Shown here: positions 1 to 64,000 of the stretch, one piece after another | Layout: each line of letters opens with the position of its first letter | Position numbering within the stretch: the first letter of the stretch is position 1 | From: Taibaiella chishuiensis | GTDB taxonomy: Bacteria; Bacteroidota; Bacteroidia; Chitinophagales; Chitinophagaceae | Reading direction: 5' to 3' | Assembly (NCBI RefSeq): GCF_003014535.1 | Contig: NZ_PYGD01000001.1 | Location: 806,001-870,000 of the forward strand | Length of the DNA: 64,000 nucleotides | Notes under the pieces: generated by a model | Told to the model about the DNA's origin: nothing | Database searches by the model: none | Seen by the model: only the letters and a program-made list of their open reading frames with translations | Translations under genes and position numbers: made by a program

Positions 1-1189
1 GCATATAGTGCACCCCTACATCGATCTGGGTATTCTGTACGCTACGGATATTGGCTTCGGCATATACCTCGCGGTACAGCTTTACATTATCCAGGGTATT
101 GATGTGCGTATAGCTCAGGTTAAAGTCGTAGTTGTCGCTGGGCGATAAGAGAATGTTACCGTTAAAGGCCATTTCGCTCAGATCCTGCGAGGCTGGCGAA
201 TAACGGGCAATAAGGCGTTGCGGGCGGATCTGCGCCACGATCGGCTGCCAGTTTACCATACCGTTCAGCAGGGTTTCGTTGGGCGAGGTCCGCATTACGA
301 AGTTCTCGGTACGTTTACCGGTAAGGTTTACGGCTATACCTTTACGGGCATAGGTCAGGGTAGAGAAGAGGATATTACCGTCTTTATTGATCAGCTTGCC
401 TTTGTAATCGTTGATGGCCTCGCGGGTTTTGTAGGCGCCTTCGATATACCAGGTAAAGTCGCCCGCCGAGAGGGTATTGTAGGCCGTAAAGGCATACATG
501 TTGTATTTAGGGGTAAACTGGTCGGTAGCAGGCAGGGCTTTGATCGAGTTGTACACCGAGGTAAAGCTGCCGTTATCGAGGGTGCGGTTCAGCACGCCGA
601 AGCCCGGGTTGAGCCGTACATTTTCACCAACACCGAAATCGCCTTCGGCATTGAAGCCTTTGATGATGGGGCTATAGCGTTCAAACACGTTTTTTTGCTG
701 GCCGGTAAAGGCTTTGATCGTCAGGTGCTCTCCCAGCTGGTATTTCAGATGCAGACCTGCGAGGGCATTATCGATCAGCAGCCCCCTGTCCTCGTAAGCG
801 CGGAACAGGATACCGCTACCGATCTGGTCGTAGATATAACCACCGGTAATGGTAAGGCCTTTAAACTCCTTGCTCAGGCTCCATGCGCCGATACCAAAAC
901 CGGACATGGCCTGGTTCGGGTTTTTGAGATTGGAGTTATTAAAAACATCTACGCGCAAGAAGCCGGTAAACCCGTAATTGGAATAACGCAGTCCCAACCA
1001 GCCCTCGCCACCGCTCAGGAAGTTGTCATATAACTGGTTATCCGACGCCTTGATCGCGGTGTCGCGCTGAAAGAAATTGGCATTCAGCATGAGGTCGCCC
1101 GAGAGGGTGCCCATACCTTGTGCATGTACCTCAGCAGCTCCCCCAGCTAACAGTAATGCGGTAGAAAGATGTAAAAATTTCTTTTTCAT
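1..1189 (-). CDS. DUF6029-like outer membrane protein (partial, 3' end outside window)
   Basis: An open frame runs leftward from an ATG at 1189 to the window edge without a stop, so the C-terminus is missing. The first 22 residues are a signal peptide ending at an Ala-Gln (VHAQ). The mature part starts LSGDLMLNANFFQRD and continues with alternating aromatic and polar beta-strand-like segments (GGYIYDQIGSG, LHLKYQLGEHLTIKAFTGQ), as in Bacteroidota outer-membrane barrels. The overall wording resembles the DUF6029 family, which is known by sequence only. It is divergent from the thioredoxin gene that starts at 1462. Membrane location is inferred; the family name is from memory of the pattern and not searched. 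Confidence 0.6.
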   Translation of the reverse strand, partial: MKKKFLHLSTALLLAGGAAEVHAQGMGTLSGDLMLNANFFQRDTAIKASDNQLYDNFLSGGEGWLGLRYSNYGFTGFLRVDVFNNSNLKNPNQAMSGFGIGAWSLSKEFKGLTITGGYIYDQIGSGILFRAYEDRGLLIDNALAGLHLKYQLGEHLTIKAFTGQQKNVFERYSPIIKGFNAEGDFGVGENVRLNPGFGVLNRTLDNGSFTSVYNSIKALPATDQFTPKYNMYAFTAYNTLSAGDFTWYIEGAYKTREAINDYKGKLINKDGNILFSTLTYARKGIAVNLTGKRTENFVMRTSPNETLLNGMVNWQPIVAQIRPQRLIARYSPASQDLSEMAFNGNILLSPSDNYDFNLSYTHINTLDNVKLYREVYAEANIRSVQNTQIDVGVHYM

Positions 1190-1238
1190 GTTTTAAACTA
1201 AAGATGAATTTTTCATTCTCATGAAATGTAAAAATTGT

Positions 1239-1281
1239 GCTAAGGTAATTTTTTTCCATAAAAAAAGAAAAATACCTTAGC
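1239..1281. promoter_or_regulatory. AT-rich inverted repeat between divergent genes
   Basis: GCTAAGGTA (1239-1247) and TACCTTAGC (1273-1281) are perfect 9-base inverted arms, extended inward by facing T and A runs. The element sits in the 272-bp gap between the leftward outer-membrane protein and the rightward thioredoxin. It could be an operator or a hairpin in the leftward leader; the sequence alone does not decide. Confidence 0.4.
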
Positions 1282-1363
1282 CAGCTAATGTGACCTGAAA
1301 TGCAAAAAAAAGTAAATCTTGTGTTAATCTGCAACTGGCGCAGTTATTAAGCCGGCAGAAGAT

Positions 1364-1371
1364 TATATTTG
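1364..1371 (+). promoter_or_regulatory. Bacteroidota -7 element (TATATTTG)
   Basis: TATATTTG matches the TAnnTTTG -7 consensus of the Bacteroidota primary sigma factor. It lies about 90 bp upstream of the chosen ATG of the thioredoxin gene. No convincing TTG box is seen 19-21 bp further upstream, so this is only a candidate. Confidence 0.35.
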
Positions 1372-1461
1372 TATGCGCTTTTTCTTACAAAAGGCGGTTT
1401 TTTGTTTAGCAATCAAGCAATATTTTTATTATTCTTTTTAACTGTTTATCATTCTCCATTT

Positions 1462-1956
1462 ATGAAAAAAATATGCGCGCTCCTCGCCCTGGCTGCTTTC
1501 AGCTTCCAGTCTTTTGCCCAGCAGTCCGATCTGCCTGCTACGCCGGTAAAAGATCTTAAAGGCAGCACAGTGTCTTTTGATAAAACCTTTGAAAAAGGGA
1601 AAGTAACCCTGGTAAGCTTTTGGGCTACCTGGTGCGTACCCTGCAAAAAAGAAATCAAAAGCATCCGCGACAGGATGACGGAGTGGAAAAGCCAGGCCGA
1701 CTTCAACTACATGACCGTATCGGTTGATGACAGCCGCGCTACCGCCCAGGTAAAAGGTTATGCCAAATCCCAGGGCTGGGACTTCCCCGCTTATCTCGAT
1801 CCTAACTCTGATCTGAAACGCAGCCTTAACTTCCAGAACGTACCCTTTACCATCATCGTAGGTAAAGATGGTAAGATCGCACATATGCAGAGCGGTTACG
1901 AAGCCGGTGGCGAAGACATCCTGTTTACCAAAATCAAAGAACTGGCTGCAAAATAA
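1462..1956 (+). CDS. TlpA/ResA-like thioredoxin family protein, exported
   Basis: Encodes 164 residues from the ATG at 1462. A longer frame opens at 1369, but only the 1462 start gives a clean signal peptide (MKKICALLALAAFSFQSFAQ). The mature protein is one thioredoxin fold with the redox motif WCVPC (Cys58, Cys61) after a hydrophobic beta strand (VTLVSFWATWC), the hallmark of TlpA/ResA-type periplasmic thiol-disulfide reductases. The region around NVPFTIIVGKDGKI supplies the cis-Pro loop before the last strands. Such proteins reduce disulfides in envelope proteins or apocytochromes; the partner here is unknown. A hairpin follows at 1994-2019. Confidence 0.85.
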   Translation: MKKICALLALAAFSFQSFAQQSDLPATPVKDLKGSTVSFDKTFEKGKVTLVSFWATWCVPCKKEIKSIRDRMTEWKSQADFNYMTVSVDDSRATAQVKGYAKSQGWDFPAYLDPNSDLKRSLNFQNVPFTIIVGKDGKIAHMQSGYEAGGEDILFTKIKELAAK

Positions 1957-1993
1957 GCTGCATCCTGCTTTGCAACGATATATATCGATCCCG

Positions 1994-2019
1994 AAGCCTT
2001 TCCTTTGCCGGAAAGGCTT
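1994..2019 (+). terminator. Hairpin between thioredoxin gene and DUF1634 gene
   Basis: Perfect 10-base arms AAGCCTTTCC (1994-2003) and GGAAAGGCTT (2010-2019) with a 6-base loop, 38 bp after the thioredoxin stop. TACTTTTG, a -7-like element, begins at 2020, only a few bases before the next ATG at 2033. The next gene may therefore have a very short leader. Confidence 0.55.
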
Positions 2020-2032
2020 TACTTTTGCGTTT

Positions 2033-2407
2033 ATGAAAACTTTCCGGGATAAAGACCTGCAGTCCCTGGTCGGCAACCTGCTGCGTATCGGTGTAATCTT
2101 CGCCATGACCATCGTCGTGGCCGGCCTCGTGCTTTACCTGTTCCGGCATGGCGGCGAACAGGCGCACTACGAGACCTTTACCGATCAGGGCGTCTTTGGT
2201 TTCGATAAATTCTTTGCAGACCTTAGCTCGGGCCGTGCAGGCGCTATTATCGAACTGGGCGTTATGGCCCTGATCGCAACGCCCATTGCCCGCGTCATCT
2301 TTACGATGATCGGTTTCTGGCTGGAGAAAGACCGTTTGTACACGGTTATTGCATTATTGGTATTGTGCGTGATCGTGCTGAGTATGATGCTGGGTGCAGC
2401 GCACTAA
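2033..2407 (+). CDS. DUF1634 family membrane protein
   Basis: A 124-residue protein starting at the ATG at 2033; the longer frame upstream runs through the thioredoxin gene and is not real. Three transmembrane segments are visible at about residues 17-37, 71-95 and 102-122. A short polar stretch between the first two contains GVFGFDKFFADLSSGRAGAI. Length, helix spacing and the motif ALIATPIARVIF fit the DUF1634 family of small bacterial inner-membrane proteins, whose function is not established. The gene converges on gpsA with a gap of only 6 bp. Confidence 0.75.
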   Translation: MKTFRDKDLQSLVGNLLRIGVIFAMTIVVAGLVLYLFRHGGEQAHYETFTDQGVFGFDKFFADLSSGRAGAIIELGVMALIATPIARVIFTMIGFWLEKDRLYTVIALLVLCVIVLSMMLGAAH

Positions 2408-2413
2408 TCCGGA

Positions 2414-3415
2414 TCAGGAAAGCAGTTGTTCGATCGCTGCAAAAGCATCGGCAGGCTGGTATTGCTGCCAGAGCACGGTATAGATATGTTCCATGATCGG
2501 CATCTCTATCTTCAGGTTTGCGGCGATCTTCATCATCCCTTCTACGGCAAAATAGCCTTCGGCAACCATGCTCATTTCTGTGGTTGCCGCCTTTACCGAA
2601 TAACCTTTGCCCAACAGGGTACCGAACGAACGGTTGCGGCTGTGCGGCGAATAGCAGGTTACCAGCAGGTCGCCGAGATAGGCGCTGGTATGGAAGTCCG
2701 GCACTTCGCTGGATGGATGTACCTGTTCGAACTGGATCTGCAGGAAGCGGTACATCTCGCGGTAGCAGTTGGTAATGTACACACTCAGGAAGTTGTCGCC
2801 ATAACCGATACCATGGGCCAGGCCGGCGCCTACGGCATAGATATTTTTCAGCACGGCGGCATATTGCGCGCCCCATAGATCGTGGTTAACGGTCGTGCGT
2901 ATGTATTCGGTACAGAAGTTAGCGGCGGCCAGGCTGGTCGTTGTATCGTTAAGCCCCGAAAAGGTAAGGTACGAAAGGCGCTCCTGGGCTACTTCTTCGG
3001 CATGACAGGGGCCCGTAATGGCCACATACTGCTCGAGCGATATATGGAAACGGCCGGCCAGGTAATCGTGCAGCAGCACATATTGTTGGGGTAATATGCC
3101 TTTGATGGCAGAGATCACCGTCTTGCCTTCGAAACTATCGGCAGGTAAGGACTCCAGCAATTGCACCACGAAGGCCGAGGGCACGCAGATGATCAGTTTG
3201 TCGCTCTTTTCGATTACAGCCTCCAGGTCGGTGGTCGGCGCAATAAGATCAGGATTGAAGTTAACGGAAGTGAGGTACTGGGGGTTGTGGTGTTTGCGGA
3301 GCAGGTGTGCTACCGAAGCATCGTTACGCATCCACCAATTGATTTTATGACCGTTATCCGTCAGCATTTTTGCTAATGCGGTCGCCCAACTCCCGTTTCC
3401 AATAATACCAAACAT
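2414..3415 (-). CDS. gpsA: NAD(P)H-dependent glycerol-3-phosphate dehydrogenase
   Basis: A 333-residue cytosolic enzyme reducing dihydroxyacetone phosphate to sn-glycerol 3-phosphate, the backbone for phospholipid synthesis. The N-terminus has the Rossmann nucleotide loop (GIIGNGSWATALA). The middle has the family signature AITGPCHAEEVAQE and the Lys-containing helix LKNIYAVGAGLAHG. The C-terminal domain contains GDLLVTCYSPHSRNR, the substrate loop with the conserved SRNR, followed by GYSVKAATTEMSMVAEG. Length is normal for GpsA. The ATG at 3415 begins directly with the Rossmann strand, so the start is secure. Confidence 0.95.
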   Translation of the reverse strand: MFGIIGNGSWATALAKMLTDNGHKINWWMRNDASVAHLLRKHHNPQYLTSVNFNPDLIAPTTDLEAVIEKSDKLIICVPSAFVVQLLESLPADSFEGKTVISAIKGILPQQYVLLHDYLAGRFHISLEQYVAITGPCHAEEVAQERLSYLTFSGLNDTTTSLAAANFCTEYIRTTVNHDLWGAQYAAVLKNIYAVGAGLAHGIGYGDNFLSVYITNCYREMYRFLQIQFEQVHPSSEVPDFHTSAYLGDLLVTCYSPHSRNRSFGTLLGKGYSVKAATTEMSMVAEGYFAVEGMMKIAANLKIEMPIMEHIYTVLWQQYQPADAFAAIEQLLS

Positions 3416-3520
3416 TATTCTGTGACTAAATTTGCGGAAAAGTAATACCTTAATCGCGCAAATAAAAATTTTAGTTGTGTGGAAATTGCGTAAACAAGGA
3501 TCAGTACTAAAACCAGAATT

Positions 3521-4834
3521 GTGAATTTAGATAAGACCACCCTCAGCGATCTGTCCTTTCTTACGGGCGATCATGCTGTGTTTAACCTCATAAACCGTTG
3601 CACGACACAAATGGGTACCGAGGCGCTCCGGCAACAGGTGCTCAACCCGCCCGCTACCTATGGCCTGCTCAAAGCACAACAGGACGCGGTGCGCTTCTGG
3701 GAGCAACACCTGGACCAATGGCCCAAAGGCATCTCGAACGGAACCCTGGTGATGCTCGAGAAATTTTACGAATCGGCCGACATGGCCGCCACCCGGCCCA
3801 ATGCCTTTGGCTTGATGATCAGCTCGCTGATGCAGCGGTTGTTTGACCGTAACGAATACTCTTTTATCCGATTTTCGGTATCCCACCTTATCGATTTCCT
3901 GAAAGGTTGCGACGAACTGATCGCCCTGCTGGAATGGAACCCGCCGGAGCCGGTGCTCCGCGAACTGGAACTTTTTAAAAGCGGCCTGGAACTGCCGCTC
4001 TGCCAGGCTTTGATCCGTACCGACGCCCATGCCAAACAAAGTACCCTGCTGGACCTGAGCTACCATGCCCGTCGCGAGATCAAACACCTGGTGCGTAAAA
4101 TGATGGCAGGATATGCACGCCTCGATGCCCTGCAATCGATGGCCCGGGCTACCCGCGAACATAACTGGAGCCTGCCCGACCTGCTGCCGCCCGACCAACT
4201 CAGCTACCAGGCACAGGGACTCTACCACCCATTGCTGCAACGGCCTGTGGCTTATGATATCGCTTTTGCCAAAGACCAGAATTTCCTGTTCCTGACCGGC
4301 GCCAACATGTCGGGCAAGAGCACGCTGATCAGGGCTATGGGCCTGGGTGCACTGCTGGCGCACCTGGGTATGGGCGTACCGGCGAAAGGGATGACGATCA
4401 GTTTCTTGGAAGGTATTATTACCAATATGCACGTGGAAGATAATATTATACTGGGCGAGAGCTACTTTTTTGCAGAGGTGCAGCGGATGAAAATGACGGC
4501 GCAGAAACTGAACAGGAACCGCTACCACCTCGTACTTATGGACGAGTTGTTTAAAGGCACTAATGTGCACGATGCCTACGAATGCAGCCGCGCGGTGATC
4601 GAAGGCCTGCTGACGCACCGCGACAACCTGATGGCCTTATCGACCCACCTGAACGAACTTTCCGAAAATATAAAAACCGTACCGAACGTGGTATTCCGGT
4701 ATTGTTATACCCGTATCTCGGAAGCGGGACAATACGAGTTTACCTACCAGCTGAAAGAAGGCGTGTCGAAAGACCGGATCGGCTACCTGGTACTGAAACA
4801 GGAAGGGGTGCTGGACCTTTTAAAACGGGATTAG
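3521..4834 (+). CDS. Short MutS-family ATPase (MutS core and domain V only)
   Basis: A 437-residue protein starting at GTG (3521). The C-terminal half is a clear MutS domain V: Walker A TGANMSGKSTLIRAM, the MutS-specific segment GMTISFLEGIITNMHVEDN, Walker B HLVLMDELFKGTN and the switch LMALSTHLNELSE. The N-terminal half is helical and resembles the MutS lever/clamp core. The N-terminal mismatch-recognition domain with the Phe-x-Glu motif is absent, and so is the Smr nuclease domain of MutS2. It is therefore not the main mismatch-repair MutS. Similar short MutS-like proteins are common in Bacteroidota and their role is unsettled. hpt follows after 56 bp on the same strand. Confidence 0.8.
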   Translation: MNLDKTTLSDLSFLTGDHAVFNLINRCTTQMGTEALRQQVLNPPATYGLLKAQQDAVRFWEQHLDQWPKGISNGTLVMLEKFYESADMAATRPNAFGLMISSLMQRLFDRNEYSFIRFSVSHLIDFLKGCDELIALLEWNPPEPVLRELELFKSGLELPLCQALIRTDAHAKQSTLLDLSYHARREIKHLVRKMMAGYARLDALQSMARATREHNWSLPDLLPPDQLSYQAQGLYHPLLQRPVAYDIAFAKDQNFLFLTGANMSGKSTLIRAMGLGALLAHLGMGVPAKGMTISFLEGIITNMHVEDNIILGESYFFAEVQRMKMTAQKLNRNRYHLVLMDELFKGTNVHDAYECSRAVIEGLLTHRDNLMALSTHLNELSENIKTVPNVVFRYCYTRISEAGQYEFTYQLKEGVSKDRIGYLVLKQEGVLDLLKRD

Positions 4835-4890
4835 CCGGGCTGTTCGCCCGATATTTCGTTTCTTTGCGTTGCAAAAAAACAAAACCCGGT

Positions 4891-5427
4891 ATGGAAAGGA
4901 TCACAGTACATGATAAAAATTTTGTCCCGTATCTGACGGCTGCAGATATCGAAGTGAAGGTAAAGGAACTGGCAGCGCGCATCAGCGCCGACTATGTTGA
5001 TAAACGCCCGCTGTTCCTCGCTGTGCTCAACGGCTCTTTCCTGTTTGCGGCCGATGTGTTCCGCAACCTGACCATCGAAGCGGAGATCTCTTTTATCAAG
5101 CTGGCATCGTATAAAGGCACGACCTCTTCGGGTAATGTGATTACGGCTATCGGCCTGGAAGAGCCCTTGTTCGAACGTCATATAATCCTGCTGGAAGACA
5201 TTATCGATACCGGCAAGACCCTGCACGAGTTTATACCGCAGCTGGCGCACCAGCAGCCGGCCTCGATCCGTATTGCCGCATTGCTTACCAAACCCGATGC
5301 GCTCAAATACCCGGTACATGCCGATTACGAAGGTTTTGCCATTCCCAATAAATTTGTAGTGGGTTATGGCCTGGATTACGATGGCCTGGGCCGCAATATT
5401 CCCGCCATCTACCAGGTGGAGCTTTAA
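4891..5427 (+). CDS. hpt: Hypoxanthine phosphoribosyltransferase
   Basis: A 178-residue purine-salvage enzyme converting hypoxanthine or guanine plus PRPP to IMP or GMP. The start at 4891 (MERITVHDKNF) gives the normal family length; the longer upstream frame overlaps the MutS-like gene. Visible motifs are the early LFLAVLNGSFLFAADV loop, the flexible-loop segment KLASYKGTTSSGNV, the PRPP-binding signature ILLEDIIDTGKTL, and the purine-stacking region KFVVGYGLDYDGLGRNIP near the C-terminus. A 17-bp hairpin ends the gene. Confidence 0.95.
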   Translation: MERITVHDKNFVPYLTAADIEVKVKELAARISADYVDKRPLFLAVLNGSFLFAADVFRNLTIEAEISFIKLASYKGTTSSGNVITAIGLEEPLFERHIILLEDIIDTGKTLHEFIPQLAHQQPASIRIAALLTKPDALKYPVHADYEGFAIPNKFVVGYGLDYDGLGRNIPAIYQVEL

Positions 5428-5525
5428 TGCTTGCACATATACAGGACTATTACGCAGGCCCAATTATCGCCGGGAATTACCAATTAGAAAATGCCGGAGT
5501 ATCTATCCTAATACTTTACCACTTT

Positions 5526-5570
5526 ATACAGGAACAGCCATCCCGGAACAGGAGATGGCTGTTCCTGTAT
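5526..5570. terminator. Bidirectional terminator between hpt and a T9SS gene
   Basis: A perfect 17-base stem (5526-5542 paired with 5554-5570) with an 11-base loop lies between two convergent genes. It has A/T-rich flanks on both sides. Symmetry and position suggest it ends transcription from both directions. Confidence 0.8.
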
Positions 5571-5585
5571 ATGAGGAGGGCAGGA

Positions 5586-6752
5586 CTATTGCTTAACTAC
5601 TTTCTGTACTTCAATACGTGTGCCATCTGTAACCCGCACAAAGTAAATACCATTGGGCAGGGAGGATATATCGATTTCGGTTTGTGACTTTCCTGAAATC
5701 TTTTCTTGTTTTACAATTCTGCCATCTATTGATGTAACGGATACTTCGGCAGCTTCAGGCGCCTGCGCAAAGCTGATCCGGAACAGGCCTTTCGTAGGGT
5801 TCGGTGTTACAGTAAAGCACTTGATATTGCTTTGGGGGAGGTCAGGGTTAAAATCAATGCTGCCGCTCTTCGTGTCGTTACCGGGTCTGGCATAACCGCA
5901 GGCTCCCGCTCTGAATTCATGCTCTACCACCCCGAAAGGAAGGTTTAAAGGAAATGCTGAGAGACAGTCGTAGGGCCTGACATCCAGGACTACTGTTTTA
6001 CCCGGATCAACGGATAGGTTCGTGTTTTCCCGGAGTTCAATCTTTTTTGTAGCAACAATCTCAGTGGATTGGGTCGGGTCGCTGCTGGTAAGTGACGCTA
6101 TATTGCCGAAGCTCGAACCAATGTATATATTCTTCATGGCTGTTGTCCCTGGCGATATAGTAGTATTGTAACAGTAGTAATTATCGTCGATGGAACAGGA
6201 TGTGATCGTAATGCAATCTAACGCCAAGGTAGCGTGGCCTCCGGGTATTGTGGTTACAGGGTAGAAAACAATATTCTCATAGCCCTGGCTGTAGGTCCGG
6301 AATTTCAGGCGTAATGTTTTATCGGAAAAGTTAGCTCCGACATGGCTGTAGAGTTGCCTGGACGAAGGGAAAGCGGGTATGGAACTACCTTGGTTTTGAA
6401 TGCCGTTTGCCACAACATTGTTGGCCAGCAAAACCTTAAATCCATTTTGGTTATGGTCGGGGAATGTCTCGGAAGAAGGGATCCCGATATAAATGTCGTA
6501 TTCGGTATCGGGCATAAAATTGAACCTTTTGAATACACCTTCTCCTACATTCCAATCTTTGTTATACCACATAAAAAAGTACGAAGGGAAATAGTCGGGG
6601 GAACCATGAGTGCTGCCCCAATCGCCAATCTGGCCTACAAACGAATGGATATTATCCGGTCCAAGGTAGATGGGGTCCGTTACATAGTACTGTGCTGAAA
6701 GGCGGAAGGAGGTGATTAAAAGCCCGGTGAAAACCAATATTTTTTTTATCAT
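5586..6752 (-). CDS. T9SS type A sorted secreted protein
   Basis: A 388-residue protein with an N-terminal signal peptide (MIKKILVFTGLLITSFRLSAQ) and a C-terminal T9SS type A sorting domain of about 75 residues. The latter includes FTVTPNPTKGLFRISF, a middle strand VTSIDGRIVKQEKI and the ending GIYFVRVTDGTRIEVQKVVK. The region between has no recognised catalytic motif and is rich in beta-strand-like, aromatic segments with a few Cys. The protein should cross the inner membrane by Sec and the outer membrane by T9SS. It is second in a two-gene leftward unit, 35 bp after the gene ending at 6788. Confidence 0.8.
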   Translation of the reverse strand: MIKKILVFTGLLITSFRLSAQYYVTDPIYLGPDNIHSFVGQIGDWGSTHGSPDYFPSYFFMWYNKDWNVGEGVFKRFNFMPDTEYDIYIGIPSSETFPDHNQNGFKVLLANNVVANGIQNQGSSIPAFPSSRQLYSHVGANFSDKTLRLKFRTYSQGYENIVFYPVTTIPGGHATLALDCITITSCSIDDNYYCYNTTISPGTTAMKNIYIGSSFGNIASLTSSDPTQSTEIVATKKIELRENTNLSVDPGKTVVLDVRPYDCLSAFPLNLPFGVVEHEFRAGACGYARPGNDTKSGSIDFNPDLPQSNIKCFTVTPNPTKGLFRISFAQAPEAAEVSVTSIDGRIVKQEKISGKSQTEIDISSLPNGIYFVRVTDGTRIEVQKVVKQ

Positions 6753-6787
6753 GTGATGTGTTTTTTCAAATAGGGGATGAAGCGGGT

Positions 6788-7516
6788 TTACTTTGCTTTT
6801 AAGGTCTCCAGTTGCTTTTTCATTTCACTGTTTTCTTTACTTATCTGAATCATATACAGGGTAAGCTCTTCCACTTTTTGTAGCAGGATTTTATTCATCG
6901 CACCCATTTCGACGCCATTTGTCAGTACTTCTTTTTCACTGGGTACACCGGGCAGGTGTTTATGCTCCTGTATATATTGCTCCACTTCGGCAAGGTCGGG
7001 CAGGTTGTAGTTCTCGTTAAATACATAATCGGCCCAGTTAGAGACCTGGATTACACAGCGCTTTGCGATCATATCTCCATCCACGCTTAGTTTGTAATTG
7101 GCATAGGAGCCATTGGCGGCCGTTGCCCCTATCCGAAGGCTCTTGCTGATGCCCACCTCGTCGCGGTTACTTATCCAGAATACGAGGTTGGGATTGTAAT
7201 TTTCGAAAGACCCGTTTGGGCCGGAAATGAGCTGGTGAATACCGTTCCATACCTCGAAAGCGTTGTTCATTACCGAACCATCGTATCCGTTCAAGATTTT
7301 CAATCCAGTCGGTGCTTGGTTGAATACAGGTAATGTTTGACGCTGGATGTTTTTTATCGTCAATTTAGCATTCGCATAGGTAGTCGTACCAATTGCTGCA
7401 TTGCCATTTGTGGCAGTCGAGATAGAGGATCCGTTCCAGGCCTGTAACAAGGTGATTTGTGCCATGGACCCTGTACCCGTAAATATCAGCGAAATAATCA
7501 GCATGTATTTTTTCAT
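6788..7516 (-). CDS. Secreted tail-fibre-like protein with C-terminal coiled coil
   Basis: A 242-residue protein with a signal peptide (MKKYMLIISLIFTGTGSMAQ). The last 95 residues follow a pattern common in Bacteroidota proteins annotated as tail-fibre or S74-like: WADYVFNENYNLPDLAEVE, then HKHLPGVPSEKEV, GVEMGAMNKILLQKVEELT and a charged heptad coiled coil. The upstream part contains short beta-rich segments (YKLSVDGDMIAKRCVIQVS) typical of stalk proteins. The Ser-Lys catalytic pair of true S74 chaperone peptidases is not evident, so self-cleavage is not claimed. It has no T9SS tail, unlike its downstream neighbour. A well-formed promoter lies at 7560-7589. Confidence 0.7.
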   Translation of the reverse strand: MKKYMLIISLIFTGTGSMAQITLLQAWNGSSISTATNGNAAIGTTTYANAKLTIKNIQRQTLPVFNQAPTGLKILNGYDGSVMNNAFEVWNGIHQLISGPNGSFENYNPNLVFWISNRDEVGISKSLRIGATAANGSYANYKLSVDGDMIAKRCVIQVSNWADYVFNENYNLPDLAEVEQYIQEHKHLPGVPSEKEVLTNGVEMGAMNKILLQKVEELTLYMIQISKENSEMKKQLETLKAK

Positions 7517-7559
7517 AATTTTTTAATTAAAACTTTATAATATAGAATAATTTCTATTT

Positions 7560-7589
7560 CAAATTTATATTATGTATAAAGTTGGTCAA
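7560..7589 (-). promoter_or_regulatory. Bacteroidota housekeeping promoter for the 6788-7516 gene
   Basis: On the minus strand, TTG (7587-7589) is followed after 19 bp by TAAATTTG (7560-7567), matching TTG-N19-TAnnTTTG. Transcription would start roughly 35-40 bp before the ATG at 7516. Confidence 0.6.
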
Positions 7590-7688
7590 AAAAGAAATGA
7601 GTAAGTGAGCTGTTACACTGATTATGTGCGTAACATTCCTGGAAATGTGAGGGATCCGGCGTAGATATCTGCAATTACGATATGTATG

Positions 7689-7732
7689 AACGACAAAACG
7701 CCCCGGCCTTTCGGGCCGGGACGTTTTGTCGT
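7689..7732 (-). terminator. Terminator of the prolyl oligopeptidase gene
   Basis: A long hairpin: 11 paired bases, one mismatch, then 7 G/C-rich pairs around a short loop (7689-7708 with 7712-7732). It lies 35 bp downstream of the leftward stop at 7767. Confidence 0.75.
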
Positions 7733-7766
7733 TATAAAGCTTTTAAGAATAAAAGCCCGGGTACTC

Positions 7767-9887
7767 TTACAGTTTTGTAATACCCATATTGTAGAATACA
7801 AAGCTCCAGATATCTGCGGCTTCGTCGATCATTTTGGAGGTTGGTTTACCCGCGCCATGACCGGCTTTGCTGTCGATACGGATCAGGGTAGGATTGGCGC
7901 AACCCTGGGCTTCCTGCAGTGCAGCGGCAAACTTAAAGGAGTGCGCCGGTACTACGCGGTCGTCGTGGTCGGCCGTGGTAACCAGGGTAGCGGGGTAGCA
8001 GGTGCCTTTTTTGATATTGTGTAAAGGCGAGTATTTGATCAGGTAATCAAACTGGTCTTTGTTGTCGCTGCTGCCATACTCTACCGCCCAGCCCCAGCCT
8101 ACGGTGAATTTGTGATAACGCAGCATATCCAGTACGCCAACCTGTGGCAGGGCCACTTTAAACAGGTCGGGACGCTGGGTAAGACAGGCGCCGATCAGCA
8201 GGCCGCCGTTGCTGCCGCCGCGGATGGCCAGTTTGGATGAACTGGTATATTTCTGTTTGATCAGGTATTCGGCGCCGGCAATAAAGTCGTCGAACACGTT
8301 CTGTTTTTTGCCGAGCATACCGCCTTTGTGCCACTCTTCGCCATACTCGCCGCCGCCACGCAGGTTGGCTACGCAATACACACCGCCGTTTTCGATAAAT
8401 ACCATATTGGCTACCGAGAAGGCTGGGGTAATGTTCACGTTAAAACCGCCGTAGGCATACAGCAGGGTCGGGTTCTTGCCATTCATTTTCAAACCCTTTT
8501 TATGGGTAATGAACATGGGCACCTTGGTGCCGTCCTTGCTGGTATAGAACACCTGTTTGGTTTCGTAGGCAGCCGGGTCGAACTTTACTTCAGACTTGCG
8601 GAACAGCTCTGATTTACCGGTTTGGATATCATACTTGAAAATGGTAGGCGGATAGGTAAAGGAGGTAAAGGAATAGAAGAAAGACTGGTCTTCTTTTTTA
8701 CAACCGAAACCGCCGGCAGTACCTACACCGGGCAGGGTAATGTTGTGCTCCAGTTTACCGTCGAGGCTGTACTGTACTTTCAGCGAAGCGGCATCTTTAA
8801 GATAACTGGCAAACAGTTTGCCACCGCCGGTGCTTACGCCTTCCAGGGTTTCTTTCTGCTCGGGGATAATGGTTTTCCAGTTGGCTTCGCCGGGGTTTTT
8901 AGGGTCGAGCAATACCACTTTATTGTTGGGCGCACTGCTATTGGTCTGCAGCAGTATTTTGTCGCCTACGTTGTCTACCACGCTGGCATTGGTTTTAAAG
9001 CCGGGCACGATGGTGGAGAAGTTGCTCACGCTGCGGTCGGTCAGGTCCTGTACTTTGATCTCACTGCCGTCGGTACCTTCAGAAATACTCAGTACCAGGA
9101 AGCGTTCGTCTTCGGTAAGACCGCCGCTTACATAACGCAGCGGGTGCTCGCGGTCTTCATAGATCAGGATATCCTGGCTTTGAGGTGTGCCTATGCGGTG
9201 GAAGTATACTTTCTGGTATTCGGTTTTGGCGCTGAACTTGGTCGCTTCGTCCTTCGGACGGTCGTAACCGCTGTAATAGAAGCCCAGCTCTCCTTTCCAG
9301 CTGATGCCGGTAAACTTCACGTATTCCAGTTTATCGGAAAGCAGTTTACGGTTCTGGAAGTCCATCACATAGATTTCCTGCCAGTCGCTGCCCGAGGCCG
9401 AGGCGGCGTAGGCAAAGTACTTTTGCTTTTTGGAGAAGGCCGTGGCCTGCAGGGCTACCGTACCGTCGGTAGACAGTTTGTTGGGATCCAACAGTACTTC
9501 CGGTGTACCGGTCAGTCCTTTTTGAACATAGAGCACGGCCTGGTTCTGCAAACCGTCGTTTTTATAAAAGGTATACCAGTCGCCTTCTTTATCGGGTGCG
9601 CTGTACCTGGGGTAGTTCCAGAGTTCGGTCAGGCGGTCGTGCAGTTTCTGCCGGTAAGGAATTTTCGACAGGTAGTTATGGGTCAGGGTATTCTCTTCCT
9701 TAACCCAGGCTTCGGTATCTTTTGCCGTATCGTTTTCGAGCCAGCGGTAAGGGTCGGCGATCTGGGTGCCAAAGTAATTGTCGGTCTGCTCCACTTTGCG
9801 GGTGTGTGGATACTGTAGGGATTGTGCGCTCATACCAAAAGAAACGCCCAGCGAAAGGGCGATTAAGGGTAAGGATTTTTTAGCCAT
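7767..9887 (-). CDS. Prolyl oligopeptidase family serine peptidase (S9A), exported
   Basis: A 706-residue peptidase cutting after proline in short peptides. A 21-residue signal peptide (ending SFGMSAQ) makes it an envelope enzyme, unlike cytosolic mammalian homologues. The N-terminal seed (YPHTRKVEQTDNYFG then DPYRWLEND) is the classic S9A opening, followed by a roughly 330-residue beta-propeller. The C-terminal alpha/beta hydrolase domain has the nucleophile in GGSNGG (Ser559), the acidic region TTADHDDRVVP and the catalytic His in KAGHGAGKP (His677). All three triad elements are present and the length is normal. It is preceded by a 34-bp gap after an unrelated small secreted protein gene and followed by a strong terminator. 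Confidence 0.93.
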   Translation of the reverse strand: MAKKSLPLIALSLGVSFGMSAQSLQYPHTRKVEQTDNYFGTQIADPYRWLENDTAKDTEAWVKEENTLTHNYLSKIPYRQKLHDRLTELWNYPRYSAPDKEGDWYTFYKNDGLQNQAVLYVQKGLTGTPEVLLDPNKLSTDGTVALQATAFSKKQKYFAYAASASGSDWQEIYVMDFQNRKLLSDKLEYVKFTGISWKGELGFYYSGYDRPKDEATKFSAKTEYQKVYFHRIGTPQSQDILIYEDREHPLRYVSGGLTEDERFLVLSISEGTDGSEIKVQDLTDRSVSNFSTIVPGFKTNASVVDNVGDKILLQTNSSAPNNKVVLLDPKNPGEANWKTIIPEQKETLEGVSTGGGKLFASYLKDAASLKVQYSLDGKLEHNITLPGVGTAGGFGCKKEDQSFFYSFTSFTYPPTIFKYDIQTGKSELFRKSEVKFDPAAYETKQVFYTSKDGTKVPMFITHKKGLKMNGKNPTLLYAYGGFNVNITPAFSVANMVFIENGGVYCVANLRGGGEYGEEWHKGGMLGKKQNVFDDFIAGAEYLIKQKYTSSSKLAIRGGSNGGLLIGACLTQRPDLFKVALPQVGVLDMLRYHKFTVGWGWAVEYGSSDNKDQFDYLIKYSPLHNIKKGTCYPATLVTTADHDDRVVPAHSFKFAAALQEAQGCANPTLIRIDSKAGHGAGKPTSKMIDEAADIWSFVFYNMGITKL

Positions 9888-9921
9888 TTTATCGTGTTTG
9901 ATGAGGTTTTTTCTTGTTCGG

Positions 9922-10617
9922 TTAAAGTTGTTTGCAATTATGAAGCTGCATGTCTTCCATATCGTCGTACATCAGTTTTAGTAATTTCGATTTCCTTTTC
10001 TGTATATTCAGTTTATCGCGGGTATAACGGTCAAAGAAATTAAAACAGTTATAACTCGCGCACCCGCCTTCCTGTTTCAGGATAATCTGGTAGCAATCCC
10101 TGAAATGCTGCATCGCGGTATAAAAATAGTCCAGGCTGAACTTCAGACCAAAAACTTTACGGGTACCGACCGTATGGGTACAGCTATTTTTAAAAGCATC
10201 CGTTATTTTACGCTGCGGGCTGATCGCCATTACCGTATTCGGGCTGAAACATTGCATGTCTATCACCAGCGAATCGCGGATCAGCGGGATCTCTGCTTCT
10301 ATACCATTGCTCAGCAGCTCAAAGCCGTTTTTCCTTTTCCGCAGGAATACCAATACCTGCTGGCCTTCGGCATAAGGCATCCAACGGTAGGATCCCGAGC
10401 CTGCCAGGCCTATGTACCGGGCAATTTTGATCTGGCCGCCCTTGCCCTGCCGGTCGGCAAGGTAATAATACAGGTCCTCTACCTTGGTAATGGTGCCGTA
10501 GGCAATCCTGTCTGCCGATATCGCCATATCGAATAGTTTCATGGCTTTGTAGGTTGCGTGTGCACCAGGCAGGAACACCGCCAGGCATACGAGGATAAGC
10601 AGGAAACTCTTCATCAT
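9922..10617 (-). CDS. Unknown secreted protein
   Basis: A 231-residue protein from tandem ATGs at 10617/10614 with a signal peptide (MMKSFLLILVCLAVFLPGAHA). A longer frame to 10725 is rejected because it puts about 35 residues before the signal. The middle reads like a small beta-barrel domain (ADRIAYGTITKVEDLYYYLA, EGQQVLVFLRKRKNGF). The C-terminal third is helical, basic and Cys-containing (GGCASYNCFNFFDRY). No family was recognised. The gene is divergent from fabG. Confidence 0.6.
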   Translation of the reverse strand: MMKSFLLILVCLAVFLPGAHATYKAMKLFDMAISADRIAYGTITKVEDLYYYLADRQGKGGQIKIARYIGLAGSGSYRWMPYAEGQQVLVFLRKRKNGFELLSNGIEAEIPLIRDSLVIDMQCFSPNTVMAISPQRKITDAFKNSCTHTVGTRKVFGLKFSLDYFYTAMQHFRDCYQIILKQEGGCASYNCFNFFDRYTRDKLNIQKRKSKLLKLMYDDMEDMQLHNCKQL

Positions 10618-10769
10618 GCTGCAAGATACAATAGCCGGAAACGGTACGGAAAAGACAGGGAAAACAGGCCGGCAACCTGCCGGGGGGCGGGATGCCGGGG
10701 CGGCTAATTTCGTCCAAAAGTACAAATTTCGATCATAAAGATTTATTTTAGCGGCGCGAAACTACAATT

Positions 10770-11516
10770 ATGAGATTACTTGAGAATAAAACCGCCCTGG
10801 TTACCGGTGGTAGCCGGGGTATCGGCGAGGCTATCGTACTGAAATTTGCAGAACATGGCGCCAATATCGCTTTCACCTATTTATCTTCCGACGAGAAGGC
10901 CAAAGCCCTGGAAGAGAAACTGACCGCTATGGGTGTAAAGGCCAAGGCCTATAAAAGTGATGCCGCTGACTTTGCCGCGGCAGAAGCACTGGCTGCCGAT
11001 GTGGCGCAAACTTTTGGTGGTATCGATATCTGTGTGAATAACGCCGGTATCTCGCGCGACAACCTGTTGCTGCGGGTTACGCCCGAACAATGGGATGAAG
11101 TCATGCATGCCAATCTTAAATCCGTATTTAACCTTACCAAACAGGTAATACGCAGCATGATGAAGGCACGCAAAGGCAGTATCATCAATATGACCTCTAT
11201 TGTAGGTGTAAAAGGTAATGCAGGCCAGAGCAGTTATGCCGCTTCCAAAGCGGGCATCATCGGGTTCACCAAATCTATAGCGCAGGAGCTGGGCAGCCGT
11301 AATGTACGTTGCAACGCCATTGCACCGGGCTTTATCGAAACCGATATGACCCATTACCTGAAAGAAGGCGATGCCGGCAACTGGTTCGAAAAAATTCCGC
11401 TGCAGCGTTTTGGCAAGCCCGAGGAGATCGCTGATGTAGCGCTGTTCCTGGCTTCCGATATGAGTAATTATGTAACCGGCCAGGTGATCAGCGCCTGCGG
11501 CGGTATGAATGTATAA
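10770..11516 (+). CDS. fabG: 3-oxoacyl-[ACP] reductase
   Basis: A 248-residue short-chain dehydrogenase that reduces 3-oxoacyl-ACP with NADPH in type II fatty acid synthesis. It has the cofactor motif TGGSRGIG (residues 12-19), NNAGIS, and the catalytic Asn115, Ser143, Tyr156 and Lys160 (SSYAASK). The C-terminal lid RCNAIAPGFIETDM is standard. Starting at the ATG at 10770 gives the normal FabG length. fabH follows 134 bp downstream, separated by a hairpin and its own -7 element, so the two are adjacent in the pathway but probably separately transcribed. Confidence 0.93.
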   Translation: MRLLENKTALVTGGSRGIGEAIVLKFAEHGANIAFTYLSSDEKAKALEEKLTAMGVKAKAYKSDAADFAAAEALAADVAQTFGGIDICVNNAGISRDNLLLRVTPEQWDEVMHANLKSVFNLTKQVIRSMMKARKGSIINMTSIVGVKGNAGQSSYAASKAGIIGFTKSIAQELGSRNVRCNAIAPGFIETDMTHYLKEGDAGNWFEKIPLQRFGKPEEIADVALFLASDMSNYVTGQVISACGGMNV

Positions 11517-11539
11517 ATAAGGAACGTTGAAGACTCCGG

Positions 11540-11574
11540 CAGGAGTGCTGTCCGGGTTGCCGGCGGTACTCCTG
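11540..11574 (+). terminator. Hairpin after fabG
   Basis: CAGGAGT (11540-11546) and ACTCCTG (11568-11574) pair, with an inner CCGG/CCGG helix. The following T run is weak (TTAATTT), so termination is likely but not certain. Confidence 0.5.
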
Positions 11575-11617
11575 TTAATTTGCCGGGCAGGGCTGTAGCT
11601 AATTACTGAATTACTCC

Positions 11618-11625
11618 TACCTTTG
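11618..11625 (+). promoter_or_regulatory. Bacteroidota -7 element for fabH (TACCTTTG)
   Basis: TACCTTTG matches TAnnTTTG and lies 25 bp before the fabH ATG. No clear TTG box at the expected distance was seen. Confidence 0.4.
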
Positions 11626-11650
11626 TCCTCTCAAAAATAAAAATATTTTA

Positions 11651-12640
11651 ATGGGAAAGATTCATGCAGCGATTACAGCTGTAGGTGGCTATGTGCCGGA
11701 CTATATTTTATCCAATAAAGAATTAGAATCAATTGTAGATACGACCGATGAGTGGATTTCTGCGCGGACCGGGATTAAAGAGCGTCGTATCCTTAAAGGC
11801 GAGGGACTGGGCACTTCTTTCCTGGCTACCAATGCCGTAAAAGATCTTTTAGAAAAAAGGCAGATCGATCCTGCTACTATAGACCTGCTGATCTGTGCTA
11901 CGACTACGCCCGATATGCAGTTCCCGGCTACGGCCAACCTGGTTGCCGCCAATACCGGTATGACCAATGCTTTCAGTTATGATATCAGTGCCGCCTGTAG
12001 CGGCTTTCTTTACGCCCTGAATACCGGTGCGCAGTTTATCGAAAGCGGTAAAAGCAAACGCGTAATCGTTGTGGGTGCTGATAAAATGAGCTCAATCGTC
12101 GATTACCAGGACCGTTCTACCTGTATTATATTCGGCGATGGCGCGGGTGCTGTACTACTCGAACCCAACGACGAAGGTAATGGTGTACTGGACTCTATCC
12201 TGAAGAGCGATGGTAAAGGCTGGGTGCACCTACACCAGAAAGCCGGCGGTTCGGCAAAACCGGCAACCATCGAAACGGTAATGGCCAAGGAACACTTTAT
12301 TTACCAGGAAGGCCAGACGGTATTCAAATTTGCGGTAAAAAATATGGCCGATGTGTCTGCCGAGATTATGGAACGCAACGGGCTTACAGCCGAGTCGGTA
12401 GACTGGCTGGTGCCGCACCAGGCCAATCTCCGGATCATCAGCGCTACTTCCGAAAGGATGAACCTGCCCGAAGAAAAAGTAATGCTCAATATCCAGCGGT
12501 ATGGGAATACGACCAGCGGTACCATCCCGCTGTGTCTCTGGGAGTGGGAGAGCCGTCTTAATAAGGGCGACAACCTGATCCTGGCTGCATTTGGCGGCGG
12601 TTTTACCTGGGGATCAACTTATATTAAATGGGCTTATTAA
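11651..12640 (+). CDS. fabH: 3-oxoacyl-[ACP] synthase III
   Basis: A 329-residue condensing enzyme that starts fatty acid synthesis by joining an acyl-CoA primer to malonyl-ACP. The catalytic triad is complete: Cys116 in [10 protein letters not shown], His256 in VPHQANLRI and Asn286 in [10 protein letters not shown]. The N-terminal [15 protein letters not shown] is the CoA-binding signature. Bacteroidota FabH enzymes often use branched primers; this is inference. The length is normal. An 11-bp hairpin with a T run follows within 25 bp of the stop. Confidence 0.95.
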
Positions 12641-12660
12641 GCCGTTTTCAATACTACCGG

Positions 12661-12695
12661 AAAGGTGTGTCTTACGTGACGCACCTTTTTTGTTT
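12661..12695 (+). terminator. fabH terminator
   Basis: Arms AAAGGTGTGTC (12661-12671) and GACGCACCTTT (12678-12688), with one G-T wobble, are followed by a T run. This is a typical intrinsic terminator. Confidence 0.8.
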
Positions 12696-12699
12696 TAGG

Positions 12700-14170
12700 G
12701 GAAGTCCTGTCATCCTGAACACCCGGAAGCACAACTACCCAAAGGGAGTCTGTCATCCTGAGCCTTGCTAAGGATCTCATCCCATAGCTGGCTTTATTAG
12801 AGGGGTACGTTTAATGGAGTGTGCTACCGGCTTACTTGTACTTGTACGCCCTTCAGTAAGATCCTTCGCGATGCTCAGGATGACAATCATCTTCCCTAAT
12901 AGACTACTCTCTCAGTTTTGTACTTAACCTTCCTCTGTTAAGATCCCTACCAAAGGGAGCCTGTCATCCTGAGCCGTGCGAAGGATCTCATCCCATAGCT
13001 GGCTTTATTAGAGGGGGGCGTTTAAATGAGTGTACTACCGGCTTACTTGTACTTGTACGCCCTTTAGTAAGATCCTTCGCGATGCTCAGGACAACTACCA
13101 AAGGGAGCCTGTCATCCTGAGCCGTGCGAAGGATCTCATCAGTTAGCTGGCTTTATTAGAGGGGTGCGTTTAAATGAGTGTGCTACCGGCTTACCTGTAC
13201 TCGGACGCCCTTTAGTAAGATCCTTCGCGGGGCTCAGGATGACAATCATCTTCCCTGATAGACTACTCCTCAGTTTTGTACTTGTCCTCCCTCTGTTAAG
13301 CTCTTTCGCTGTGCTCGGGACAACTACCAAAGGGAGCCTGTCATCCTGAGCCGTGCGAAGGATCTCATCAGTTAGCTGGCTTTATTGGAGGGGGACGTTT
13401 AATTGAGTGTGCTACCGGCTTGCTTGTACTTGTACGCTCTTCAGTTAAGATCCTTCGCTGCGCTCAGCGACAACTACCCAAAGGGAGCCTGTCATCCTGA
13501 GCCGTGCGAAGGATCTCATCCTATAGCTGGCTTTATTAGAGGGGGTGCGTTTAATTGAGTGTGCTACCGGCTTACTTGTACTTGTACGCTCTTCAGTAAG
13601 ATCCTTCGCGATGCTCAGGATGACAATCATCTTCCCTGATAGGCTACTCCTCAGTTTTGCGCTTGTCCTCACTCTGGTAAGCTCTTTCGCTGCGCTCGGG
13701 ACAACTACCCAAAGGGAGCCTGTCATCCTGAGCCGTGCGAAGGATCTCATCAGTTAGCTGGCTTTATTAGAGGGGTGCGTTTAATTGAGTGTGCTACCGG
13801 CTTACCTGTACTCGTGCGCCCTTCAGTAAGATCCTTCGCGATGCTCAGGATGACAATCATCTTCCCTAATAGACTACTCCTCCGTTTTGTACTTGTCCTC
13901 ACTCTGGTAAGCTCTTTCGCTGGGCTCGGGACAACTACCCAAAGGGAGCCTGTCATCCTGAGCCGTGCGAAGGATCTCATCCCATAGCTGGCTTTATTGG
14001 AGGGGGACGTTTAATTGAGTGTGCTACCGGCTTACCTGTACTCGTGCGCCCATCAGTAAGATCCTTCGCGATGCTCAGGATGACAATCATCTTCCCTGAT
14101 AGGCTACTCCTCAGTTTTGCGCTTGTGCTCCCTCAGTTAAGATCCTTCGCGGGGCTCAGGATGACAATCA
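12700..14170. repeat. Tandem array of REP-like inverted elements (230-bp and 150-bp units)
   Basis: No real gene lies between fabH and the response regulator. The DNA is an array whose forward arm reads GTCATCCTGAGC-nnn-GCGAAGGATCT, with exact or near copies at about 12751, 12962, 13110, 13339, 13490, 13721 and 13951. The reverse arm AGATCCTTCGC-nnn-GCTCAGGATGAC lies about 90 bp after most of them. Unit spacings are 211, 148, 229, 151, 231 and 230 bp. The short units lack the roughly 80-bp second spacer, as if lost between GCTCAGGA and GCTCGGGACAAC copies. The spacer AGCTGGCTTTATTAGAGGGG is conserved. Translations of the arms give misleading short frames (RSFARLRMT), which were discarded. The arms resemble REP-like intergenic repeats known from many bacteria. 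Confidence 0.9.
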
Positions 14171-14198
14171 TCTCACATCTCACATCTCACATTTGCCA

Positions 14199-14834
14199 TC
14201 ACTTATCCAGGCCGAGCTCTATGGCATACTTCACCAGGCCAGCGGTATTCTTGGCCTCCAGCTTCAGCGACAGGTTTAACCGGTAATTTTCAACAGTTCT
14301 TTTGCTGAGAAAAAGTTCGTCGGCGATTTGCTGGTTGCTGTAACCGCGGGCCAGCAACCGGAGTATTTCCGTCTCCCGGGGTGTAAGCGAATACCGTGCC
14401 GATGTTTTGCGGTTGATCGTTTTCTGGAAGTCGGTAATGCGTTGCCGCATATCGTCTGTAAGGAATTGTTGTCCTGCCGATACGGTTTCGATAGCGCGGA
14501 TCAGCGTTTCCCGGTCGGTATTCTTCAGCAGGTAACCTAATGCCCCGTTTTTGATCATATTACTTGCATACAGGGTATTGTCAAAATTCGTGAGGGTAAG
14601 CACTTTCAGTTCCGGGAACTCTTTGCGCAACGCAAGTATAATTTCTTCGCCACGGATATCGGGCATATTGATGTCGAGCAGAAGTACATCCGGGAGGTTG
14701 ATGCGAAGTCCTTCGAGCAGGGTGGCGCCATTGAGGTAAGTATACGGTACACTTATAAAAGAGCAGGAGGACAACATGTCCCTTACCCCGTTAATAACCA
14801 GGGGATGATCATCGGCAATGGCAACACATATCAT
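14199..14834 (-). CDS. LuxR/NarL-type response regulator
   Basis: A 211-residue response regulator. Residues 1-120 are the receiver domain: acidic pair Asp8/Asp9, phosphoacceptor Asp54 in LLLDINMP, the Thr in VLTLTNF and Lys in YLLKNTD. Residues 145-208 are a LuxR-type helix-turn-helix (LTPRETEILRLLARGYSNQQ, then LFLSKRTVENYR). Signalling is inferred to come from the histidine kinase whose gene lies just upstream on the same strand (68-bp gap). The 3' end abuts the repeat array. Likely targets are the paired inverted repeats at 16934-17040. Confidence 0.93.
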   Translation of the reverse strand: MICVAIADDHPLVINGVRDMLSSCSFISVPYTYLNGATLLEGLRINLPDVLLLDINMPDIRGEEIILALRKEFPELKVLTLTNFDNTLYASNMIKNGALGYLLKNTDRETLIRAIETVSAGQQFLTDDMRQRITDFQKTINRKTSARYSLTPRETEILRLLARGYSNQQIADELFLSKRTVENYRLNLSLKLEAKNTAGLVKYAIELGLDK

Positions 14835-14902
14835 AGCAGCTTTATAATCAGCAGGTTTAGTCTATACAATAATACCAAAAAAAAGCGTCTTCCTGCTATT
14901 TT

Positions 14903-16879
14903 TTAACTAAAAGGGAATTCCATGCTGGTTGTGGTGCCTCTTCCCGGCGTGGAACTGATATGAATTTTGCCCCGGAGCAGCCTGGCCCTTGCTTCGAGAT
15001 TGGTAAGACCGAGTCCTTTCTTTACTTTGCCCATATCGAAACCAATGCCATCGTCTTCGATCAGCACATTGAGTTTACCGTTCCGTTCAAAGATCTGGAT
15101 ATTGACCTTCGCCGCCCGTGCATGTTTGACCGTATTCTGGATTACCTCCTGCAGCATCCGGTATATCGATAATTTGGCCGAAGGGTCGCTGATACAGATC
15201 TCGGAATTGACCTGGAGGTCGATATAGTTTTGCTGTAGCGATTGGTTGACCGAGCCCGTGTAGGAGGTCAGTATTTCTTTAAGGCTAAAGCCTGTAATGG
15301 CATCGGGCATTAAGTTGTGCGCGGTTTTGCGTACCTGCACCGCTGTTTCGTTAAGCAGGGCCACTACACCGGCAGTGGCATCGCTGTGGTCCAGGCTCAG
15401 CTTCATTTTCAATACGGCCAGCATGCCGCCTATACCGTCGTGCAGTTCTTTGGCAATACGGCTGCGTTCTATTTCTTCGCCTTCCATTTTTGCTTTAAGC
15501 GTGGTTATCTTGGTCCTGTTCCTGAAGTTACGATAGCCGGCGATCGCAAGGATCAGGATAATGCCGAGGCCGGTAACCACGGCTACGATCTGGGTATTCT
15601 TGTGTTCTATATCCCGTTGTTGTTTTTCGATCAGGAATTCTTTCTGTGCAATTTGTTTGTCTTTTTGTTCGCTGCGGAACCGGGCTTCCAGTTCCCCTGC
15701 TATTCTCAGGCTTTCGCGGTTTTGTATGCTGTCGCGCAGGGCATTGGCTACATGCTGCTGGGCAAGGGCTTCCTGGTAGCGCCCGGTGTTTTCATAAATA
15801 GCTACGAGGGTATTCAGGGCTTTCAGCTTGCCCGACAGGATGCCGGACGATTCGGCTTTGTCCAGCGCTATAAACAGTGCCAGTTCTGCATTCTTAAAGT
15901 CGCCGGCCTGGTAATAAGCATCCGCCAGGGTATAATAAGGCGCTACGATAGAGTAAAACGGGTAGGCTGCATTACTGGGACTGCGCAATGCCCTGCTTTG
16001 GTAGGGGATAGCCTTCTCCGGTTGGTGGAGCGCCAGGTAAAGGCGTGTACGGATAATATAACAGGACTGCAGCAGTTCCTCGTTGCCCGACTTTAAGCCA
16101 TTGGCCAGGGCCTTGGCTGAATAGGCTTCGCAGGCTTTATAATCCTTGCGCATCAGGGCTACTTCCGATTTGTTGATCCATACATACCCATATATACTTT
16201 CCAGTTTCTTTTTCTTCAGCATGAGCGTTTCTGCCAGGTCGAGGTAGTAGGCCGCGTTATCGTACTGGTCCATATGGATCAGGACATCTGCAATATTACT
16301 GTAGGCCATTACCATATTGCGGTCTTCAGGCATTACCTGTTGCATGTACTGGATAATTGCGGAATAATATTCGATGGCCTTCTCATAATTTTCCTGTACG
16401 AAATAGGTGACGCCGATATTGACAAACAGCTTGGGCAACAGCTTCCGGTCATTGCCCGATGTACGGATGTAATGATAAGCTTCTTTATAGTAGCTGAAGC
16501 AGGAGTGGAAGTCGCCCTGGCCCATAGCCACCAGCCCCATCGATATCTTGGAAAGGGAAGCGAAGTAATAGTTGCCGGTAGCGATACTCTGCTGGAACAA
16601 GCGGTTGAACAAGGTCATAGCGCTGTCGGGATAGGTCCATTGCAGCAGGGTGCCCTGCTGGAACAGGTTTTCCTTTTTAATAGAATCAAGGGCATCGGGA
16701 GGCTGTTTCGGCATCCACATACGCAATACCGGGGCGGTGCCCCGCACATCGGCTTTAAACTCCTGTGCATACAGCCCCCTGCCCGGCAGCAGGTACAACA
16801 GCAGCACGAGCAGCCAGGTATAGCAGGAACGGCAGGCCCGCGGCAAAGAGTTATGGCAGTAGGTAAATAAGGCCGGCAT
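14903..16879 (-). CDS. TPR-containing sensor histidine kinase (HisKA_3 type)
   Basis: A 658-residue protein from the ATG at 16879; an in-frame TTG at 16909 would add 10 residues ahead of the signal peptide. After the signal come about six TPR-like repeats (for example NYEKAIEYYSAIIQYM, DYKACEAYSAKALANG, EKAIPYQSRALR), then a coiled coil and one transmembrane helix (VVTGLGIILILAIAG). Next is the HisKA_3 dimerisation helix with the phosphoacceptor His in RIAKELHDGIGG (about residue 480). It ends with a HATPase_c domain (N box EVIQNTVKHA, G1 box EDDGIGFD, GLGLTNLEARA). The TPR part should sense in the periplasm. It pairs with the LuxR-type regulator downstream. Confidence 0.9.
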   Translation of the reverse strand: MPALFTYCHNSLPRACRSCYTWLLVLLLYLLPGRGLYAQEFKADVRGTAPVLRMWMPKQPPDALDSIKKENLFQQGTLLQWTYPDSAMTLFNRLFQQSIATGNYYFASLSKISMGLVAMGQGDFHSCFSYYKEAYHYIRTSGNDRKLLPKLFVNIGVTYFVQENYEKAIEYYSAIIQYMQQVMPEDRNMVMAYSNIADVLIHMDQYDNAAYYLDLAETLMLKKKKLESIYGYVWINKSEVALMRKDYKACEAYSAKALANGLKSGNEELLQSCYIIRTRLYLALHQPEKAIPYQSRALRSPSNAAYPFYSIVAPYYTLADAYYQAGDFKNAELALFIALDKAESSGILSGKLKALNTLVAIYENTGRYQEALAQQHVANALRDSIQNRESLRIAGELEARFRSEQKDKQIAQKEFLIEKQQRDIEHKNTQIVAVVTGLGIILILAIAGYRNFRNRTKITTLKAKMEGEEIERSRIAKELHDGIGGMLAVLKMKLSLDHSDATAGVVALLNETAVQVRKTAHNLMPDAITGFSLKEILTSYTGSVNQSLQQNYIDLQVNSEICISDPSAKLSIYRMLQEVIQNTVKHARAAKVNIQIFERNGKLNVLIEDDGIGFDMGKVKKGLGLTNLEARARLLRGKIHISSTPGRGTTTSMEFPFS

Positions 16880-16933
16880 TTGATTTAAGAGAATGGTAAC
16901 CAGGCGCAAGATTGAAAGAATTGTTTAAAAATT

Positions 16934-16953
16934 ATAGAGTAGTAGTACTCTAT
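16934..16953. promoter_or_regulatory. Inverted repeat 1 (TAGAGTA-4-TACTCTA), possible regulator site
   Basis: ATAGAGTA (16934-16941), a 4-base centre GTAG, then TACTCTAT (16946-16953): a perfect 8-base dyad. It lies 55 bp upstream of the kinase start, in the gap shared with the large T9SS gene. NarL-family regulators bind TACnnnT-like heptamers as inverted pairs, so this is a plausible operator for the adjacent regulator. Confidence 0.45.
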
Positions 16954-17020
16954 ATATTTTTTTTGTAATGCCGCATTGGTGTTGACCTGTAGCTTAAGCC
17001 GGCAACGCCCGTTTTTTAAA

Positions 17021-17040
17021 TAGGAGTAGTAATACTCTGT
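17021..17040. promoter_or_regulatory. Inverted repeat 2 (AGGAGTA-4-TACTCTG)
   Basis: TAGGAGTA (17021-17028), a 4-base centre GTAA, then TACTCTGT (17033-17040). It has the same design as the dyad at 16934-16953, with one mismatch in the arms, 87 bp away centre to centre. It lies 69 bp before the ATG of the T9SS protein at 17109. Confidence 0.45.
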
Positions 17041-17108
17041 TTTCTGGCTGGAGCAATAGATAGTTTTGGATTAGAAATTTTGATCACTAATCATCAATTC
17101 AATTGTTC

Positions 17109-20100
17109 ATGAAGAAACTAATACAAAAAACGGGCGCGCTTTTATTGCTGCTCTGTAGCCTGCTGCCTTTGCAGCGGGTGGTTGCCCAGGTCATTACGAT
17201 CGGTACCGGAACCTTTTCCTCCACGTTGTATAACCCGGTTTCGGTGGGAGGTATGGCAATCTTTAACCCGGCTACGGCGCCTAAGAATGTGCATATACAG
17301 GTGGTATACAGCGCCGCCAGTATTAACGCTGCCGGCATTACGGCGCCGGGCATGATCGACTCTATCGCCTGGGATGTGGCTACGGTACCCAGCCGGCCGC
17401 TGATCAATTATACCATCAAGGGTAAGCTGCATAACACGGATTCCATTAGCGCCTTTTCGGGTAACAACCTCACACAACTTTTCAACCAGGCGAGTTTCAT
17501 GCCGGTCGCCGGCTGGACCTGGATGCACTTCCAGACTCCCTTATACTGGAACGGTGTGGACAACATTGTTTTCGATATCTGCTCCGATACGGTTACCGCA
17601 CCTATTTCCGGTACTGTAAGGTTAAGCAATCCTACTACCGGGCCTAATACCTGGGTTGCGGCCACAGCCCTGACCCCGCTCTGCGGCGTCTATACCGGCG
17701 CCAACGGCGGTATACGGTTAAGGCCCAATATCAAAATGTCTTTCCGGCCGGTAACCTGCAGCGGCGTACCCGCTACGATGACGATCACGCCGGCAGGTCC
17801 ATTGCAGGGTTGCGATGGCAACTACAAATTACTGCAATTGGGTAGCGTACCCCCCGGCGCTTATAGTGTACAATGGCAAAAGTCGGTCAATAACGGTCCC
17901 TGGGGAAATATAAGCCCGGGCGGCAATAGTGTGGCCTATAACGCGCAGATCGTTGCCGGGCAATCCGTAAAATACCGTGCCGTTATTTCATGCCCTACTA
18001 CCAGTGCTTCTGTTACCAGCAACGAGGTTACTGTAAATCCCGCACCCGATCCGGTATTTGCCGTATTACCCTATACCCAGGATTTTGAAAGCTGGATGGA
18101 CCGCTGTCTGACCAGCGATGCACCGGACTCTTCGTGGTTGAACGTAAATGCTGACGGGCCTTTCTCCTGGCGCCGCGAAGACCAGGGAGCAACTGCGGGC
18201 TGGATTTATGATGTGAACCCGCTTTACTATAACCCCGTGAGCTCCACCGGCAGCCACTCTGCGCGTATCCAGAGCTCCAAAGGCCCGGGTACGGGTAGCC
18301 TGCTGTTGCACGTTAACTGTACCGGTACCGGTAATAAGGAGTTACGTTTTGACTATATGAGCAAAACCGGGTCCAACAACAACCTGCAGATTCTTTCTTC
18401 TTCCAATAACGGGACTACCTACGATTCGTTGGCCACCTTTGGTTCTATGGGCGTAAACGCCCAGTGGCAGTCGTATGTGGTGCAGATCCCATCTACCAGC
18501 GCCAATACCATTATCCAGTTCAAGTCAATCAGTTCCGGCAGCCAGTCTGGTGATTTCGATATGGGTATCGATAACGTGCATGTTTATCCTGCTTGTGATG
18601 GTAAGCCTGTAGCGGGTACTGTGGATTCTGGCTCAGCTTGCCCCGGCGCAGGCGTAACCCTTTCGCTCTCCGGATCTTCGCTGGTAGCCGGGCTGAACTG
18701 GCGCTGGCAGCAAACCACAGACGGTATTGCCTGGACAGACGTTGCCGGCGGCAATGTCGAGCATCCGACCACGCCCTTAAACGCACCTACCTGGTTCCGT
18801 TGTATCCTCACCTGTACCAATAGCGGGCAAAGCGATACCACGGCGCCGCAATTATTCGCGCTTAAATCTTTCTTTAATTGTTACTGTAACTCCGGTTCTA
18901 CGGTGGCCAGTCCCGGTCTGAATATCGGCAATGTAAAAGTATTCGCCCCGGCTGCCACAACACCCATGGTAGATAATGGTAACCCACTGCCGGCAACCAA
19001 CAACCTGCAGGCCAAAAAACACTATACCGATTATACCCATGTGGCACCCGCAGATATGTATCGCGACAGCACCTATAAACTGCTGCTGACCTTCTTTACC
19101 AGTAATGGGACCAATGTATTCCCGCAGATGGGTAAGACCTATACCAAAGTATGGATCGACTTCGACCATAACGGTACTTTCGATGCTGCTGAACAGGTAA
19201 TGGGGCATACCAAAGAGGCCAGTGTTTACGTGGATTCTGCCACCTTCGTTATACCAGCTACAGCCGCAGCAGGTATAACCGGTATGCGTATCGTAACCAA
19301 CGATGTATATGATACCACGCTGATACAGCCCTGCGGGCCTTACAGCTATGGCGAGACCGAAGACTACCTGGTACACCTCTGGAACATGCCTTGTAACGGA
19401 AGTGCCGCAGCCGGTACCATAACAGCTTCCGATAGCCTGGCTTGTCCCGGTTATCCGTTTACCCTTACCCACACCGGTTATGACAGCACCTCAGGACAAA
19501 CAACCCGTACCTGGCAGCAGTCTGCAAACGGAACAACCTGGACCGATATAACGGGGGCGGATAACGTAAATGTACTGGCACAATTGTTTACCGCTAAACA
19601 GTGGTATCGCGTAAAGACGGTATGCAATGCTACGGCAAGCAATTCCTATTCCGACTCGGTGCTCGTTAACCTCAGCAATGCCTGCTATTGCGTAAGTTAT
19701 GCCGATGGCGGCTTTGCCGGTAAGGCAGACAGCAGCGATATAGGCGGCTTCAGCTTTGCATCGATGAGCTTCCCGCTTACCGGTGGGCACCTCAATAACC
19801 CCGATGCCGTGCGTAAGTATACCAGCCGCACCTACCTGGCGCCGGTACAGCTCTGGGCCGACAGCACCTATAATTTTACAATAGATCATACTTTGTTACG
19901 CAACGACCATGCCGATGCCAAAATAACCCTGTTCATCGACTATAATGGCAATGGTACTTATGATATACCTGCCGAACGTGTGTATTCCACGATTTCGACT
20001 GCTACTACCTGGCATAAAACCGGGCAGATCACCATTCCTTCCGGTGTGATCACCGGCCAGTCCGTGGGCATGCGCCTGATCGTTAACAACGATACCAGCG

Positions 20101-20459
20101 CCAATGCGCCGTCAGACGAGGCTTGCGGCATCTACACTTCCGGAGAAACGGAGGACTATTGGTTACGTTTCGACAAGTTCGTATCGATAGGCGATATCGC
20201 TCATAGCCTCGGCGCTATCCACATCTTCCCCAACCCTACTACGGGTATAACCTCTGTACGATACGATGGTAAAGGTGTGCGGCAAGCTACGCTTAAAGTA
20301 ACGAATATAACCGGGCAGGTACTGGAAACGCTTGTCTTGCCTGTACTGGAACAGGGACAGGTGATCAAACTAAACCTGGATGGTTACGCGAAAGGCATCT
20401 ACTTTATTACGCTTGGAGCAGACGGCCGTAGTGTAACCGGTAAAATAGCTATACACTAG
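17109..20459 (+). CDS. Large T9SS type A surface protein with duplicated Ig-like/GEVED modules
   Basis: An 1116-residue protein starting at the ATG at 17109 with a signal peptide ending VVAQ. Residues 310-500 look like a jelly-roll adhesin domain (QDFESWMDRCL, then LRFDYMSKTGSNNNLQIL). Two copies of a module follow. Each has an Ig-like unit with paired Cys (CPGAGVTLSLSGSS; CPGYPFTLTHTGYDS) and a GEVED domain (VWIDFDHNGTFDAAE and SYGETEDYLVHL; LFIDYNGNGTYDIPAE and TSGETEDYWLRF). The C-terminal T9SS sorting domain reads IHIFPNPTTGITSV and ends GIYFITLGADGRSVTGKIAI. GEVED domains are known from Bacteroidota surface adhesins and enzymes. No catalytic site was seen. It is divergent from the kinase gene. 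Confidence 0.85.
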   Translation: MKKLIQKTGALLLLLCSLLPLQRVVAQVITIGTGTFSSTLYNPVSVGGMAIFNPATAPKNVHIQVVYSAASINAAGITAPGMIDSIAWDVATVPSRPLINYTIKGKLHNTDSISAFSGNNLTQLFNQASFMPVAGWTWMHFQTPLYWNGVDNIVFDICSDTVTAPISGTVRLSNPTTGPNTWVAATALTPLCGVYTGANGGIRLRPNIKMSFRPVTCSGVPATMTITPAGPLQGCDGNYKLLQLGSVPPGAYSVQWQKSVNNGPWGNISPGGNSVAYNAQIVAGQSVKYRAVISCPTTSASVTSNEVTVNPAPDPVFAVLPYTQDFESWMDRCLTSDAPDSSWLNVNADGPFSWRREDQGATAGWIYDVNPLYYNPVSSTGSHSARIQSSKGPGTGSLLLHVNCTGTGNKELRFDYMSKTGSNNNLQILSSSNNGTTYDSLATFGSMGVNAQWQSYVVQIPSTSANTIIQFKSISSGSQSGDFDMGIDNVHVYPACDGKPVAGTVDSGSACPGAGVTLSLSGSSLVAGLNWRWQQTTDGIAWTDVAGGNVEHPTTPLNAPTWFRCILTCTNSGQSDTTAPQLFALKSFFNCYCNSGSTVASPGLNIGNVKVFAPAATTPMVDNGNPLPATNNLQAKKHYTDYTHVAPADMYRDSTYKLLLTFFTSNGTNVFPQMGKTYTKVWIDFDHNGTFDAAEQVMGHTKEASVYVDSATFVIPATAAAGITGMRIVTNDVYDTTLIQPCGPYSYGETEDYLVHLWNMPCNGSAAAGTITASDSLACPGYPFTLTHTGYDSTSGQTTRTWQQSANGTTWTDITGADNVNVLAQLFTAKQWYRVKTVCNATASNSYSDSVLVNLSNACYCVSYADGGFAGKADSSDIGGFSFASMSFPLTGGHLNNPDAVRKYTSRTYLAPVQLWADSTYNFTIDHTLLRNDHADAKITLFIDYNGNGTYDIPAERVYSTISTATTWHKTGQITIPSGVITGQSVGMRLIVNNDTSANAPSDEACGIYTSGETEDYWLRFDKFVSIGDIAHSLGAIHIFPNPTTGITSVRYDGKGVRQATLKVTNITGQVLETLVLPVLEQGQVIKLNLDGYAKGIYFITLGADGRSVTGKIAIH

Positions 20460-20531
20460 CAACGGGAAGTGGTTATCCCCATTTATCGTTATGCCGGACG
20501 CTGGAATAGATAAGGCATCCCGATGATTTTG

Positions 20532-20578
20532 CAGTTCCGCGGGCCGCCCGGCCTGCGGGACTGTTTTAAAATTTTTTT
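20532..20578 (+). terminator. Hairpin and T run ending just before the next start codon
   Basis: CAGTTCCGC (20532-20540) pairs with GCGGGACTG (20555-20563), one wobble, then TTTTAAAATTTTTTT. It ends 5 bp before the ATG at 20584. It can act as terminator for the upstream adhesin and as an attenuator for the downstream pair. Confidence 0.6.
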
Positions 20579-20583
20579 ATACC

Positions 20584-23178
20584 ATGTCAGTATTATACCG
20601 ATCAGGACTTTTTACCACGTTGCTGTGCCTTGCTTTTATAACGCTCTGCGCCCAGCAGGAAAATAAATGGGCCTTCGGCAATCATGCGGGCCTGGATTTC
20701 AGTTCCGGCACGCCGGTTGCGTTCCAGACGGCCATGCAAGGGTTTGGCGAAGGCGAAGCCTCCGTATGCGACCCCGTTACCGGGCAATTGCTGTTTTATA
20801 CCGAAGGCAGTTTTGTATGGGACCGGAACCATAACCTGATGCCCAACGGATCCGATCTTACCGGACTTGCAAGTGTTACCTCTTATTCTGTTACATCCAG
20901 TGCTTCGCAGGGTGCATTGATCATACCGATGCCCGGCAATACCCAACAATATTATGTATTCTCGCTCACCTCCATGGAGCAGAATGGCGTGGGTAACGCC
21001 GGCAAGTTGTACTACAGCATTGTCGATATGAGTCTCAACGGCGGTATGGGCGATGTGGTGCCTAATAAGAAAGGGGTTTTTGTAGACGGCGGCCTGTCCG
21101 AACGTATGACAGCCGTAGCCGGCGATCGCTGTAACATCTGGGTGATCACCTGCTCGGTAGATGCACAGATCAGGGCCTACGAGATCAACTTTACCGTAGT
21201 GGATCCCGTGCCTGTAACATCGCCTGTAGGTATGGCGCAATTATTCACCGGTAACCTGGCTATATCGCCCAACGGTAAAAAGCTGGCGGCTACCAAATGT
21301 AACGTATACGGGCAGGGGCTTGACGGCGCTATGTTGTTCGACTTCGATGTCACAACGGGCCTGGCTTCCAACCCCATCAACCTGTTGCCTGCCTATGGCG
21401 GCTACAGCGTATGCTTCTCGCCCGATAACTCAAAACTCTATGTAGCCGGTGGTTTTCAGCACCTTTTCCAGTACAACCTGGCTTCGGGCAATGCAGCGGC
21501 GATACAGGCTTCAGAAACGAATATCGGCGCAGCATCCATGACGGATCTCAAGATTGCGCCCAATGGCAAGATCTACTTTAAAGCAAACGATTATCTCGCA
21601 GGCAGTCCCAATTATCTTGCGGCACTGAACACGCCCAACCTGCCGGGCACGGCTGCCGGTTATACGGCCAACGCGGTAATGCTGCTGCCGGGTACCTCGG
21701 CCCTGGGTAGCCTGCCCAATATCGTACCGGTATTCAGCTTCAGTAAAGATACCCTGCACAGCATGCACTACCGCAGCGATGTGTGCTTTAGCAACAGCAT
21801 CCTGCTGGAAGCCACGAATACCAATGGCTGGAGCTATACCTGGAGCAACGGCGACACGGGGAGCCTGCTGGTCGTGAATACGCCCGGGCTCTATACGGTA
21901 CGTTACTATACCAGTCCCTGCTCTTATAATATCGACAGCTTCGAAACATTTTTCCCCTCTGTACTTACGAAGAACAGCTGCCGGCAACAGGCCAACGGCA
22001 GTGCATGGGTTATACCGGCCCAGGGCGATACCACCGGTTACACCTATACCTGGACCGATACCGCGGGCAATGTACTGTCTGTATCCGATACCCTGCCCGA
22101 TGTTGCACCGGGTAATTACAAACTGCTGATCACCTCGGCAGGCGGCTGTAATACCAAGCTGGATATCAGTATCGGGGAGGATGTATACGAAACCTCGTTT
22201 ACAGCCGATACGCTTGCCTGCCAGGGCAAGGCTGTCGCCTTTCAAAATAATTCCGATCCTTACTTCACCGGCTTCCGCTGGTATTTCGGCGATGGGTCCA
22301 ACTCCGTACAGGTAAGCCCGGAGCATGGCTTCGGCAATGCCGGCAGCTACCGGGTAATGCTGGTGGGTACGGGTACTCATTGCACCGATACCAGCTACCG
22401 GCAGATCGTGATCGATAGTATATACCAGTTGTCGCTAACTAAAGATAATAACCGTATCTGTATGGGGAATACAATCCGTTTCGAACCCCGGGGTATAGCG
22501 GACAGCACAGTACAACAACTCTCCTGGTCCTTTGGCGACCAGACTGGTTTCGCCGCACAACCCGGCCCGGTAAGCCATGCCTACGACCGGCCCGGTGTAA
22601 TGCCGGTAACGCTTACCGTAATGTTCCGCACTTGCCCCGAACAGGTACTGCAGGATACGGTCATTGTTTTTGCCATGCCGTATGTCAACCTGGGCGCCGA
22701 TTCCAGCCTTTGTCTGCATGGATCTCCATTGGTATTGACCGAACTTAACGGACAGCCCGTGGGCAGTACTTACCGCTGGAGTACCGGCGAGACGGGCAAT
22801 AGTATAACGGTACGGCAGCCGGGCACTTATACGCTCAGCGTTACTTCGCCCGACGACTGTACCACCAGCGAGGTACTGGAAGTGCGTAAAGACTGTTATA
22901 TCGATATTCCCAATGCCTTTACGCCTAATGACGATGGGATCAACGATTATTTCTTTCCCCGTCAGTTATTGTCAGCAGGTGTAACAGGCTTCTCCATGAA
23001 GGTGTTTAACCGTTGGGGCCAGGTGGTATTCGATACCGACAAAACCGATGGCCGTGGCTGGGACGGCCGCTTTAACGGGGCAGAGCAACCCCAGGGTGTA
23101 TACCTCTACAAGATCGATGTGGTGTTGAAGAACGCACGAATGGAAAACTATACCGGTAATGTAACCCTGCTCCGGTAG
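20584..23178 (+). CDS. T9SS type B surface protein with propeller-like and PKD domains
   Basis: An 864-residue protein with a signal peptide (ending ITLCAQQ). Residues 25-390 form a beta-propeller-like region opening WAFGNHAGLDFSSGTPVAF, then GQLLFYTEG and LAISPNGKKLAATKC, a start shared by many gliding-associated Bacteroidota proteins. Two PKD-like domains follow (WYFGDGSNSVQVSPEHGF; WSFGDQTGFAAQPGPVSHAY), then a short Ig-like unit (YRWSTGETGNSITV). The C-terminal 90 residues are a CHU_C type B sorting domain (IPNAFTPNDDGINDYF, FNRWGQVVFDT, GWDGRFNG, GVYLYKIDVVLKN). It is probably cotranscribed with the next gene (31-bp gap). Confidence 0.87.
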   Translation: MSVLYRSGLFTTLLCLAFITLCAQQENKWAFGNHAGLDFSSGTPVAFQTAMQGFGEGEASVCDPVTGQLLFYTEGSFVWDRNHNLMPNGSDLTGLASVTSYSVTSSASQGALIIPMPGNTQQYYVFSLTSMEQNGVGNAGKLYYSIVDMSLNGGMGDVVPNKKGVFVDGGLSERMTAVAGDRCNIWVITCSVDAQIRAYEINFTVVDPVPVTSPVGMAQLFTGNLAISPNGKKLAATKCNVYGQGLDGAMLFDFDVTTGLASNPINLLPAYGGYSVCFSPDNSKLYVAGGFQHLFQYNLASGNAAAIQASETNIGAASMTDLKIAPNGKIYFKANDYLAGSPNYLAALNTPNLPGTAAGYTANAVMLLPGTSALGSLPNIVPVFSFSKDTLHSMHYRSDVCFSNSILLEATNTNGWSYTWSNGDTGSLLVVNTPGLYTVRYYTSPCSYNIDSFETFFPSVLTKNSCRQQANGSAWVIPAQGDTTGYTYTWTDTAGNVLSVSDTLPDVAPGNYKLLITSAGGCNTKLDISIGEDVYETSFTADTLACQGKAVAFQNNSDPYFTGFRWYFGDGSNSVQVSPEHGFGNAGSYRVMLVGTGTHCTDTSYRQIVIDSIYQLSLTKDNNRICMGNTIRFEPRGIADSTVQQLSWSFGDQTGFAAQPGPVSHAYDRPGVMPVTLTVMFRTCPEQVLQDTVIVFAMPYVNLGADSSLCLHGSPLVLTELNGQPVGSTYRWSTGETGNSITVRQPGTYTLSVTSPDDCTTSEVLEVRKDCYIDIPNAFTPNDDGINDYFFPRQLLSAGVTGFSMKVFNRWGQVVFDTDKTDGRGWDGRFNGAEQPQGVYLYKIDVVLKNARMENYTGNVTLLR

Positions 23179-23209
23179 GCTACAACCTAAACGAATAAAA
23201 CAAACTAAG

Positions 23210-26200
23210 ATGAAGAAGATACACATTGGGATGGCGCTGATCGTAATCTTGCTGCAGTTGGTATGCAGCAAAAGGGCTGGCGCTGTCGATGCGGGGGGCG
23301 GCGAGCTGACCTATGAATATGTAAACGACTCTACCTACCGGTTTTATTTTAAGTATTACCGGGGCTGCGGCGGCTTCCCGGAATGGAACCAGATAAGCCT
23401 CTGTTACCGCAATACAACCTGTGGCGGTATCTGGTCTACCAAGCGCCTGGATAAAATGGTATCCACGCCCGATGGCCGGCCCAACGGCCAGGTTGTAGAT
23501 GCGGGCTGTGCCGGAATCAGTAATACCTGTAACGATCCTACTTCTACCAACGAGATGTACCGTGCCTGGTGGTATTCCGGCGAAGTAACCATACCACCCT
23601 GCAACAAATGGCTCTTTTCCGTCAACATCGTACAGCGCGATATGAATACGCCTTCTAACCTGGTGGTACTGCCTTACCCCGACAACAACCTGTACATAGA
23701 GGCTGTGATCGATAACACGGTTGCCAAAAAACAATCCTCTCCTTACTTTACCGTACCGCCGCCGGTGTATGCCTGCGCCGGCAGTAGCTTCAGCTATAAC
23801 GGCGGGGTGATCGATCCCGACGGCGACTCGCTGGTCTATCGTACCATTCAGCCGAGAAGTGCGACCGCCGATCTTTTTGTTGTTTGTGCCGGCTATCCGC
23901 CGCTGACCATGTCCTTTTCCAACATGGCTTACAACACCAACAATAATCCCTTTGCCACCAATAATAGTTATAGCCTTAACGCAGCCACGGGCGATATGAG
24001 TTTTACACCGGCCGGCAGCCAGCGGGCTTACCTGGCCTATATCGTAGAGAAATACCGTAACGGTACACTGATCGGTTCGGTGATGCGCGATTCCCGCCTG
24101 GATATCCGCAATTGCACCACGCCGCCCTTTACCGTAAATATGAATACCGCTACGATAACCGGCGGTACCATGAGCAATGATACCCTGATGTTGTGTGGCA
24201 ATACGGAAGCCAACTTCTGCTTCCAGGCTACAGCAGCCGCAGGTACGGTACTGCAGGTTACGGACAATAGCGGCGCGATGTTGAAAGGAGCGGCTGTAAC
24301 CTATACGGGACAAGGCTCCAACAATGTATCGGGTTGTGTACAATGGCGGCCGCAGGGCAATGATACCGGTTATCATAACTTCGTGGTGAATGTAAAAGAT
24401 TCTACCTGTTCGGCTACCGGTATGCCGGTTATCCGTTCGTACCGCTTCCCGGTTTATGTAAAACCCGGCGCCCAGATCTGGGTAGAGGATACGCTCATTT
24501 GCCCTGGAGCATCTACACGGCTTGCCGGTATCGGTGGTACGCAGTTCTCCTGGTCTTCGGTGCCTATGAACTCGGGCTTCTCCTGCACCACCTGCGATAC
24601 CACCATCGTTACGCCCCAGGATACCACGCTGTACATCGTACATTCGAACCTCAACAACGGTTGCCGTACCGTCGATTCGGCATGGGTATACCGCGACCGG
24701 TCTACCAGGCTGGACGTATCGCCCGATACCATTGCGCTCTGTGATGGCGGGGCTTATGTAATGCTGAATGCAACCGCTTCGGGGCTTAAGCCGCTCAAAA
24801 CCGTTGCCTGTGGCGCTTACAGCCCTGTATCGTCTACCGGGCTGCATGTGATGGAAATGGCACAGGGCAGCAATAACAGCAGCTCCAGCAATATTCATTA
24901 TACCTATGCCGAATATTGGGGACCTTTCTACCAGCTCTATCGTACCCAGCGTATGCAGACCATCTACCGTAAGGAAGAGCTGCGGCATGAAGGCATGTTG
25001 CCCGGGAGTATACAGAAGCTGGCACTGCATTACGCGCCGTCCGGCGGTGTCAATCCCACCTACCAGGACGTAAAGATCGCTATGCGGTGTACCGACAAGT
25101 TCGAGTTTGTATCGCCCTTCCAGAATGAATTTGAAACCGGCCTGGTCGAAACTTTTTCCGCGCCGAGCGTCACTCTGCAACCGGGTTGGAACGAATTTAC
25201 CTTTACCGTACCTTACGATTACGATACGGCTAAGAACCTGGTCGTGCAGTTTTGCTACAGCGGTGTAACGCCCGCCTACTCGGCCTCGGCGCCTATGCTG
25301 CCTATCTATTATGTAACCACGCCCTACCGCTCGTCTATCAGTTCGGGGCAAACGGCAGCGGGCAGCGCCTGCAGCAACAACGTAGGCACGGTGGTCACCA
25401 ATAGCCGCAGGCCGGATATCCGTTTGTCCTTTACCGGTATGCCGGAAACCAACTATACCTACGCCTGGACACCGCCTGCCGGAATGGATAACCCCGGAGC
25501 CGCATCTACAGGCGTGTTTGCCGACTCTACCCGCTGGTATACCGTATCGACCAAAGGGCGTTATGGCTGCGAGGTTAAAGATTCGATCCTGGTTTATGTA
25601 GCTAAGAAAGATTTTGAAGTATACCCGGCACGTACCGAAGCCTGCCTGGGCGATGTAGTGCGGTTGAATGGTACCGGCGGTTATACGTACAACTGGTACA
25701 ACAGTGATTTTTCGCTGCCCTCCGGCTTTACCTGTATCAACTGCGATACGCCAAACGTTACGCCCGGCCTGGGCCAGCATGACTACAGTGTGATCATTGC
25801 CGACTATTTCAAATGCTCCGATACGCTCAATGCCTCGATCTATGTAAACGATACGCCGGCCACGGTTGTGCTCAATAACGATACGACCATCTATTACGGG
25901 CAAAGCATACAGCTGTTTGCCGAAGGCGCCCTGCATTATATCTGGACGCCGGCCGCTTCGCTCAATAACCCAAGGGTTGCTGCCCCGGTAGCTTCGCCGC
26001 AACAGAGCACCTGGTACGTGGCCAACGGTTATACCGCGGCAGGTTGTACCAATAAGGATTCTGTGCTGGTAAAAGTGATCGTTAATGAAAATGCATTTAT
26101 CCCGAACGCGTTCAGTCCTAACGGCGATGGCGTCAACGATGTGTTCAAGGTAGGCAACCTCATACACCAGCGTATTATGGCCTTCAGCATTTTCGATCGT

Positions 26201-26362
26201 TGGGGGGAAGAGATATATAAAGCCGGTATCAACGAGAACGGCTGGGACGGAACCTACCGGGGCAAACAGATGCCCCTGGGCACTTACTATTACTATATAC
26301 AGCTGGCCCTGCCCGACGGTGCGCTTAAAACTTACCGCGGCGACCTGACGCTGATCAGATAG
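23210..26362 (+). CDS. Giant T9SS type B (gliding-associated C-terminus) protein
   Basis: A 1050-residue protein with a signal peptide of about 25 residues. The N-terminal 400 residues are Cys-rich, with the motif GGELTYEYVNDSTYRFYFKY followed by YRGCGG, an opening shared by long Bacteroidota surface proteins. Several Ig-like units follow (CPGASTRLAGIGGTQFSWSS; CLGDVVRLNGTGGYTYNWY; TIYYGQSIQLFAEGALHYIW). The end is a CHU_C sorting domain (IPNAFSPNGDGVNDVFKVG, FDRWGEEIYKAG, GWDGTYRGKQMPLGTYYYYI). No enzyme motif was found, so a structural or adhesive role is inferred. A convincing bidirectional terminator follows at 26385-26413. Confidence 0.85.
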   Translation: MKKIHIGMALIVILLQLVCSKRAGAVDAGGGELTYEYVNDSTYRFYFKYYRGCGGFPEWNQISLCYRNTTCGGIWSTKRLDKMVSTPDGRPNGQVVDAGCAGISNTCNDPTSTNEMYRAWWYSGEVTIPPCNKWLFSVNIVQRDMNTPSNLVVLPYPDNNLYIEAVIDNTVAKKQSSPYFTVPPPVYACAGSSFSYNGGVIDPDGDSLVYRTIQPRSATADLFVVCAGYPPLTMSFSNMAYNTNNNPFATNNSYSLNAATGDMSFTPAGSQRAYLAYIVEKYRNGTLIGSVMRDSRLDIRNCTTPPFTVNMNTATITGGTMSNDTLMLCGNTEANFCFQATAAAGTVLQVTDNSGAMLKGAAVTYTGQGSNNVSGCVQWRPQGNDTGYHNFVVNVKDSTCSATGMPVIRSYRFPVYVKPGAQIWVEDTLICPGASTRLAGIGGTQFSWSSVPMNSGFSCTTCDTTIVTPQDTTLYIVHSNLNNGCRTVDSAWVYRDRSTRLDVSPDTIALCDGGAYVMLNATASGLKPLKTVACGAYSPVSSTGLHVMEMAQGSNNSSSSNIHYTYAEYWGPFYQLYRTQRMQTIYRKEELRHEGMLPGSIQKLALHYAPSGGVNPTYQDVKIAMRCTDKFEFVSPFQNEFETGLVETFSAPSVTLQPGWNEFTFTVPYDYDTAKNLVVQFCYSGVTPAYSASAPMLPIYYVTTPYRSSISSGQTAAGSACSNNVGTVVTNSRRPDIRLSFTGMPETNYTYAWTPPAGMDNPGAASTGVFADSTRWYTVSTKGRYGCEVKDSILVYVAKKDFEVYPARTEACLGDVVRLNGTGGYTYNWYNSDFSLPSGFTCINCDTPNVTPGLGQHDYSVIIADYFKCSDTLNASIYVNDTPATVVLNNDTTIYYGQSIQLFAEGALHYIWTPAASLNNPRVAAPVASPQQSTWYVANGYTAAGCTNKDSVLVKVIVNENAFIPNAFSPNGDGVNDVFKVGNLIHQRIMAFSIFDRWGEEIYKAGINENGWDGTYRGKQMPLGTYYYYIQLALPDGALKTYRGDLTLIR

Positions 26363-26384
26363 ACGACCAAACGAGTACCTGCAA

Positions 26385-26413
26385 AAAAACACCCGCGATA
26401 AGCGGGTGTTTTT
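26385..26413. terminator. Bidirectional terminator between the T9SS gene and sufD
   Basis: AAAAACACCCGC (26385-26396) and GCGGGTGTTTTT (26402-26413) pair perfectly around a 5-base loop between convergent genes. Confidence 0.88.
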
Positions 26414-26437
26414 ATCTACAGGTATATTTTACTCAGG

Positions 26438-27808
26438 TCAGGCTTCTTCGTGTTTCGACATTTCGGCAGCGATCAGCTGTTCGAGATAGGTGCGTAATGC
26501 GGGTATTTTTACCTTTTCGGTAACGTCGAAGGCAAAGGCATTCACCATCATCTTCTTGGCCGACTGTGCACTGATACCGCGGCTTTGCAGGTAGAACAGG
26601 GCTTCCTTGTTGATCTGCCCGATAGTAGTACCGTGGCTGCATTTTACATCGTCTGCAAAGATCTCTAACTGCGGCTTGGCATTTACTGTAGCCTTTTCGC
26701 TGAACAGGATATTGTTGCTCTGCTGGAAGGCATTGGTCTTCTGGGCATCCTGGTATACATAGATCTTACCGTTAAACACCGCTTTAGACTTGTCGAGCAA
26801 TACGCCTTTATACAACTGGTTGCTTTCGCCATGCGGGAACTTATGGTGTACCTCGGTATGGTTGTCGACCAGCTGGCTGCCTGCGGTCAGGTACAGGCCA
26901 TACAGATGGCTTTCAAGACCTGCGGCATTCAGGTGCAGGCTCAGGTTATTGCGTACAAAGTCTGCGCCGGGTAAGGTAAAGGTATAGTTGCTGTAATTGC
27001 TGCCTGCAGCCTGTGTGGCTTCGGTACGATGTACCAGGCGGATACCTTCCCTGCCGGTCTGTATATCGTAATGGTGGAAGTGCGCGTTTTCGGCTACTGC
27101 GATTTCCGTTACACCGTTTACAAAAACAGGGTTAGTGGTCTTGTCGGTAATTACGGTTTCGATAATCTCGAGCGATGCGCCTGCAGCTACCACGATCAGG
27201 TGACGTGGTTGCAGGAATACAGCCGAGTCGGCCAGGATTACGTTAACGATATGCAGGGGCCTGTCGAGGGCTTTATTTTTAGGCGCTTCGAGATACAGGC
27301 CGTCGGTATACAACGCGGTATTCAAAGCGGTAAAGGCATTGTCCTTAACCGTGGCAATAGCGCCGAAGTGTTGTTCAAAAGCAGGCTCATGCTCTGCATC
27401 CAGGAACGAAAGGATCTTCAGGTCCTTAGCATCGGGCAGTACGGACAGGTCGTTGTTGATACGGCCGTTAACCGTAACCAGGCGGTAAGCGCCTTTCTGC
27501 TCGCCTTTGATCGAATGTTGCACCTCGTCCAGGTGGGCGGCGATCAGTTTTGCAGTCTGATCGAAAGCTTCTTTGGACAGCTCGCTGGTAACTACTTCCA
27601 GGTCGTAGGCTTCTTTAAGGTAGGGCAGGGTATTGGTAAACCGCCACTCCTCGTTTTTAACAGAAGGAAAACCAGTAGATCTGAATATATCGAAAGCTTC
27701 CTGGCGCAATGCCCGCAAGTGTTCGTTGCCGCTTTGTAAAGAGGCAATTTCAAACTTAGCCGCAAAGCGCTCGTATAACGGCGTTTCTATTTGATTGGTC
27801 ATTATCAT
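26438..27808 (-). CDS. sufD: Fe-S cluster assembly protein SufD
   Basis: A 456-residue subunit of the SufBCD scaffold on which Fe-S clusters are built in the cytosol. SufD lacks the N-terminal ligands of SufB and partners it through a beta-helix core. Here the core includes VNGVTEIAVAENAHFHHYDI and KVFNGKI-like strands (AVFNGKIYVYQDAQKTN). The C-terminal SufBD signature carries DDVKCSHGTTIGQINKEALF, with the conserved Cys-Ser-His-Gly, and YLQSRGISAQSAKKMMV. Two in-frame ATGs (27808 and 27802) are possible starts. It is last in sufB-sufC-sufD; sufS and sufE are not next to it. Confidence 0.92.
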   Translation of the reverse strand: MIMTNQIETPLYERFAAKFEIASLQSGNEHLRALRQEAFDIFRSTGFPSVKNEEWRFTNTLPYLKEAYDLEVVTSELSKEAFDQTAKLIAAHLDEVQHSIKGEQKGAYRLVTVNGRINNDLSVLPDAKDLKILSFLDAEHEPAFEQHFGAIATVKDNAFTALNTALYTDGLYLEAPKNKALDRPLHIVNVILADSAVFLQPRHLIVVAAGASLEIIETVITDKTTNPVFVNGVTEIAVAENAHFHHYDIQTGREGIRLVHRTEATQAAGSNYSNYTFTLPGADFVRNNLSLHLNAAGLESHLYGLYLTAGSQLVDNHTEVHHKFPHGESNQLYKGVLLDKSKAVFNGKIYVYQDAQKTNAFQQSNNILFSEKATVNAKPQLEIFADDVKCSHGTTIGQINKEALFYLQSRGISAQSAKKMMVNAFAFDVTEKVKIPALRTYLEQLIAAEMSKHEEA

Positions 27809-27859
27809 TTTTATAGATTTTCATGCTGCACCGGTGCGATGCACCCCTACATCAGCAAA

Positions 27860-28612
27860 TTAACTCACTGTTTCTTCTTTGATCCAGTCATAACCCCTTT
27901 CTTCGAGTTCCAGGGCCAGTTCTTTGCCGCCGGTTTTTACGATCTTGCCATCGCTCAGTACGTGTACAAAATCGGGAACGATATAGTCCAGCAGGCGCTG
28001 GTAGTGGGTAATGATGATGAACGCATTGTCCTTGCTGCGCAGTTTGTTTACGCCGCGGGAAACGATACGCAGGGCATCGATATCGAGGCCCGAATCGGTT
28101 TCGTCCAATATGCTCAGCTTAGGTTCGAGCATAGCCAGCTGGAAGATCTCGTTCCTTTTCTTCTCACCGCCGGAAAAGCCTTCGTTGAGCGAACGGTTAA
28201 CCAGTTTGGCATCGAACTCTACGAGTTTCTGTTTTTCTTTGGACAGGGCCAGGAACTCTTTCGCAGTCATAGCCTCAAGGCCTTTATACTTGCGGATCTC
28301 GTTCATGGCTGTTTTCAGGAAGTTGATATTCGATACGCCGGGGATCTCGATCGGGTACTGGAAAGCAAGAAACACACCTTCGCGGGCACGGTCTTCGGGC
28401 GACATGTCCAGCAGGTCCTTGCCATCGAGGCTGATGCTGCCTTCGGTCACTTCGTAGTTCTGGCGGCCGGAAAGTACGGAGGCCAGCGAACTTTTTCCCG
28501 CGCCGTTGGGACCCATAATGGCGTGAACTTCGCCGGCTTTTACTTCGAGGTTAAGCCCTTTCAGTATTTCTTTTTCTTCTACTCCTGCGTGCAGGTTTTT
28601 AATTGATAACAT
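27860..28612 (-). CDS. sufC: Fe-S cluster assembly ATPase SufC
   Basis: A 250-residue ABC-type ATPase that powers conformational change of the SufBCD complex. It has Walker A GPNGAGKSSLASVL, Q loop FLAFQYPIEIPGV, signature GFSGGEKKRNEIFQ, Walker B KLSILDETDSGLD (the Asp-Glu-Thr-Asp-Ser form typical of SufC) and switch His in IIITHYQRLL. No membrane partner is needed. It lies between sufB (63 bp upstream) and sufD (51 bp downstream). Confidence 0.96.
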   Translation of the reverse strand: MLSIKNLHAGVEEKEILKGLNLEVKAGEVHAIMGPNGAGKSSLASVLSGRQNYEVTEGSISLDGKDLLDMSPEDRAREGVFLAFQYPIEIPGVSNINFLKTAMNEIRKYKGLEAMTAKEFLALSKEKQKLVEFDAKLVNRSLNEGFSGGEKKRNEIFQLAMLEPKLSILDETDSGLDIDALRIVSRGVNKLRSKDNAFIIITHYQRLLDYIVPDFVHVLSDGKIVKTGGKELALELEERGYDWIKEETVS

Positions 28613-28675
28613 ATAAGCTCAAAGCCACGGGGGCCTTTTTAATTAAGGTTGATCACAAAAAATGAATGCCGGGTC

Positions 28676-30121
28676 TTAACCGACGCTGCCTTCCAGGGAT
28701 ATCGCCAGCAGCTTCTGTGCTTCTACGGCAAATTCCATCGGCAGTTTATTCAGTACTTCTTTGGCAAAACCGTTCACGATCATCTCCACCGCCTTTTCGG
28801 TATCGATACCGCGGGCATTGAGATAAAAGATCTGGTCTTCGCCGATCTTCGACGTCGTAGCCTCATGTTCCAGCGTCGCCGTATTGTTCCTGGATTCGAT
28901 ATAAGGGAAGGTATGCGCACCGCAACGGTCGCCGATCAGCATCGAGTCGCACTGGGTAAAGTTACGTGCGTTGTCTGCCTTGCTGCCGATCTGTACCAAG
29001 CCGCGGTAGCTGTTCTGGCCATTACCTGCCGATATCCCTTTGGAGATGATGCGGCTGCGGGTATTGGCGCCCAGGTGATAAATCTTGGTGCCGGTATCGG
29101 CAATCTGTTTGCCTTTGGTAACGGCTACGCTGTAAAACTCACCATAGCTGTTGTCGCCCTGCAGGATCACGCTGGGGTATTTCCAGGTAATGGCCGAACC
29201 GGTTTCTACCTGGGTCCAGGAGAGTACCGCGTTGGCGCCTTTGCAGATGCCGCGTTTGGTTACGAAGTTGTAGATACCGCCTTTGCCTTCCGCATCGCCG
29301 GGGTACCAGTTCTGCACGGTCGAGTATTTTACTTCGGCATTATCCATCACCACGATCTCTACTACTGCGGCGTGCAATTGGTTCTCGTCGCGCATCGGTG
29401 CGGTACAGCCTTCGAGGTAGCTTACATAAGCTTCCTTATCGGCTACGATCAGCGTACGTTCAAACTGGCCGGTATTCTGCGCATTGATCCGGAAATAGGT
29501 AGAGAGTTCCATCGGGCAACGTACGCCTTTGGGTATGTATACGAATGAGCCATCGGAGAACACCGCGGCGTTCAGTGCGGCAAAAATATTATCGCTGTGC
29601 GGTACCACGCTGCCCAGGTATTGTTTTACCAGTTCGGGATGCTCTTTAACGGCTTCGCCGAAGGAGCAGAATATAATACCCAGTTTGTTCAGCTCTTCCT
29701 TGTAGGTGGTCTTTACCGACACGCTGTCGAATACCACATCCACGGCTACACCGGCCAGGCTTTTCTGTTCGGAAAGCGGTATGCCCAGCTTTTCAAAAGT
29801 GGCCAGCAGCTCGGGATCTACCTGGTCGAGACTGTCGTATTTAGGTTTGGAACTGGGAGCAGCGTAGTAAGAAATGCCCTGGAAGTTCATGTCGGGCATT
29901 TTAAAGTTCTGCCAGCCGGGAAGGTCCATTTTCTCAAAAGCATGAAAAGCCTTCAGGCGCCATTCCAGCAGCCATTCGGGCTCTTCTTTTTTCTTTGAAA
30001 TAAAGCGAATGGTATCTTCATTAAGGCCGGGTGGCAATATGTCCATTTCGATGTCGGTAACGAAACCATGCTCGTATTCTTTACCGGCAATCTCTTCTAA
30101 GTATTCGGTACTGTTTTCCAT
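28676..30121 (-). CDS. sufB: Fe-S cluster assembly protein SufB
   Basis: A 481-residue scaffold subunit. The N-terminus ([18 protein letters not shown]) and the segments [20 protein letters not shown] and [20 protein letters not shown] are standard SufB. The C-terminal part has the cluster-ligand region [19 protein letters not shown] and [20 protein letters not shown]. It heads the operon. A good Bacteroidota promoter lies 48-79 bp upstream of the ATG. No IscR-type regulator is present nearby. Confidence 0.96.
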
Positions 30122-30168
30122 AACATCTCAGCCCATGGGATATAGGGCATTACCTGTGATTAAGCCTG

Positions 30169-30200
30169 CAAAGTTACAACCAAAAACCTGCAAAAACCAA
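30169..30200 (-). promoter_or_regulatory. suf operon promoter
   Basis: On the minus strand TTG (30198-30200), 21 bp, then TAACTTTG (30169-30176), matching TTG-N19/21-TAnnTTTG. The leader would be about 40 bases. Confidence 0.6.
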
Positions 30201-30335
30201 GGTTAATGATAAAAGGTTTCTATATAGTATTAGGCTATACAAACCGGCCTCCGCAGCAGGCTTGCAGCACTTTTATCCTCCTGCACCGGGTATCGGTCGG
30301 TATATTTTGCGCCGCAAAGTTCTTATTAAAAAAAT

Positions 30336-30363
30336 AAAAAATACCAGGAATCCGGTATTTTTT
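30336..30363. terminator. A/T-rich hairpin upstream of the peptide genes
   Basis: AAAAAATACC (30336-30345) and GGTATTTTTT (30354-30363) flank an 8-base loop. No gene ends just upstream of it on the plus strand, so it may end an unseen small RNA or shield the peptide genes from read-through. The remaining DNA of 30202-30335 shows no gene. Confidence 0.45.
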
Positions 30364-30380
30364 ATTAATATGTGAAAATT

Positions 30381-30427
30381 TATTTTTGTTGCCGCTGCTT
30401 ATGCAGCGTACTCCGGGGCTTGCCCCG
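30381..30427 (+). promoter_or_regulatory. -7 element and double hairpin leader of the first peptide gene
   Basis: TATTTTTG (30381-30388) fits TAnnTTTG. Two hairpins follow: CGCTGC-TTAT-GCAGCG (30393-30408), then CGGGGC-TT-GCCCCG (30414-30427) with a T run behind it. The second looks like a terminator placed about 50 bp before the peptide start, as in an attenuated leader. Confidence 0.45.
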
Positions 30428-30477
30428 TTTTTACCCGGCTTATCATTTCCTTTTATTCACTTAAAAACCAAATTTTT

Positions 30478-30672
30478 ATGAAAAAGAAAAGTGCTGGTCT
30501 CTCCCGTAAATTATTTCTGAATAAAGCTGTGCTGGCCGAACTGAACCTGCGGCAGCAGCAAGTGCTTATCGGCGGGGCTGCGCCCAGCCGCAAATTGCCC
30601 TGTGTAACCGTAGCCGGCGCCGGCAGTTGCAATACTACGCCCCCGAACCAGGATATCTGTATCTGGTGCTAA
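30478..30672 (+). CDS. Putative class I lanthipeptide precursor 1
   Basis: A 64-residue peptide. Residues 1-33 are a leader: a basic start (MKKKSAGLSRK), the KLFLNKAVLAELN segment that resembles the leader pattern of Bacteroidota class I lanthipeptides, and a double glycine at 32-33. The 31-residue core (34-64) has Cys42, Cys51, Cys61 and Cys64 with Ser37, Thr44, Ser50, Thr53 and Thr54, enough to form several thioether rings, and ends CIWC. It has no hydrophobic signal peptide, so export would need a double-glycine peptidase transporter. None, and no LanB, LanC or radical SAM gene, is in the window. A second related peptide follows 86 bp downstream. Confidence 0.75.
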   Translation: MKKKSAGLSRKLFLNKAVLAELNLRQQQVLIGGAAPSRKLPCVTVAGAGSCNTTPPNQDICIWC

Positions 30673-30703
30673 AATTAACCGGTACCATTTGCATTGCCTG
30701 ATG

Positions 30704-30718
30704 TCCCCGCTGCGGGGA
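30704..30718 (+). promoter_or_regulatory. GC-rich palindrome between the two peptide genes
   Basis: TCCCCGC-T-GCGGGGA is a perfect 7-base dyad with a single-base centre, 40 bp before the second peptide start. It has no T run, so processing or a stability element is as likely as termination. Confidence 0.4.
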
Positions 30719-30758
30719 ACTGAAGAAAATTTAATCACCCCCTTTATTCCCATTGTTT

Positions 30759-30974
30759 ATGAAAAAGAAAAAAACCGGCCTGCCCAGGCTGCAGTTCAAC
30801 AAAGAAGCCATCAGTATTTTGAATACCTGGCATAGCGCCGGGGTAAAAGGCGGCAGCGGCCTCGATTGCGGCGGCGTGCAGGTGAGCAATGGCCAGCCCA
30901 TCAGCTGTATCGGCCATACCTGCGAGTCCTGGAACTCCGAGATGCCTACCTGCTGGAATTGCGCCGAGGCCTGA
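30759..30974 (+). CDS. Putative class I lanthipeptide precursor 2
   Basis: A 71-residue peptide from the ATG at 30759. The leader (residues 1-32) matches precursor 1 in layout: MKKKKTGLPR, LQFNKEAISILN and Gly31-Gly32. The core of 39 residues is different and richer in Cys (37, 50, 55, 65, 68), with Ser33, Ser43, Ser49, Thr54, Ser57, Ser60 and Thr64 and three Trp in the whole peptide. A shared leader with a diverged core is what one expects of two substrates for the same remote modification enzyme. An unmodified disulfide peptide, or a linear azole product, are alternatives. A strong terminator shared with rng follows. Confidence 0.72.
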   Translation: MKKKKTGLPRLQFNKEAISILNTWHSAGVKGGSGLDCGGVQVSNGQPISCIGHTCESWNSEMPTCWNCAEA

Positions 30975-30984
30975 TCCCGGGTAT

Positions 30985-31036
30985 AAAAAAGAACGCCGCC
31001 AATAACCACGATGGTTAAGGCGGCGTTTTCTTTTTT
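30985..31036. terminator. Bidirectional terminator between peptide genes and rng
   Basis: AACGCCGCC (30992-31000) pairs with GGCGGCGTT (31019-31027), with an inner TAACC/GGTTA helix. A runs on the left and T runs on the right serve both directions. Confidence 0.85.
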
Positions 31037-31043
31037 GAAGCTT

Positions 31044-32600
31044 TTAGAGCTTAATAATTTCTTCCGTTTTCTGATCGAAAAAATGATATTCGGTCATCTG
31101 GTAATTGTTGTCGGTGTGGAGCTTCAGCCATACACCGTACGTACGGTACCATTTCCACTGCAGGGAGCGCCAGAAACCGCTGGTCTTCAGGTAAGCAACA
31201 AGCATGGGGTGTGCGTGCAGCTTCAGTTTGCGGTGTCCCTGGTTGATCAGGTACCTGAAATCTTTTTCTACCTCGTCGGTAATCAGGATCGAAGGGCCTA
31301 TTTTGCCGGTTCCTTTACAGGTAGGGCATACCTCGGCCGTACTGATATTGATCTCGGGGCGGAGGCGCTGACGGGTAATCTGCATCAAGCCGAACTTGGA
31401 GATCGGGAGCAGGGTATGCCGAGCTCGGTCGGTGGTCATGCACTCCGTCATGTAATCATAAAGCTTTCGCTTGTTGTCGGGCAGCTTCATATCGATAAAG
31501 TCGATAATGATGATACCGCCGATATCGCGAAGGCGCAGTTGCCTGCAAATTTCTTCTGCGGCTTCCAGGTTGGTCTTCAGGGCGCTTTCCTCCTGGTTGC
31601 CGTCTGCGGCGCGGGTACCGCTGTTCACGTCGATCACGTGCATCGCTTCGGTATGCTCGATAATGAGGTAAGCGCCGCTTGCGAGGTTTACCGTTTTACC
31701 GAATGCGGCCTTTACCTGCCGGGTAATCCCGAAGTGATCGAATATCGGCTGGCCGTTATGGTAGAAGTTGACGATCTCTTCTTTTTCCGGTGCGATACGG
31801 GATACATATTCCCGGGTTTCGTTCATGATCCCTTTTTCATTGACAACGATACGCTGGAAACTTTCGTTCAGCAGGTCGCGCAAGATGGAGGTGGTTTTAG
31901 CCTGTTCGCTCAGGATCCGTTTGGGCGGATGAGCGCCTTTCAGGTTTTCCTGTATAGTTTTCCACTGGTTGGTCAGGTCCAGCAGATCGGCATGCAATTC
32001 GGCCGTGTTTTTGCCCTCGGCTGCGGTTCTTACGATTACCCCGAAGTTTTTGGGTTTGATACTTTCCACGATCTTTTGCAGCCGTTTTCTTTCTTCTCCG
32101 GAGTGAATTTTCCGGGATACGGATACAAAATTATTGAAGGGGGTAAGTACTACAAATCTTCCGGGAAACGAGAGTTCGCAACTTAAACGGGGACCTTTGG
32201 AAGATATCGGTTCTTTCAGAATCTGGACAATGATCTCAGGTTTCTGGGTAAGAACATCGGTAATCTTACCGGTCTTTAATATTTCCTGCTCATTCTCGAA
32301 CTTGCCAAAATCGAAGCCATTGGGGCTGTTGTCCCTTATGGCTGTATTTGTAAATTTCAACAGTGAACGGATATACGGACTCAGGTCGGAATAATGGAGA
32401 AAAGCGTCTTTTTCGTATCCAACATCTACAAATGCGGCATTAAGGCCGGGCATCAGTTTTTTTACTTTGCCTAGATATAAATCACCAACGGCAAACGCCG
32501 AATTATTATGTTCGTAATGAAGTTCTACGAGTTTTTTATCTTCCAGAAGCGCTATTTCTACCCCATCAGCCGACGCATTGATTATCATTTCTTTATTCAT
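31044..32600 (-). CDS. rng: Ribonuclease G/E family endoribonuclease
   Basis: A 518-residue protein from the ATG at 32600 (MNKEMIINASADGVEIAL); the longer frame is not needed. It has an N-terminal S1 RNA-binding domain (VGDLYLGKVKKLMPGLNAAF, then VDVGYEKDAFLH). The catalytic core has the metal-binding MHVIDVNSGTRAADGNQEE and LRDIGGIIIIDFIDM. The zinc-link Cys pair is CPTCKGTGKIG. It lacks the long degradosome tail of enterobacterial RNase E. Known roles of the family are 16S rRNA 5' end maturation and mRNA decay. A tiny ribosome-related gene (32811-32906) lies upstream on the same strand. Confidence 0.93.
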   Translation of the reverse strand: MNKEMIINASADGVEIALLEDKKLVELHYEHNNSAFAVGDLYLGKVKKLMPGLNAAFVDVGYEKDAFLHYSDLSPYIRSLLKFTNTAIRDNSPNGFDFGKFENEQEILKTGKITDVLTQKPEIIVQILKEPISSKGPRLSCELSFPGRFVVLTPFNNFVSVSRKIHSGEERKRLQKIVESIKPKNFGVIVRTAAEGKNTAELHADLLDLTNQWKTIQENLKGAHPPKRILSEQAKTTSILRDLLNESFQRIVVNEKGIMNETREYVSRIAPEKEEIVNFYHNGQPIFDHFGITRQVKAAFGKTVNLASGAYLIIEHTEAMHVIDVNSGTRAADGNQEESALKTNLEAAEEICRQLRLRDIGGIIIIDFIDMKLPDNKRKLYDYMTECMTTDRARHTLLPISKFGLMQITRQRLRPEINISTAEVCPTCKGTGKIGPSILITDEVEKDFRYLINQGHRKLKLHAHPMLVAYLKTSGFWRSLQWKWYRTYGVWLKLHTDNNYQMTEYHFFDQKTEEIIKL

Positions 32601-32810
32601 GAAAATCGTTTTAGTCGTCACCAATACTGCTCCTGCTCCCGGGTATAGATCCCGTGGAGCAGTGCAGTTTTTTTTCTGCACGCTTATAAAAATACAAACC
32701 CCATACTTACTCAGGGAGCAGTACCGGGGTTAGCATTTTATAATATTGGAATTAAACAGAAAGGCCATGCATATACATTAGATAAAGCTGGTTTCCGTTA
32801 AAAAACAGTG

Positions 32811-32906
32811 CTATTTCTTTTTGCTCTTATGACGGTTCTTTCTTAAACGCTTCTTACGTTTGTGGGTGGCGATTTTATGACGTTTCCTCTTTTTACCACT
32901 TGGCAT
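32811..32906 (-). CDS. AURKAIP1/COX24-type 31-residue basic protein
   Basis: A 31-residue very basic protein (MPSGKKRKRHKIATHKRKKR, then a short Lys/Arg tail) read from an ATG at 32906. The sequence is nearly the canonical form of the small AURKAIP1/COX24-domain proteins found throughout Bacteroidota, related to a mitochondrial small-subunit ribosomal protein. A ribosome-bound role is therefore likely but inferred. It is too short for most gene callers. It lies 210 bp upstream of rng and 90 bp downstream of a TPR gene, all leftward. Confidence 0.85.
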   Translation of the reverse strand: MPSGKKRKRHKIATHKRKKRLRKNRHKSKKK

Positions 32907-32996
32907 AGCTCAAATAATTTTTTGTTGTTAAAAATAGTATTTCGTATAGAGTACCTTATAAAAAAGTCTTCCAAAGTTTGGTTCCCTTACGGGAAA

Positions 32997-33884
32997 TTAA
33001 AAGGTCTTCATGTATTCGTCCAGGTCTTTGTTGAAGTCCGGGTTATTCATGATCCTTTTAGCTTCATTGAACATCGCTTTCGCTTTATCCGTTTCCTTTT
33101 GCCGCTTATAGGCTTCACCCAGGAACAGGTAGGCTTCTACGTTATTCTTATCCACCCGCAATATCGTATTGCCCCGCGCTACAGCCTTATCCAGCTGTCC
33201 CGACTCCACGGCCATTTTACCTAAAATAATATTGGCAGGTATATTTGTCGAGTCTTTCCGCACAATAGTCAGCAGCTGCTCAATGCCTTTCATCGTCTCT
33301 CCGGTTCCATCTATAAACACGCCGGCAAGCTCTATGCGGGTAGTGTCGTTATTGGGGTTAAGCTCCAGAAGCTGGTTGTAGCAAGCGATTGCTTCCTCTG
33401 CCATCCACTGTCTTACCGATCGATTCCGTTCATGATGGAGCTCCTCTGACAGCAAATGGGCTGCAAAGTTCAGCTTTTTTTCTGAATTTTCCAATTTTCC
33501 GGATTTCGCGAAGTAATAAGCAGCTACGGCGTGGTTTTTATTTTGTTGCCACAGCTTACCGAGGGTCTCATAAGCAGCGATTTGCTGGGCGGTTACATCG
33601 CCGCGGGTAATCGTATTTTCCTGGCGGTTAATTTCGGCCTGGGCTGCCGGAGCCAGCTTTTGCTTGGCGGCGGCGAGCAGCGAATCGAAGCTGGCGGCTT
33701 TTGGAATTTCCATACCGGCGGCCTGGCGTTCACCCGGTGTTCCGCCCTGGGACATGGCTGCAGCCATTTTATCCTCTTTTTTAGGCGCCACCGTATTCCC
33801 GGCAAAATAGAGCAATGCAATCAGTCCTAAAGCGGCGGCAATAGCGCCGTAATGTATCGGTTTCAAAGGCAAAATTTGCTGCAA
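32997..33884 (-). CDS. Membrane-anchored TPR protein
   Basis: A 295-residue protein with an N-terminal membrane anchor (about residues 11-31, YGAIAAALGLIALLYFAG), then an Ala/Gln-rich linker and TPR repeats. Clear repeats are EEAIACYNQLLELNPNND, ANIILGKMAVESGQLDKAV and EAYLFLGEAYKRQKETDKAK. No lipobox was found. TPR proteins scaffold protein contacts; the partner is unknown. It lies upstream of the COX24-type gene and rng on the same strand, and this neighbourhood is typical of Bacteroidota. Confidence 0.75.
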   Translation of the reverse strand: MQQILPLKPIHYGAIAAALGLIALLYFAGNTVAPKKEDKMAAAMSQGGTPGERQAAGMEIPKAASFDSLLAAAKQKLAPAAQAEINRQENTITRGDVTAQQIAAYETLGKLWQQNKNHAVAAYYFAKSGKLENSEKKLNFAAHLLSEELHHERNRSVRQWMAEEAIACYNQLLELNPNNDTTRIELAGVFIDGTGETMKGIEQLLTIVRKDSTNIPANIILGKMAVESGQLDKAVARGNTILRVDKNNVEAYLFLGEAYKRQKETDKAKAMFNEAKRIMNNPDFNKDLDEYMKTF

Positions 33885-33990
33885 AGGTAGGGAAGGAAAA
33901 TTTAAGCGCCGGTTAATGGGTGCAAGGCCCGCGATCCGGCAGACACGGATGAAGAGGAATTAAGGACGCTAGTTAAGGCCTCACACCGCT

Positions 33991-34392
33991 GCGATTCTGG
34001 TGAATTGTATTGCTTTGGACGGGATAGTGTGGATTAGGGCGGATTTAAGGGTTGGCTATTGTTAGGGATATTTTTAGGTCTCGCGGCGGCTACGATTGTC
34101 GTGGTGTATTGTATTGCTTGGGTCTGTATCGTGCGGGTCAGGCGGGATTGAGGGATGGATATTGTCATAGATATTTTTGTCTCGCTGCGGCGCGGCGAGA
34201 CCATTTTTTTAATACCTGTTACCTGTATCAGGCCTGCAGTGTAACAGGACAAGCGAAACTTCGTATGCTCGTCCGGGGCTTTTTCAGGTCTCGCAGCGAG
34301 ACAGCGATTGTGTGGATTTTATTGCTTTGAACGGGATAATGCGGATCACGCGGATTTGAAGGTTAGCTATTGTTATAGATGTTTTCCGCCGC
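33991..34392. repeat. Three degenerate copies of a 90-bp intergenic repeat
   Basis: Similar stretches start at about 33991, 34092 and 34304. Each reads roughly GCGATTnTGGTG-ATTGTATTGCTT, then ATAnTGnGGAT, GGCGGATTnAAGG and GGnTATTGTnAnAGATnTTTT. The first two are directly followed by a GTCTCGC-type palindrome. No coding frame is credible in 33885-34844. Confidence 0.6.
34179..34309. repeat. 131-bp structured repeat, copy A
   Basis: It starts with the near-palindrome GTCTCGCTGCGGCGCGGCGAGAC, then a T run, then the dyad CCTGTTAC...GTAACAGG, and ends with the palindrome GTCTCGCAGCGAGAC. A nearly identical copy lies at 34590-34719. The ends are similar inverted palindromes, as in small non-autonomous mobile elements. 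Confidence 0.65.
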
Positions 34393-34414
34393 TGTTGGTG
34401 TTGTCACCAACAGC
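34391..34414. repeat. Perfect 10-bp hairpin (GCTGTTGGTG-TTGT-CACCAACAGC)
   Basis: A perfect inverted repeat between the two 131-bp copies, not next to any gene end. It lacks a T run, so it is better described as an intergenic palindromic repeat than as a terminator. Confidence 0.6.
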
Positions 34415-34589
34415 AGATTTATATGCTAAAGTACGGTTATCAGCACCCGGAGAACGCTCGGAATAGATCGGGCTAACAGATAAGCTTGCTCAAAATTGCC
34501 GCGGGGAGGAACAAGATGATGGTTTATAAGGTGAAAGGCAGGATAAGGATGGATCAAGCGGAAAAGCTGGATATTTCCGGACATCACTT

Positions 34590-34719
34590 GTCTCGTTGCG
34601 GCGCGGCGAGACTATTTTTTTAATACCTGTTACCTGTATCAGGCCTGCAGTGTAACAGGACAAGCAAAACTTCGTATGCTCGTCCGGGGCTTTTTAAAGT
34701 CTCGCAACGACACAGCGAT
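34590..34719. repeat. 130-bp structured repeat, copy B
   Basis: Almost the same sequence as copy A at 34179-34309, in the same orientation, including the opening palindrome, the AATACCTGTTACCTGTATCA core and the closing GTCTCGCAACGACAC, which has lost perfect symmetry. Confidence 0.65.
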
Positions 34720-34794
34720 CGTTGCGGGAAATGTTTTGGTAAGTCGTGTGCAAACAGCCAGGGTAAAGTATCCGCCTGCAAACTCAAAAATAAA

Positions 34795-34817
34795 ACTCCC
34801 GGCGCCGGGCCGGGAGT
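34795..34817 (-). terminator. Terminator of the GGGP-synthase family gene
   Basis: ACTCCCGGC (34795-34803) pairs with GCCGGGAGT (34809-34817). On the minus strand it is followed by TTTTATTTTT, 28 bp after the stop. Confidence 0.8.
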
Positions 34818-34844
34818 CTGAAAAAAATATCAGGAAAAAAGGGA

Positions 34845-35606
34845 TCAGATGCCGATCGCGGATTCTTTGGCGGCGAGGCTCATTTCCCGGATCAGCGAAG
34901 GATCTTTTTCGATGGCATTGCCCACCACGATGATCTGTGCACCGGCCCTGCCGTTTTCATAAACCTTTTCGGGCGTACGGATACCGCCGCCTATTACCAG
35001 CGGGATGTCTATATTGCCGGCTACCCGGCTGATCATTTCGGTACTGATCGGGTACTTGGCGCCACTGCCGGCATCCATATAAATAAGGTGCTTGCCCTGC
35101 AGTTCGCCGGCCCATGCGGTACAAAGCGCCACGTCGGGTTTGTTGGCCGGGATGGGCGCCGAATGGCTCATATACGAAACCGTAGTGGGCACGCCACCAT
35201 CGATCACCATATAACCGGTAGAGATCACTTCGAGGCCGCTCATCTTAACCGCCGGGGCAGAGACTACGTGCTGCCCGATCAGCAAGTCCGGGTTACGACC
35301 CGAGATCAGCGAGAGGTACAGCAGGGCATCGGCGCAGGGGGAAACCTGCGCAGGGCTGCCGGGGAACAGTACTACCGGGATCTTACTGACGGTTTTAAAT
35401 TGCTGGATACAATGGTCTACATGTGCGGTAACCACGATACTACCCCCCATAAAGACATAATCTACGCCGGCATCTTCACATTTCTGTGCGATACTGCATA
35501 TGGAGTCGGGAGTAACGCTGTCCGGGTCAATTAAAACGGCAAAGGCATGTTTGCCCGTCGCTTTTAATTGCCTGAACTGGGGTAGAACCAGGCTGGCACG
35601 CATCAT
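34845..35606 (-). CDS. Geranylgeranylglyceryl phosphate synthase family protein (GGGPS/PcrB)
   Basis: A 253-residue TIM-barrel prenyltransferase joining a polyprenyl diphosphate to sn-glycerol 1-phosphate. The family opening is AVLIDPDSVTPDS. The body has FMGGSIVVTAHVDHCI, PVVLFPGSPAQVSPCADALL and the phosphate-binding C-terminal loops PLVIGGGIRTPEKV and GAQIIVVGNAIEKDP. Bacteroidota carry this archaeal-type family, and in them the lipid product is less well defined than in archaea. The length is normal. It is a single gene with its own terminator, 61 bp downstream of mscL. Confidence 0.87.
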   Translation of the reverse strand: MMRASLVLPQFRQLKATGKHAFAVLIDPDSVTPDSICSIAQKCEDAGVDYVFMGGSIVVTAHVDHCIQQFKTVSKIPVVLFPGSPAQVSPCADALLYLSLISGRNPDLLIGQHVVSAPAVKMSGLEVISTGYMVIDGGVPTTVSYMSHSAPIPANKPDVALCTAWAGELQGKHLIYMDAGSGAKYPISTEMISRVAGNIDIPLVIGGGIRTPEKVYENGRAGAQIIVVGNAIEKDPSLIREMSLAAKESAIGI

Positions 35607-35667
35607 AATCTATTGGATTAAAGGGGCCCGGGGCAACCCGGGCCGGGTACTTGAATTTACTGCAAAC

Positions 35668-36099
35668 TTAGTTTTTCTTTTTCAACTCATCACGGATTTC
35701 AGTAAGTAAAACCTCGGTAGAGGAGGGCGCTTTCGGCGGTGCAACAGCCTCTTCTTTACGTTTCATGGCATTGATTGCTTTTACCATAATGAAAATAACG
35801 AGGGCCAGCAGCAGGAAATTGATCGCTACGGTAATAAAGTTACCATAGGCAAATATGGCGGTGTCTTTGATCTTCTGCGCTTCGGCCAGGGGTGTACCGG
35901 CCGGCACATCTCCTTTCAGGACCACATAAAGATTGCTGAAGTCGGGCTGGCCGATAACGGCCGAAACCAGGGGCATGACAAGGTCTTTTACGATGCTGTC
36001 GATGATCTTGCCAAAGGCAGCGCCAATGATGACACCGACCGCCAGATCCATTACATTACCCTTGATTGCAAACTCTTTAAATTCTTTAAGAAATCCCAT
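35668..36099 (-). CDS. mscL: Large-conductance mechanosensitive channel
   Basis: A 143-residue inner-membrane channel that opens under membrane tension to release solutes in hypo-osmotic shock. It has an amphipathic N-terminus ([20 protein letters not shown]), a first transmembrane helix with the gate ([17 protein letters not shown]), a periplasmic loop, a second helix ([16 protein letters not shown]) and a charged cytoplasmic bundle ending [12 protein letters not shown]. All are standard for MscL. It is divergent from the sigma-factor gene, with a 240-bp gap. Confidence 0.96.
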
Positions 36100-36305
36100 A
36101 CGATTTTAAATTTATTGGTTAAAAATAAAGATCATGGCTCAAAAATAATTCCTTTTATGATAAATGCAGGTTAATAATAGGATTATTATCCCCGGCAGGG
36201 GCCATTTTTCTGTTTGTTATTACTGAAACAAATTTCGTGCCGTTGTATAGGGGTAAGTGTATTTTTAAATGTCTGATATTAAATGCAAACTTTGGAACAA
36301 GCGAG

Positions 36306-36313
36306 TACCTTTG
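36306..36313 (+). promoter_or_regulatory. -7 element before the sigma-factor gene (TACCTTTG)
   Basis: TACCTTTG fits TAnnTTTG and lies 23 bp before the ATG at 36337. It argues for that start over the earlier ATG at 36283, which would place the element inside the gene. No good TTG partner is seen. Confidence 0.3.
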
Positions 36314-36336
36314 ACGGGCAAAGCCATTTATTGCAC

Positions 36337-36897
36337 ATGGAAATAAATACTACCGGAATTACCACAACGGAATTTGAACGGATTTTTAAGGCCCATTTCA
36401 AGCCCTTGCATGCTTATGCCTGTACGATCCTGAGGGAGGAAGCGATAGCGGAAGAGATGGTGCAGCAGGTTTTTTACAAACTGTGGGAGAAAAGAGAACA
36501 GGTGATCATTAACCAGTCGGCCAGCGCGTACCTGTACCGTTCTGTTTATAATGAATGTTTAAATTATCTGAAACATCAAAAGGTGAAACAGGCACATCAA
36601 CAGCATACACGGCATACGACAGAAGAAGCCTCGGAGCACGCTTCGAAAAAAATTATTGCCAAGGAACTGGAGGCGAAAATTGCAGACGCGCTTACCCAGT
36701 TGCCCGAACAATGCCGCACCATTTTCCAGATGAGCCGCTTCGAAGAACTGAAATACCGGGAGATCGCACAGCGGCTCAACCTTTCGGTGAAAACGATCGA
36801 AAACCAGATGGGTAAGGCACTGAAGATTATGCGCATGCAACTGGCAGAATACCTGCCCCTGGTACTGGTGGGATTACTGCATTTATTACACTCCTGA
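36337..36897 (+). CDS. ECF RNA polymerase sigma factor (Bacteroidota FecI-like)
   Basis: A 186-residue sigma-70 factor of the ECF group. Region 2 is FERIFKAHFKPLHAYACTIL to QQVFYKLWEKRE. Region 4 is ALTQLPEQCRTIFQMSRFEE, LKYREIAQRLNLSVKTIENQ and MGKALKIMRMQL, with the helix-turn-helix. The earlier ATG at 36283 would add 18 residues. It is followed by its likely anti-sigma partner, a FecR protein, 63 bp downstream. Such pairs usually control a TonB receptor; here the next genes encode an STN protein without a TonB barrel. Confidence 0.9.
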   Translation: MEINTTGITTTEFERIFKAHFKPLHAYACTILREEAIAEEMVQQVFYKLWEKREQVIINQSASAYLYRSVYNECLNYLKHQKVKQAHQQHTRHTTEEASEHASKKIIAKELEAKIADALTQLPEQCRTIFQMSRFEELKYREIAQRLNLSVKTIENQMGKALKIMRMQLAEYLPLVLVGLLHLLHS

Positions 36898-36960
36898 TAG
36901 GGTCGGGAGTAAAAAACAATACTTAATTGCCCGGGGGGGCTGTTATAAATAACTGATAAA

Positions 36961-37941
36961 ATGGATGAACTTTTAGTAAAATATCTTTTGGGAGAAACCA
37001 GCGCGGAAGAGAGCCGGATGGCAGAGCAGTGGATCAATGCCAGCAAGGATAACAAACGCTACTACGATCACTTCAGGCTGATATGGGAAGAAAGCCTGCA
37101 GCTGACCGTAACCCATGAGATTGACGAAAATGATGCCTGGGCCCGCTTTCAGCAGCGTATAGCGCCACAGGAACAGGAGCAGGATACGGCTACCAGCAAT
37201 AATGTGATTGCCTTCCCGGTTAAAAAGAAGAAAACGGTGTGGCGGGCAGCCGCAGCCGTCGCAGTACTGATGTTCGGCGCCTGGGTAGCACACTTCTATT
37301 ACGAAACGAACGCCAACCGGGTTACCCTGGCCTCCTCGGAGGATGTGCGCATCGATACCTTGCCGGATGGCTCGGTGGTGACGCTGAACAAGAACTCGTC
37401 GCTGGCCTATGCCCGCGATTTCAAAGGCAATGTGCGCGCAGTAACGCTTAAAGGCGAAGCTTTCTTTAATGTGGCCCCCAATAAGGCCAAGCCCTTCGAG
37501 ATAACGGTCGATGATGTAACGGTAAGGGTAGTGGGTACCTCGTTTAACGTAAAGAACACGCGGGATAAAACCGAGATCATTGTAGAAACGGGTATCGTAA
37601 CGGTGGCCAAAAGAAGGAACCAGGTAAAATTGCTGCCCAAACAAAAAGCTACCGTGCTGAAAAAGGATGATGCGCCGGTAATTGAAAAAAATAGTGACGA
37701 GTTATACAATTTTTACCGGACCCAGGAGTTTGTATGTAATAACACCCCCTTGCATCAGTTGGTCGACGCCCTGAACGAATCGTACAATGCGAAGATCACA
37801 ATCAATAACCCGGCCATCCGCAACCTGCCGATAACGACGACTTTTCACCGTAAGGACCCGCTTAACCTGATTCTTGGCGTAATAGTAGAAACTCAGAATA
37901 TACAGATCGAACAAAAAGACGGAAAAATTATGCTGAAATAA
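36961..37941 (+). CDS. FecR-family anti-sigma factor
   Basis: A 326-residue protein with a cytoplasmic N-terminal sigma-binding region (LLVKYLLGETSAEESRMAEQ), one transmembrane helix near residues 92-108 (AAAAVAVLMFGAWVAHFYY) and a periplasmic FecR domain (TLPDGSVVTLNKNSSLAY, LKGEAFFNVAPNKAKPFEIT, VRVVGTSFNVKN). It ends in a DUF4974-type domain (FVCNNTPLHQLVDALNESYN). FecR proteins hold or activate the ECF sigma factor in response to an outer-membrane STN partner. That partner is likely the product of 38143-39939. A terminator at 37966-38005 separates them. Confidence 0.92.
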   Translation: MDELLVKYLLGETSAEESRMAEQWINASKDNKRYYDHFRLIWEESLQLTVTHEIDENDAWARFQQRIAPQEQEQDTATSNNVIAFPVKKKKTVWRAAAAVAVLMFGAWVAHFYYETNANRVTLASSEDVRIDTLPDGSVVTLNKNSSLAYARDFKGNVRAVTLKGEAFFNVAPNKAKPFEITVDDVTVRVVGTSFNVKNTRDKTEIIVETGIVTVAKRRNQVKLLPKQKATVLKKDDAPVIEKNSDELYNFYRTQEFVCNNTPLHQLVDALNESYNAKITINNPAIRNLPITTTFHRKDPLNLILGVIVETQNIQIEQKDGKIMLK

Positions 37942-37965
37942 ACAGCAGCAGTTTTTCAGTGGGAT

Positions 37966-38005
37966 AAAAAAGGTTAGCACAATTTGCTTTGCTGCTAACC
38001 TTTTT
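37966..38005 (+). terminator. Terminator after the FecR gene
   Basis: AAAAAAGGTTAGC (37966-37978) pairs with GCTAACCTTTTT (37994-38005), followed by a T-rich stretch. It closes the sigma/FecR unit. Confidence 0.85.
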
Positions 38006-38092
38006 ATTTTTACCAGGGTATGTTTTCCTAAATATTCCCTAAAAGAAAATGAAAATCCCCCGGTAAGGGGGGCGTATTATCTGCGGCTGCGG

Positions 38093-38123
38093 TTGATTAA
38101 AATATTTAATCCCCATAGCTTTG
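38093..38123 (+). promoter_or_regulatory. Housekeeping promoter of the STN/surface-repeat gene
   Basis: TTG (38093-38095), 20 bp, then TAGCTTTG (38116-38123), an excellent fit to TTG-N19/21-TAnnTTTG. The leader would be about 14 bases before the ATG at 38143. Confidence 0.65.
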
Positions 38124-38142
38124 CATGCTATTTCGTCGCCCC

Positions 38143-39939
38143 ATGAAAATACGAATTATACCCTTTATACTCCTTTCCTGCCTTTTACTCTTTTGCTTTT
38201 CCACCCGGGCGCAGAATTATCTTCATAAGCGGATAACGGTGCAGGTAAAAAATAAGCCGGTATCGGGCGTATTGAAAATCATCGAACAACATGGTGGTTT
38301 TTATTTTTCCTACAACAACAATATCATCAGGGAAGACAGCCTGGTAACGCTCAATATCAATAACAAAGAGGTGCAGCAGGCGCTGGAAGCCCTATTCGGC
38401 AAGCGTTACCAGTTCGTTGAGCGCGACAACTACCTGATCATACAACCTTTCCTTTCGCCACAGTTCTGGTATGTAAGCGGCGTGGTGATCGATAAGAGCA
38501 CCGGCGAGCCGGTAAGTAATGCTACGGTATACGAACGGCAGCAACTGATATCGACGATGACCAATGAGCAGGGTTATTTCCGCCTGCAGCTTAAAGAGCG
38601 CCGTCCCGATGTGAATATCAGTGTCAGCAAGATATCTTATGCCGACACCTTCGTGGTATTATCCTCGGCTACGCAACCCGAAGAGCTTAAGCTTACCATT
38701 GCGCCGGTTGCCTATCAACTGGATTCGGTGGTTATCTCGGGTGTGGAGCGTACCTGGCTGGGTGGCGCTTTCCTCTCTTCGAAGCAGACCATGAACAGTC
38801 TTAACCTCAACAGTTTTTTTACCAAACAACCCTTCCAGTTTTCCCTTACACCCGGGCTGGGGTCGCATGGCCGTATGGGCGCGCAGATCGTTAATAAATT
38901 TTCGTTTAACGTGTTTGGCGGTTATACCGCGGGGGTAAATGGTTTCGAGCTGGGCAGCCTGTTCAATATCGTCAAGAAGGATATGAAGTACGCACAAGTA
39001 GCCGGTGTGTTCAATATCGTAGGCGGGAGTGTAACGGGTGTACAGATCGCCGGCCTGCACAATACCGTGCTCGACAGTATGAGCGGTATACAGATCGCGG
39101 GACTGACCAATGTGGTATCCAAGCGGGTAAAGGGTATACAGATCGCGGGCCTGTACAACCATGCCGTAAGGGGCGATGGTATACAGGTAGGCGGCCTGGG
39201 CAATATCAATATACGCCATGCCTCGGGTCTGCAGGTAGCCGGCTTCTTTAACTGTACGCAAAGCCTGAATGGTACGCAGATAGCGGGTTTTGCCAATGTG
39301 AACGTGAAAACGCTGAAAGGTATACAGATCGCCGGCCTGGCCAATGTAAGCGCCAAAGAAGTAAACGGGTTGCAGATCTCGGCTTTTGCGAATGTGGCGC
39401 GGGTACTGAAGGGCGTACAGATCGGCTTTGTCAACTATGCAGATACCTCTGACGGTTACAGCATCGGCTTTTTGAATATTGTACGTAGAGGCTATCACAA
39501 GCTCTCGATCTCCACCAGCGAACTGCAACATGTAAACCTGGCCTATAAATCGGGCAACCATAAGCTGTATAGTATACTGGTACTGGGTTTCCAGGTCGCT
39601 GGTAAAGAAGATGCCTACTCCTTTGGTTATGGCCTGGGCAGCGATCTGCGCCTGGGTAAAAAAGGTTTTTTCTTTAACCCCGAACTTACTTCCCTTTATG
39701 TATATACGGGCGACTGGGAGCAGCAAAACCTGCTGCACCGTTTGCAGCTGAATATGAAATACAAGCTGGGCAAGCTTTGCAGCGTTTATATGGGGCCTGC
39801 GGTTTCTATACTGTATGCCAAGCCTGTGGGTTATGTGGAGGGCTATCGTTCTGATTTTGTAAATGGTTATCCCTCTTTTTCACTGGGCAAAGAGGTGACC
39901 GGCTGGCTGGGCTGGTGTGTGGGTGTAGACCTGTTCTGA
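38143..39939 (+). CDS. STN and carboxypeptidase-like domain protein with surface repeats
   Basis: A 598-residue envelope protein. Signal peptide 1-23, then an STN domain (24-103: ITVQVKNKPVSGVLKIIEQH, LNINNKEVQQALEALFGKRY), a carboxypeptidase-like regulatory domain (109-185: VSGVVIDKSTGEPVSNATVY, MTNEQGYFRLQL) and a linker. About 11 tandem repeats of 15-16 residues follow (GIQIAGLTNVVSKRVK, GIQIAGLANVSAKEVN). The last 140 residues are beta-strand-rich. STN plus this regulatory domain normally precede a TonB plug and barrel; here the plug is absent and repeats like those called LA_2272-type surface repeats take its place. It follows the sigma/FecR pair. A role as an outer-membrane signal input is inferred. 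Confidence 0.8.
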   Translation: MKIRIIPFILLSCLLLFCFSTRAQNYLHKRITVQVKNKPVSGVLKIIEQHGGFYFSYNNNIIREDSLVTLNINNKEVQQALEALFGKRYQFVERDNYLIIQPFLSPQFWYVSGVVIDKSTGEPVSNATVYERQQLISTMTNEQGYFRLQLKERRPDVNISVSKISYADTFVVLSSATQPEELKLTIAPVAYQLDSVVISGVERTWLGGAFLSSKQTMNSLNLNSFFTKQPFQFSLTPGLGSHGRMGAQIVNKFSFNVFGGYTAGVNGFELGSLFNIVKKDMKYAQVAGVFNIVGGSVTGVQIAGLHNTVLDSMSGIQIAGLTNVVSKRVKGIQIAGLYNHAVRGDGIQVGGLGNINIRHASGLQVAGFFNCTQSLNGTQIAGFANVNVKTLKGIQIAGLANVSAKEVNGLQISAFANVARVLKGVQIGFVNYADTSDGYSIGFLNIVRRGYHKLSISTSELQHVNLAYKSGNHKLYSILVLGFQVAGKEDAYSFGYGLGSDLRLGKKGFFFNPELTSLYVYTGDWEQQNLLHRLQLNMKYKLGKLCSVYMGPAVSILYAKPVGYVEGYRSDFVNGYPSFSLGKEVTGWLGWCVGVDLF

Positions 39940-39994
39940 TACTTCCGTAGGGGTATACACGCGTTGGGGTGTCTCATATCCAAACGCACACAGT

Positions 39995-41224
39995 ATGACA
40001 CGGAAACTTTTTAGCACGGCCCTGCTTTGGCTGATATGCAGTATCCTCGTTTTCTTTTGTTTTCTCATCGTTGCTTCGGCGCAGGAGCTTAAACCGCGCC
40101 CGGCACATGTCGGCATTATTTATCCTTTAAGTACTAATGGTACCGAAGCGCCGGAATGCAGCAACCGTTTTTCACTGCACCTGCTCTCCGGCGTTTCGCG
40201 TAATGAAACGGCCTTTTGCTTGTCCGGCATCTCGGGTGTGGTACGGCAAAACGCACAGGGGCTGATGCTTTCGGGTATTACCAATATTGTAGGCGATAAG
40301 GCACGTGGTGCACAGGTAGCGGGCATCCTCAACCTGGCCCGCAAAGCCACAGAAGGTGCGGCTATAGCCGGTATCGTTAATATTACCGCCGATATGCGCG
40401 GTGCACAGGTTGCGGGTTTTGCCAATATCGTACGCGATGCGGAAGGCGCACAGGTTGCCGGTTTTATCAACAAGGCACGTACGGCCGATGCACAGGTGGC
40501 TGGTTTCGCCAACCTGGCGCAACGCTCCGATGCCGTGCAGATCGCCGGTTTCGTGAATGTATCAGCCCAGGGTGCAGGGTCGCAGGTGGCAGGTTTTGCT
40601 AACCTGGCGGGTAAGACACAAGGCGTACAGGTAGCCGGCTTTGGCAACCTGTCGCGTAGCGATGCCGGTTCGCAGGTAGCAGGCCTGATCAATATTGCCC
40701 GCAAGGTGAAAGGGGTACAGGTGGCCGGCCTGATCAATATTGCCGAAGAAAGCGACTACCCCATTGGCCTGATCAACATTATTAAAAACGGGGAAAGGCA
40801 GATCGGCGCCAGCATAGACGAGTCGGGCGTAAGCATGCTTACCTTCCGTTCTGGCGGCCGTTACCTCTACGGTATACTCGGCGCCGGTTATAATTTCAAA
40901 GAAGATAACGCCCGTTATGCGCTCGAAGGCGGTATCGGCTTCCACATTCCGCTGGCGCGTTATTTCAGGGCCAATGTCGAAATGACCGCAGGTGCACTCT
41001 CCGACCTGAAACACAACGTTTACTACAAATCGGGCCTGCGGGTACTGGCAGCCTATAAAGTGGCCAACCGTATCGAGTTCTTTGCCGGCCCATCTATCAA
41101 CAACCTGAGTTACGAAAGAGACCAGGACGATATCCGGGACCATTACCTCTGGCAGCATAAAGGACGCAACAGTATCAACGGGATATATATCGGCGGAATT
41201 GCCGGTATACAAGTAAACCTGTAA
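39995..41224 (+). CDS. Surface-repeat (LA_2272-like) exported protein
   Basis: A 409-residue protein with a signal peptide (MTRKLFSTALLWLICSILVF, cleaved near ASAQ). It has about 13 repeats of 15-16 residues (GAQVAGFANIVRDAE, GVQVAGFGNLSRSDA, GVQVAGLINIAEESD). A C-terminal beta-rich region (YLYGILGAGYNFKEDNARYA to GIYIGGIAGIQVNL) ends like an outer-membrane barrel strand. It is the paralogue of the C-terminal part of its upstream neighbour, but without STN and regulatory domains. The 55-bp gap suggests co-expression. The function of the repeat family is not established; the names come from a Leptospira surface protein. Confidence 0.75.
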   Translation: MTRKLFSTALLWLICSILVFFCFLIVASAQELKPRPAHVGIIYPLSTNGTEAPECSNRFSLHLLSGVSRNETAFCLSGISGVVRQNAQGLMLSGITNIVGDKARGAQVAGILNLARKATEGAAIAGIVNITADMRGAQVAGFANIVRDAEGAQVAGFINKARTADAQVAGFANLAQRSDAVQIAGFVNVSAQGAGSQVAGFANLAGKTQGVQVAGFGNLSRSDAGSQVAGLINIARKVKGVQVAGLINIAEESDYPIGLINIIKNGERQIGASIDESGVSMLTFRSGGRYLYGILGAGYNFKEDNARYALEGGIGFHIPLARYFRANVEMTAGALSDLKHNVYYKSGLRVLAAYKVANRIEFFAGPSINNLSYERDQDDIRDHYLWQHKGRNSINGIYIGGIAGIQVNL

Positions 41225-41356
41225 GTCCGAAAAAATAAGACCGCCTTTACAAATCTTTAGCCAAGCCTGCCCGCTTTTTCTCCGTCTATGAAGGTGAAGA
41301 GGTGAAGTTTTAGCAGATCGCAACACTATTATTTTAAAACAAAACCAATTCAAAAC

Positions 41357-42070
41357 ATGAAAAAAATAGCCCTGTTACTGTCTATTGCCTTTTTTGTCCT
41401 TACGGTACAAGCCTGCCGTAAAGTATCGGGCCGCGGACCGGTAGTGACCGAAAGTCGCAGCGTGGCCGATTTCAAAGAGATCAAATCCGATATTTCCGGG
41501 CAAGTGTATGTTACCCCTTCCGCTACTTATTCCGTAACCATCGAAGCGCAGCAAAACGTGATCGATGTGATCGAAACCGTATTGAACGACAACCGGCTGA
41601 CCATCAGGGTTAAAAACAATACCTCTGTACGTGCCGAAGACAACATCATCGTACGCGTTTCTTCGCCCGATATCCGTGGGCTGATCCTCAGCGGTTCCGG
41701 CAATATCAGCGCCAACAGCCCGATCGCCACTTCCGACCTGTATATGAAAGTAAGCGGCTCCGGTGATATCTACCTCAATGGTTTATCAGCACAAAGCCTG
41801 GATGCCAATGTAAGCGGTAGCGGCAGTATCGACATCGCCGGCGGTTCGGTAAACAGGCAGTCGCTCGAGATTACGGGCAGCGGCGATATGGACTTCCTGA
41901 ATATGGCATCGGGCGATGCCGATGTAAAGATATCGGGTTCGGGTAGCGCCAAAGTGCAGGCTACCGAGAGGCTTAAGGTGCGTATTACCGGTAGCGGCAA
42001 TGTGTACTATCGCGGTAGTCCCGCCATCGATGTGAATATTACCGGTTCGGGTGGACTGAAGCATATATAA
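41357..42070 (+). CDS. Head GIN domain (DUF2807) lipoprotein
   Basis: A 237-residue protein with a lipoprotein-type signal (MKKIALLLSIAFFVLTVQAC), Cys20 being the probable lipid site. The body is a regular beta-helix of DUF2807 type with recurring GSG turns (ILSGSGNISANSPI, KVSGSGDIYLNGL, VSGSGSIDIAGG, ITGSGDMDFLNM, ITGSGNVYYRGS). DUF2807 proteins are widespread in Bacteroidota with no known role. It comes after the surface-repeat pair on the same strand, 132 bp downstream. Confidence 0.85.
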   Translation: MKKIALLLSIAFFVLTVQACRKVSGRGPVVTESRSVADFKEIKSDISGQVYVTPSATYSVTIEAQQNVIDVIETVLNDNRLTIRVKNNTSVRAEDNIIVRVSSPDIRGLILSGSGNISANSPIATSDLYMKVSGSGDIYLNGLSAQSLDANVSGSGSIDIAGGSVNRQSLEITGSGDMDFLNMASGDADVKISGSGSAKVQATERLKVRITGSGNVYYRGSPAIDVNITGSGGLKHI

Positions 42071-42207
42071 ATTAACGTCCCGTTATAAAGGTGCATGTTA
42101 AAAAGAAGGTGCTTAAAAACACCCTGATAATAATTCCCTGGCAGGCCCGTTAATACCTGCATGTTACATGTGGCGTTCAAAGGGATAATACGTTTTCTTA
42201 AAAAATA

Positions 42208-42573
42208 ATGATTATGGCAACGCAGTGGTTTCTTTCAGAACTTATTTTCCGGATACACGACCCCAGTGGTAAGGCCCTGAATAAATTTATCAAGCAATTG
42301 CGACTGGTGAGCGCCGAAACAGAAAAAGAGGCCTACCAGCTGGCGCTGGTACGGGCTTCGCAAGAACTGGACAAGCTCAATAACCCGCCTTATAAAGATA
42401 TGATCTGGGAGTTTGCCGGTATCGGTTTTATTAAAAACACCGACGACCAGGAGGAAAAAACGACCGAACATCTTTTTGATACGATCGAAGAATACCCGGA
42501 TGCCGGGGCTTATATGAACCAGCTGCGGATGCGCAACGAAGTGATCCAGATGCAGATCGCGCTTACTGCCTGA
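42208..42573 (+). CDS. DUF4288-like small protein
   Basis: A 121-residue soluble protein with no signal. ATGs at 42208 and 42214 are both possible. The pattern WFLSELIFRIHDPSG, then FIKQLRLVSAETEKEAYQLA, then IWEFAGIGFI fits the DUF4288 family of about 120-residue proteins of unknown function. The C-terminus is acidic and helical. A terminator-like hairpin follows at 42725. Confidence 0.6.
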   Translation: MIMATQWFLSELIFRIHDPSGKALNKFIKQLRLVSAETEKEAYQLALVRASQELDKLNNPPYKDMIWEFAGIGFIKNTDDQEEKTTEHLFDTIEEYPDAGAYMNQLRMRNEVIQMQIALTA

Positions 42574-42724
42574 GCAACCGGTTCACGACAAGATAATGTT
42601 GGTCTGTATGTATACCTTTCGGATTTAACGGATCAGGAAAGGGCAGGATATACCGCTTAGATATTTCAGACATAAATAGCATCGCTCCTGCCAAAGCCGT
42701 CTGCTGCATACCAACGCCTTACCC

Positions 42725-42759
42725 AGCTTCTCCCCGCGCCTGCGGTGGAGAAGCTTTTT
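42725..42759 (+). terminator. Hairpin with T run downstream of the DUF4288 gene
   Basis: AGCTTCTCC (42725-42733) pairs with GGAGAAGCT (42747-42755), with an inner CCGC/GCGG helix, then TTTTA. It is 150 bp after the stop. Confidence 0.6.
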
Positions 42760-42846
42760 ATTTCAGGATTAATCGCGGGAAAGAGCGCTCTTCGGGTCAA
42801 GCGGAAAAGTTGGGGAACCCCTGGATACTTACCCTGTGTTTTTATT

Positions 42847-42883
42847 CTTCTTTGTCTTGATACAAAGAAGCAAAAATCAAGAC
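42847..42883. repeat. Overlapping, mutually exclusive inverted repeats
   Basis: CTTCTTTGT (42847-42855) pairs with ACAAAGAAG (42862-42870). GTCTTGAT (42854-42861), which is largely the loop of that hairpin, pairs instead with ATCAAGAC (42876-42883). The two hairpins cannot form together. Confidence 0.5.
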
Positions 42884-43758
42884 TGTAGAAAAAGTGCTAA
42901 AAATGCCTTGTACGCCTAAAAGAAATATTCCGGGCAGTAGAAAAAAATGGACGAAGGAATGATGAACAAACTAAGGTACAGGGCCAGACTGTGGGAACTG
43001 TATTTCTTTCTATACGGCGTCCTGCAGCATTTATTCGCTGTATTTTTTTATTCTTTTATTGGTGCTCATGAGCGCTACGCGGTTTATTAACGCCCTTTTT
43101 CTAAAGGTCGGTATGTTTGGTTGTTTCCTGGCTAGATGCCCGGCAATGCATGTAATAGGCGTTGAGCAAAGCATTTCCTACGCGGTTGGAGACCAGATGT
43201 TACGACCAATATGCACCCGTTCGCTGTGTCGCAGCGCCGCTATTAATATAGTCTATAATTCCCACTACGAACTGCGTAGTGCGCCTTACGGACATTGTGG
43301 GGATATCAGGATTTTCTTTTGCTCGCTGCGAGATCCGCGCCGCCGCGAGACCTTAATTAAATATAGCCCCGAAAGCTACAAAATCGACCGACCTTAGAAA
43401 AAGAATTCCCCAAAATTCTGCTTGATCCTGCTCTTCCAAGACACATCCGGTCTCGCGAAAAAAGACAAATAAGCATACCGGGCCCGACAAAGCGATTCGT
43501 TTAATGTTTCCCTATTTTTTCCAGCCGCGGCGCTACGGAAAAAAATGAATTTCACCGGATCACATTCGCTGGCAAGGACCTTGTATGATAGTATATTTAT
43601 CTATTCCGGATAGCTTAGGTACTCCCTACTAATTTTCCTCGCATAAAATAACATAGCAACACAGCTGCAGGCTCGATTTGTAATACCCCCGGAAATTCCT
43701 CCTGGTCCGTTTTTTCCCGATTTGTTGGTAGTTTCGCAGCACAATTCTACAGATCTAC

Positions 43759-44775
43759 ATGTTACAGGTACAACCACACTACGCATTGGCGGGGCTTAAT
43801 ACATTCGGAATGCAGGTTTATGCAGCCCGTTATGCCACCTTCGACCGGGAAGAAGAACTTGCCGGCCTGCAGCAGGAACCGGCCGCAGCAGCGGGCATCC
43901 TGGTACTGGGTGGCGGCAGCAATATGCTCTTTACCGGCGATGTGCCGCAACTGGTTGTACACAACAGGATCAAAGGCATCGTTAAACTGCGGGAAGACGG
44001 GCAGCACGTATGGCTGCAGGTCGGCGCCGGCGAAATATGGCACGAACTGGTGTTGTATGCCGTAGCAGCCGGTTATGCCGGTATCGAAAACCTGTCGCTG
44101 ATACCCGGTACGGTAGGCGCTGCACCGATACAGAATATAGGGGCCTATGGCGTGGAAGCCAAAGACGTGATCGAAGCAGTACGGTACTACGATATCGCAT
44201 CCGGCGCCTTTACCGTTTTGGGCAACGAAGATTGTCGTTTTGCTTACCGCGACAGCATTTTTAAACGCGAGCTGAAAAATAAGGTGATCATTACCGCGGT
44301 CACTTTCAGGCTTAATAAAATACCCGTATTCAATACCAGTTACGGTAATATACAACAGGAGCTGGATGCCATGGGCGTTACCGAACTGTCCATCCGGGCT
44401 ATATCTGATGCGGTTATCCGTATCCGCAGCTCCAAATTGCCCGACCCGCGCGAGATCGGCAATGCCGGCAGTTTTTTTAAAAACCCGGAGGTCGACACTG
44501 ATCTGTACCTGGCCTTGAAAGCGCAATACCCCACCATACCCGGTTATGCCCTACCCGGGCATATTACCAAAATACCCGCAGGCTGGCTCATCGAGCAATG
44601 CGGCTGGAAGGGCTACCGTAAGGACAACTACGGCGTACACAAATTGCAGGCCCTGGTACTCGTTAATTATGGCGGAGCCAGCGGGCAGGACATTGCCGAC
44701 CTTTCCCTAACCATTATGAACTCCGTAGCAGAGCGGTTTGGTATACAGCTCGAAAGAGAAGTGCAAATCATTTAA
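43759..44775 (+). CDS. murB: UDP-N-acetylmuramate dehydrogenase
   Basis: A 338-residue FAD enzyme of peptidoglycan synthesis that reduces UDP-GlcNAc-enolpyruvate to UDP-MurNAc. It has the FAD loop VLGGGSNMLFTGD, the segment ENLSLIPGTVGAAPIQNIGA, the substrate strand CRFAYRDSIFKREL, the catalytic Ser in GNAGSFFKNPEV and the terminal catalytic Glu in QLEREVQ. The second subdomain follows the E. coli-like long type I form (YGNIQQELDAMG). It has no cell-wall gene neighbours. A small dyad overlaps its stop (44774-44795). Confidence 0.95.
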   Translation: MLQVQPHYALAGLNTFGMQVYAARYATFDREEELAGLQQEPAAAAGILVLGGGSNMLFTGDVPQLVVHNRIKGIVKLREDGQHVWLQVGAGEIWHELVLYAVAAGYAGIENLSLIPGTVGAAPIQNIGAYGVEAKDVIEAVRYYDIASGAFTVLGNEDCRFAYRDSIFKRELKNKVIITAVTFRLNKIPVFNTSYGNIQQELDAMGVTELSIRAISDAVIRIRSSKLPDPREIGNAGSFFKNPEVDTDLYLALKAQYPTIPGYALPGHITKIPAGWLIEQCGWKGYRKDNYGVHKLQALVLVNYGGASGQDIADLSLTIMNSVAERFGIQLEREVQII

Positions 44776-44795
44776 TATTGATCTAAGTCAATATT
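44774..44795 (+). terminator. Dyad overlapping the murB stop
   Basis: AATATTGA (44774-44781) and TCAATATT (44788-44795) pair around a 6-base loop. It has no T run, so it is a weak terminator candidate. The rest of the 187-bp gap before the TonB receptor shows no other feature. Confidence 0.35.
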
Positions 44796-44962
44796 GGCGC
44801 GGTTATTGCTGGGGATAATCCCGGTGAATTATCGGTAAACGCGATAATATCCGGCTGCTTTTGCCGTTTTGGTAACACCCGGTATAAAATATTTAAACAC
44901 ATAGGGGTAAGCATATCATGCGGTGTCTTAATCCTACAACCCCAAAATATTAATCGAAACCA

Positions 44963-47293
44963 ATGCAATACACAAAACAATGCTTCATGGCCTTCCTGTT
45001 TTCTGTCGCGGTTGTACCCGCAATGGCGCAGAAAGTTACAGTAGGCGGCACACTCAAATCCAAAGCGAATGGCGAAACCCTTATCGGCGCCACCGTCAAA
45101 GTGGAGTCTGTTGCGGGAACATTAACGAACGAATACGGCTTCTACTCGCTTTCCCTGCCTGCAGGCAAGCATAAGATAGAAATGTCTTCGGTAGGTATGC
45201 AGACCCAGTATATCGAAGTAGACCTCTCTAAAGATACGACCATCAACCTGGCACTGAGCGACAACAGCCGCGACCTGCAGGAAGTAACCATTACCGAAAC
45301 CTCCAAAGGCCGCAGCCTGAGCAGCGCACAGACCAGTGTAGAAAGGCTTACCGCACAGGAGATCAAAAATATACCCGTGCTTTTTGGCGAAAAAGATATC
45401 CTGAAAGCCATACAGCTGCTGCCCGGTATCAAGGCTGCCGGCGATGGCAACAGCGGTATGTTTGTACGCGGCGGCGCTGCCGATCAGAACCTGATCCTGC
45501 TCGATGAAGCACCGGTGTACAACGCATCGCACCTGCTGGGGTTCTTCTCTACCTTTAACTCCGATGCCGTTAAAGACATTACCGTATACAAAGGCGGTAT
45601 GCCCGCCCAGTACGGCGGACGCCTGTCGTCGGTACTGGATATAAAAATGAACGATGGTAATAACCAGGACTTCGACGTGAGCGGCGGTATCGGCCTCATC
45701 TCGGCCAAACTCAATGTGGAAGGGCCGATCCAGAAGGATAAATCCTCCTTCCTGATCACCGGTCGCCGTACTTATGCCGACGTGTTCCTGAAGGCTACCG
45801 ACGATTATAAAAATAACTCCCTGTACTTCTACGATCTCAATGCCAAAGTAAATTATACATTAGGCGAAAAAGACCGTATTTATCTTTCGGGTTATTTCGG
45901 GAAGGACAAGCTGAAAGCCGCGTTCGGCGATGATGACGGCTTCGGTATCAACTGGGGTAATGCAACGGCTACCCTGCGCTGGAACCATATCTTCAACAAT
46001 AAGCTGTTCTCCAATACCTCGTTTATCTTCAGTAACTACAACTACAAGATCTCGATTAAATCGGGCGCTTACGATTTCAATATCTTCTCCCAGATCCAGG
46101 ATCTTAACCTGAAAGAAGAAATACAATGGTATATCAGCGATCGCAATAATCTGAAGATCGGTTTCAACAGTATTTACCACACCATCCGTCCCGGCGAGGT
46201 AACCTCGGGCGATGAAAACAGCATCGGCTCGCAGGCACTGCAGAAGCGCTACTCCTGGGAGAATGCCGTTTATGCAACCAATAACTGGAAGGCAGCCGAC
46301 AACCTGAATATCACCTATGGTGTACGCGTATCGGCCTTCAGCATCCTGGGCGGCGGCAACTTCTACGATGTGAATGCAGGCGGCGAAGTGGTCGACACCT
46401 TTAAGTACAACAGCGGCCAGTTTGTAAAAACCTATGTGAACCTTGAGCCAAGGCTTGCGGCGAGCTGGCAGTTTAACCCTACCTCTTCGGTAAAGGCTTC
46501 GTTTGTACGCAATACCCAGAACCTGCACCTGATCTCGAACTCCACCTCTTCCAGTCCTACCGACAAGTGGATCGCGAGCACCAACCTGATCAAACCCGAG
46601 ATCTCCGACCAGGTATCAGTAGGGTATTACAAAAACCTGGGTGGCAATAAATATGAGCTGACCGTGGAGGCTTATTATAAAACCATGCAGAACCAGATCG
46701 ACTACCGCGATGGCGCGAATGTGTTTTCATCCTCCAACGCGATCGAAACGGAACTGCTCTATGGTAAAGGCCGCTCCTATGGCCTGGAAGTATTGCTGAA
46801 AAAGAAAGTGGGCCGCCTGTCGGGCTGGATAAGCTATACGCTTTCCAAAACAGAACGCCAGATCGACGGTATCAATAATAACGAATGGTATAATGCACGC
46901 CAGGACCGGACGCACGATATCGCTATCGTAGCTACTTACCAGCTCAACAAGAAATGGACCTTAAGCGCCAACTGGGTGTACTATACCGGCGATGCCATTA
47001 CCTTCCCGGCCGGCAAGTACCAGGTAGACGGACAAACGGTTTACTACTATACCAAACGTAACGACTATCGTATGCCGGCTTACCACAGGCTCGACCTGGG
47101 CGCTACCTGCAAGCTGAAAGAAACCAAAAAATGGAGCCACGAGCTGGCCTTCAGCCTCTTCAATGCTTATGGCCGGGAGAATGCTTACACGATCTACTTC
47201 CGCGATGTGAAGAACGATCCGACCCGTACAGAAGCCGTGAAAGTGGCCCTGTTCAAATTCATCCCATCCATCTCTTATAACTTTAAATTCTAA
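44963..47293 (+). CDS. TonB-dependent outer-membrane receptor
   Basis: A 776-residue receptor with a signal peptide (cleaved near AMAQK) and an N-terminal carboxypeptidase-like regulatory domain (GGTLKSKANGETLIGATVKV, GTLTNEYGFYSLSLPAG). The plug follows (DILKAIQLLPGIKAAGDGNS, MFVRGGAADQNLILLDEAPV). A 22-strand-type barrel ends in the aromatic YNFKF that engages the BAM machinery. It has no STN domain, so it is not a FecR-signalling receptor. It is coupled with the next gene (41-bp gap). This receptor/DUF4249 pairing is common in Bacteroidota; the substrate is unknown. Confidence 0.92.
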   Translation: MQYTKQCFMAFLFSVAVVPAMAQKVTVGGTLKSKANGETLIGATVKVESVAGTLTNEYGFYSLSLPAGKHKIEMSSVGMQTQYIEVDLSKDTTINLALSDNSRDLQEVTITETSKGRSLSSAQTSVERLTAQEIKNIPVLFGEKDILKAIQLLPGIKAAGDGNSGMFVRGGAADQNLILLDEAPVYNASHLLGFFSTFNSDAVKDITVYKGGMPAQYGGRLSSVLDIKMNDGNNQDFDVSGGIGLISAKLNVEGPIQKDKSSFLITGRRTYADVFLKATDDYKNNSLYFYDLNAKVNYTLGEKDRIYLSGYFGKDKLKAAFGDDDGFGINWGNATATLRWNHIFNNKLFSNTSFIFSNYNYKISIKSGAYDFNIFSQIQDLNLKEEIQWYISDRNNLKIGFNSIYHTIRPGEVTSGDENSIGSQALQKRYSWENAVYATNNWKAADNLNITYGVRVSAFSILGGGNFYDVNAGGEVVDTFKYNSGQFVKTYVNLEPRLAASWQFNPTSSVKASFVRNTQNLHLISNSTSSSPTDKWIASTNLIKPEISDQVSVGYYKNLGGNKYELTVEAYYKTMQNQIDYRDGANVFSSSNAIETELLYGKGRSYGLEVLLKKKVGRLSGWISYTLSKTERQIDGINNNEWYNARQDRTHDIAIVATYQLNKKWTLSANWVYYTGDAITFPAGKYQVDGQTVYYYTKRNDYRMPAYHRLDLGATCKLKETKKWSHELAFSLFNAYGRENAYTIYFRDVKNDPTRTEAVKVALFKFIPSISYNFKF

Positions 47294-47334
47294 AGCGCAG
47301 CTTCCTGTAGCTTCATCTTAAAATATAAATTCCA

Positions 47335-48141
47335 ATGAGATATTTGCTTTCTATACTGGCGCTTGTTTCGATCGTATTCGCTTTCAGTTCCTGCGAAAAA
47401 GTGATCGACGTAAAGCTCGACCAGGCCGATAAAAAAATAGTGATCGATGCCGTACTTACCGACCAGGCGGGCGGTTGCCAGGTAAAGGTATCGCAGACTA
47501 AAAACTTTAATGACGACAACAGCTTTGCAGGTATCGGCGGGGCGGTGGTAACCATTGCAGATGCTTCCGGTAATACCACTACGCTTAATGAAACCTCGGC
47601 CGGTGTTTACGAGGCACCCGCCCTCAAAGGCCAGAACGGCGCCACGTACAGGCTGAAGGTAGTAACCGGCGGACAGACCTATAACGCTACTTCCTTAATG
47701 CCGCAAAAGGTAACCCTGGACAGTGTTTATACTACTAAAATGAAAATGTTCCAGGATGAAGAGATCTTTGCAAACGTGATCTTCCAGGACCCGGCCGGCG
47801 TGAAAAACTTTTACCGTTTTATCCAGTATGTGAATGGCAAAAGAAGCAAAGGCATTTTCGTAATGGACGACGACCTGAGCGATGGTAAACTGTTTAACTC
47901 TACCCTGTACTTCTTTTCCGACGACAATGATATAAAGCTGATCAACCCGGGCGATGTAATAACCGTGGAAATGCAGTGTATCGATGCGGCAACGTATAAA
48001 TACTGGTTCAGCATGGACCAGGGCGCTACCGGTACCAACCGCAGTGCTTCGCCCGCCAACCCCGTGTCCAATATCGACAATGGCGCGCTGGGTTACTTCT
48101 CGGCCCAGGTGGTACAACGCAAACAGGTAACTGCCCCTTAA
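47335..48141 (+). CDS. DUF4249 lipoprotein, partner of the TonB receptor
   Basis: A 268-residue lipoprotein with a signal peptide and lipobox FSSC (lipid Cys near residue 20). The opening EKVIDVKLDQADKKIVIDAV followed by LTDQAGGCQVKVSQTKNFND is typical of DUF4249 proteins. The family sits beside TonB receptors in the manner of SusD, but without its TPR fold, so help with ligand capture is inferred. The length is normal for the family. Confidence 0.88.
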   Translation: MRYLLSILALVSIVFAFSSCEKVIDVKLDQADKKIVIDAVLTDQAGGCQVKVSQTKNFNDDNSFAGIGGAVVTIADASGNTTTLNETSAGVYEAPALKGQNGATYRLKVVTGGQTYNATSLMPQKVTLDSVYTTKMKMFQDEEIFANVIFQDPAGVKNFYRFIQYVNGKRSKGIFVMDDDLSDGKLFNSTLYFFSDDNDIKLINPGDVITVEMQCIDAATYKYWFSMDQGATGTNRSASPANPVSNIDNGALGYFSAQVVQRKQVTAP

Positions 48142-48163
48142 ACGGGATGCAGGAAAGATAAAG

Positions 48164-48197
48164 TAAAGGCCGGCTGTAAGCATACAGCCGGCCTTTA
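48164..48197. terminator. Strong bidirectional terminator between DUF4249 and kynA
   Basis: Arms TAAAGGCCGGCTGTA (48164-48178) and TACAGCCGGCCTTTA (48183-48197) pair perfectly over 15 bases with a 4-base loop, between convergent genes. Confidence 0.85.
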
Positions 48198-48241
48198 TTA
48201 TGAGGTATCTATTCCGGGAACATGTTCCCTTACTTTTTTGA

Positions 48242-49294
48242 TTAAGGTCTTCTGAAACTCAGTTCGTTTTCCAGTTTAGCCGGCAATTGCGGCAGCTCAT
48301 GCCTGGGCAGGAGGAAAGAGGTGAGTTCGGCAATCTCTTTAAAAATGGCATGGCTGTCGGCGGCTGCTTTCAGGTAGCCCGCGCCGGTACTGCCGCCGGT
48401 GCCTACCCGTTTGCCGATGGTACGCTGTACCATATGGATATGGCGATGACGCCAGAGCGAAAGCAATTCGTCGATCTCCAGCAGGGTGCTCAGTAATTCG
48501 TAAGGCAATTGCAGCAGCGGGTAGTCGCGGTACAACATGATAAAGAAGGCGTTCCTGCTGGCCAGGCTGCTCAGCCTGCGCTCTTTGGGGTAGTCTTTTT
48601 CGTTCATGAAAATAGCGTCGAAGCTGACCAGGTTTTGCTGCTCCGCAGGCTGCAGGCCATCGGCATACTGCTTGCGGTAGGCAAGCCAGAAGGGGTGGTC
48701 CGTGGCTTGATGCTCTTCGTTAAGGTCCCAGTATACGGTATCCTTGCAGAAGGGCATACGTTCCAGCCATTTATTCAGCAATACGATCAGCGACTCTTCG
48801 GCCTCTGCTTTTTTTACACGGTCTATATCGCCCTGGTTCAGCTGCGACAGGTAATACTCCTGGCCGAAGCGATGCTCGTAATTGAGGCCCAGTGCGGCTT
48901 CGATCATTTTAAATTGTATACTCTGGAAACCCGAGGCCGGGCGCAACAGGTCGCGGAAGTCGAGGAAGTCCAATGGCGTCATGGTCTCGATCACGCTGAT
49001 CTGGTCTACCAGTATCGTGAGGATCGAGCAGATACGTTTGAGGCGGTGTACCGAGTTATAGATATCCGGCGAATTGTCGGGTACATTATCCTGGCGGAAT
49101 ACATTACGTACGATATCGAGTTCGTGCAGTACCTGTTTGAACCAGAGCTCATAGGTCTGGTGAATGATCACAAACAGCATCTCATCATCCGCGCGGATGC
49201 CTTCTTTAGCACTTTCGGGCTGCTGGGCATTCAGGATCTTTTCCAGCTGCAGGTATTCGCTGTAATAAACCGGGGGCCTTTGCTTTTTTTCCAT
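48242..49294 (-). CDS. kynA: Tryptophan 2,3-dioxygenase
   Basis: A 350-residue heme enzyme that opens the tryptophan ring to N-formylkynurenine, the first step of the kynurenine pathway. It has the family motif FVIIHQTYELWFKQVLHELD (distal heme-site His), the segment LLRPASGFQSIQFKMIE, and the C-terminal proximal region LWRHRHIHMVQRTIGKRVGT with GGSTGAGYL. No other kyn gene is in the window. It is last of a leftward group after gldG (50-bp gap), so co-transcription with a gliding gene is incidental or regulatory. Confidence 0.95.
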   Translation of the reverse strand: MEKKQRPPVYYSEYLQLEKILNAQQPESAKEGIRADDEMLFVIIHQTYELWFKQVLHELDIVRNVFRQDNVPDNSPDIYNSVHRLKRICSILTILVDQISVIETMTPLDFLDFRDLLRPASGFQSIQFKMIEAALGLNYEHRFGQEYYLSQLNQGDIDRVKKAEAEESLIVLLNKWLERMPFCKDTVYWDLNEEHQATDHPFWLAYRKQYADGLQPAEQQNLVSFDAIFMNEKDYPKERRLSSLASRNAFFIMLYRDYPLLQLPYELLSTLLEIDELLSLWRHRHIHMVQRTIGKRVGTGGSTGAGYLKAAADSHAIFKEIAELTSFLLPRHELPQLPAKLENELSFRRP

Positions 49295-49344
49295 TTCGTA
49301 TACTATTTTGATTCCGGGTGTACCGGCCTGTTTATTGTTTATGA

Positions 49345-51066
49345 TCAGGCGTATTTCTTTTTCCTGATAAAGAAGAACACGGCGCCCAGTACCAGGATCA
49401 GGGCTATGGGTATACCGATGTTTACAAACTGCCAGGTGCTGCGTTCCTGTTCTACCCGCTTCGGATCGAGGATCCGGTTGTCGATGTTCCGGGTACGGGC
49501 TTCCAGCAGGTTATCAGGATCGGTCAGGTATTCTATGCTGTTTAACAGAAAACTTTTGTTGTCGAACTTATAGTCGCTGTAGCGGTAAATACCCAGTTCC
49601 AGCGGACCTTCCTTAGCCGATACCTCGTTGACCATAAGATCGCCGTCGCCTGCGATAATTATTTTGCCCGGGCTTTTTACCCTGGGCACTACCTGCAGGT
49701 GCAGGGAGTCGGCAAAGCGCTGCACGCTTTGGGGTACATGCCCGGCATAAAATGAGCGGAATGGCCCTTCCAGCAATACGGCTGCCGGCACATTCCTTTT
49801 GGTAAAGGTAGCGGGGCGTACATCTTCTATAGCGCTTTCGAGGATAACGGGCAGGGGCGCCGCTTCGATTTTACTATACCTGGAAGAGGCCAGCAGTATG
49901 GTTTTCCGGATAGCGGCATCGTTGGTATTGGTATCGATACTGCTTACGAAACGCGACAGGATGCCGCCCATGTTTTTAACGATGGGGTGCTCGCTGCCGG
50001 CCTTCAACACGGGGAAGTAAACCCAGGGCCTGATCTCGGGTGCGCCCTGGCTGCCTGGTGCTGCCAGCGGGATACCGGCAAAGTCTACCGCATCTTCGAT
50101 CAGGTTGGGATTAACCCGCACGCCATAGTGGAATAAAAGATCATTGAGTTGCAGCTCTACCGGCATGGCATTAAAGCGCGGCGCGCTGCGGAAGCTGTCC
50201 AGCGATCCGCTCACCGCATTGATATTCATATAGAGGCTGCCGCCGTTCATAACATACTGGTCGAGCTTAAACTTATCTTCATCGGTAAAGGCTTTCATCG
50301 GCCTGTTGATGATCACGGTTTTGTAGCGGACAGGTATAACGGGCGCCTGTTGCAGGTTGTACGTATCGATATTATAATAACGCCCCAGGGTATTAAAGGC
50401 GCTCCAGATGCTGTAGCCGAATTCTTCTTCATTGCCGGTAAGGTAGGCTACCGCCGGCTTTTCCTTTTTCGAGATCTGGTGTATGGCGTTAGCCAGGTTG
50501 TACTCCAGCAGGATCACCGATTTGTTGAGCAGGGTACGGGATACATTCTGGGTATTGGTTTCCTGCAGGAATACAGGATAAGCGGTGGCTTTTCCGGTGG
50601 CATCGATCGTAGTCACCAGGGCCCAGGGAAAGATCATCTTCTGCGTAGTGCCTTTTTTGCCGGCATTGATGGTTACCGGTATGCCGGTCATCCGGAACTG
50701 GGCCAGGGTGGCCAGCGCCGAGGTGTCTTTTCCCAGCGGATCGGTAAAATGGTAATCGACTTTATTGTTGCTGATGTCGCGGAAGTTGCGCAACAGGTCT
50801 TCGGTGCTCTGGGCCAGGCTCTGGAAGGCAGCCGGCAATTCATCGCCGGTAAGGAATACCTGGACCTCTACCCGGTTGTCCAGGTGTTGTAACATATTCC
50901 GGGTAGCCGGGGTAATGGTATAACGACGGTCCTGGGTAAGATCGATCTGGCCGTAAAAATAATAGGCGGCGATATTTACGAGCAGTAATACCGCGATAAT
51001 AGCCAATAGCCTTTGCCCTGTTTTATTTTTTTTCTTTGCAGACGGTTGTTGTGCTGTTGCAGACAT
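49345..51066 (-). CDS. gldG: Gliding-associated ABC transporter substrate component GldG
   Basis: A 573-residue protein with a cytoplasmic Lys-rich N-terminus, a transmembrane helix at about residues 20-40 (LLAIIAVLLLVNIAAYYFYG), a large periplasmic domain and a C-terminal helix (about 548-567, NIGIPIALILVLGAVFFFI) before RKKKYA. The opening IDLTQDRRYTITPATRNMLQ, then VEVQVFLTGDELPAAFQSLA, is diagnostic of GldG. Flavobacterium GldG works with GldA and GldF; neither is next to it here. A HAD hydrolase gene lies 79 bp upstream. Confidence 0.9.
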   Translation of the reverse strand: MSATAQQPSAKKKNKTGQRLLAIIAVLLLVNIAAYYFYGQIDLTQDRRYTITPATRNMLQHLDNRVEVQVFLTGDELPAAFQSLAQSTEDLLRNFRDISNNKVDYHFTDPLGKDTSALATLAQFRMTGIPVTINAGKKGTTQKMIFPWALVTTIDATGKATAYPVFLQETNTQNVSRTLLNKSVILLEYNLANAIHQISKKEKPAVAYLTGNEEEFGYSIWSAFNTLGRYYNIDTYNLQQAPVIPVRYKTVIINRPMKAFTDEDKFKLDQYVMNGGSLYMNINAVSGSLDSFRSAPRFNAMPVELQLNDLLFHYGVRVNPNLIEDAVDFAGIPLAAPGSQGAPEIRPWVYFPVLKAGSEHPIVKNMGGILSRFVSSIDTNTNDAAIRKTILLASSRYSKIEAAPLPVILESAIEDVRPATFTKRNVPAAVLLEGPFRSFYAGHVPQSVQRFADSLHLQVVPRVKSPGKIIIAGDGDLMVNEVSAKEGPLELGIYRYSDYKFDNKSFLLNSIEYLTDPDNLLEARTRNIDNRILDPKRVEQERSTWQFVNIGIPIALILVLGAVFFFIRKKKYA

Positions 51067-51145
51067 TATTCTATTTCAAATGATGGCAAAAATAGGCTTT
51101 GGGATGGGGAAATGCTAATTTTAATTTAAAGCGCCGGATGCGTTC

Positions 51146-51766
51146 TTAGACCGTTTCAGCCCCGATATGATCGATGCGTATGGCTTGCATACCGGCGGCA
51201 ATAGCCGATTGTACACCAGGCACGCCGTCTTCGAATACCATGCATTTCGCGGGGTCTGCACCCAGGTCCTGTGCTGCTTTCAGGAAGGGATCCGGGAAGG
51301 GTTTGCCCTGCGGCGTTTCACCTGCACAGACAATCGTATCGACCAGGGGCATAATGCCCAGTACGTTCAGGGTGCGCTCTACCGTATGCCGCCTGCCGCC
51401 CGATACCACGCCGATCTTTACTTTGCCGGCATGTTGTTTCAAGTGTTCCACCACGAAGCCGACGGGTTGCGTATGTTCGATATATTTTTCGAAAAAGATC
51501 TGGCCTTTGCGTTGCGTAAAGGCAACCTCATCGATAGCTACCTGGTAGCGGCGGCTCATTTCCGCAACTACGGCTACGGTAGGCCAGCCGGCCAGTTCGT
51601 CGATCAGGGCAGGGTCCAGGGTAAAGCCGAATTCGCCGGCTGTGGTTACATAACTGTCTTTATGGGCCTGCATATTGTCGGCCAGTGTGCCATCGCAATC
51701 GTATAGAAAGGCCTGGTAATCTCCCTGGGTTTTCGCAGTAAGCAGGTCCAGTAATAAGGTATCCAT
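51146..51766 (-). CDS. HAD-family phosphatase (beta-phosphoglucomutase-like)
   Basis: A 206-residue HAD hydrolase. Motif I is LYDCDGTLAD (nucleophile Asp23, acid Asp25). The cap is an alpha-helical bundle. Motif II is GVVSGGRRHTVERTL, motif III GKPFPDPFLKAAQDLG and motif IV VFEDGVPGVQSAIAAG. This is subfamily IA, whose substrates are usually sugar phosphates; the exact one is not predictable. It starts 2 bp after the trhO stop, so the two are almost certainly one transcript. Confidence 0.88.
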   Translation of the reverse strand: MDTLLLDLLTAKTQGDYQAFLYDCDGTLADNMQAHKDSYVTTAGEFGFTLDPALIDELAGWPTVAVVAEMSRRYQVAIDEVAFTQRKGQIFFEKYIEHTQPVGFVVEHLKQHAGKVKIGVVSGGRRHTVERTLNVLGIMPLVDTIVCAGETPQGKPFPDPFLKAAQDLGADPAKCMVFEDGVPGVQSAIAAGMQAIRIDHIGAETV

Positions 51767-51768
51767 AA

Positions 51769-52866
51769 TTATTTATTTTGTGGATCGCCGGGCCGGGGGT
51801 TGTTCCCGGCCAAGCGTTCTTCTTTCCAGGCATCCCGGTGTTTGCGCAGCGGGTGGTCTTTGGATTTATTAAAAATTTTGATGCCGTTTTCCCTGCCGGC
51901 CCTTAAGGCGCGTTGTTCCTCTTCGGGCAGGTGATGTTCGGTGGTGCAGGCCTCGCTGCAACAGCCATCGTATTGCTGTGCGCAATCGGGGCATTGGATA
52001 AACAGGAGGTGGCAGCCGTCGTTTTTGCAATTGGTATGCACATCGCAGGGTTTGCCGCATTGGTGGCACTGGGCTATGATATCTTCCGTAATGCGTTCGC
52101 CGAGCCTTTCGTCGAACACAAAGTTTTTGCCGATAAATTTGAGGGGCAGGTTTTGTTCGCGGGCTTTACGGGCATATTCGATAATGCCGCCTTCGACATG
52201 GAATACATTTTTGAACCCGTTATGCAGCATGTAGGCGCTGGCCTTTTCGCAGCGGATACCTCCGGTGCAGTACATCACGATGTTCTTGTCCTTATCTTCC
52301 TTGAGCATGTCCAGCGCCATAGGCAACTGTTCGCGAAAGGTATCGGAGGGTACCTCCACCGCATTTTCAAAATGACCTACTTCGTATTCGTAATGGTTAC
52401 GCATATCCACAAACACGGTACCGGGGTCGCCGATCATGGCATTAACCTCGTCGGCCTTAAGATAGCGCCCCACGCGCGAAGGGTCGAAATCCGGATCTTC
52501 GATCCCGTCGGCCACGATCTGTTTACGCACCTTCATACGCAATACCCAAAACGATTTACCATCATCTTCCACCGCGATGTTTAAGCGGATACCGTTCAGC
52601 TCGGGCGCGGCAGCAAAGAGCGTGTCGCGGAATGCATCGTAATTGCTTTCCGGTATGCTGACCTGGGCGTTAATGCCTTCCTGGGCTATATAGATACGGC
52701 CAAATACTTTAAGGGCTTCGAACTGGCGGTAGAGGTTATCGCGGAATGCCTGCGGATCTGCGATCCGGAAGTATTTGTAAAAGGAAACTGTAGTACGCTT
52801 TTCCGTTTCGGCAAGCATACGGGCTTTCAGTTCCTCGTTGGAGATGCGGTTGTGTAACACTGGCAT
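51769..52866 (-). CDS. trhO: Rhodanese-like tRNA uridine(34) hydroxylase
   Basis: A 365-residue protein from the ATG at 52866 ([13 protein letters not shown]); the frame extends upstream, but that part is not like the family. It has an N-terminal ferredoxin-like domain with [18 protein letters not shown], a rhodanese domain with [20 protein letters not shown], and the active Cys in [20 protein letters not shown]-terminal Cys-rich region ([30 protein letters not shown]) is the rhodanese C-terminal domain seen in this family. TrhO proteins hydroxylate U34 of tRNAs on the way to 5-carboxymethoxyuridine-type modifications. It heads the leftward group with the HAD gene. Confidence 0.9.
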
Positions 52867-53405
52867 GGTGTACCTTCCTGTCTTTTGGAGGTTAAAAATG
52901 AGCCGCAAAGTTACGGTTTTATCCTGATGTACAGTGCCTGGAGGCGATAAGCAGGTGTTGGCGGGGCATTACGGTATAGAAGGGCAGGGGCAGGGAACAA
53001 ATTATACCTTCTTTTTCCCGGCGAAAGCGAGGTATTTAAATGTGAATTAAAGATAAATAATGTAAAATAGCTATAATTAATTACAATAAAGTACGACTAC
53101 GATAACTATTTAAAATCCCCTGTTTTTGATCCGGAAAATATAAGCCGAACAGATGTTATTTTTCCGGGTATTAAATTAATGTGAATTTACATTATTTGTT
53201 TTTATTTTGTAATGAATAACATAGTTGCACTATTTTGCATTTTAATACGAAAATTAATAATTTATTTATATTGACTTGTGTTGATGAAAAATTATATGAT
53301 ATTTTGATTTTTGTTTTCGTGCTTAAAACCTTGCGCTTTTCGCCCCCGGTAAACCTGTCATAATATATGACTATCATTGTGGCTTATCTTAAAAAAGAAC
53401 AAAAC
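52867..53405. other. A/T-rich intergenic region
   Basis: These 539 bp between divergent genes hold no credible gene. They are markedly A/T-rich compared with neighbours, above all 53030-53330, with several TATTTTG-like elements but none clearly in the TTG-N19/21-TAnnTTTG arrangement. They should contain the promoter of the T9SS gene starting at 53406. Confidence 0.5.
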
Positions 53406-54182
53406 ATGAAAAAATTTACAAAATCCCTGTTGATTGCCGGCTTAAGTCTTGTATCCGGCGTCAGCGCATTTGCACAAACGCCTAAATCCTGCGATTTGGG
53501 TGTAACCCTCGTTACACCGGCCGCCAATGCCGTTTTTAATATCGGCGACGATTGTATCTTAAAGTTCGATATCAAGAATAACGGTCCTGCAGCCATAGCG
53601 CCAACCGATACGATATACTACCAGATGAGCGCCAGCGAAAATATTCTCTCCATTACCGGTAAAACGGTTGCTTCAGGCGGTACTACTACCATCGACCTGG
53701 GTAAGATCGCAACCTGGAAAAATGATGGCGCCGAAGATATCAGTGCGAACTTCTGCGTAAAACTGCTGGCGCAAAATATCATTTTCCGCATGAACGGAAC
53801 AGATACGGTATGGGCAAAAGTTACGTATACCGATGCGGTAGCGGGCAACGACCAGAGCTGCAACCCGATCAAAGTGAAGAAAAAAGCAGGCACCGGTATT
53901 TTCGACCTGGGCAACGGCGCCAAAGAAGCCCTCAGCCTTTATCCTAATCCTGCAAGCAGCCGCGTAACCTTCAGCATCAACCTGGAAAAATCAGAAAATG
54001 TACAGGCTGTAGTACGCGACCTTACCGGCCGTGAAGTGCTGCGTAAAGACTTCGGAAAAGTACAGGCGGGCAATACCAGTCCCTTTGCTTTAGATATCGC
54101 CGCATTGAACGCAGGTATTTATATGGTGGAAGTAAATGCCGGCGACCGCAGGGCGATCGGTAAGGTAACCAAACAAAACTAA
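53406..54182 (+). CDS. Small T9SS type A protein with one Ig-like domain
   Basis: A 258-residue protein from the ATG at 53406 (the frame before it lacks a signal). The signal peptide is MKKFTKSLLIAGLSLVSGVS, cleaved after AFAQ. Residues 28-150 form one CARDB/DUF11-like Ig domain (CDLGVTLVTPAANAVFNIGD, FDIKNNGPAAIAPTDTI). The C-terminal 80 residues are a T9SS type A sorting domain (LSLYPNPASSRVTFSI, VRDLTGREVLRKDF, GIYMVEVNAGDRRAIGKV). It is short for a T9SS cargo and has no enzyme motif. It stands alone on its strand, in front of a strong terminator. Confidence 0.82.
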   Translation: MKKFTKSLLIAGLSLVSGVSAFAQTPKSCDLGVTLVTPAANAVFNIGDDCILKFDIKNNGPAAIAPTDTIYYQMSASENILSITGKTVASGGTTTIDLGKIATWKNDGAEDISANFCVKLLAQNIIFRMNGTDTVWAKVTYTDAVAGNDQSCNPIKVKKKAGTGIFDLGNGAKEALSLYPNPASSRVTFSINLEKSENVQAVVRDLTGREVLRKDFGKVQAGNTSPFALDIAALNAGIYMVEVNAGDRRAIGKVTKQN

Positions 54183-54217
54183 GGTTGCTGCAATAGCGTC
54201 CTAACGTTACTCATAAC

Positions 54218-54249
54218 AAAGAGCAAGTCCGGTAAAGGGCTTGCTCTTT
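54218..54249. terminator. Terminator between convergent genes at 54.2 kb
   Basis: AAAGAGCAAG (54218-54227) pairs with CTTGCTCTTT (54240-54249), followed by a T run on the plus strand. Confidence 0.8.
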
Positions 54250-54280
54250 TATTTATACATTTATAAGCGGGGCTATTCAT

Positions 54281-55270
54281 TTATTTAAGCCGCAACAAGG
54301 CTTCCTGCGCCGCTTTAAGACCGGGCTTGAATACCAGGGCCTGGCGTAAGGCCACAATGGCGCTGTCGCGTTGTTTCAGCTTTTCGTAACAGAGGCCCTT
54401 ATTCAAATAAGCCTCCGCACTGCCGGGCCGGGTTTGTATGGCAAGCAGGAACTGGCGCAGCGCCTTTTCGGTAGAATCCTGCAGGGCCAGTATTTTGCCC
54501 GTTTCGATATAAGCATCGGTATAATCAGGATCTTTCAGAATGCAGACGCGGTAAGCCTCTTTGGCCTGTTGCAGTTGCTGACGCTGTTTGTACAGCTCGC
54601 CGATCTCAAACAGCGGGCTTACATCGAGGGTGTCCATACGGAAGGTTTTTTCGTACTGGGGTATAGCCGCCTTGATATCTACGCTGGCATACCAGTCGGC
54701 CAGCTGGTAGGCGGCCTGGTAATAACCGCTGTCGATCGCGAGGGCCTGTTTGACCAGGTTGATGGCTGCGGTCGTATCTTTTTGTACGTATTTTATTTTG
54801 GCTTGCCAGTACAGCGCGTCGGGGTAATTGGGGGCTGCGGCCAACACTTTCTCTACTTCCTGCTGGGCGGCCGCTTCATTTTTGTTTTCCAGGTAAGCTT
54901 TGCTCAGCAACAGCCGTACGCGGGCATCGCCGGGACTTAACAGCAGGTTTTTACGGAAAGCGGTAATGGCCTGGGCCGGTTGCTCCAGTTCAAGGTAGAT
55001 ATTGCCCAGGGCCTGTACGTATTGCGGGTTAAGACTGTCGAGCTTTACCGCCTGTTGCAGATCGGCAAGACAAAGCGAATCTTCGTTGACGCTGGAAAGC
55101 GCCTTGGCCCGTTCAAAATACCAGGTGGCGATTTCGGGATGGGCGTCTATGGAATCGGTATAGGGCTGTACCATCGGGTTATGGTAAGCAGCATGGTCGG
55201 CCGTGTTTTTTTTATCTCCGCAGGAGGCGCCCAGGATCAGGCAACAGAAAAAGGCAATCGGGTATTTCAT
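54281..55270 (-). CDS. TPR lipoprotein
   Basis: A 329-residue protein with a lipoprotein signal (MKYPIAFFCCLILGASCGDK, lipid Cys17 in LGASC). Eight or more TPR units fill the rest. Examples are DLQQAVKLDSLNPQYVQALG, AAINLVKQALAIDSGYYQAA and DSAIVALRQALVFKPGLKAA. It is probably anchored in the envelope as a protein-binding scaffold. No operon partner; the 200 bp upstream show nothing. Confidence 0.85.
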   Translation of the reverse strand: MKYPIAFFCCLILGASCGDKKNTADHAAYHNPMVQPYTDSIDAHPEIATWYFERAKALSSVNEDSLCLADLQQAVKLDSLNPQYVQALGNIYLELEQPAQAITAFRKNLLLSPGDARVRLLLSKAYLENKNEAAAQQEVEKVLAAAPNYPDALYWQAKIKYVQKDTTAAINLVKQALAIDSGYYQAAYQLADWYASVDIKAAIPQYEKTFRMDTLDVSPLFEIGELYKQRQQLQQAKEAYRVCILKDPDYTDAYIETGKILALQDSTEKALRQFLLAIQTRPGSAEAYLNKGLCYEKLKQRDSAIVALRQALVFKPGLKAAQEALLRLK

Positions 55271-55470
55271 GGTTGTTGTTTAAGTCGCCTGTTGCCCGGC
55301 GTTTGTTATGGCCGGCTGCAGGGTTATTACGGCAGCGCTTTAGTGCTGAAGAGCAGCGCGCGGGGAACGAAAAAATTAAAAGTATCGGAATAAAAAATGA
55401 TGCAGCCGCTGTTGCTTTGCCGTCGTGCAGGACGTGTAGGCGGCGCCCGGTCTATAAAGCAGGACGCAGC

Positions 55471-56319
55471 TTATTGCTTAACAAACTTCTGCTGCAATAC
55501 ACCTTTGCTTGTGCTTACCGATAACACATACATGCCCGGTGGCAGGCTGCTGATGTCCAGCTGTTCGGTTTGCCTGCCTGGTTGCAGGGCGGCAGTCTTG
55601 CCGGATATAACCTGGCCCATGATATTGGTAACACGGAAAGTGGCATCCGTAGCGACGAGCAGGTCCATTACGATGTTGAGCTGGCTACGGGCGGGGTTGG
55701 GCGACAGGCTGAGTTCGGTGGTCTTGAAAACCTGGTCCATACCGGTCATGCCGGGCGGACAGTCGTTCATCCTTTCTACAAAATAGGCCTCGGTCCAGTT
55801 GGGTGAAAAGCCTTCCGCATTAAAGATCACTTTCCGGTTAGGACAGATCAGCAGGAAGGTAGGAAAGGCAATAGAGGTAGCCCCGGGCTGGAGAAAGTGG
55901 ATAACCGGTGTGAAGTTGGGATAGTCGATAATGGGATAATCGACGCCGGTAACCCAGTCGCCCTGGCTCGCGCCGGTATTGCCAGCCAGGTCGGCGCTCG
56001 TGGTCGTATTATCGCCTTCGATAAACCAAACCATTATCCTGCCCGGTTGAACCGTACCGTTGGGTCCGTAATGTTTGTAGAGGTCTTCGGCAATATGGCT
56101 CTGCCTGAAATACCAGCAGGGCGCGCACCAGGTGGCGGAGATATCGATCAGTACGGTATAACCCTGGTCGAGATAACTATATAACGATACGCTGTCGCCG
56201 TAAATGGTTTTGAGTTTGATATCGTCTACAACGGCGCCTACGGCCAGGGGTTGCGCCCCGGCCCTGTTAAAGGCCATAGCCATCAGTAAACATAAGATTG
56301 TAAAGGCTGATTTTTTCAT
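55471..56319 (-). CDS. T9SS-sorted secreted thioredoxin-fold protein
   Basis: A 282-residue protein from the ATG at 56319. Signal peptide MKKSAFTILCLLMAMAFNRA, cleaved near GAQ. Residues 25-190 are a thioredoxin/redoxin fold with WCAPCWYFR (Cys65, Cys68), preceded by YTVLIDISATW, and the late AFPTFLLICPNRKVIF strand that supplies the cis-Pro. Residues 205-282 are a T9SS type A sorting domain (LSLSPNPARSQLNIVMD, VTNIMGQVISGKTA, GMYVLSVSTSKGVLQQKFVK). The active-site Cys pair is intact, so it may act on disulfides outside the cell. The partner is unknown. Confidence 0.85.
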   Translation of the reverse strand: MKKSAFTILCLLMAMAFNRAGAQPLAVGAVVDDIKLKTIYGDSVSLYSYLDQGYTVLIDISATWCAPCWYFRQSHIAEDLYKHYGPNGTVQPGRIMVWFIEGDNTTTSADLAGNTGASQGDWVTGVDYPIIDYPNFTPVIHFLQPGATSIAFPTFLLICPNRKVIFNAEGFSPNWTEAYFVERMNDCPPGMTGMDQVFKTTELSLSPNPARSQLNIVMDLLVATDATFRVTNIMGQVISGKTAALQPGRQTEQLDISSLPPGMYVLSVSTSKGVLQQKFVKQ

Positions 56320-56494
56320 AATCCAATTGTTGTAACCGGTACAGCAACCGGAATAGAGCAATGAAACGAGGCTTAAAGTTCGTGTTTTTTAACGATTCCC
56401 GGCACTATTTAATGCTTTGGCAATAATTTAAATCCTGCCGGAGTGCTTGTTGGATGGGAATACAATACCTTAGCATTACAAATTGAACCGACAT

Positions 56495-57391
56495 ATGGAA
56501 CGTATTGAAAATGTATTACGCCGTATACAGGAAGTGTATTACAGCAGGCATGAAAAAACGGGTATCGATATCGACCTGATGCTCGATTATACCCGGGTAA
56601 TGTATGCCGACCTGCTGGAATGGCGTAAACGTTTTAAAGAAGAACCGCCAGTAACAACATCTGCCGCCACTGCCGCGCCTGAAGCGGACACTACTGAAGC
56701 GCCTGCGCAACCAACACCCGCGCAAGCCCCGGTTGCCGCAGATGAGCCTGCAGCACAACCTGAACAAACGCAACCGGAGCCCGGCATAACCTCAGCTGAC
56801 CCGGAAACAGGGACAGTACCGGCGCAACCGGAACCGCAGCTCGCGGCCGATCCGGTGGAAAGAGCTGAAAGTGCCGCTGTGCCTGACGTTGAAGCAATAC
56901 CTGCCGAAACGATCGCCGGCCTGGAGAAAGAAGAAGTGGAAGCGGAAATGGTAAAAGAAGTGCTGCACAATAATGCTTCAGCGATCAGCTTTGAACCACC
57001 TGCACCCCGGCCTGCGCATACCATGGAGATCGAAGATGTGCTGGCAGAAGACGATCCTGTTGTGAATACCCCGGTCGAAGATATCGTGCTGCCCGAGGTG
57101 GAAACTGCGCCCCTGCCGGCTCCTGTCCAGGTGCCCCAAGAGCCGTCATTGCGCAAAGATATACGGGGGGCGATCGGCATTAACGATAAATACCTTTTCC
57201 TGAACGAACTCTTTGCCAATAATAAAACGGATTATGAAGAAACGCTGGACCAGCTCCGGCTTTTCGATAATTATGAAGAGGCTTATAACTGGCTACAGAC
57301 TTACCCGGCCCAGAAGAACCGGTGGGATAAAGAAGACGATACGGTTCAGAGTTTCCTTTCCCTGGTAAAACAGTACCTCTCTTCCAGGTAG
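56495..57391 (+). CDS. Acidic Pro/Ala/Glu-rich linker protein of unknown function
   Basis: A 298-residue protein from the ATG at 56495. Residues 1-50 are a helical, charged head (MERIENVLRRIQEVYYSRHE). Residues 55-215 are a low-complexity Pro/Ala/Glu/Gln stretch. The last 75 residues are a compact conserved-looking helical module (RKDIRGAIGINDKYLFLNEL, YEETLDQLRLFDNYEEAYNW). Bacteroidota genomes often carry this head-linker-tail arrangement with no assigned role. There is no signal peptide. Its 3' end overlaps waaA by 46 bp tail to tail. Confidence 0.7.
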   Translation: MERIENVLRRIQEVYYSRHEKTGIDIDLMLDYTRVMYADLLEWRKRFKEEPPVTTSAATAAPEADTTEAPAQPTPAQAPVAADEPAAQPEQTQPEPGITSADPETGTVPAQPEPQLAADPVERAESAAVPDVEAIPAETIAGLEKEEVEAEMVKEVLHNNASAISFEPPAPRPAHTMEIEDVLAEDDPVVNTPVEDIVLPEVETAPLPAPVQVPQEPSLRKDIRGAIGINDKYLFLNELFANNKTDYEETLDQLRLFDNYEEAYNWLQTYPAQKNRWDKEDDTVQSFLSLVKQYLSSR

Positions 57392-58593
57392 GCCATAATA
57401 GTGGCTGTGGCGCCCAGTTGCTCCTGCACATATTGCCGGGCATGGGCGCCCAGCGCTGTAAGCCTTTGCTCATCGTACATACAGGCTATAAGCCCCGCTG
57501 CATTGGCCGTACTCTGCGCAGCTTGCCGGGCTATCATATCCACGGCCTCGCGGTAGCGGCTGTAGTTGGGCCCGAAAAGCACCGGCAGGCCATATACCGC
57601 CGGCTCTATAATATTGTGGATACCGCTTTTGGTAAACCCGCCGCCCACCCATACCACATCAGCATACCGGTACAGGTAGGAGAGCTGTCCTACGCTGTTG
57701 ACAATGCCTACGCTCTTCTCTGCAATATCCGGGTCTTCCCAAAGGCCGGCTATATGCCCGAATAAACTACGGATTGCTGTAATATGCCCCGGATCTACCT
57801 CGTGGGGTACGATCAGCAATTTATAACCCGCGGGTAACTGCGATAAGGCTTGTTGTAATAACTGTTCGTCTTCTGTCCAGGTGCTGCCCGCAACAATAAG
57901 CCGGCTGTCGCCTTTCAGTGCCGCTACCTGGCTGTAGGTGCGGGGTGTTTCGAGAATCTTTGCAGCCCGGTCGAAGCGGGTATCGCCTGCAATGGCAGCC
58001 GTCTTTATGCCAATACCTGCCAGGAGCGACAACGATGCTTCGTCCTGTACGAAAATGCGGTCGTAACAGGCCAGCATACTGCGATACAGGCTGCCATACC
58101 ATTTAAAAAACGGATGGCGCTCCTGGAATATCGCAGAGAACAGGATCGTCGGAATACCTTTCCGGGAAAGGGTTTTAAGGTAATGGTACCAGAATTCATA
58201 CTTCACGAACAGGGCACATGCCGGTTGCAGGATGGCGATGAAACGCCGGGCATGCGCTGCATGATCGAGCGGCAGGTAAAATACATGATCGGCGCCGGCA
58301 TAATTTTTTTGTACTTCATAACCTGAAGGGGAAAAGAAGGTAAGGATGATACAGACCTCAGGGTGCGCTGCACGGATCTGTTCCAGCAGGGGGCGGCCCT
58401 GTTCGAATTCGCCCAGCGAAGCGCAATGCATCCATATGCGTTCGCGTTTTTCGCCGGCAAGTGCGGCGGCTGCTTTGCTGAAGATCGCCTGCCTGCCGGT
58501 TATAAATTTGCGGGCCTTGGGGTTAAACGGCGCCGCCATCCGCAATGCGAGCGAATACAACAACAGGCCCAGGTTATACAGTAGCAGGTACAA
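57346..58593 (-). CDS. waaA: 3-deoxy-D-manno-octulosonic acid (Kdo) transferase
   Basis: A 415-residue inner-membrane glycosyltransferase that adds Kdo to lipid A precursor. Its N-terminal hydrophobic anchor (LLLYNLGLLLYSLALR) is followed by RIWMHCASLGEFEQGRPLLE, ILTFFSPSGYEVQKNYAGAD and LFVKYEFWYHYLKTLSRKGI. The C-terminal half has LIVAGSTWTEDEQLLQQALS and the late GGGFTKSGIHNIIEPAVYGL sugar-nucleotide site. No ATG fits; a TTG at 58593 gives the usual length. The gene starts 32 bp after the PhnP-like gene and overlaps the 298-residue gene by 46 bp at its 3' end. Confidence 0.88.
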   Translation of the reverse strand: MYLLLYNLGLLLYSLALRMAAPFNPKARKFITGRQAIFSKAAAALAGEKRERIWMHCASLGEFEQGRPLLEQIRAAHPEVCIILTFFSPSGYEVQKNYAGADHVFYLPLDHAAHARRFIAILQPACALFVKYEFWYHYLKTLSRKGIPTILFSAIFQERHPFFKWYGSLYRSMLACYDRIFVQDEASLSLLAGIGIKTAAIAGDTRFDRAAKILETPRTYSQVAALKGDSRLIVAGSTWTEDEQLLQQALSQLPAGYKLLIVPHEVDPGHITAIRSLFGHIAGLWEDPDIAEKSVGIVNSVGQLSYLYRYADVVWVGGGFTKSGIHNIIEPAVYGLPVLFGPNYSRYREAVDMIARQAAQSTANAAGLIACMYDEQRLTALGAHARQYVQEQLGATATIMAYLEERYCFTRERKL

Positions 58594-58624
58594 ACGCTCG
58601 TATTTAAGAATTAGGGGTTTATCG

Positions 58625-59401
58625 TTAAGCCTTTTCGTCGATATCGAGTACCAACCCGTCGTATGCCATAAACATGCCATCGGGCAGGCCGGCTTCGATT
58701 TCGGTATGCAGGCCCAGCTGGTGGCTGGCATGGGTAAAATAAGTGCGTTCGGCGCCTATGTCGCGGGCTATGGCTATGGCCTCTTCCAGCGTAAAGTGAG
58801 AGATGTGGGTCTCGTGCCGCAAGGCATTCAGTACCAGGAAACGGCTGCCCCGTATTTTATCCATCTCTTCGGGCGCTATATAGTTGGCGTCGGTAATATA
58901 GGTAAAGTCGCCGATGCGGTAACCGTACACATCGAGTTTGTAGTGGAGTACTTTTACCGGTATAAAGTCCAGGTCGCCGATGATAAAAGGCGCGCCGGTC
59001 ATAGGACGTATGTTGAGTACGGGTATACCGGGATAGCTAACGCCGCTGAAGGCATAATGAAATTCGCGGCGCAGTATCTCTTCTGCATTGGGATCGGCGT
59101 ATAGGTCTATGCCCTCGTTCTGCCAGTAATTGTAGGCCCGTACATCATCCAGCCCGGCCACATGGTCTTTATGACCGTGGGTAAACACGATGGCATCGAT
59201 GCGGGGTACCCTGGCGCGCAGCATCTGGTAGCGGAAGTCGGGGCCGGCATCGATTACGACGCTGGTCTCCTCCGACTGCACCCAGATAGCGGAACGCAGC
59301 CGGTTATCCCTCGGATCTTTGGAACTGCATACCGCACAGGTACAACCTATAAAAGGAACCCCCTGCGAAGTGCCGGTTCCCAGAAATGTGATCTTTGCCA
59401 C
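58625..59401 (-). CDS. PhnP-like metallo-beta-lactamase-fold hydrolase
   Basis: A 258-residue metal-dependent hydrolase. The GTG at 59401, 2 bp after the upstream stop, is the likely start; a longer frame begins inside the previous gene. It opens ITFLGTGTSQGVPFIGCTCA with VCSSKDPRDNRLRSA, the two-Cys/Arg-rich signature of PhnP-type enzymes. The metal motif is FTHGHKDHVAGLDDVR. A later His in FTHASHQLG completes the site. Several related families cut cyclic phosphates; the substrate here is unknown. Confidence 0.85.
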   Translation of the reverse strand: MAKITFLGTGTSQGVPFIGCTCAVCSSKDPRDNRLRSAIWVQSEETSVVIDAGPDFRYQMLRARVPRIDAIVFTHGHKDHVAGLDDVRAYNYWQNEGIDLYADPNAEEILRREFHYAFSGVSYPGIPVLNIRPMTGAPFIIGDLDFIPVKVLHYKLDVYGYRIGDFTYITDANYIAPEEMDKIRGSRFLVLNALRHETHISHFTLEEAIAIARDIGAERTYFTHASHQLGLHTEIEAGLPDGMFMAYDGLVLDIDEKA

Positions 59402-59403
59402 GC

Positions 59404-59712
59404 TTAAATGTCGATTTGGGTTTGAATGGATTGACTGCCTTCGGTGCCGGGGTTCTCGATCAGTTGCCGGTACCATTTCTGCATTTCCCCGCTCAGCTCC
59501 TCCTCATTGACCACGAGCGTGGGTAATATTTCGATCAACGCATTGATGCGGCCTTCCACATTGAGGAAGCGGTTGATTACCGCGATCCGGCGATCTTCGA
59601 GCACACAAAAGCCGGAATTGAAATTTCCCTTTTCGTACCGCACACGGTAACGGGCTTCTTCGAAAAGCTGTTCCAGTTTTTTTAGTGTGTTTGGTGTATA
59701 TTTGAAGCTCAT
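59404..59712 (-). CDS. Small conserved protein of unknown function
   Basis: A 102-residue protein (MSFKYTPNTLKKLEQLFEEA) with no signal peptide. It contains the phrase CVLEDRRIAVINRFLNVEGR then INALIEILP, seen in a small protein family of Bacteroidota, and a helical, charged N-terminus. No function is known to me. It is the first gene of the tight leftward unit with the PhnP-like gene and waaA. Confidence 0.75.
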   Translation of the reverse strand: MSFKYTPNTLKKLEQLFEEARYRVRYEKGNFNSGFCVLEDRRIAVINRFLNVEGRINALIEILPTLVVNEEELSGEMQKWYRQLIENPGTEGSQSIQTQIDI

Positions 59713-59786
59713 TTTTACGTTTATTTTGAATTAAGGCTGGGCGCGTTTTACAGGCAACCGGGTCATTACATTAACATTTTTGTCTT

Positions 59787-60530
59787 ATGCCTCCGTTTAT
59801 GGATTCGTCAGAACAGCATGGTATCCCGGTATTTCCAGCCCGAATATGGGCTAAAATTAGTAAAATAGCCGCAATCGTAACGATACTATTATCCACAGCC
59901 ACTGCCAGGACCGTTGCGCAGGCCTATAACGAAGAATACAACAATTTTGTTGCCGGCCTGGTTGGCGGCCTCAATTTTACCCAGGTCGACGGCGACGGTT
60001 ACCGCGGTTATAGCAAAATCGGCTTTAACGGCGGCGGTATCATCTATCTGCCTTTCGGTTATATGGAAAATATGCCGCTCGATGGTACCCTGGCCCTCAG
60101 CCTGGAGGTTTCCTTTACCCAGAAGGGATCCAAGGGCAAAACACCGATTCCCAATACCGGCGTACTGAGCCAGGACATTAACCTGCAATACGCCGAAGTG
60201 CCCATCCAGCTTAACTTTTACCGGGGTTCAAGAAAAACAGGCTTCGGGGCCGGCTTTTCGGTGGGTTACCTGGCTTCCAGCGAAGAGCTGATCGATAACG
60301 GCGGCGGCGTGATCCTGAAAAATGCATTGCCCTTCCGGAAGTTCGATTTCAATTTTGTACTGACCGGCAATGTACACTTGTATAAAGGATTCTTCCTCAG
60401 TCCGCGCTTCCAGTACTCGCTGGTTTCGATCCGTAACAACAACAGTATGTACGGCGGGCGCAACGAGCAATTCAACAACGTGGTTTCCTTACGCCTCATG
60501 TACCTCGTTAAAAGAAGGGGAGAGGAGTAG
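59787..60530 (+). CDS. Outer-membrane beta-barrel protein (PorT-like)
   Basis: A 247-residue protein. A hydrophobic stretch (ISKIAAIVTILLSTATA) lies near residues 25-41, with a longer N-terminus than a normal signal; a later ATG at 59799 is possible. The rest is beta-barrel-like: FVAGLVGGLNFTQVDGDGYR, GFGAGFSVGYLASS, LSPRFQYSLVSIRNNNSM and the C-terminal VVSLRLMYLV. This layout is shared by PorT-type outer-membrane barrels, a broad group, so the specific role is not claimed. A terminator follows. Confidence 0.65.
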   Translation: MPPFMDSSEQHGIPVFPARIWAKISKIAAIVTILLSTATARTVAQAYNEEYNNFVAGLVGGLNFTQVDGDGYRGYSKIGFNGGGIIYLPFGYMENMPLDGTLALSLEVSFTQKGSKGKTPIPNTGVLSQDINLQYAEVPIQLNFYRGSRKTGFGAGFSVGYLASSEELIDNGGGVILKNALPFRKFDFNFVLTGNVHLYKGFFLSPRFQYSLVSIRNNNSMYGGRNEQFNNVVSLRLMYLVKRRGEE

Positions 60531-60559
60531 CGCGGAGTTAATATTACGACTATTATAAC

Positions 60560-60588
60560 AAGGGGACGGATATCATTTCCGTCCCCTT
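60560..60588. terminator. Terminator between convergent genes at 60.57 kb
   Basis: AAGGGGACGGA (60560-60570) pairs with TCCGTCCCCTT (60578-60588) around a 7-base loop, between the barrel gene and the helicase gene. Confidence 0.8.
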
Positions 60589-60593
60589 ATGTT

Positions 60594-63500
60594 TTAACCG
60601 GCGGCAAGCGCCTGTAACAATAGTTTTTTAACCGCATCCTGCCGGTAGATCCAGTCGCGGGTTTGTACCCGCTGCACCTTCCAGCCAAAGCTGCGCATAA
60701 CGGCCGGGCGTTGTACATACTGTTCCAATACGTTGCTGTTGCTGTAATGCCGGGCATCGTCGAGCAATATACCCAGGCGGAACTCCTGGTCGCCTTCTTT
60801 TCTTACCGCCAGGCTGCATTTAAACATCGACTGTCCTACACCGGCCGATACCAGCCAGCCCTGCTCCTGCAGGAAGGCCGCGATCTGGCTGCAGACCAGC
60901 AATTGTTCCGCCTCGCCATCGATGGCCTGGTGTTTCGTATTATGAAGACTGTTCAATACCTGGGCCGCCTGTTCTACCGCGCCATTGCTGATATGTTCGG
61001 CATACTGCAGGTAACGGGCAAAGTAACGGGCGCCCTCGTTGTACTGGTTTTTGATATCGGTATGTTTGATACTACTTACGACCACTACGTGATTCTTGGC
61101 TCTCGAAAAGATAACATTGAGCCTCTTTTCACCGCCCTTTCGGTTGATGGGACCGAAGTTCATGTACATTTTGCCCTGGGCATTGTAACCATAACAGGTG
61201 CTGATGATAATGATGTCCCGTTCCTCGCCCTGCACATTCTCCAGGTTCTTGACGAAGAGGCCGGTAAAGTGGCCTTCGTCGGTGCGTTGGTATTCTTGTT
61301 CCACCAGGGTGTCAAACTGCGGATCTTCCTGTTGCAGGCGGTAAAGGGCATCTTCGATCTGGCCCTGCTGTTCCATGCTGAAGGCCACGATGCCTATGGT
61401 ATTGCCCGATTGGCGTAACAACAGGCTGCGTACCAGTGTCGCTATGTATGCTGCTTCCTCTGCATTTTTCCGTTCATCGTAAAGGCCTTTGGGCAGGTAG
61501 TGATAGCTTATACTACGTTCGAACACGGCTTCCAGCTGCGCTTCTGCAGGATCATGTACGATAATTTCGGGCCGGGCGGTAGCAAACATTTTACGGTCGG
61601 GAATGGTCAGTAGCTCACCCTTATAAAAGGCAGCATTGGAATAGCTGATCAGCGACTCGTTGCGGCTGCGGTAATGCCAGCCCAGCATTACATGTTCCAG
61701 TTTGCGCGCACCCTGGGTCAGCAGGCTGTCGGCGTCCAGCGAGATCGGCTCTTCCGCTGCGCCGGCTTCGGGCAGGTTCAGGTCGTCGGGATCGGCATTG
61801 CCGGTATTAAAGAAATTGGTAGGCGGCATCTGCATTTCATCGCCCACGATAATACTCTTGCCCGCCCGGAACATAGGCGGGATGCCCTCTTCGAGCGTGA
61901 TCTGCGAGGCTTCGTCAAAAATAACGACGTCGAAATAAGTGTTGGCCAGGGGCAGGGCATCGCTTACGCTCAGTGGGCTCATCAGCCATACCGGCTTGAT
62001 CTCGCGCAGCACGGTACCGGTATCGCCGTCGGCCAGTTCACGAATGCTTTTATAACGGCGTGTTTTGCCAAACTCATGCTCCAATACCCGCCTGCCGTTG
62101 TTATAGATCTTCTTCAGTTCTTTTTCCTCGGGTGTCAATACGGCTGCGCTCTTTTCGGTAAGCAGCAGCTTTTCCCGGAAGGCGGCGCGGTGATGCGCCC
62201 TGATATAACGGGCATTGATGCCGAGCAGGTCCTGGTAGCGGCTTTCGATATTGGCGGTTAGCTCGTCTACCAGTTGCGTGGTTAGTTTTTCTGTTGCGGC
62301 ATATTGCCGGTACAATTGTTGCAGGGTGTTTTCAAGCAGCAGCAGCTCAAGGTCGTCCGGTGTTATGGCCTGCCCGCGTACGATACGTTGCAGCTCCGGG
62401 TCTGCGAGGTCCAGTTGCTCGAGGTAATGCAGCAATGCAGGCAGCTGGCCCAGGTTGCCGATCAGAGCCTGTACCTGTTGCTGCAGGGTTTCGAGTATAG
62501 TATCCTGTTGGCCGGTCCAGGTATACGACAGGATCTGTTCTGCTTCGGCGAGTGGCTGTGCCTTGCTGCCCAGCCGCAAAACCAGGTCGGGATGCTCTTT
62601 CCAGGTTTTGATCCTTTGCCGCGATTGCTCGTCCTGGCGGGCGCGGAAGGCAGTGATCCTGGCCCAGTCGGCTTCCAGGTCCTGCAGGCCGAAGCGTTCG
62701 AGCGTATCGGTTTCGGCCCCGGTATATTCGTGTTGCAGGCGGTATTCTTCCAGCAGGTTTTTAAGTACGGTGCTGTATGCCGGCGGTACCTGGTGCGCCG
62801 AAAAGTTGTAATGACTACGGATTACCTTTTTAACCCTGCGCCAGGTGCCGCTCAGGAATTTGAAGAAGGAGTGCTCCAGCCGTTCAACCTGTTCCAGCGC
62901 GGTTTTGAGCTCCTGCTCCGGTAAGCGCGCAGTCCAGGCCTGGTTTTGCTGCCGGGCCTCTTCCAGTTTTTTCCGGAGCTGGCCCAGTTGCCGGATACGG
63001 CTGTTGAGCTCGCGGCTCTGGCTGTCTTTTTCATCCAGCAGGCGAAGGTTATCGTTTTGTGCGAATAGCTGTAACTGCTCCGCCTCACCGATAATCTGTT
63101 TCAGGGCGGAGAGTTCCAACGCCGGTATATCGGCGCCGGTTGCGCAAAGGCCTTCCAGCAAGGCGGCAAGCTGCTGCAGTTTAAGGCCCACTTCAGAAAG
63201 CGTCAGGCGCCGGATGCGTGTGGCTGCAGTATTGAAATGCCTTGCAGGATGCTGTGCCAGGGTCGCGTAAGGACCATCCTGTTGCAACTGCGTGGTAAGT
63301 TTACGGATCATGTCGCCCGAGTCGAGCCATGCCTTGTAAGCGGGTAGCAGCGGCATATTCAGCGGGTGCTCCGTTGTTGCGGACAACGCTTCTTTTAATT
63401 GCAGCAGGCGGTTCCATAACTGGTATACCGGTTTGCCGGCGGTTTCGAAGGCATGTCCTGCAAAATGGTGGAGCTCTTCCAGCAGGCCCAGGTCGGCCTG

Positions 63501-64000
63501 CAGCGCGGCTATTGCGGCATAACGTTCCCGGGTTACGAGATCGGCCGGCGGCTCCTGTTCGAGATAGCGTTCGTAGGTGGCTTTCAGGTCGGCGATCATA
63601 TTCTTTTTATCGCCCTGGCTATCGTGTATGAGGCAGCACATATCGTGCAGGCCACGGCTCTGCAGGCGGTGGTACACCACTTCTACCGCCGCCATTTTTT
63701 CGCATACGAACAATACCTTTTTGCCATTGGCAATAAAGTCGGCGACCAGGTTGGTAATGGTCTGCGATTTGCCTGTGCCCGGCGGGCCCTGGATGATATA
63801 ACTTTTATGGCCGCGCGAACGTACCACGGAATGAAGCTGCGTAGGGTCGGCAGGCACAACGGTATACTGCTGGGAAAGCCCGGTGCCGTTCAGGGGTTTG
63901 TCTTCGGCTATTTTCCGTACTTCTTCAGAAAACAGCTGGTCGAAGATGTGTTGCCCGGCGCCGGTTTCGAGGGCTTCGTTATAATCGCGTACCAGCGACA
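60594..64000 (-). CDS. Large superfamily 1 helicase with nuclease-like C-terminus (partial)
   Basis: Leftward gene whose N-terminus lies beyond the right edge; the frame stays open to 64000. The visible 1135 residues begin with AAA/helicase motif I GPPGTGKSQTI, followed by a long coiled-coil insertion. Then come motif II FDEASQITLEEG, motif III GDEMQMPPTNFF, motif V VQGEERDIIII and motif VI NVIFSRAKNHVVVV, an Upf1/Dna2-like set. The last 110 residues resemble the REase-like MTES_1575 domain fused to such helicases (LLVCSQIAAFLQEQGWLV, RSFGWKVQRVQTRDW). The expected Asp and Glu there appear as CSLAV and GILLDD, so nuclease activity is doubtful. It could be a repair or defence protein. Confidence 0.82.
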   Translation of the reverse strand, partial: SLVRDYNEALETGAGQHIFDQLFSEEVRKIAEDKPLNGTGLSQQYTVVPADPTQLHSVVRSRGHKSYIIQGPPGTGKSQTITNLVADFIANGKKVLFVCEKMAAVEVVYHRLQSRGLHDMCCLIHDSQGDKKNMIADLKATYERYLEQEPPADLVTRERYAAIAALQADLGLLEELHHFAGHAFETAGKPVYQLWNRLLQLKEALSATTEHPLNMPLLPAYKAWLDSGDMIRKLTTQLQQDGPYATLAQHPARHFNTAATRIRRLTLSEVGLKLQQLAALLEGLCATGADIPALELSALKQIIGEAEQLQLFAQNDNLRLLDEKDSQSRELNSRIRQLGQLRKKLEEARQQNQAWTARLPEQELKTALEQVERLEHSFFKFLSGTWRRVKKVIRSHYNFSAHQVPPAYSTVLKNLLEEYRLQHEYTGAETDTLERFGLQDLEADWARITAFRARQDEQSRQRIKTWKEHPDLVLRLGSKAQPLAEAEQILSYTWTGQQDTILETLQQQVQALIGNLGQLPALLHYLEQLDLADPELQRIVRGQAITPDDLELLLLENTLQQLYRQYAATEKLTTQLVDELTANIESRYQDLLGINARYIRAHHRAAFREKLLLTEKSAAVLTPEEKELKKIYNNGRRVLEHEFGKTRRYKSIRELADGDTGTVLREIKPVWLMSPLSVSDALPLANTYFDVVIFDEASQITLEEGIPPMFRAGKSIIVGDEMQMPPTNFFNTGNADPDDLNLPEAGAAEEPISLDADSLLTQGARKLEHVMLGWHYRSRNESLISYSNAAFYKGELLTIPDRKMFATARPEIIVHDPAEAQLEAVFERSISYHYLPKGLYDERKNAEEAAYIATLVRSLLLRQSGNTIGIVAFSMEQQGQIEDALYRLQQEDPQFDTLVEQEYQRTDEGHFTGLFVKNLENVQGEERDIIIISTCYGYNAQGKMYMNFGPINRKGGEKRLNVIFSRAKNHVVVVSSIKHTDIKNQYNEGARYFARYLQYAEHISNGAVEQAAQVLNSLHNTKHQAIDGEAEQLLVCSQIAAFLQEQGWLVSAGVGQSMFKCSLAVRKEGDQEFRLGILLDDARHYSNSNVLEQYVQRPAVMRSFGWKVQRVQTRDWIYRQDAVKKLLLQALAAG

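What the first reader, a model, noticed from the sequence alone, without database searches (positions are those of the whole stretch)
30478..30974. Orphan pair of lanthipeptide-like precursors with a shared leader and unlike cores
Two adjacent small genes encode peptides with matching leaders (MKKK.-GL.R, a hydrophobic LN segment, a double glycine at about residue 32) but different cores holding 4 and 5 Cys with 5 and 7 Ser/Thr. This is the layout of Bacteroidota class I lanthipeptide substrates (the pinensins of Chitinophaga are lanthipeptides). No LanB, LanC, radical SAM, peptidase or transporter gene is in the window; the neighbours are sufB and rng. The peptides may be processed by an enzyme encoded elsewhere, or be exported unmodified. 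The cores may be undescribed.
Basis: partly seen in the sequence, partly recalled or inferred. Interest (0 to 1): 0.85.

Follow-up and report, generated by a model that had tools for sequence, protein, structure and literature searches.

The report
Two of ~60 scattered lanthipeptide precursors
Two tiny genes between ordinary housekeeping genes encode precursors of ring-shaped (lanthipeptide-type) peptides, and they belong to a scattered set of about sixty such genes in one bacterium that seem to share a few modifying enzymes and one exporter encoded far away.

Summary
The two genes are real. Both peptides match the NCBIfam class I lanthipeptide leader family L1a over its cut-off. They are not an isolated orphan pair: the same genome holds 63 L1a leaders over the cut-off at 40 sites on 16 contigs, 52 of 63 more than 10 kb from any LanB or LanC. 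Enzymes exist elsewhere: three LanB, six LanC and one full-length C39 exporter. Among 29 genomes, two congeners share such a library (90 and 49 leaders); a third congener lacks library, LanB and LanC. In 16 core pairs shared by the two congeners, cores are under purifying selection (omega 0.09) and 101 of 102 cysteines are kept. The 'unlike' cores both end in C-x9-C-x2-C, as do 4 of 159 cores: this pair and the pair at the same sufB-rng site in a congener. Best reading: substrates of a dispersed, trans-acting class I lanthipeptide system, laid out like prochlorosins but with other enzymes. At least 11 other library genes, not this pair, carry a covarying pseudoknot RNA absent from Rfam, also found before Chitinophaga peptide genes. 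Modification, export and activity are untested.

The parts
30381..30388 (+). TAnnTTTG, a possible Bacteroidota -7 element, ending 89 nt before the ATG of P1
   Evidence: the motif is over-represented upstream of the library (45 of 161 upstream regions, 15.6 expected in local shuffles); that it is the Bacteroidota -7 consensus is recalled
30414..30427 (+). G+C hairpin followed by TTTTT in the 5' UTR (possible attenuator; weak)
   Evidence: 4 terminator-like sites found in the region, 1.7 +/- 1.8 expected, so not evidence by itself
30478..30672 (+). P1, class I lanthipeptide precursor gene (64 aa)
   Evidence: L1a leader 40.3 bits; core reciprocal best hit to the peptide at the same site in G001
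30478..30576 (+). P1 leader (33 aa, ends IGG; LFLNKAVLAEL fits LxLxKx5L)
   Evidence: motif from passages of PMC7268733
30577..30669 (+). P1 core (31 aa, Cys spacing 8-9-2)
30759..30974 (+). P2, class I lanthipeptide precursor gene (71 aa)
   Evidence: L1a leader 29.7 bits
30759..30854 (+). P2 leader (32 aa, ends KGG; LQFNKEAISIL is LxFxKx5L)
30855..30971 (+). P2 core (39 aa, Cys spacing 12-4-9-2)
28676..30121 (-). sufB, conserved flank (about 91% identical in G001 and G003)
31044..32681 (-). Rne/Rng-family ribonuclease, conserved flank; found in all 29 genomes searched

Best explanation
P1 and P2 are two substrates of a dispersed class I lanthipeptide system. Step 1 (shown by sequence): each peptide has an L1a leader ending in GG and a Cys/Ser/Thr-containing core. 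Step 2 (inferred): the leader is bound by a LanB encoded elsewhere, most likely LanB1 near the C39 exporter (C1:1004.5-1007.6 kb of the genome), which dehydrates Ser/Thr. Step 3 (inferred): a LanC, most likely the type next to LanB2 that has its closest counterparts in both precursor-rich congeners, closes thioether rings, so that P1 and P2 share a C-terminal ring frame set by C-x9-C-x2-C. Step 4 (inferred): the single full-length C39 peptidase-ABC exporter cuts after GG and exports the peptides. The scattered genes thus feed one production line. The products are most likely a secreted mixture acting on neighbouring microbes or as signals; that last part is a guess.
For: Leader family match. 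63 leaders over cut-off at 40 sites, 52 of 63 over 10 kb from LanB/LanC; the pair is 165 kb from the nearest on its contig. Three LanB and six LanC in the genome. LanB1 is full length with both dehydratase domains, matches solved lantibiotic dehydratases including NisB, and its counterparts in G001 and G003 (56-57% identical) adjoin the C39 exporter (84%). The LanC next to LanB2 has 60% and 62% identical counterparts in G001 and G003. One full-length C39 exporter per genome. Presence/absence: G000, G001, G003 have 63, 90, 49 leaders and have LanB and LanC; congener G002 has none of the three, and its best exporter is 42% identical. Cores of 16 G001-G003 pairs: omega 0.088 (0.05-0.13), Cys kept 101 of 102, Ser/Thr 116 of 135, others 352 of 499. 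Same-site pair in G001 with the same terminal Cys frame.
Against: No chemistry is shown. The pair itself is poorly conserved: no precursor lies between rng and sufB in G003, and G002 has no leader at all; the two G001 counterparts score 17.3 and 21.8 bits, under the family cut-off; their omega is uninformative (P1 core dN 0.65, dS 1.28; P2 core dN 0.91, dS 2.0; near saturation). The purifying selection was measured on other members, chosen by core similarity. No LanC stands beside LanB1 in the G001 and G003 stretches. LanB alone does not imply a library: G008 has four LanB and 1 leader, G010 one LanB and none. LanC clusters without LanB in the genome might serve some leaders. Which enzyme takes P1 and P2 is not shown by any search.
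Confidence: 0.72

Rival explanations
1. The peptides are cut and exported unmodified (disulfide or free-thiol microcins/bacteriocins) by the C39 exporter; no LanB acts on them.
For: No LanB or LanC adjoins the pair; GG leaders and a C39 exporter suffice for export (recalled principle); Cys is the most conserved core residue in sampled orthologs, which disulfides would also explain.
Against: The leader is the class I lanthipeptide type; inside the genus the library is present or absent together with LanB and LanC (4 genomes); Ser/Thr are kept more than other residues (86% against 71%), though that could reflect exchangeability.
Confidence: 0.15
2. The pair is a decaying remnant: precursor genes that scatter by duplication and drift without use.
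For: Pair missing from the G003 flank, and no leader at all in G002; a truncated third leader lies by the G001 pair; omega of the pair is uninformative.
Against: Both frames are open and keep leader, GG and a terminal Cys frame shared with G001; the 138 sampled genes without the pseudoknot (this pair among them) have an A-rich start region, 0.86 A at -12 against 0.37 in 746 control starts (the controls are first ATGs of long frames, so some are not true starts); other members are under strong purifying selection.
Confidence: 0.08
3. The peptides are modified by another RiPP enzyme (radical SAM, ATP-grasp, or ThiF/LanC type), not LanB.
For: The genome has an MvdC/MvdD-like ATP-grasp pair (below the curated cut-offs) and a ThiF + LanC cluster with L1a leaders; TIGR04149 rSAM-substrate scores under the cut-off occur for 3 of 5 related Chitinophaga peptides.
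Against: P1 and P2 hit no other NCBIfam family even at E up to 10; radical SAM enzymes of the genome were not surveyed.
Confidence: 0.05

Closest known systems
Bacteroidota class I lanthipeptide precursors with LxLxKx5L and GG leaders (NCBIfam NF038153; Walker et al. 2020, PMC7268733, passages seen)
   Same: Leader motif, GG end, Cys/Ser/Thr core, association with a C39 peptidase
   Different: Described there within seven genes of a LanC; here 52 of 63 lie over 10 kb from any LanB/LanC and the pair is 165 kb away. That survey's neighbourhood limit would miss such genes
Prochlorosins and SyncM substrates of picocyanobacteria (passages in PMC7268733 and PMC12328550; start of the abstract of PMC9872173)
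   Same: One genome, tens of precursors with similar leaders and diverse cores, many far from the enzyme, few enzymes
   Different: Class II LanM and Nif11-type leaders there; L1a leaders and genomes with separate LanB and LanC here. A LanM search was not run
Pedobacter lusitanus NL19 class I lanthipeptides (cited in PMC12328550; the original papers are not held, for one)
   Same: Bacteroidota class I lanthipeptides; PedA15.2 was cut with the C39 protease LahT150
   Different: I could not read whether its precursors are dispersed; this is the main gap in the novelty claim
Pinensins (Chitinophaga)
   Same: Lanthipeptides of the same phylum
   Different: P1 and P2 do not match the pinensin leader model NF038180 at E up to 10 (the model is in the library, as one search shows)

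Membership tests
Class I lanthipeptide precursor (LanA, L1a type) | Leader matches the L1a family over its cut-off | tested here: met
   40.3 and 29.7 bits, cut-off 22
Class I lanthipeptide precursor (LanA, L1a type) | LxLxKx5L leader motif and GG end | tested here: met
   read in the sequence: P1 exact; P2 has F for the second L; both end in GG
Class I lanthipeptide precursor (LanA, L1a type) | Core with Cys and Ser/Thr | tested here: met
   4 and 5 Cys, 5 and 7 Ser/Thr
Class I lanthipeptide precursor (LanA, L1a type) | LanB and LanC present in the producer | tested here: met
Class I lanthipeptide precursor (LanA, L1a type) | LanB/LanC gene beside the precursor (usual, not essential) | tested here: not met
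   nearest is 165 kb away
Class I lanthipeptide precursor (LanA, L1a type) | Lanthionine rings in the product | not testable with these tools
   needs mass spectrometry
Prochlorosin-like system (works like, not claimed as member) | Many scattered precursors with one leader type and varied cores, few enzymes | tested here: met
Prochlorosin-like system (works like, not claimed as member) | Nif11-type leader | tested here: not met
   only L1a hit at E up to 10 (that NCBIfam holds a Nif11 leader model is recalled)
Prochlorosin-like system (works like, not claimed as member) | Class II LanM enzyme | not tested
   no LanM search was run
Pinensin family | NF038180 pinensin leader | tested here: not met
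TIGR04149 radical-SAM RiPP precursor | TIGR04149 leader | tested here: not met
   no hit at E up to 10
Any Rfam RNA family (pseudoknot upstream of other library members) | Match to a known family | tested here: not met
   8 loci, gathering: only TPP and tRNA, elsewhere in the loci; one locus, E up to 10: three weak hits far under their gathering scores

The most novel reading that the evidence does not exclude
Some Taibaiella run a genome-wide class I lanthipeptide library: 49 to 90 scattered precursors per genome, with many cores held by selection, feeding one shared LanB/LanC/C39 line. Part of it is controlled by an undescribed H-type pseudoknot RNA (hairpin, GAACAA, loop pairing to the sequence after AAAGACA) that sits about 15-27 nt before the start codon and is shared with Chitinophaga. 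The window pair is a two-peptide unit of that library, possibly acting together, since both end in one Cys frame seen at the end of no other sampled core except at the same site in a congener.
Probability: 0.55. Interest if true: 0.85.

Novelty: new variant of a known kind. Interest (0 to 1): 0.72.

Why it matters
Genome mining that looks for lanthipeptide precursors beside their enzymes would miss most of this set (52 of 63). A class I counterpart of the prochlorosin layout would give a second, unrelated enzyme system that tolerates very different cores, useful for making cyclic peptides. The presence/absence pattern inside one genus makes the trans-processing idea testable by gene deletion. 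If the pseudoknot is a riboswitch or protein site, it is a handle on when such peptides are made.

Tried and rejected
Sigma-70 promoter scan of 30120-31060 found none. Rfam on 29900-31200 found none. The pseudoknot is not upstream of P1 or P2: looked for by regex over the window (three window hits, none near the pair) and not reported there by the covariance search. Rng as query in genome contigs gave no relatives. The class-wide search for the pseudoknot (395 genomes) found 2 weak matches outside this genome, but scored only 14 candidates per genome, so its negatives are weak; a pattern scan found it in Chitinophaga. The phylum-wide leader count (296 genomes) scored at most 25 candidates per genome, so counts there are lower bounds (this genome shows 25 there). 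The genus-wide pseudoknot counts scored 150 of about 1,400-2,300 candidates per genome and are lower bounds too. Considered and set aside: chance ORFs (leader scores and controls), pinensin membership, radical-SAM substrate. Literature searches run. No held paper contains both 'Taibaiella' and 'lanthipeptide', or the name lant_leader_L1a. Among the titles and abstract starts listed by the others (8 to 30 each, of up to 3,328 papers) I saw no dispersed class I library in Bacteroidota and no such RNA; the Pedobacter papers are not held, so absence from print is not claimed.

Full report
What is there. The window holds two short genes in one direction between sufB and an Rne/Rng-family ribonuclease: P1 at 30478-30672 and P2 at 30759-30974. 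Both peptides match the NCBIfam leader family of class I lanthipeptides, NF038153, at 40.3 and 29.7 bits against a cut-off of 22; no other NCBIfam family appears even at E up to 10, and Pfam gives one hit under its cut-off, unrelated, to P1. P1 fits the LxLxKx5L motif that Walker et al. (PMC7268733; passages seen) describe for a number of class I precursors of Bacteroidetes; P2 has F for the second L. Both end in GG.

Not an isolated pair. The genome (5.84 Mb, 24 contigs) has 63 leaders over the cut-off and 80 at E up to 10; of 14 control genomes, five have weak matches and none is over the cut-off. The 63 lie at 40 sites (merged within 5 kb) on 16 contigs, on both strands (37 and 26); 11 of 63 lie within 10 kb of a LanB or LanC and 52 do not; the pair is 165 kb from the nearest. 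Sites such as L039, L041 and L052 have no LanB or LanC match beside the precursors; I did not annotate the neighbours of every site. The peptides vary widely in the core, with 5.1 Cys (1 at least) and 7.9 Ser/Thr per core on average in 75 cores.

Enzymes. There are three LanB (one seen as two matches in one frame) and six LanC. LanB1 has both dehydratase domains and matches four solved sequences, NisB among them. It lies near a C39 peptidase-ABC exporter; in the two congeners with a library, the LanB1 counterpart (56-57% identical), the exporter (84%) and a third gene stand side by side. Each of the four genomes of the genus has one full-length C39 exporter; besides it there is a weak partial match in this genome and a short 164-codon one in G001. 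The LanC beside LanB2 has counterparts of 60% and 62% identity in G001 and G003, and the LanC of L032 of 50-51%; the other four have only matches of about 35% or less in the loci compared. Which LanB and LanC act on P1 and P2 is inference.

Phylogenetic pattern. Of 29 genomes (this one, 3 of the same genus, 14 of the family, 11 of the order), leaders at E up to 0.002 number 63 here, 90 in G001, 49 in G003, 1 each in G008 and G027, and 0 in 24. LanB occurs in 6 of 29: G000, G001, G003, G008, G010, G027. G002, of the same genus, has no leader, LanB or LanC; it does have a C39 exporter, 42% identical. So inside the genus the library goes with the enzymes, although LanB alone does not bring a library (G008, G010). 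In 296 genomes of the phylum, 9 had leaders, this one included; in the others the listed leaders stand in clusters at a few sites, the largest being 20 in G232 within about 6 kb (at most 25 candidates scored).

Function of the cores. From sampled loci, 161 peptides were kept (76, 45, 40). Reciprocal best hits on cores gave 16 pairs between G001 and G003, and 20 and 15 with this genome. For the 16 pairs, pooled omega is 0.14 in leaders and 0.088 in cores (bootstrap 0.05-0.13), and 101 of 102 Cys, 116 of 135 Ser/Thr and 352 of 499 other core residues are kept. The pairs were chosen by similarity, so this speaks for those members, not for every gene. The 138 sampled genes without the pseudoknot have an A-rich start region (A at -12 in 0.86 against 0.37 of 746 control starts, which are first ATGs of long frames), as expected of well translated Bacteroidota genes (recalled).

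The pair itself. In G001 the same sufB-rng interval holds two precursors in the same order and direction. P1's core is the reciprocal best hit of the first (15 residues, 53%, E 1.2e-4); P2's core has no hit there at that threshold. In all four the last three Cys are spaced C-x9-C-x2-C, and in no other of 159 cores; the spacing occurs inside two more. In G003 the interval has no precursor, and G002 has no leader anywhere. A truncated third leader lies beside the G001 pair. The G001 peptides score under the L1a cut-off (17.3, 21.8). Omega of the pair is uninformative for saturation. So the pair is a young or fast-changing unit with a kept Cys frame.

An unexpected RNA. Upstream regions of other library genes share a motif: a short hairpin, GAACAA, a loop strand, GGC, a spacer, AAAGACA and a strand that pairs back to the loop, forming an H-type pseudoknot. 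On 20 aligned copies, 93.2% of pair cells are paired (shuffles 82.4 +/- 1.3; slid versions 44-49%), with 42 double changes against 14.9 +/- 3.8; the number of further pair types is not above the shuffles (18 against 18.1), and the structure was drawn from these same sequences. A covariance model found 13, 10, 10 and 0 matches at E up to 0.001 in G000, G001, G003 and G002 (lower bounds). All 33 stand 15-27 nt before a short leader-peptide gene (29, three of them resolved by the coordinates; one; three, of which one repeats): 30 have L1a-type leaders, one has an L1a-like leader without GG, and two have GG leaders of another type (L167, L210). Thirteen of the 33 were not in the alignment. A pattern scan found 29 loci, 23 Chitinophaga and 6 Taibaiella, with 30 matches, each followed by a short peptide gene, two of them cut by the locus end. 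Five Chitinophaga peptides were tested: three match L1a over the cut-off, two fall just below. Rfam has no match to it. Its role is unknown; a translational regulator is a guess, and its distance from the start codon does not suit simple Shine-Dalgarno masking. The window pair does not have it.

Verdict. Ordinary as single genes, unusual as a set: a dispersed class I lanthipeptide library probably served in trans. It works like the prochlorosin layout but is not a member of that family. In the listings and passages I saw no paper that reports it, with the caveat that the Pedobacter papers could not be read.

Noticed in passing
L064:3125-3178 and 32 other matches in three Taibaiella: Covarying H-type pseudoknot RNA, not in Rfam, 15-27 nt before leader-peptide genes in Taibaiella and also found before Chitinophaga peptide genes.
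   Followed up: partly
L040:6091-9190 (G000:C4:254-257 kb): Two L1a precursors with similar core ends beside a ThiF-family protein and a LanC, with no LanB found there by PF04738: a possible different chemistry.
   Followed up: partly
L032, L122, L142: LanC without a LanB match nearby, with precursors sharing a core segment TTSFGxCSGFLCC in all three precursor-rich Taibaiella.
   Followed up: partly
L024:16515-18605: MvdC- and MvdD-like ATP-grasp peptide maturases (graspetide type, somewhat below the curated cut-offs) near the LanB1 cluster.
   Followed up: no
L049:6079-8898: A divergent LanB (939 aa) with no L1a leader match in the 16 kb fetched around it; its own substrate is unknown.
   Followed up: no
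L039:6492 and L191:5089: A core ending YDPQxTCExxPRPGYVC is shared between a Taibaiella and a Chitinophaga precursor, both behind the pseudoknot.
   Followed up: no
L068:668: Truncated third leader beside the G001 pair, probably a decayed precursor gene.
   Followed up: no
L210 (G000:C3:130100-130600) and L167: The pseudoknot also precedes peptide genes with GG leaders of another type, so its regulon may be wider than L1a precursors.
   Followed up: no
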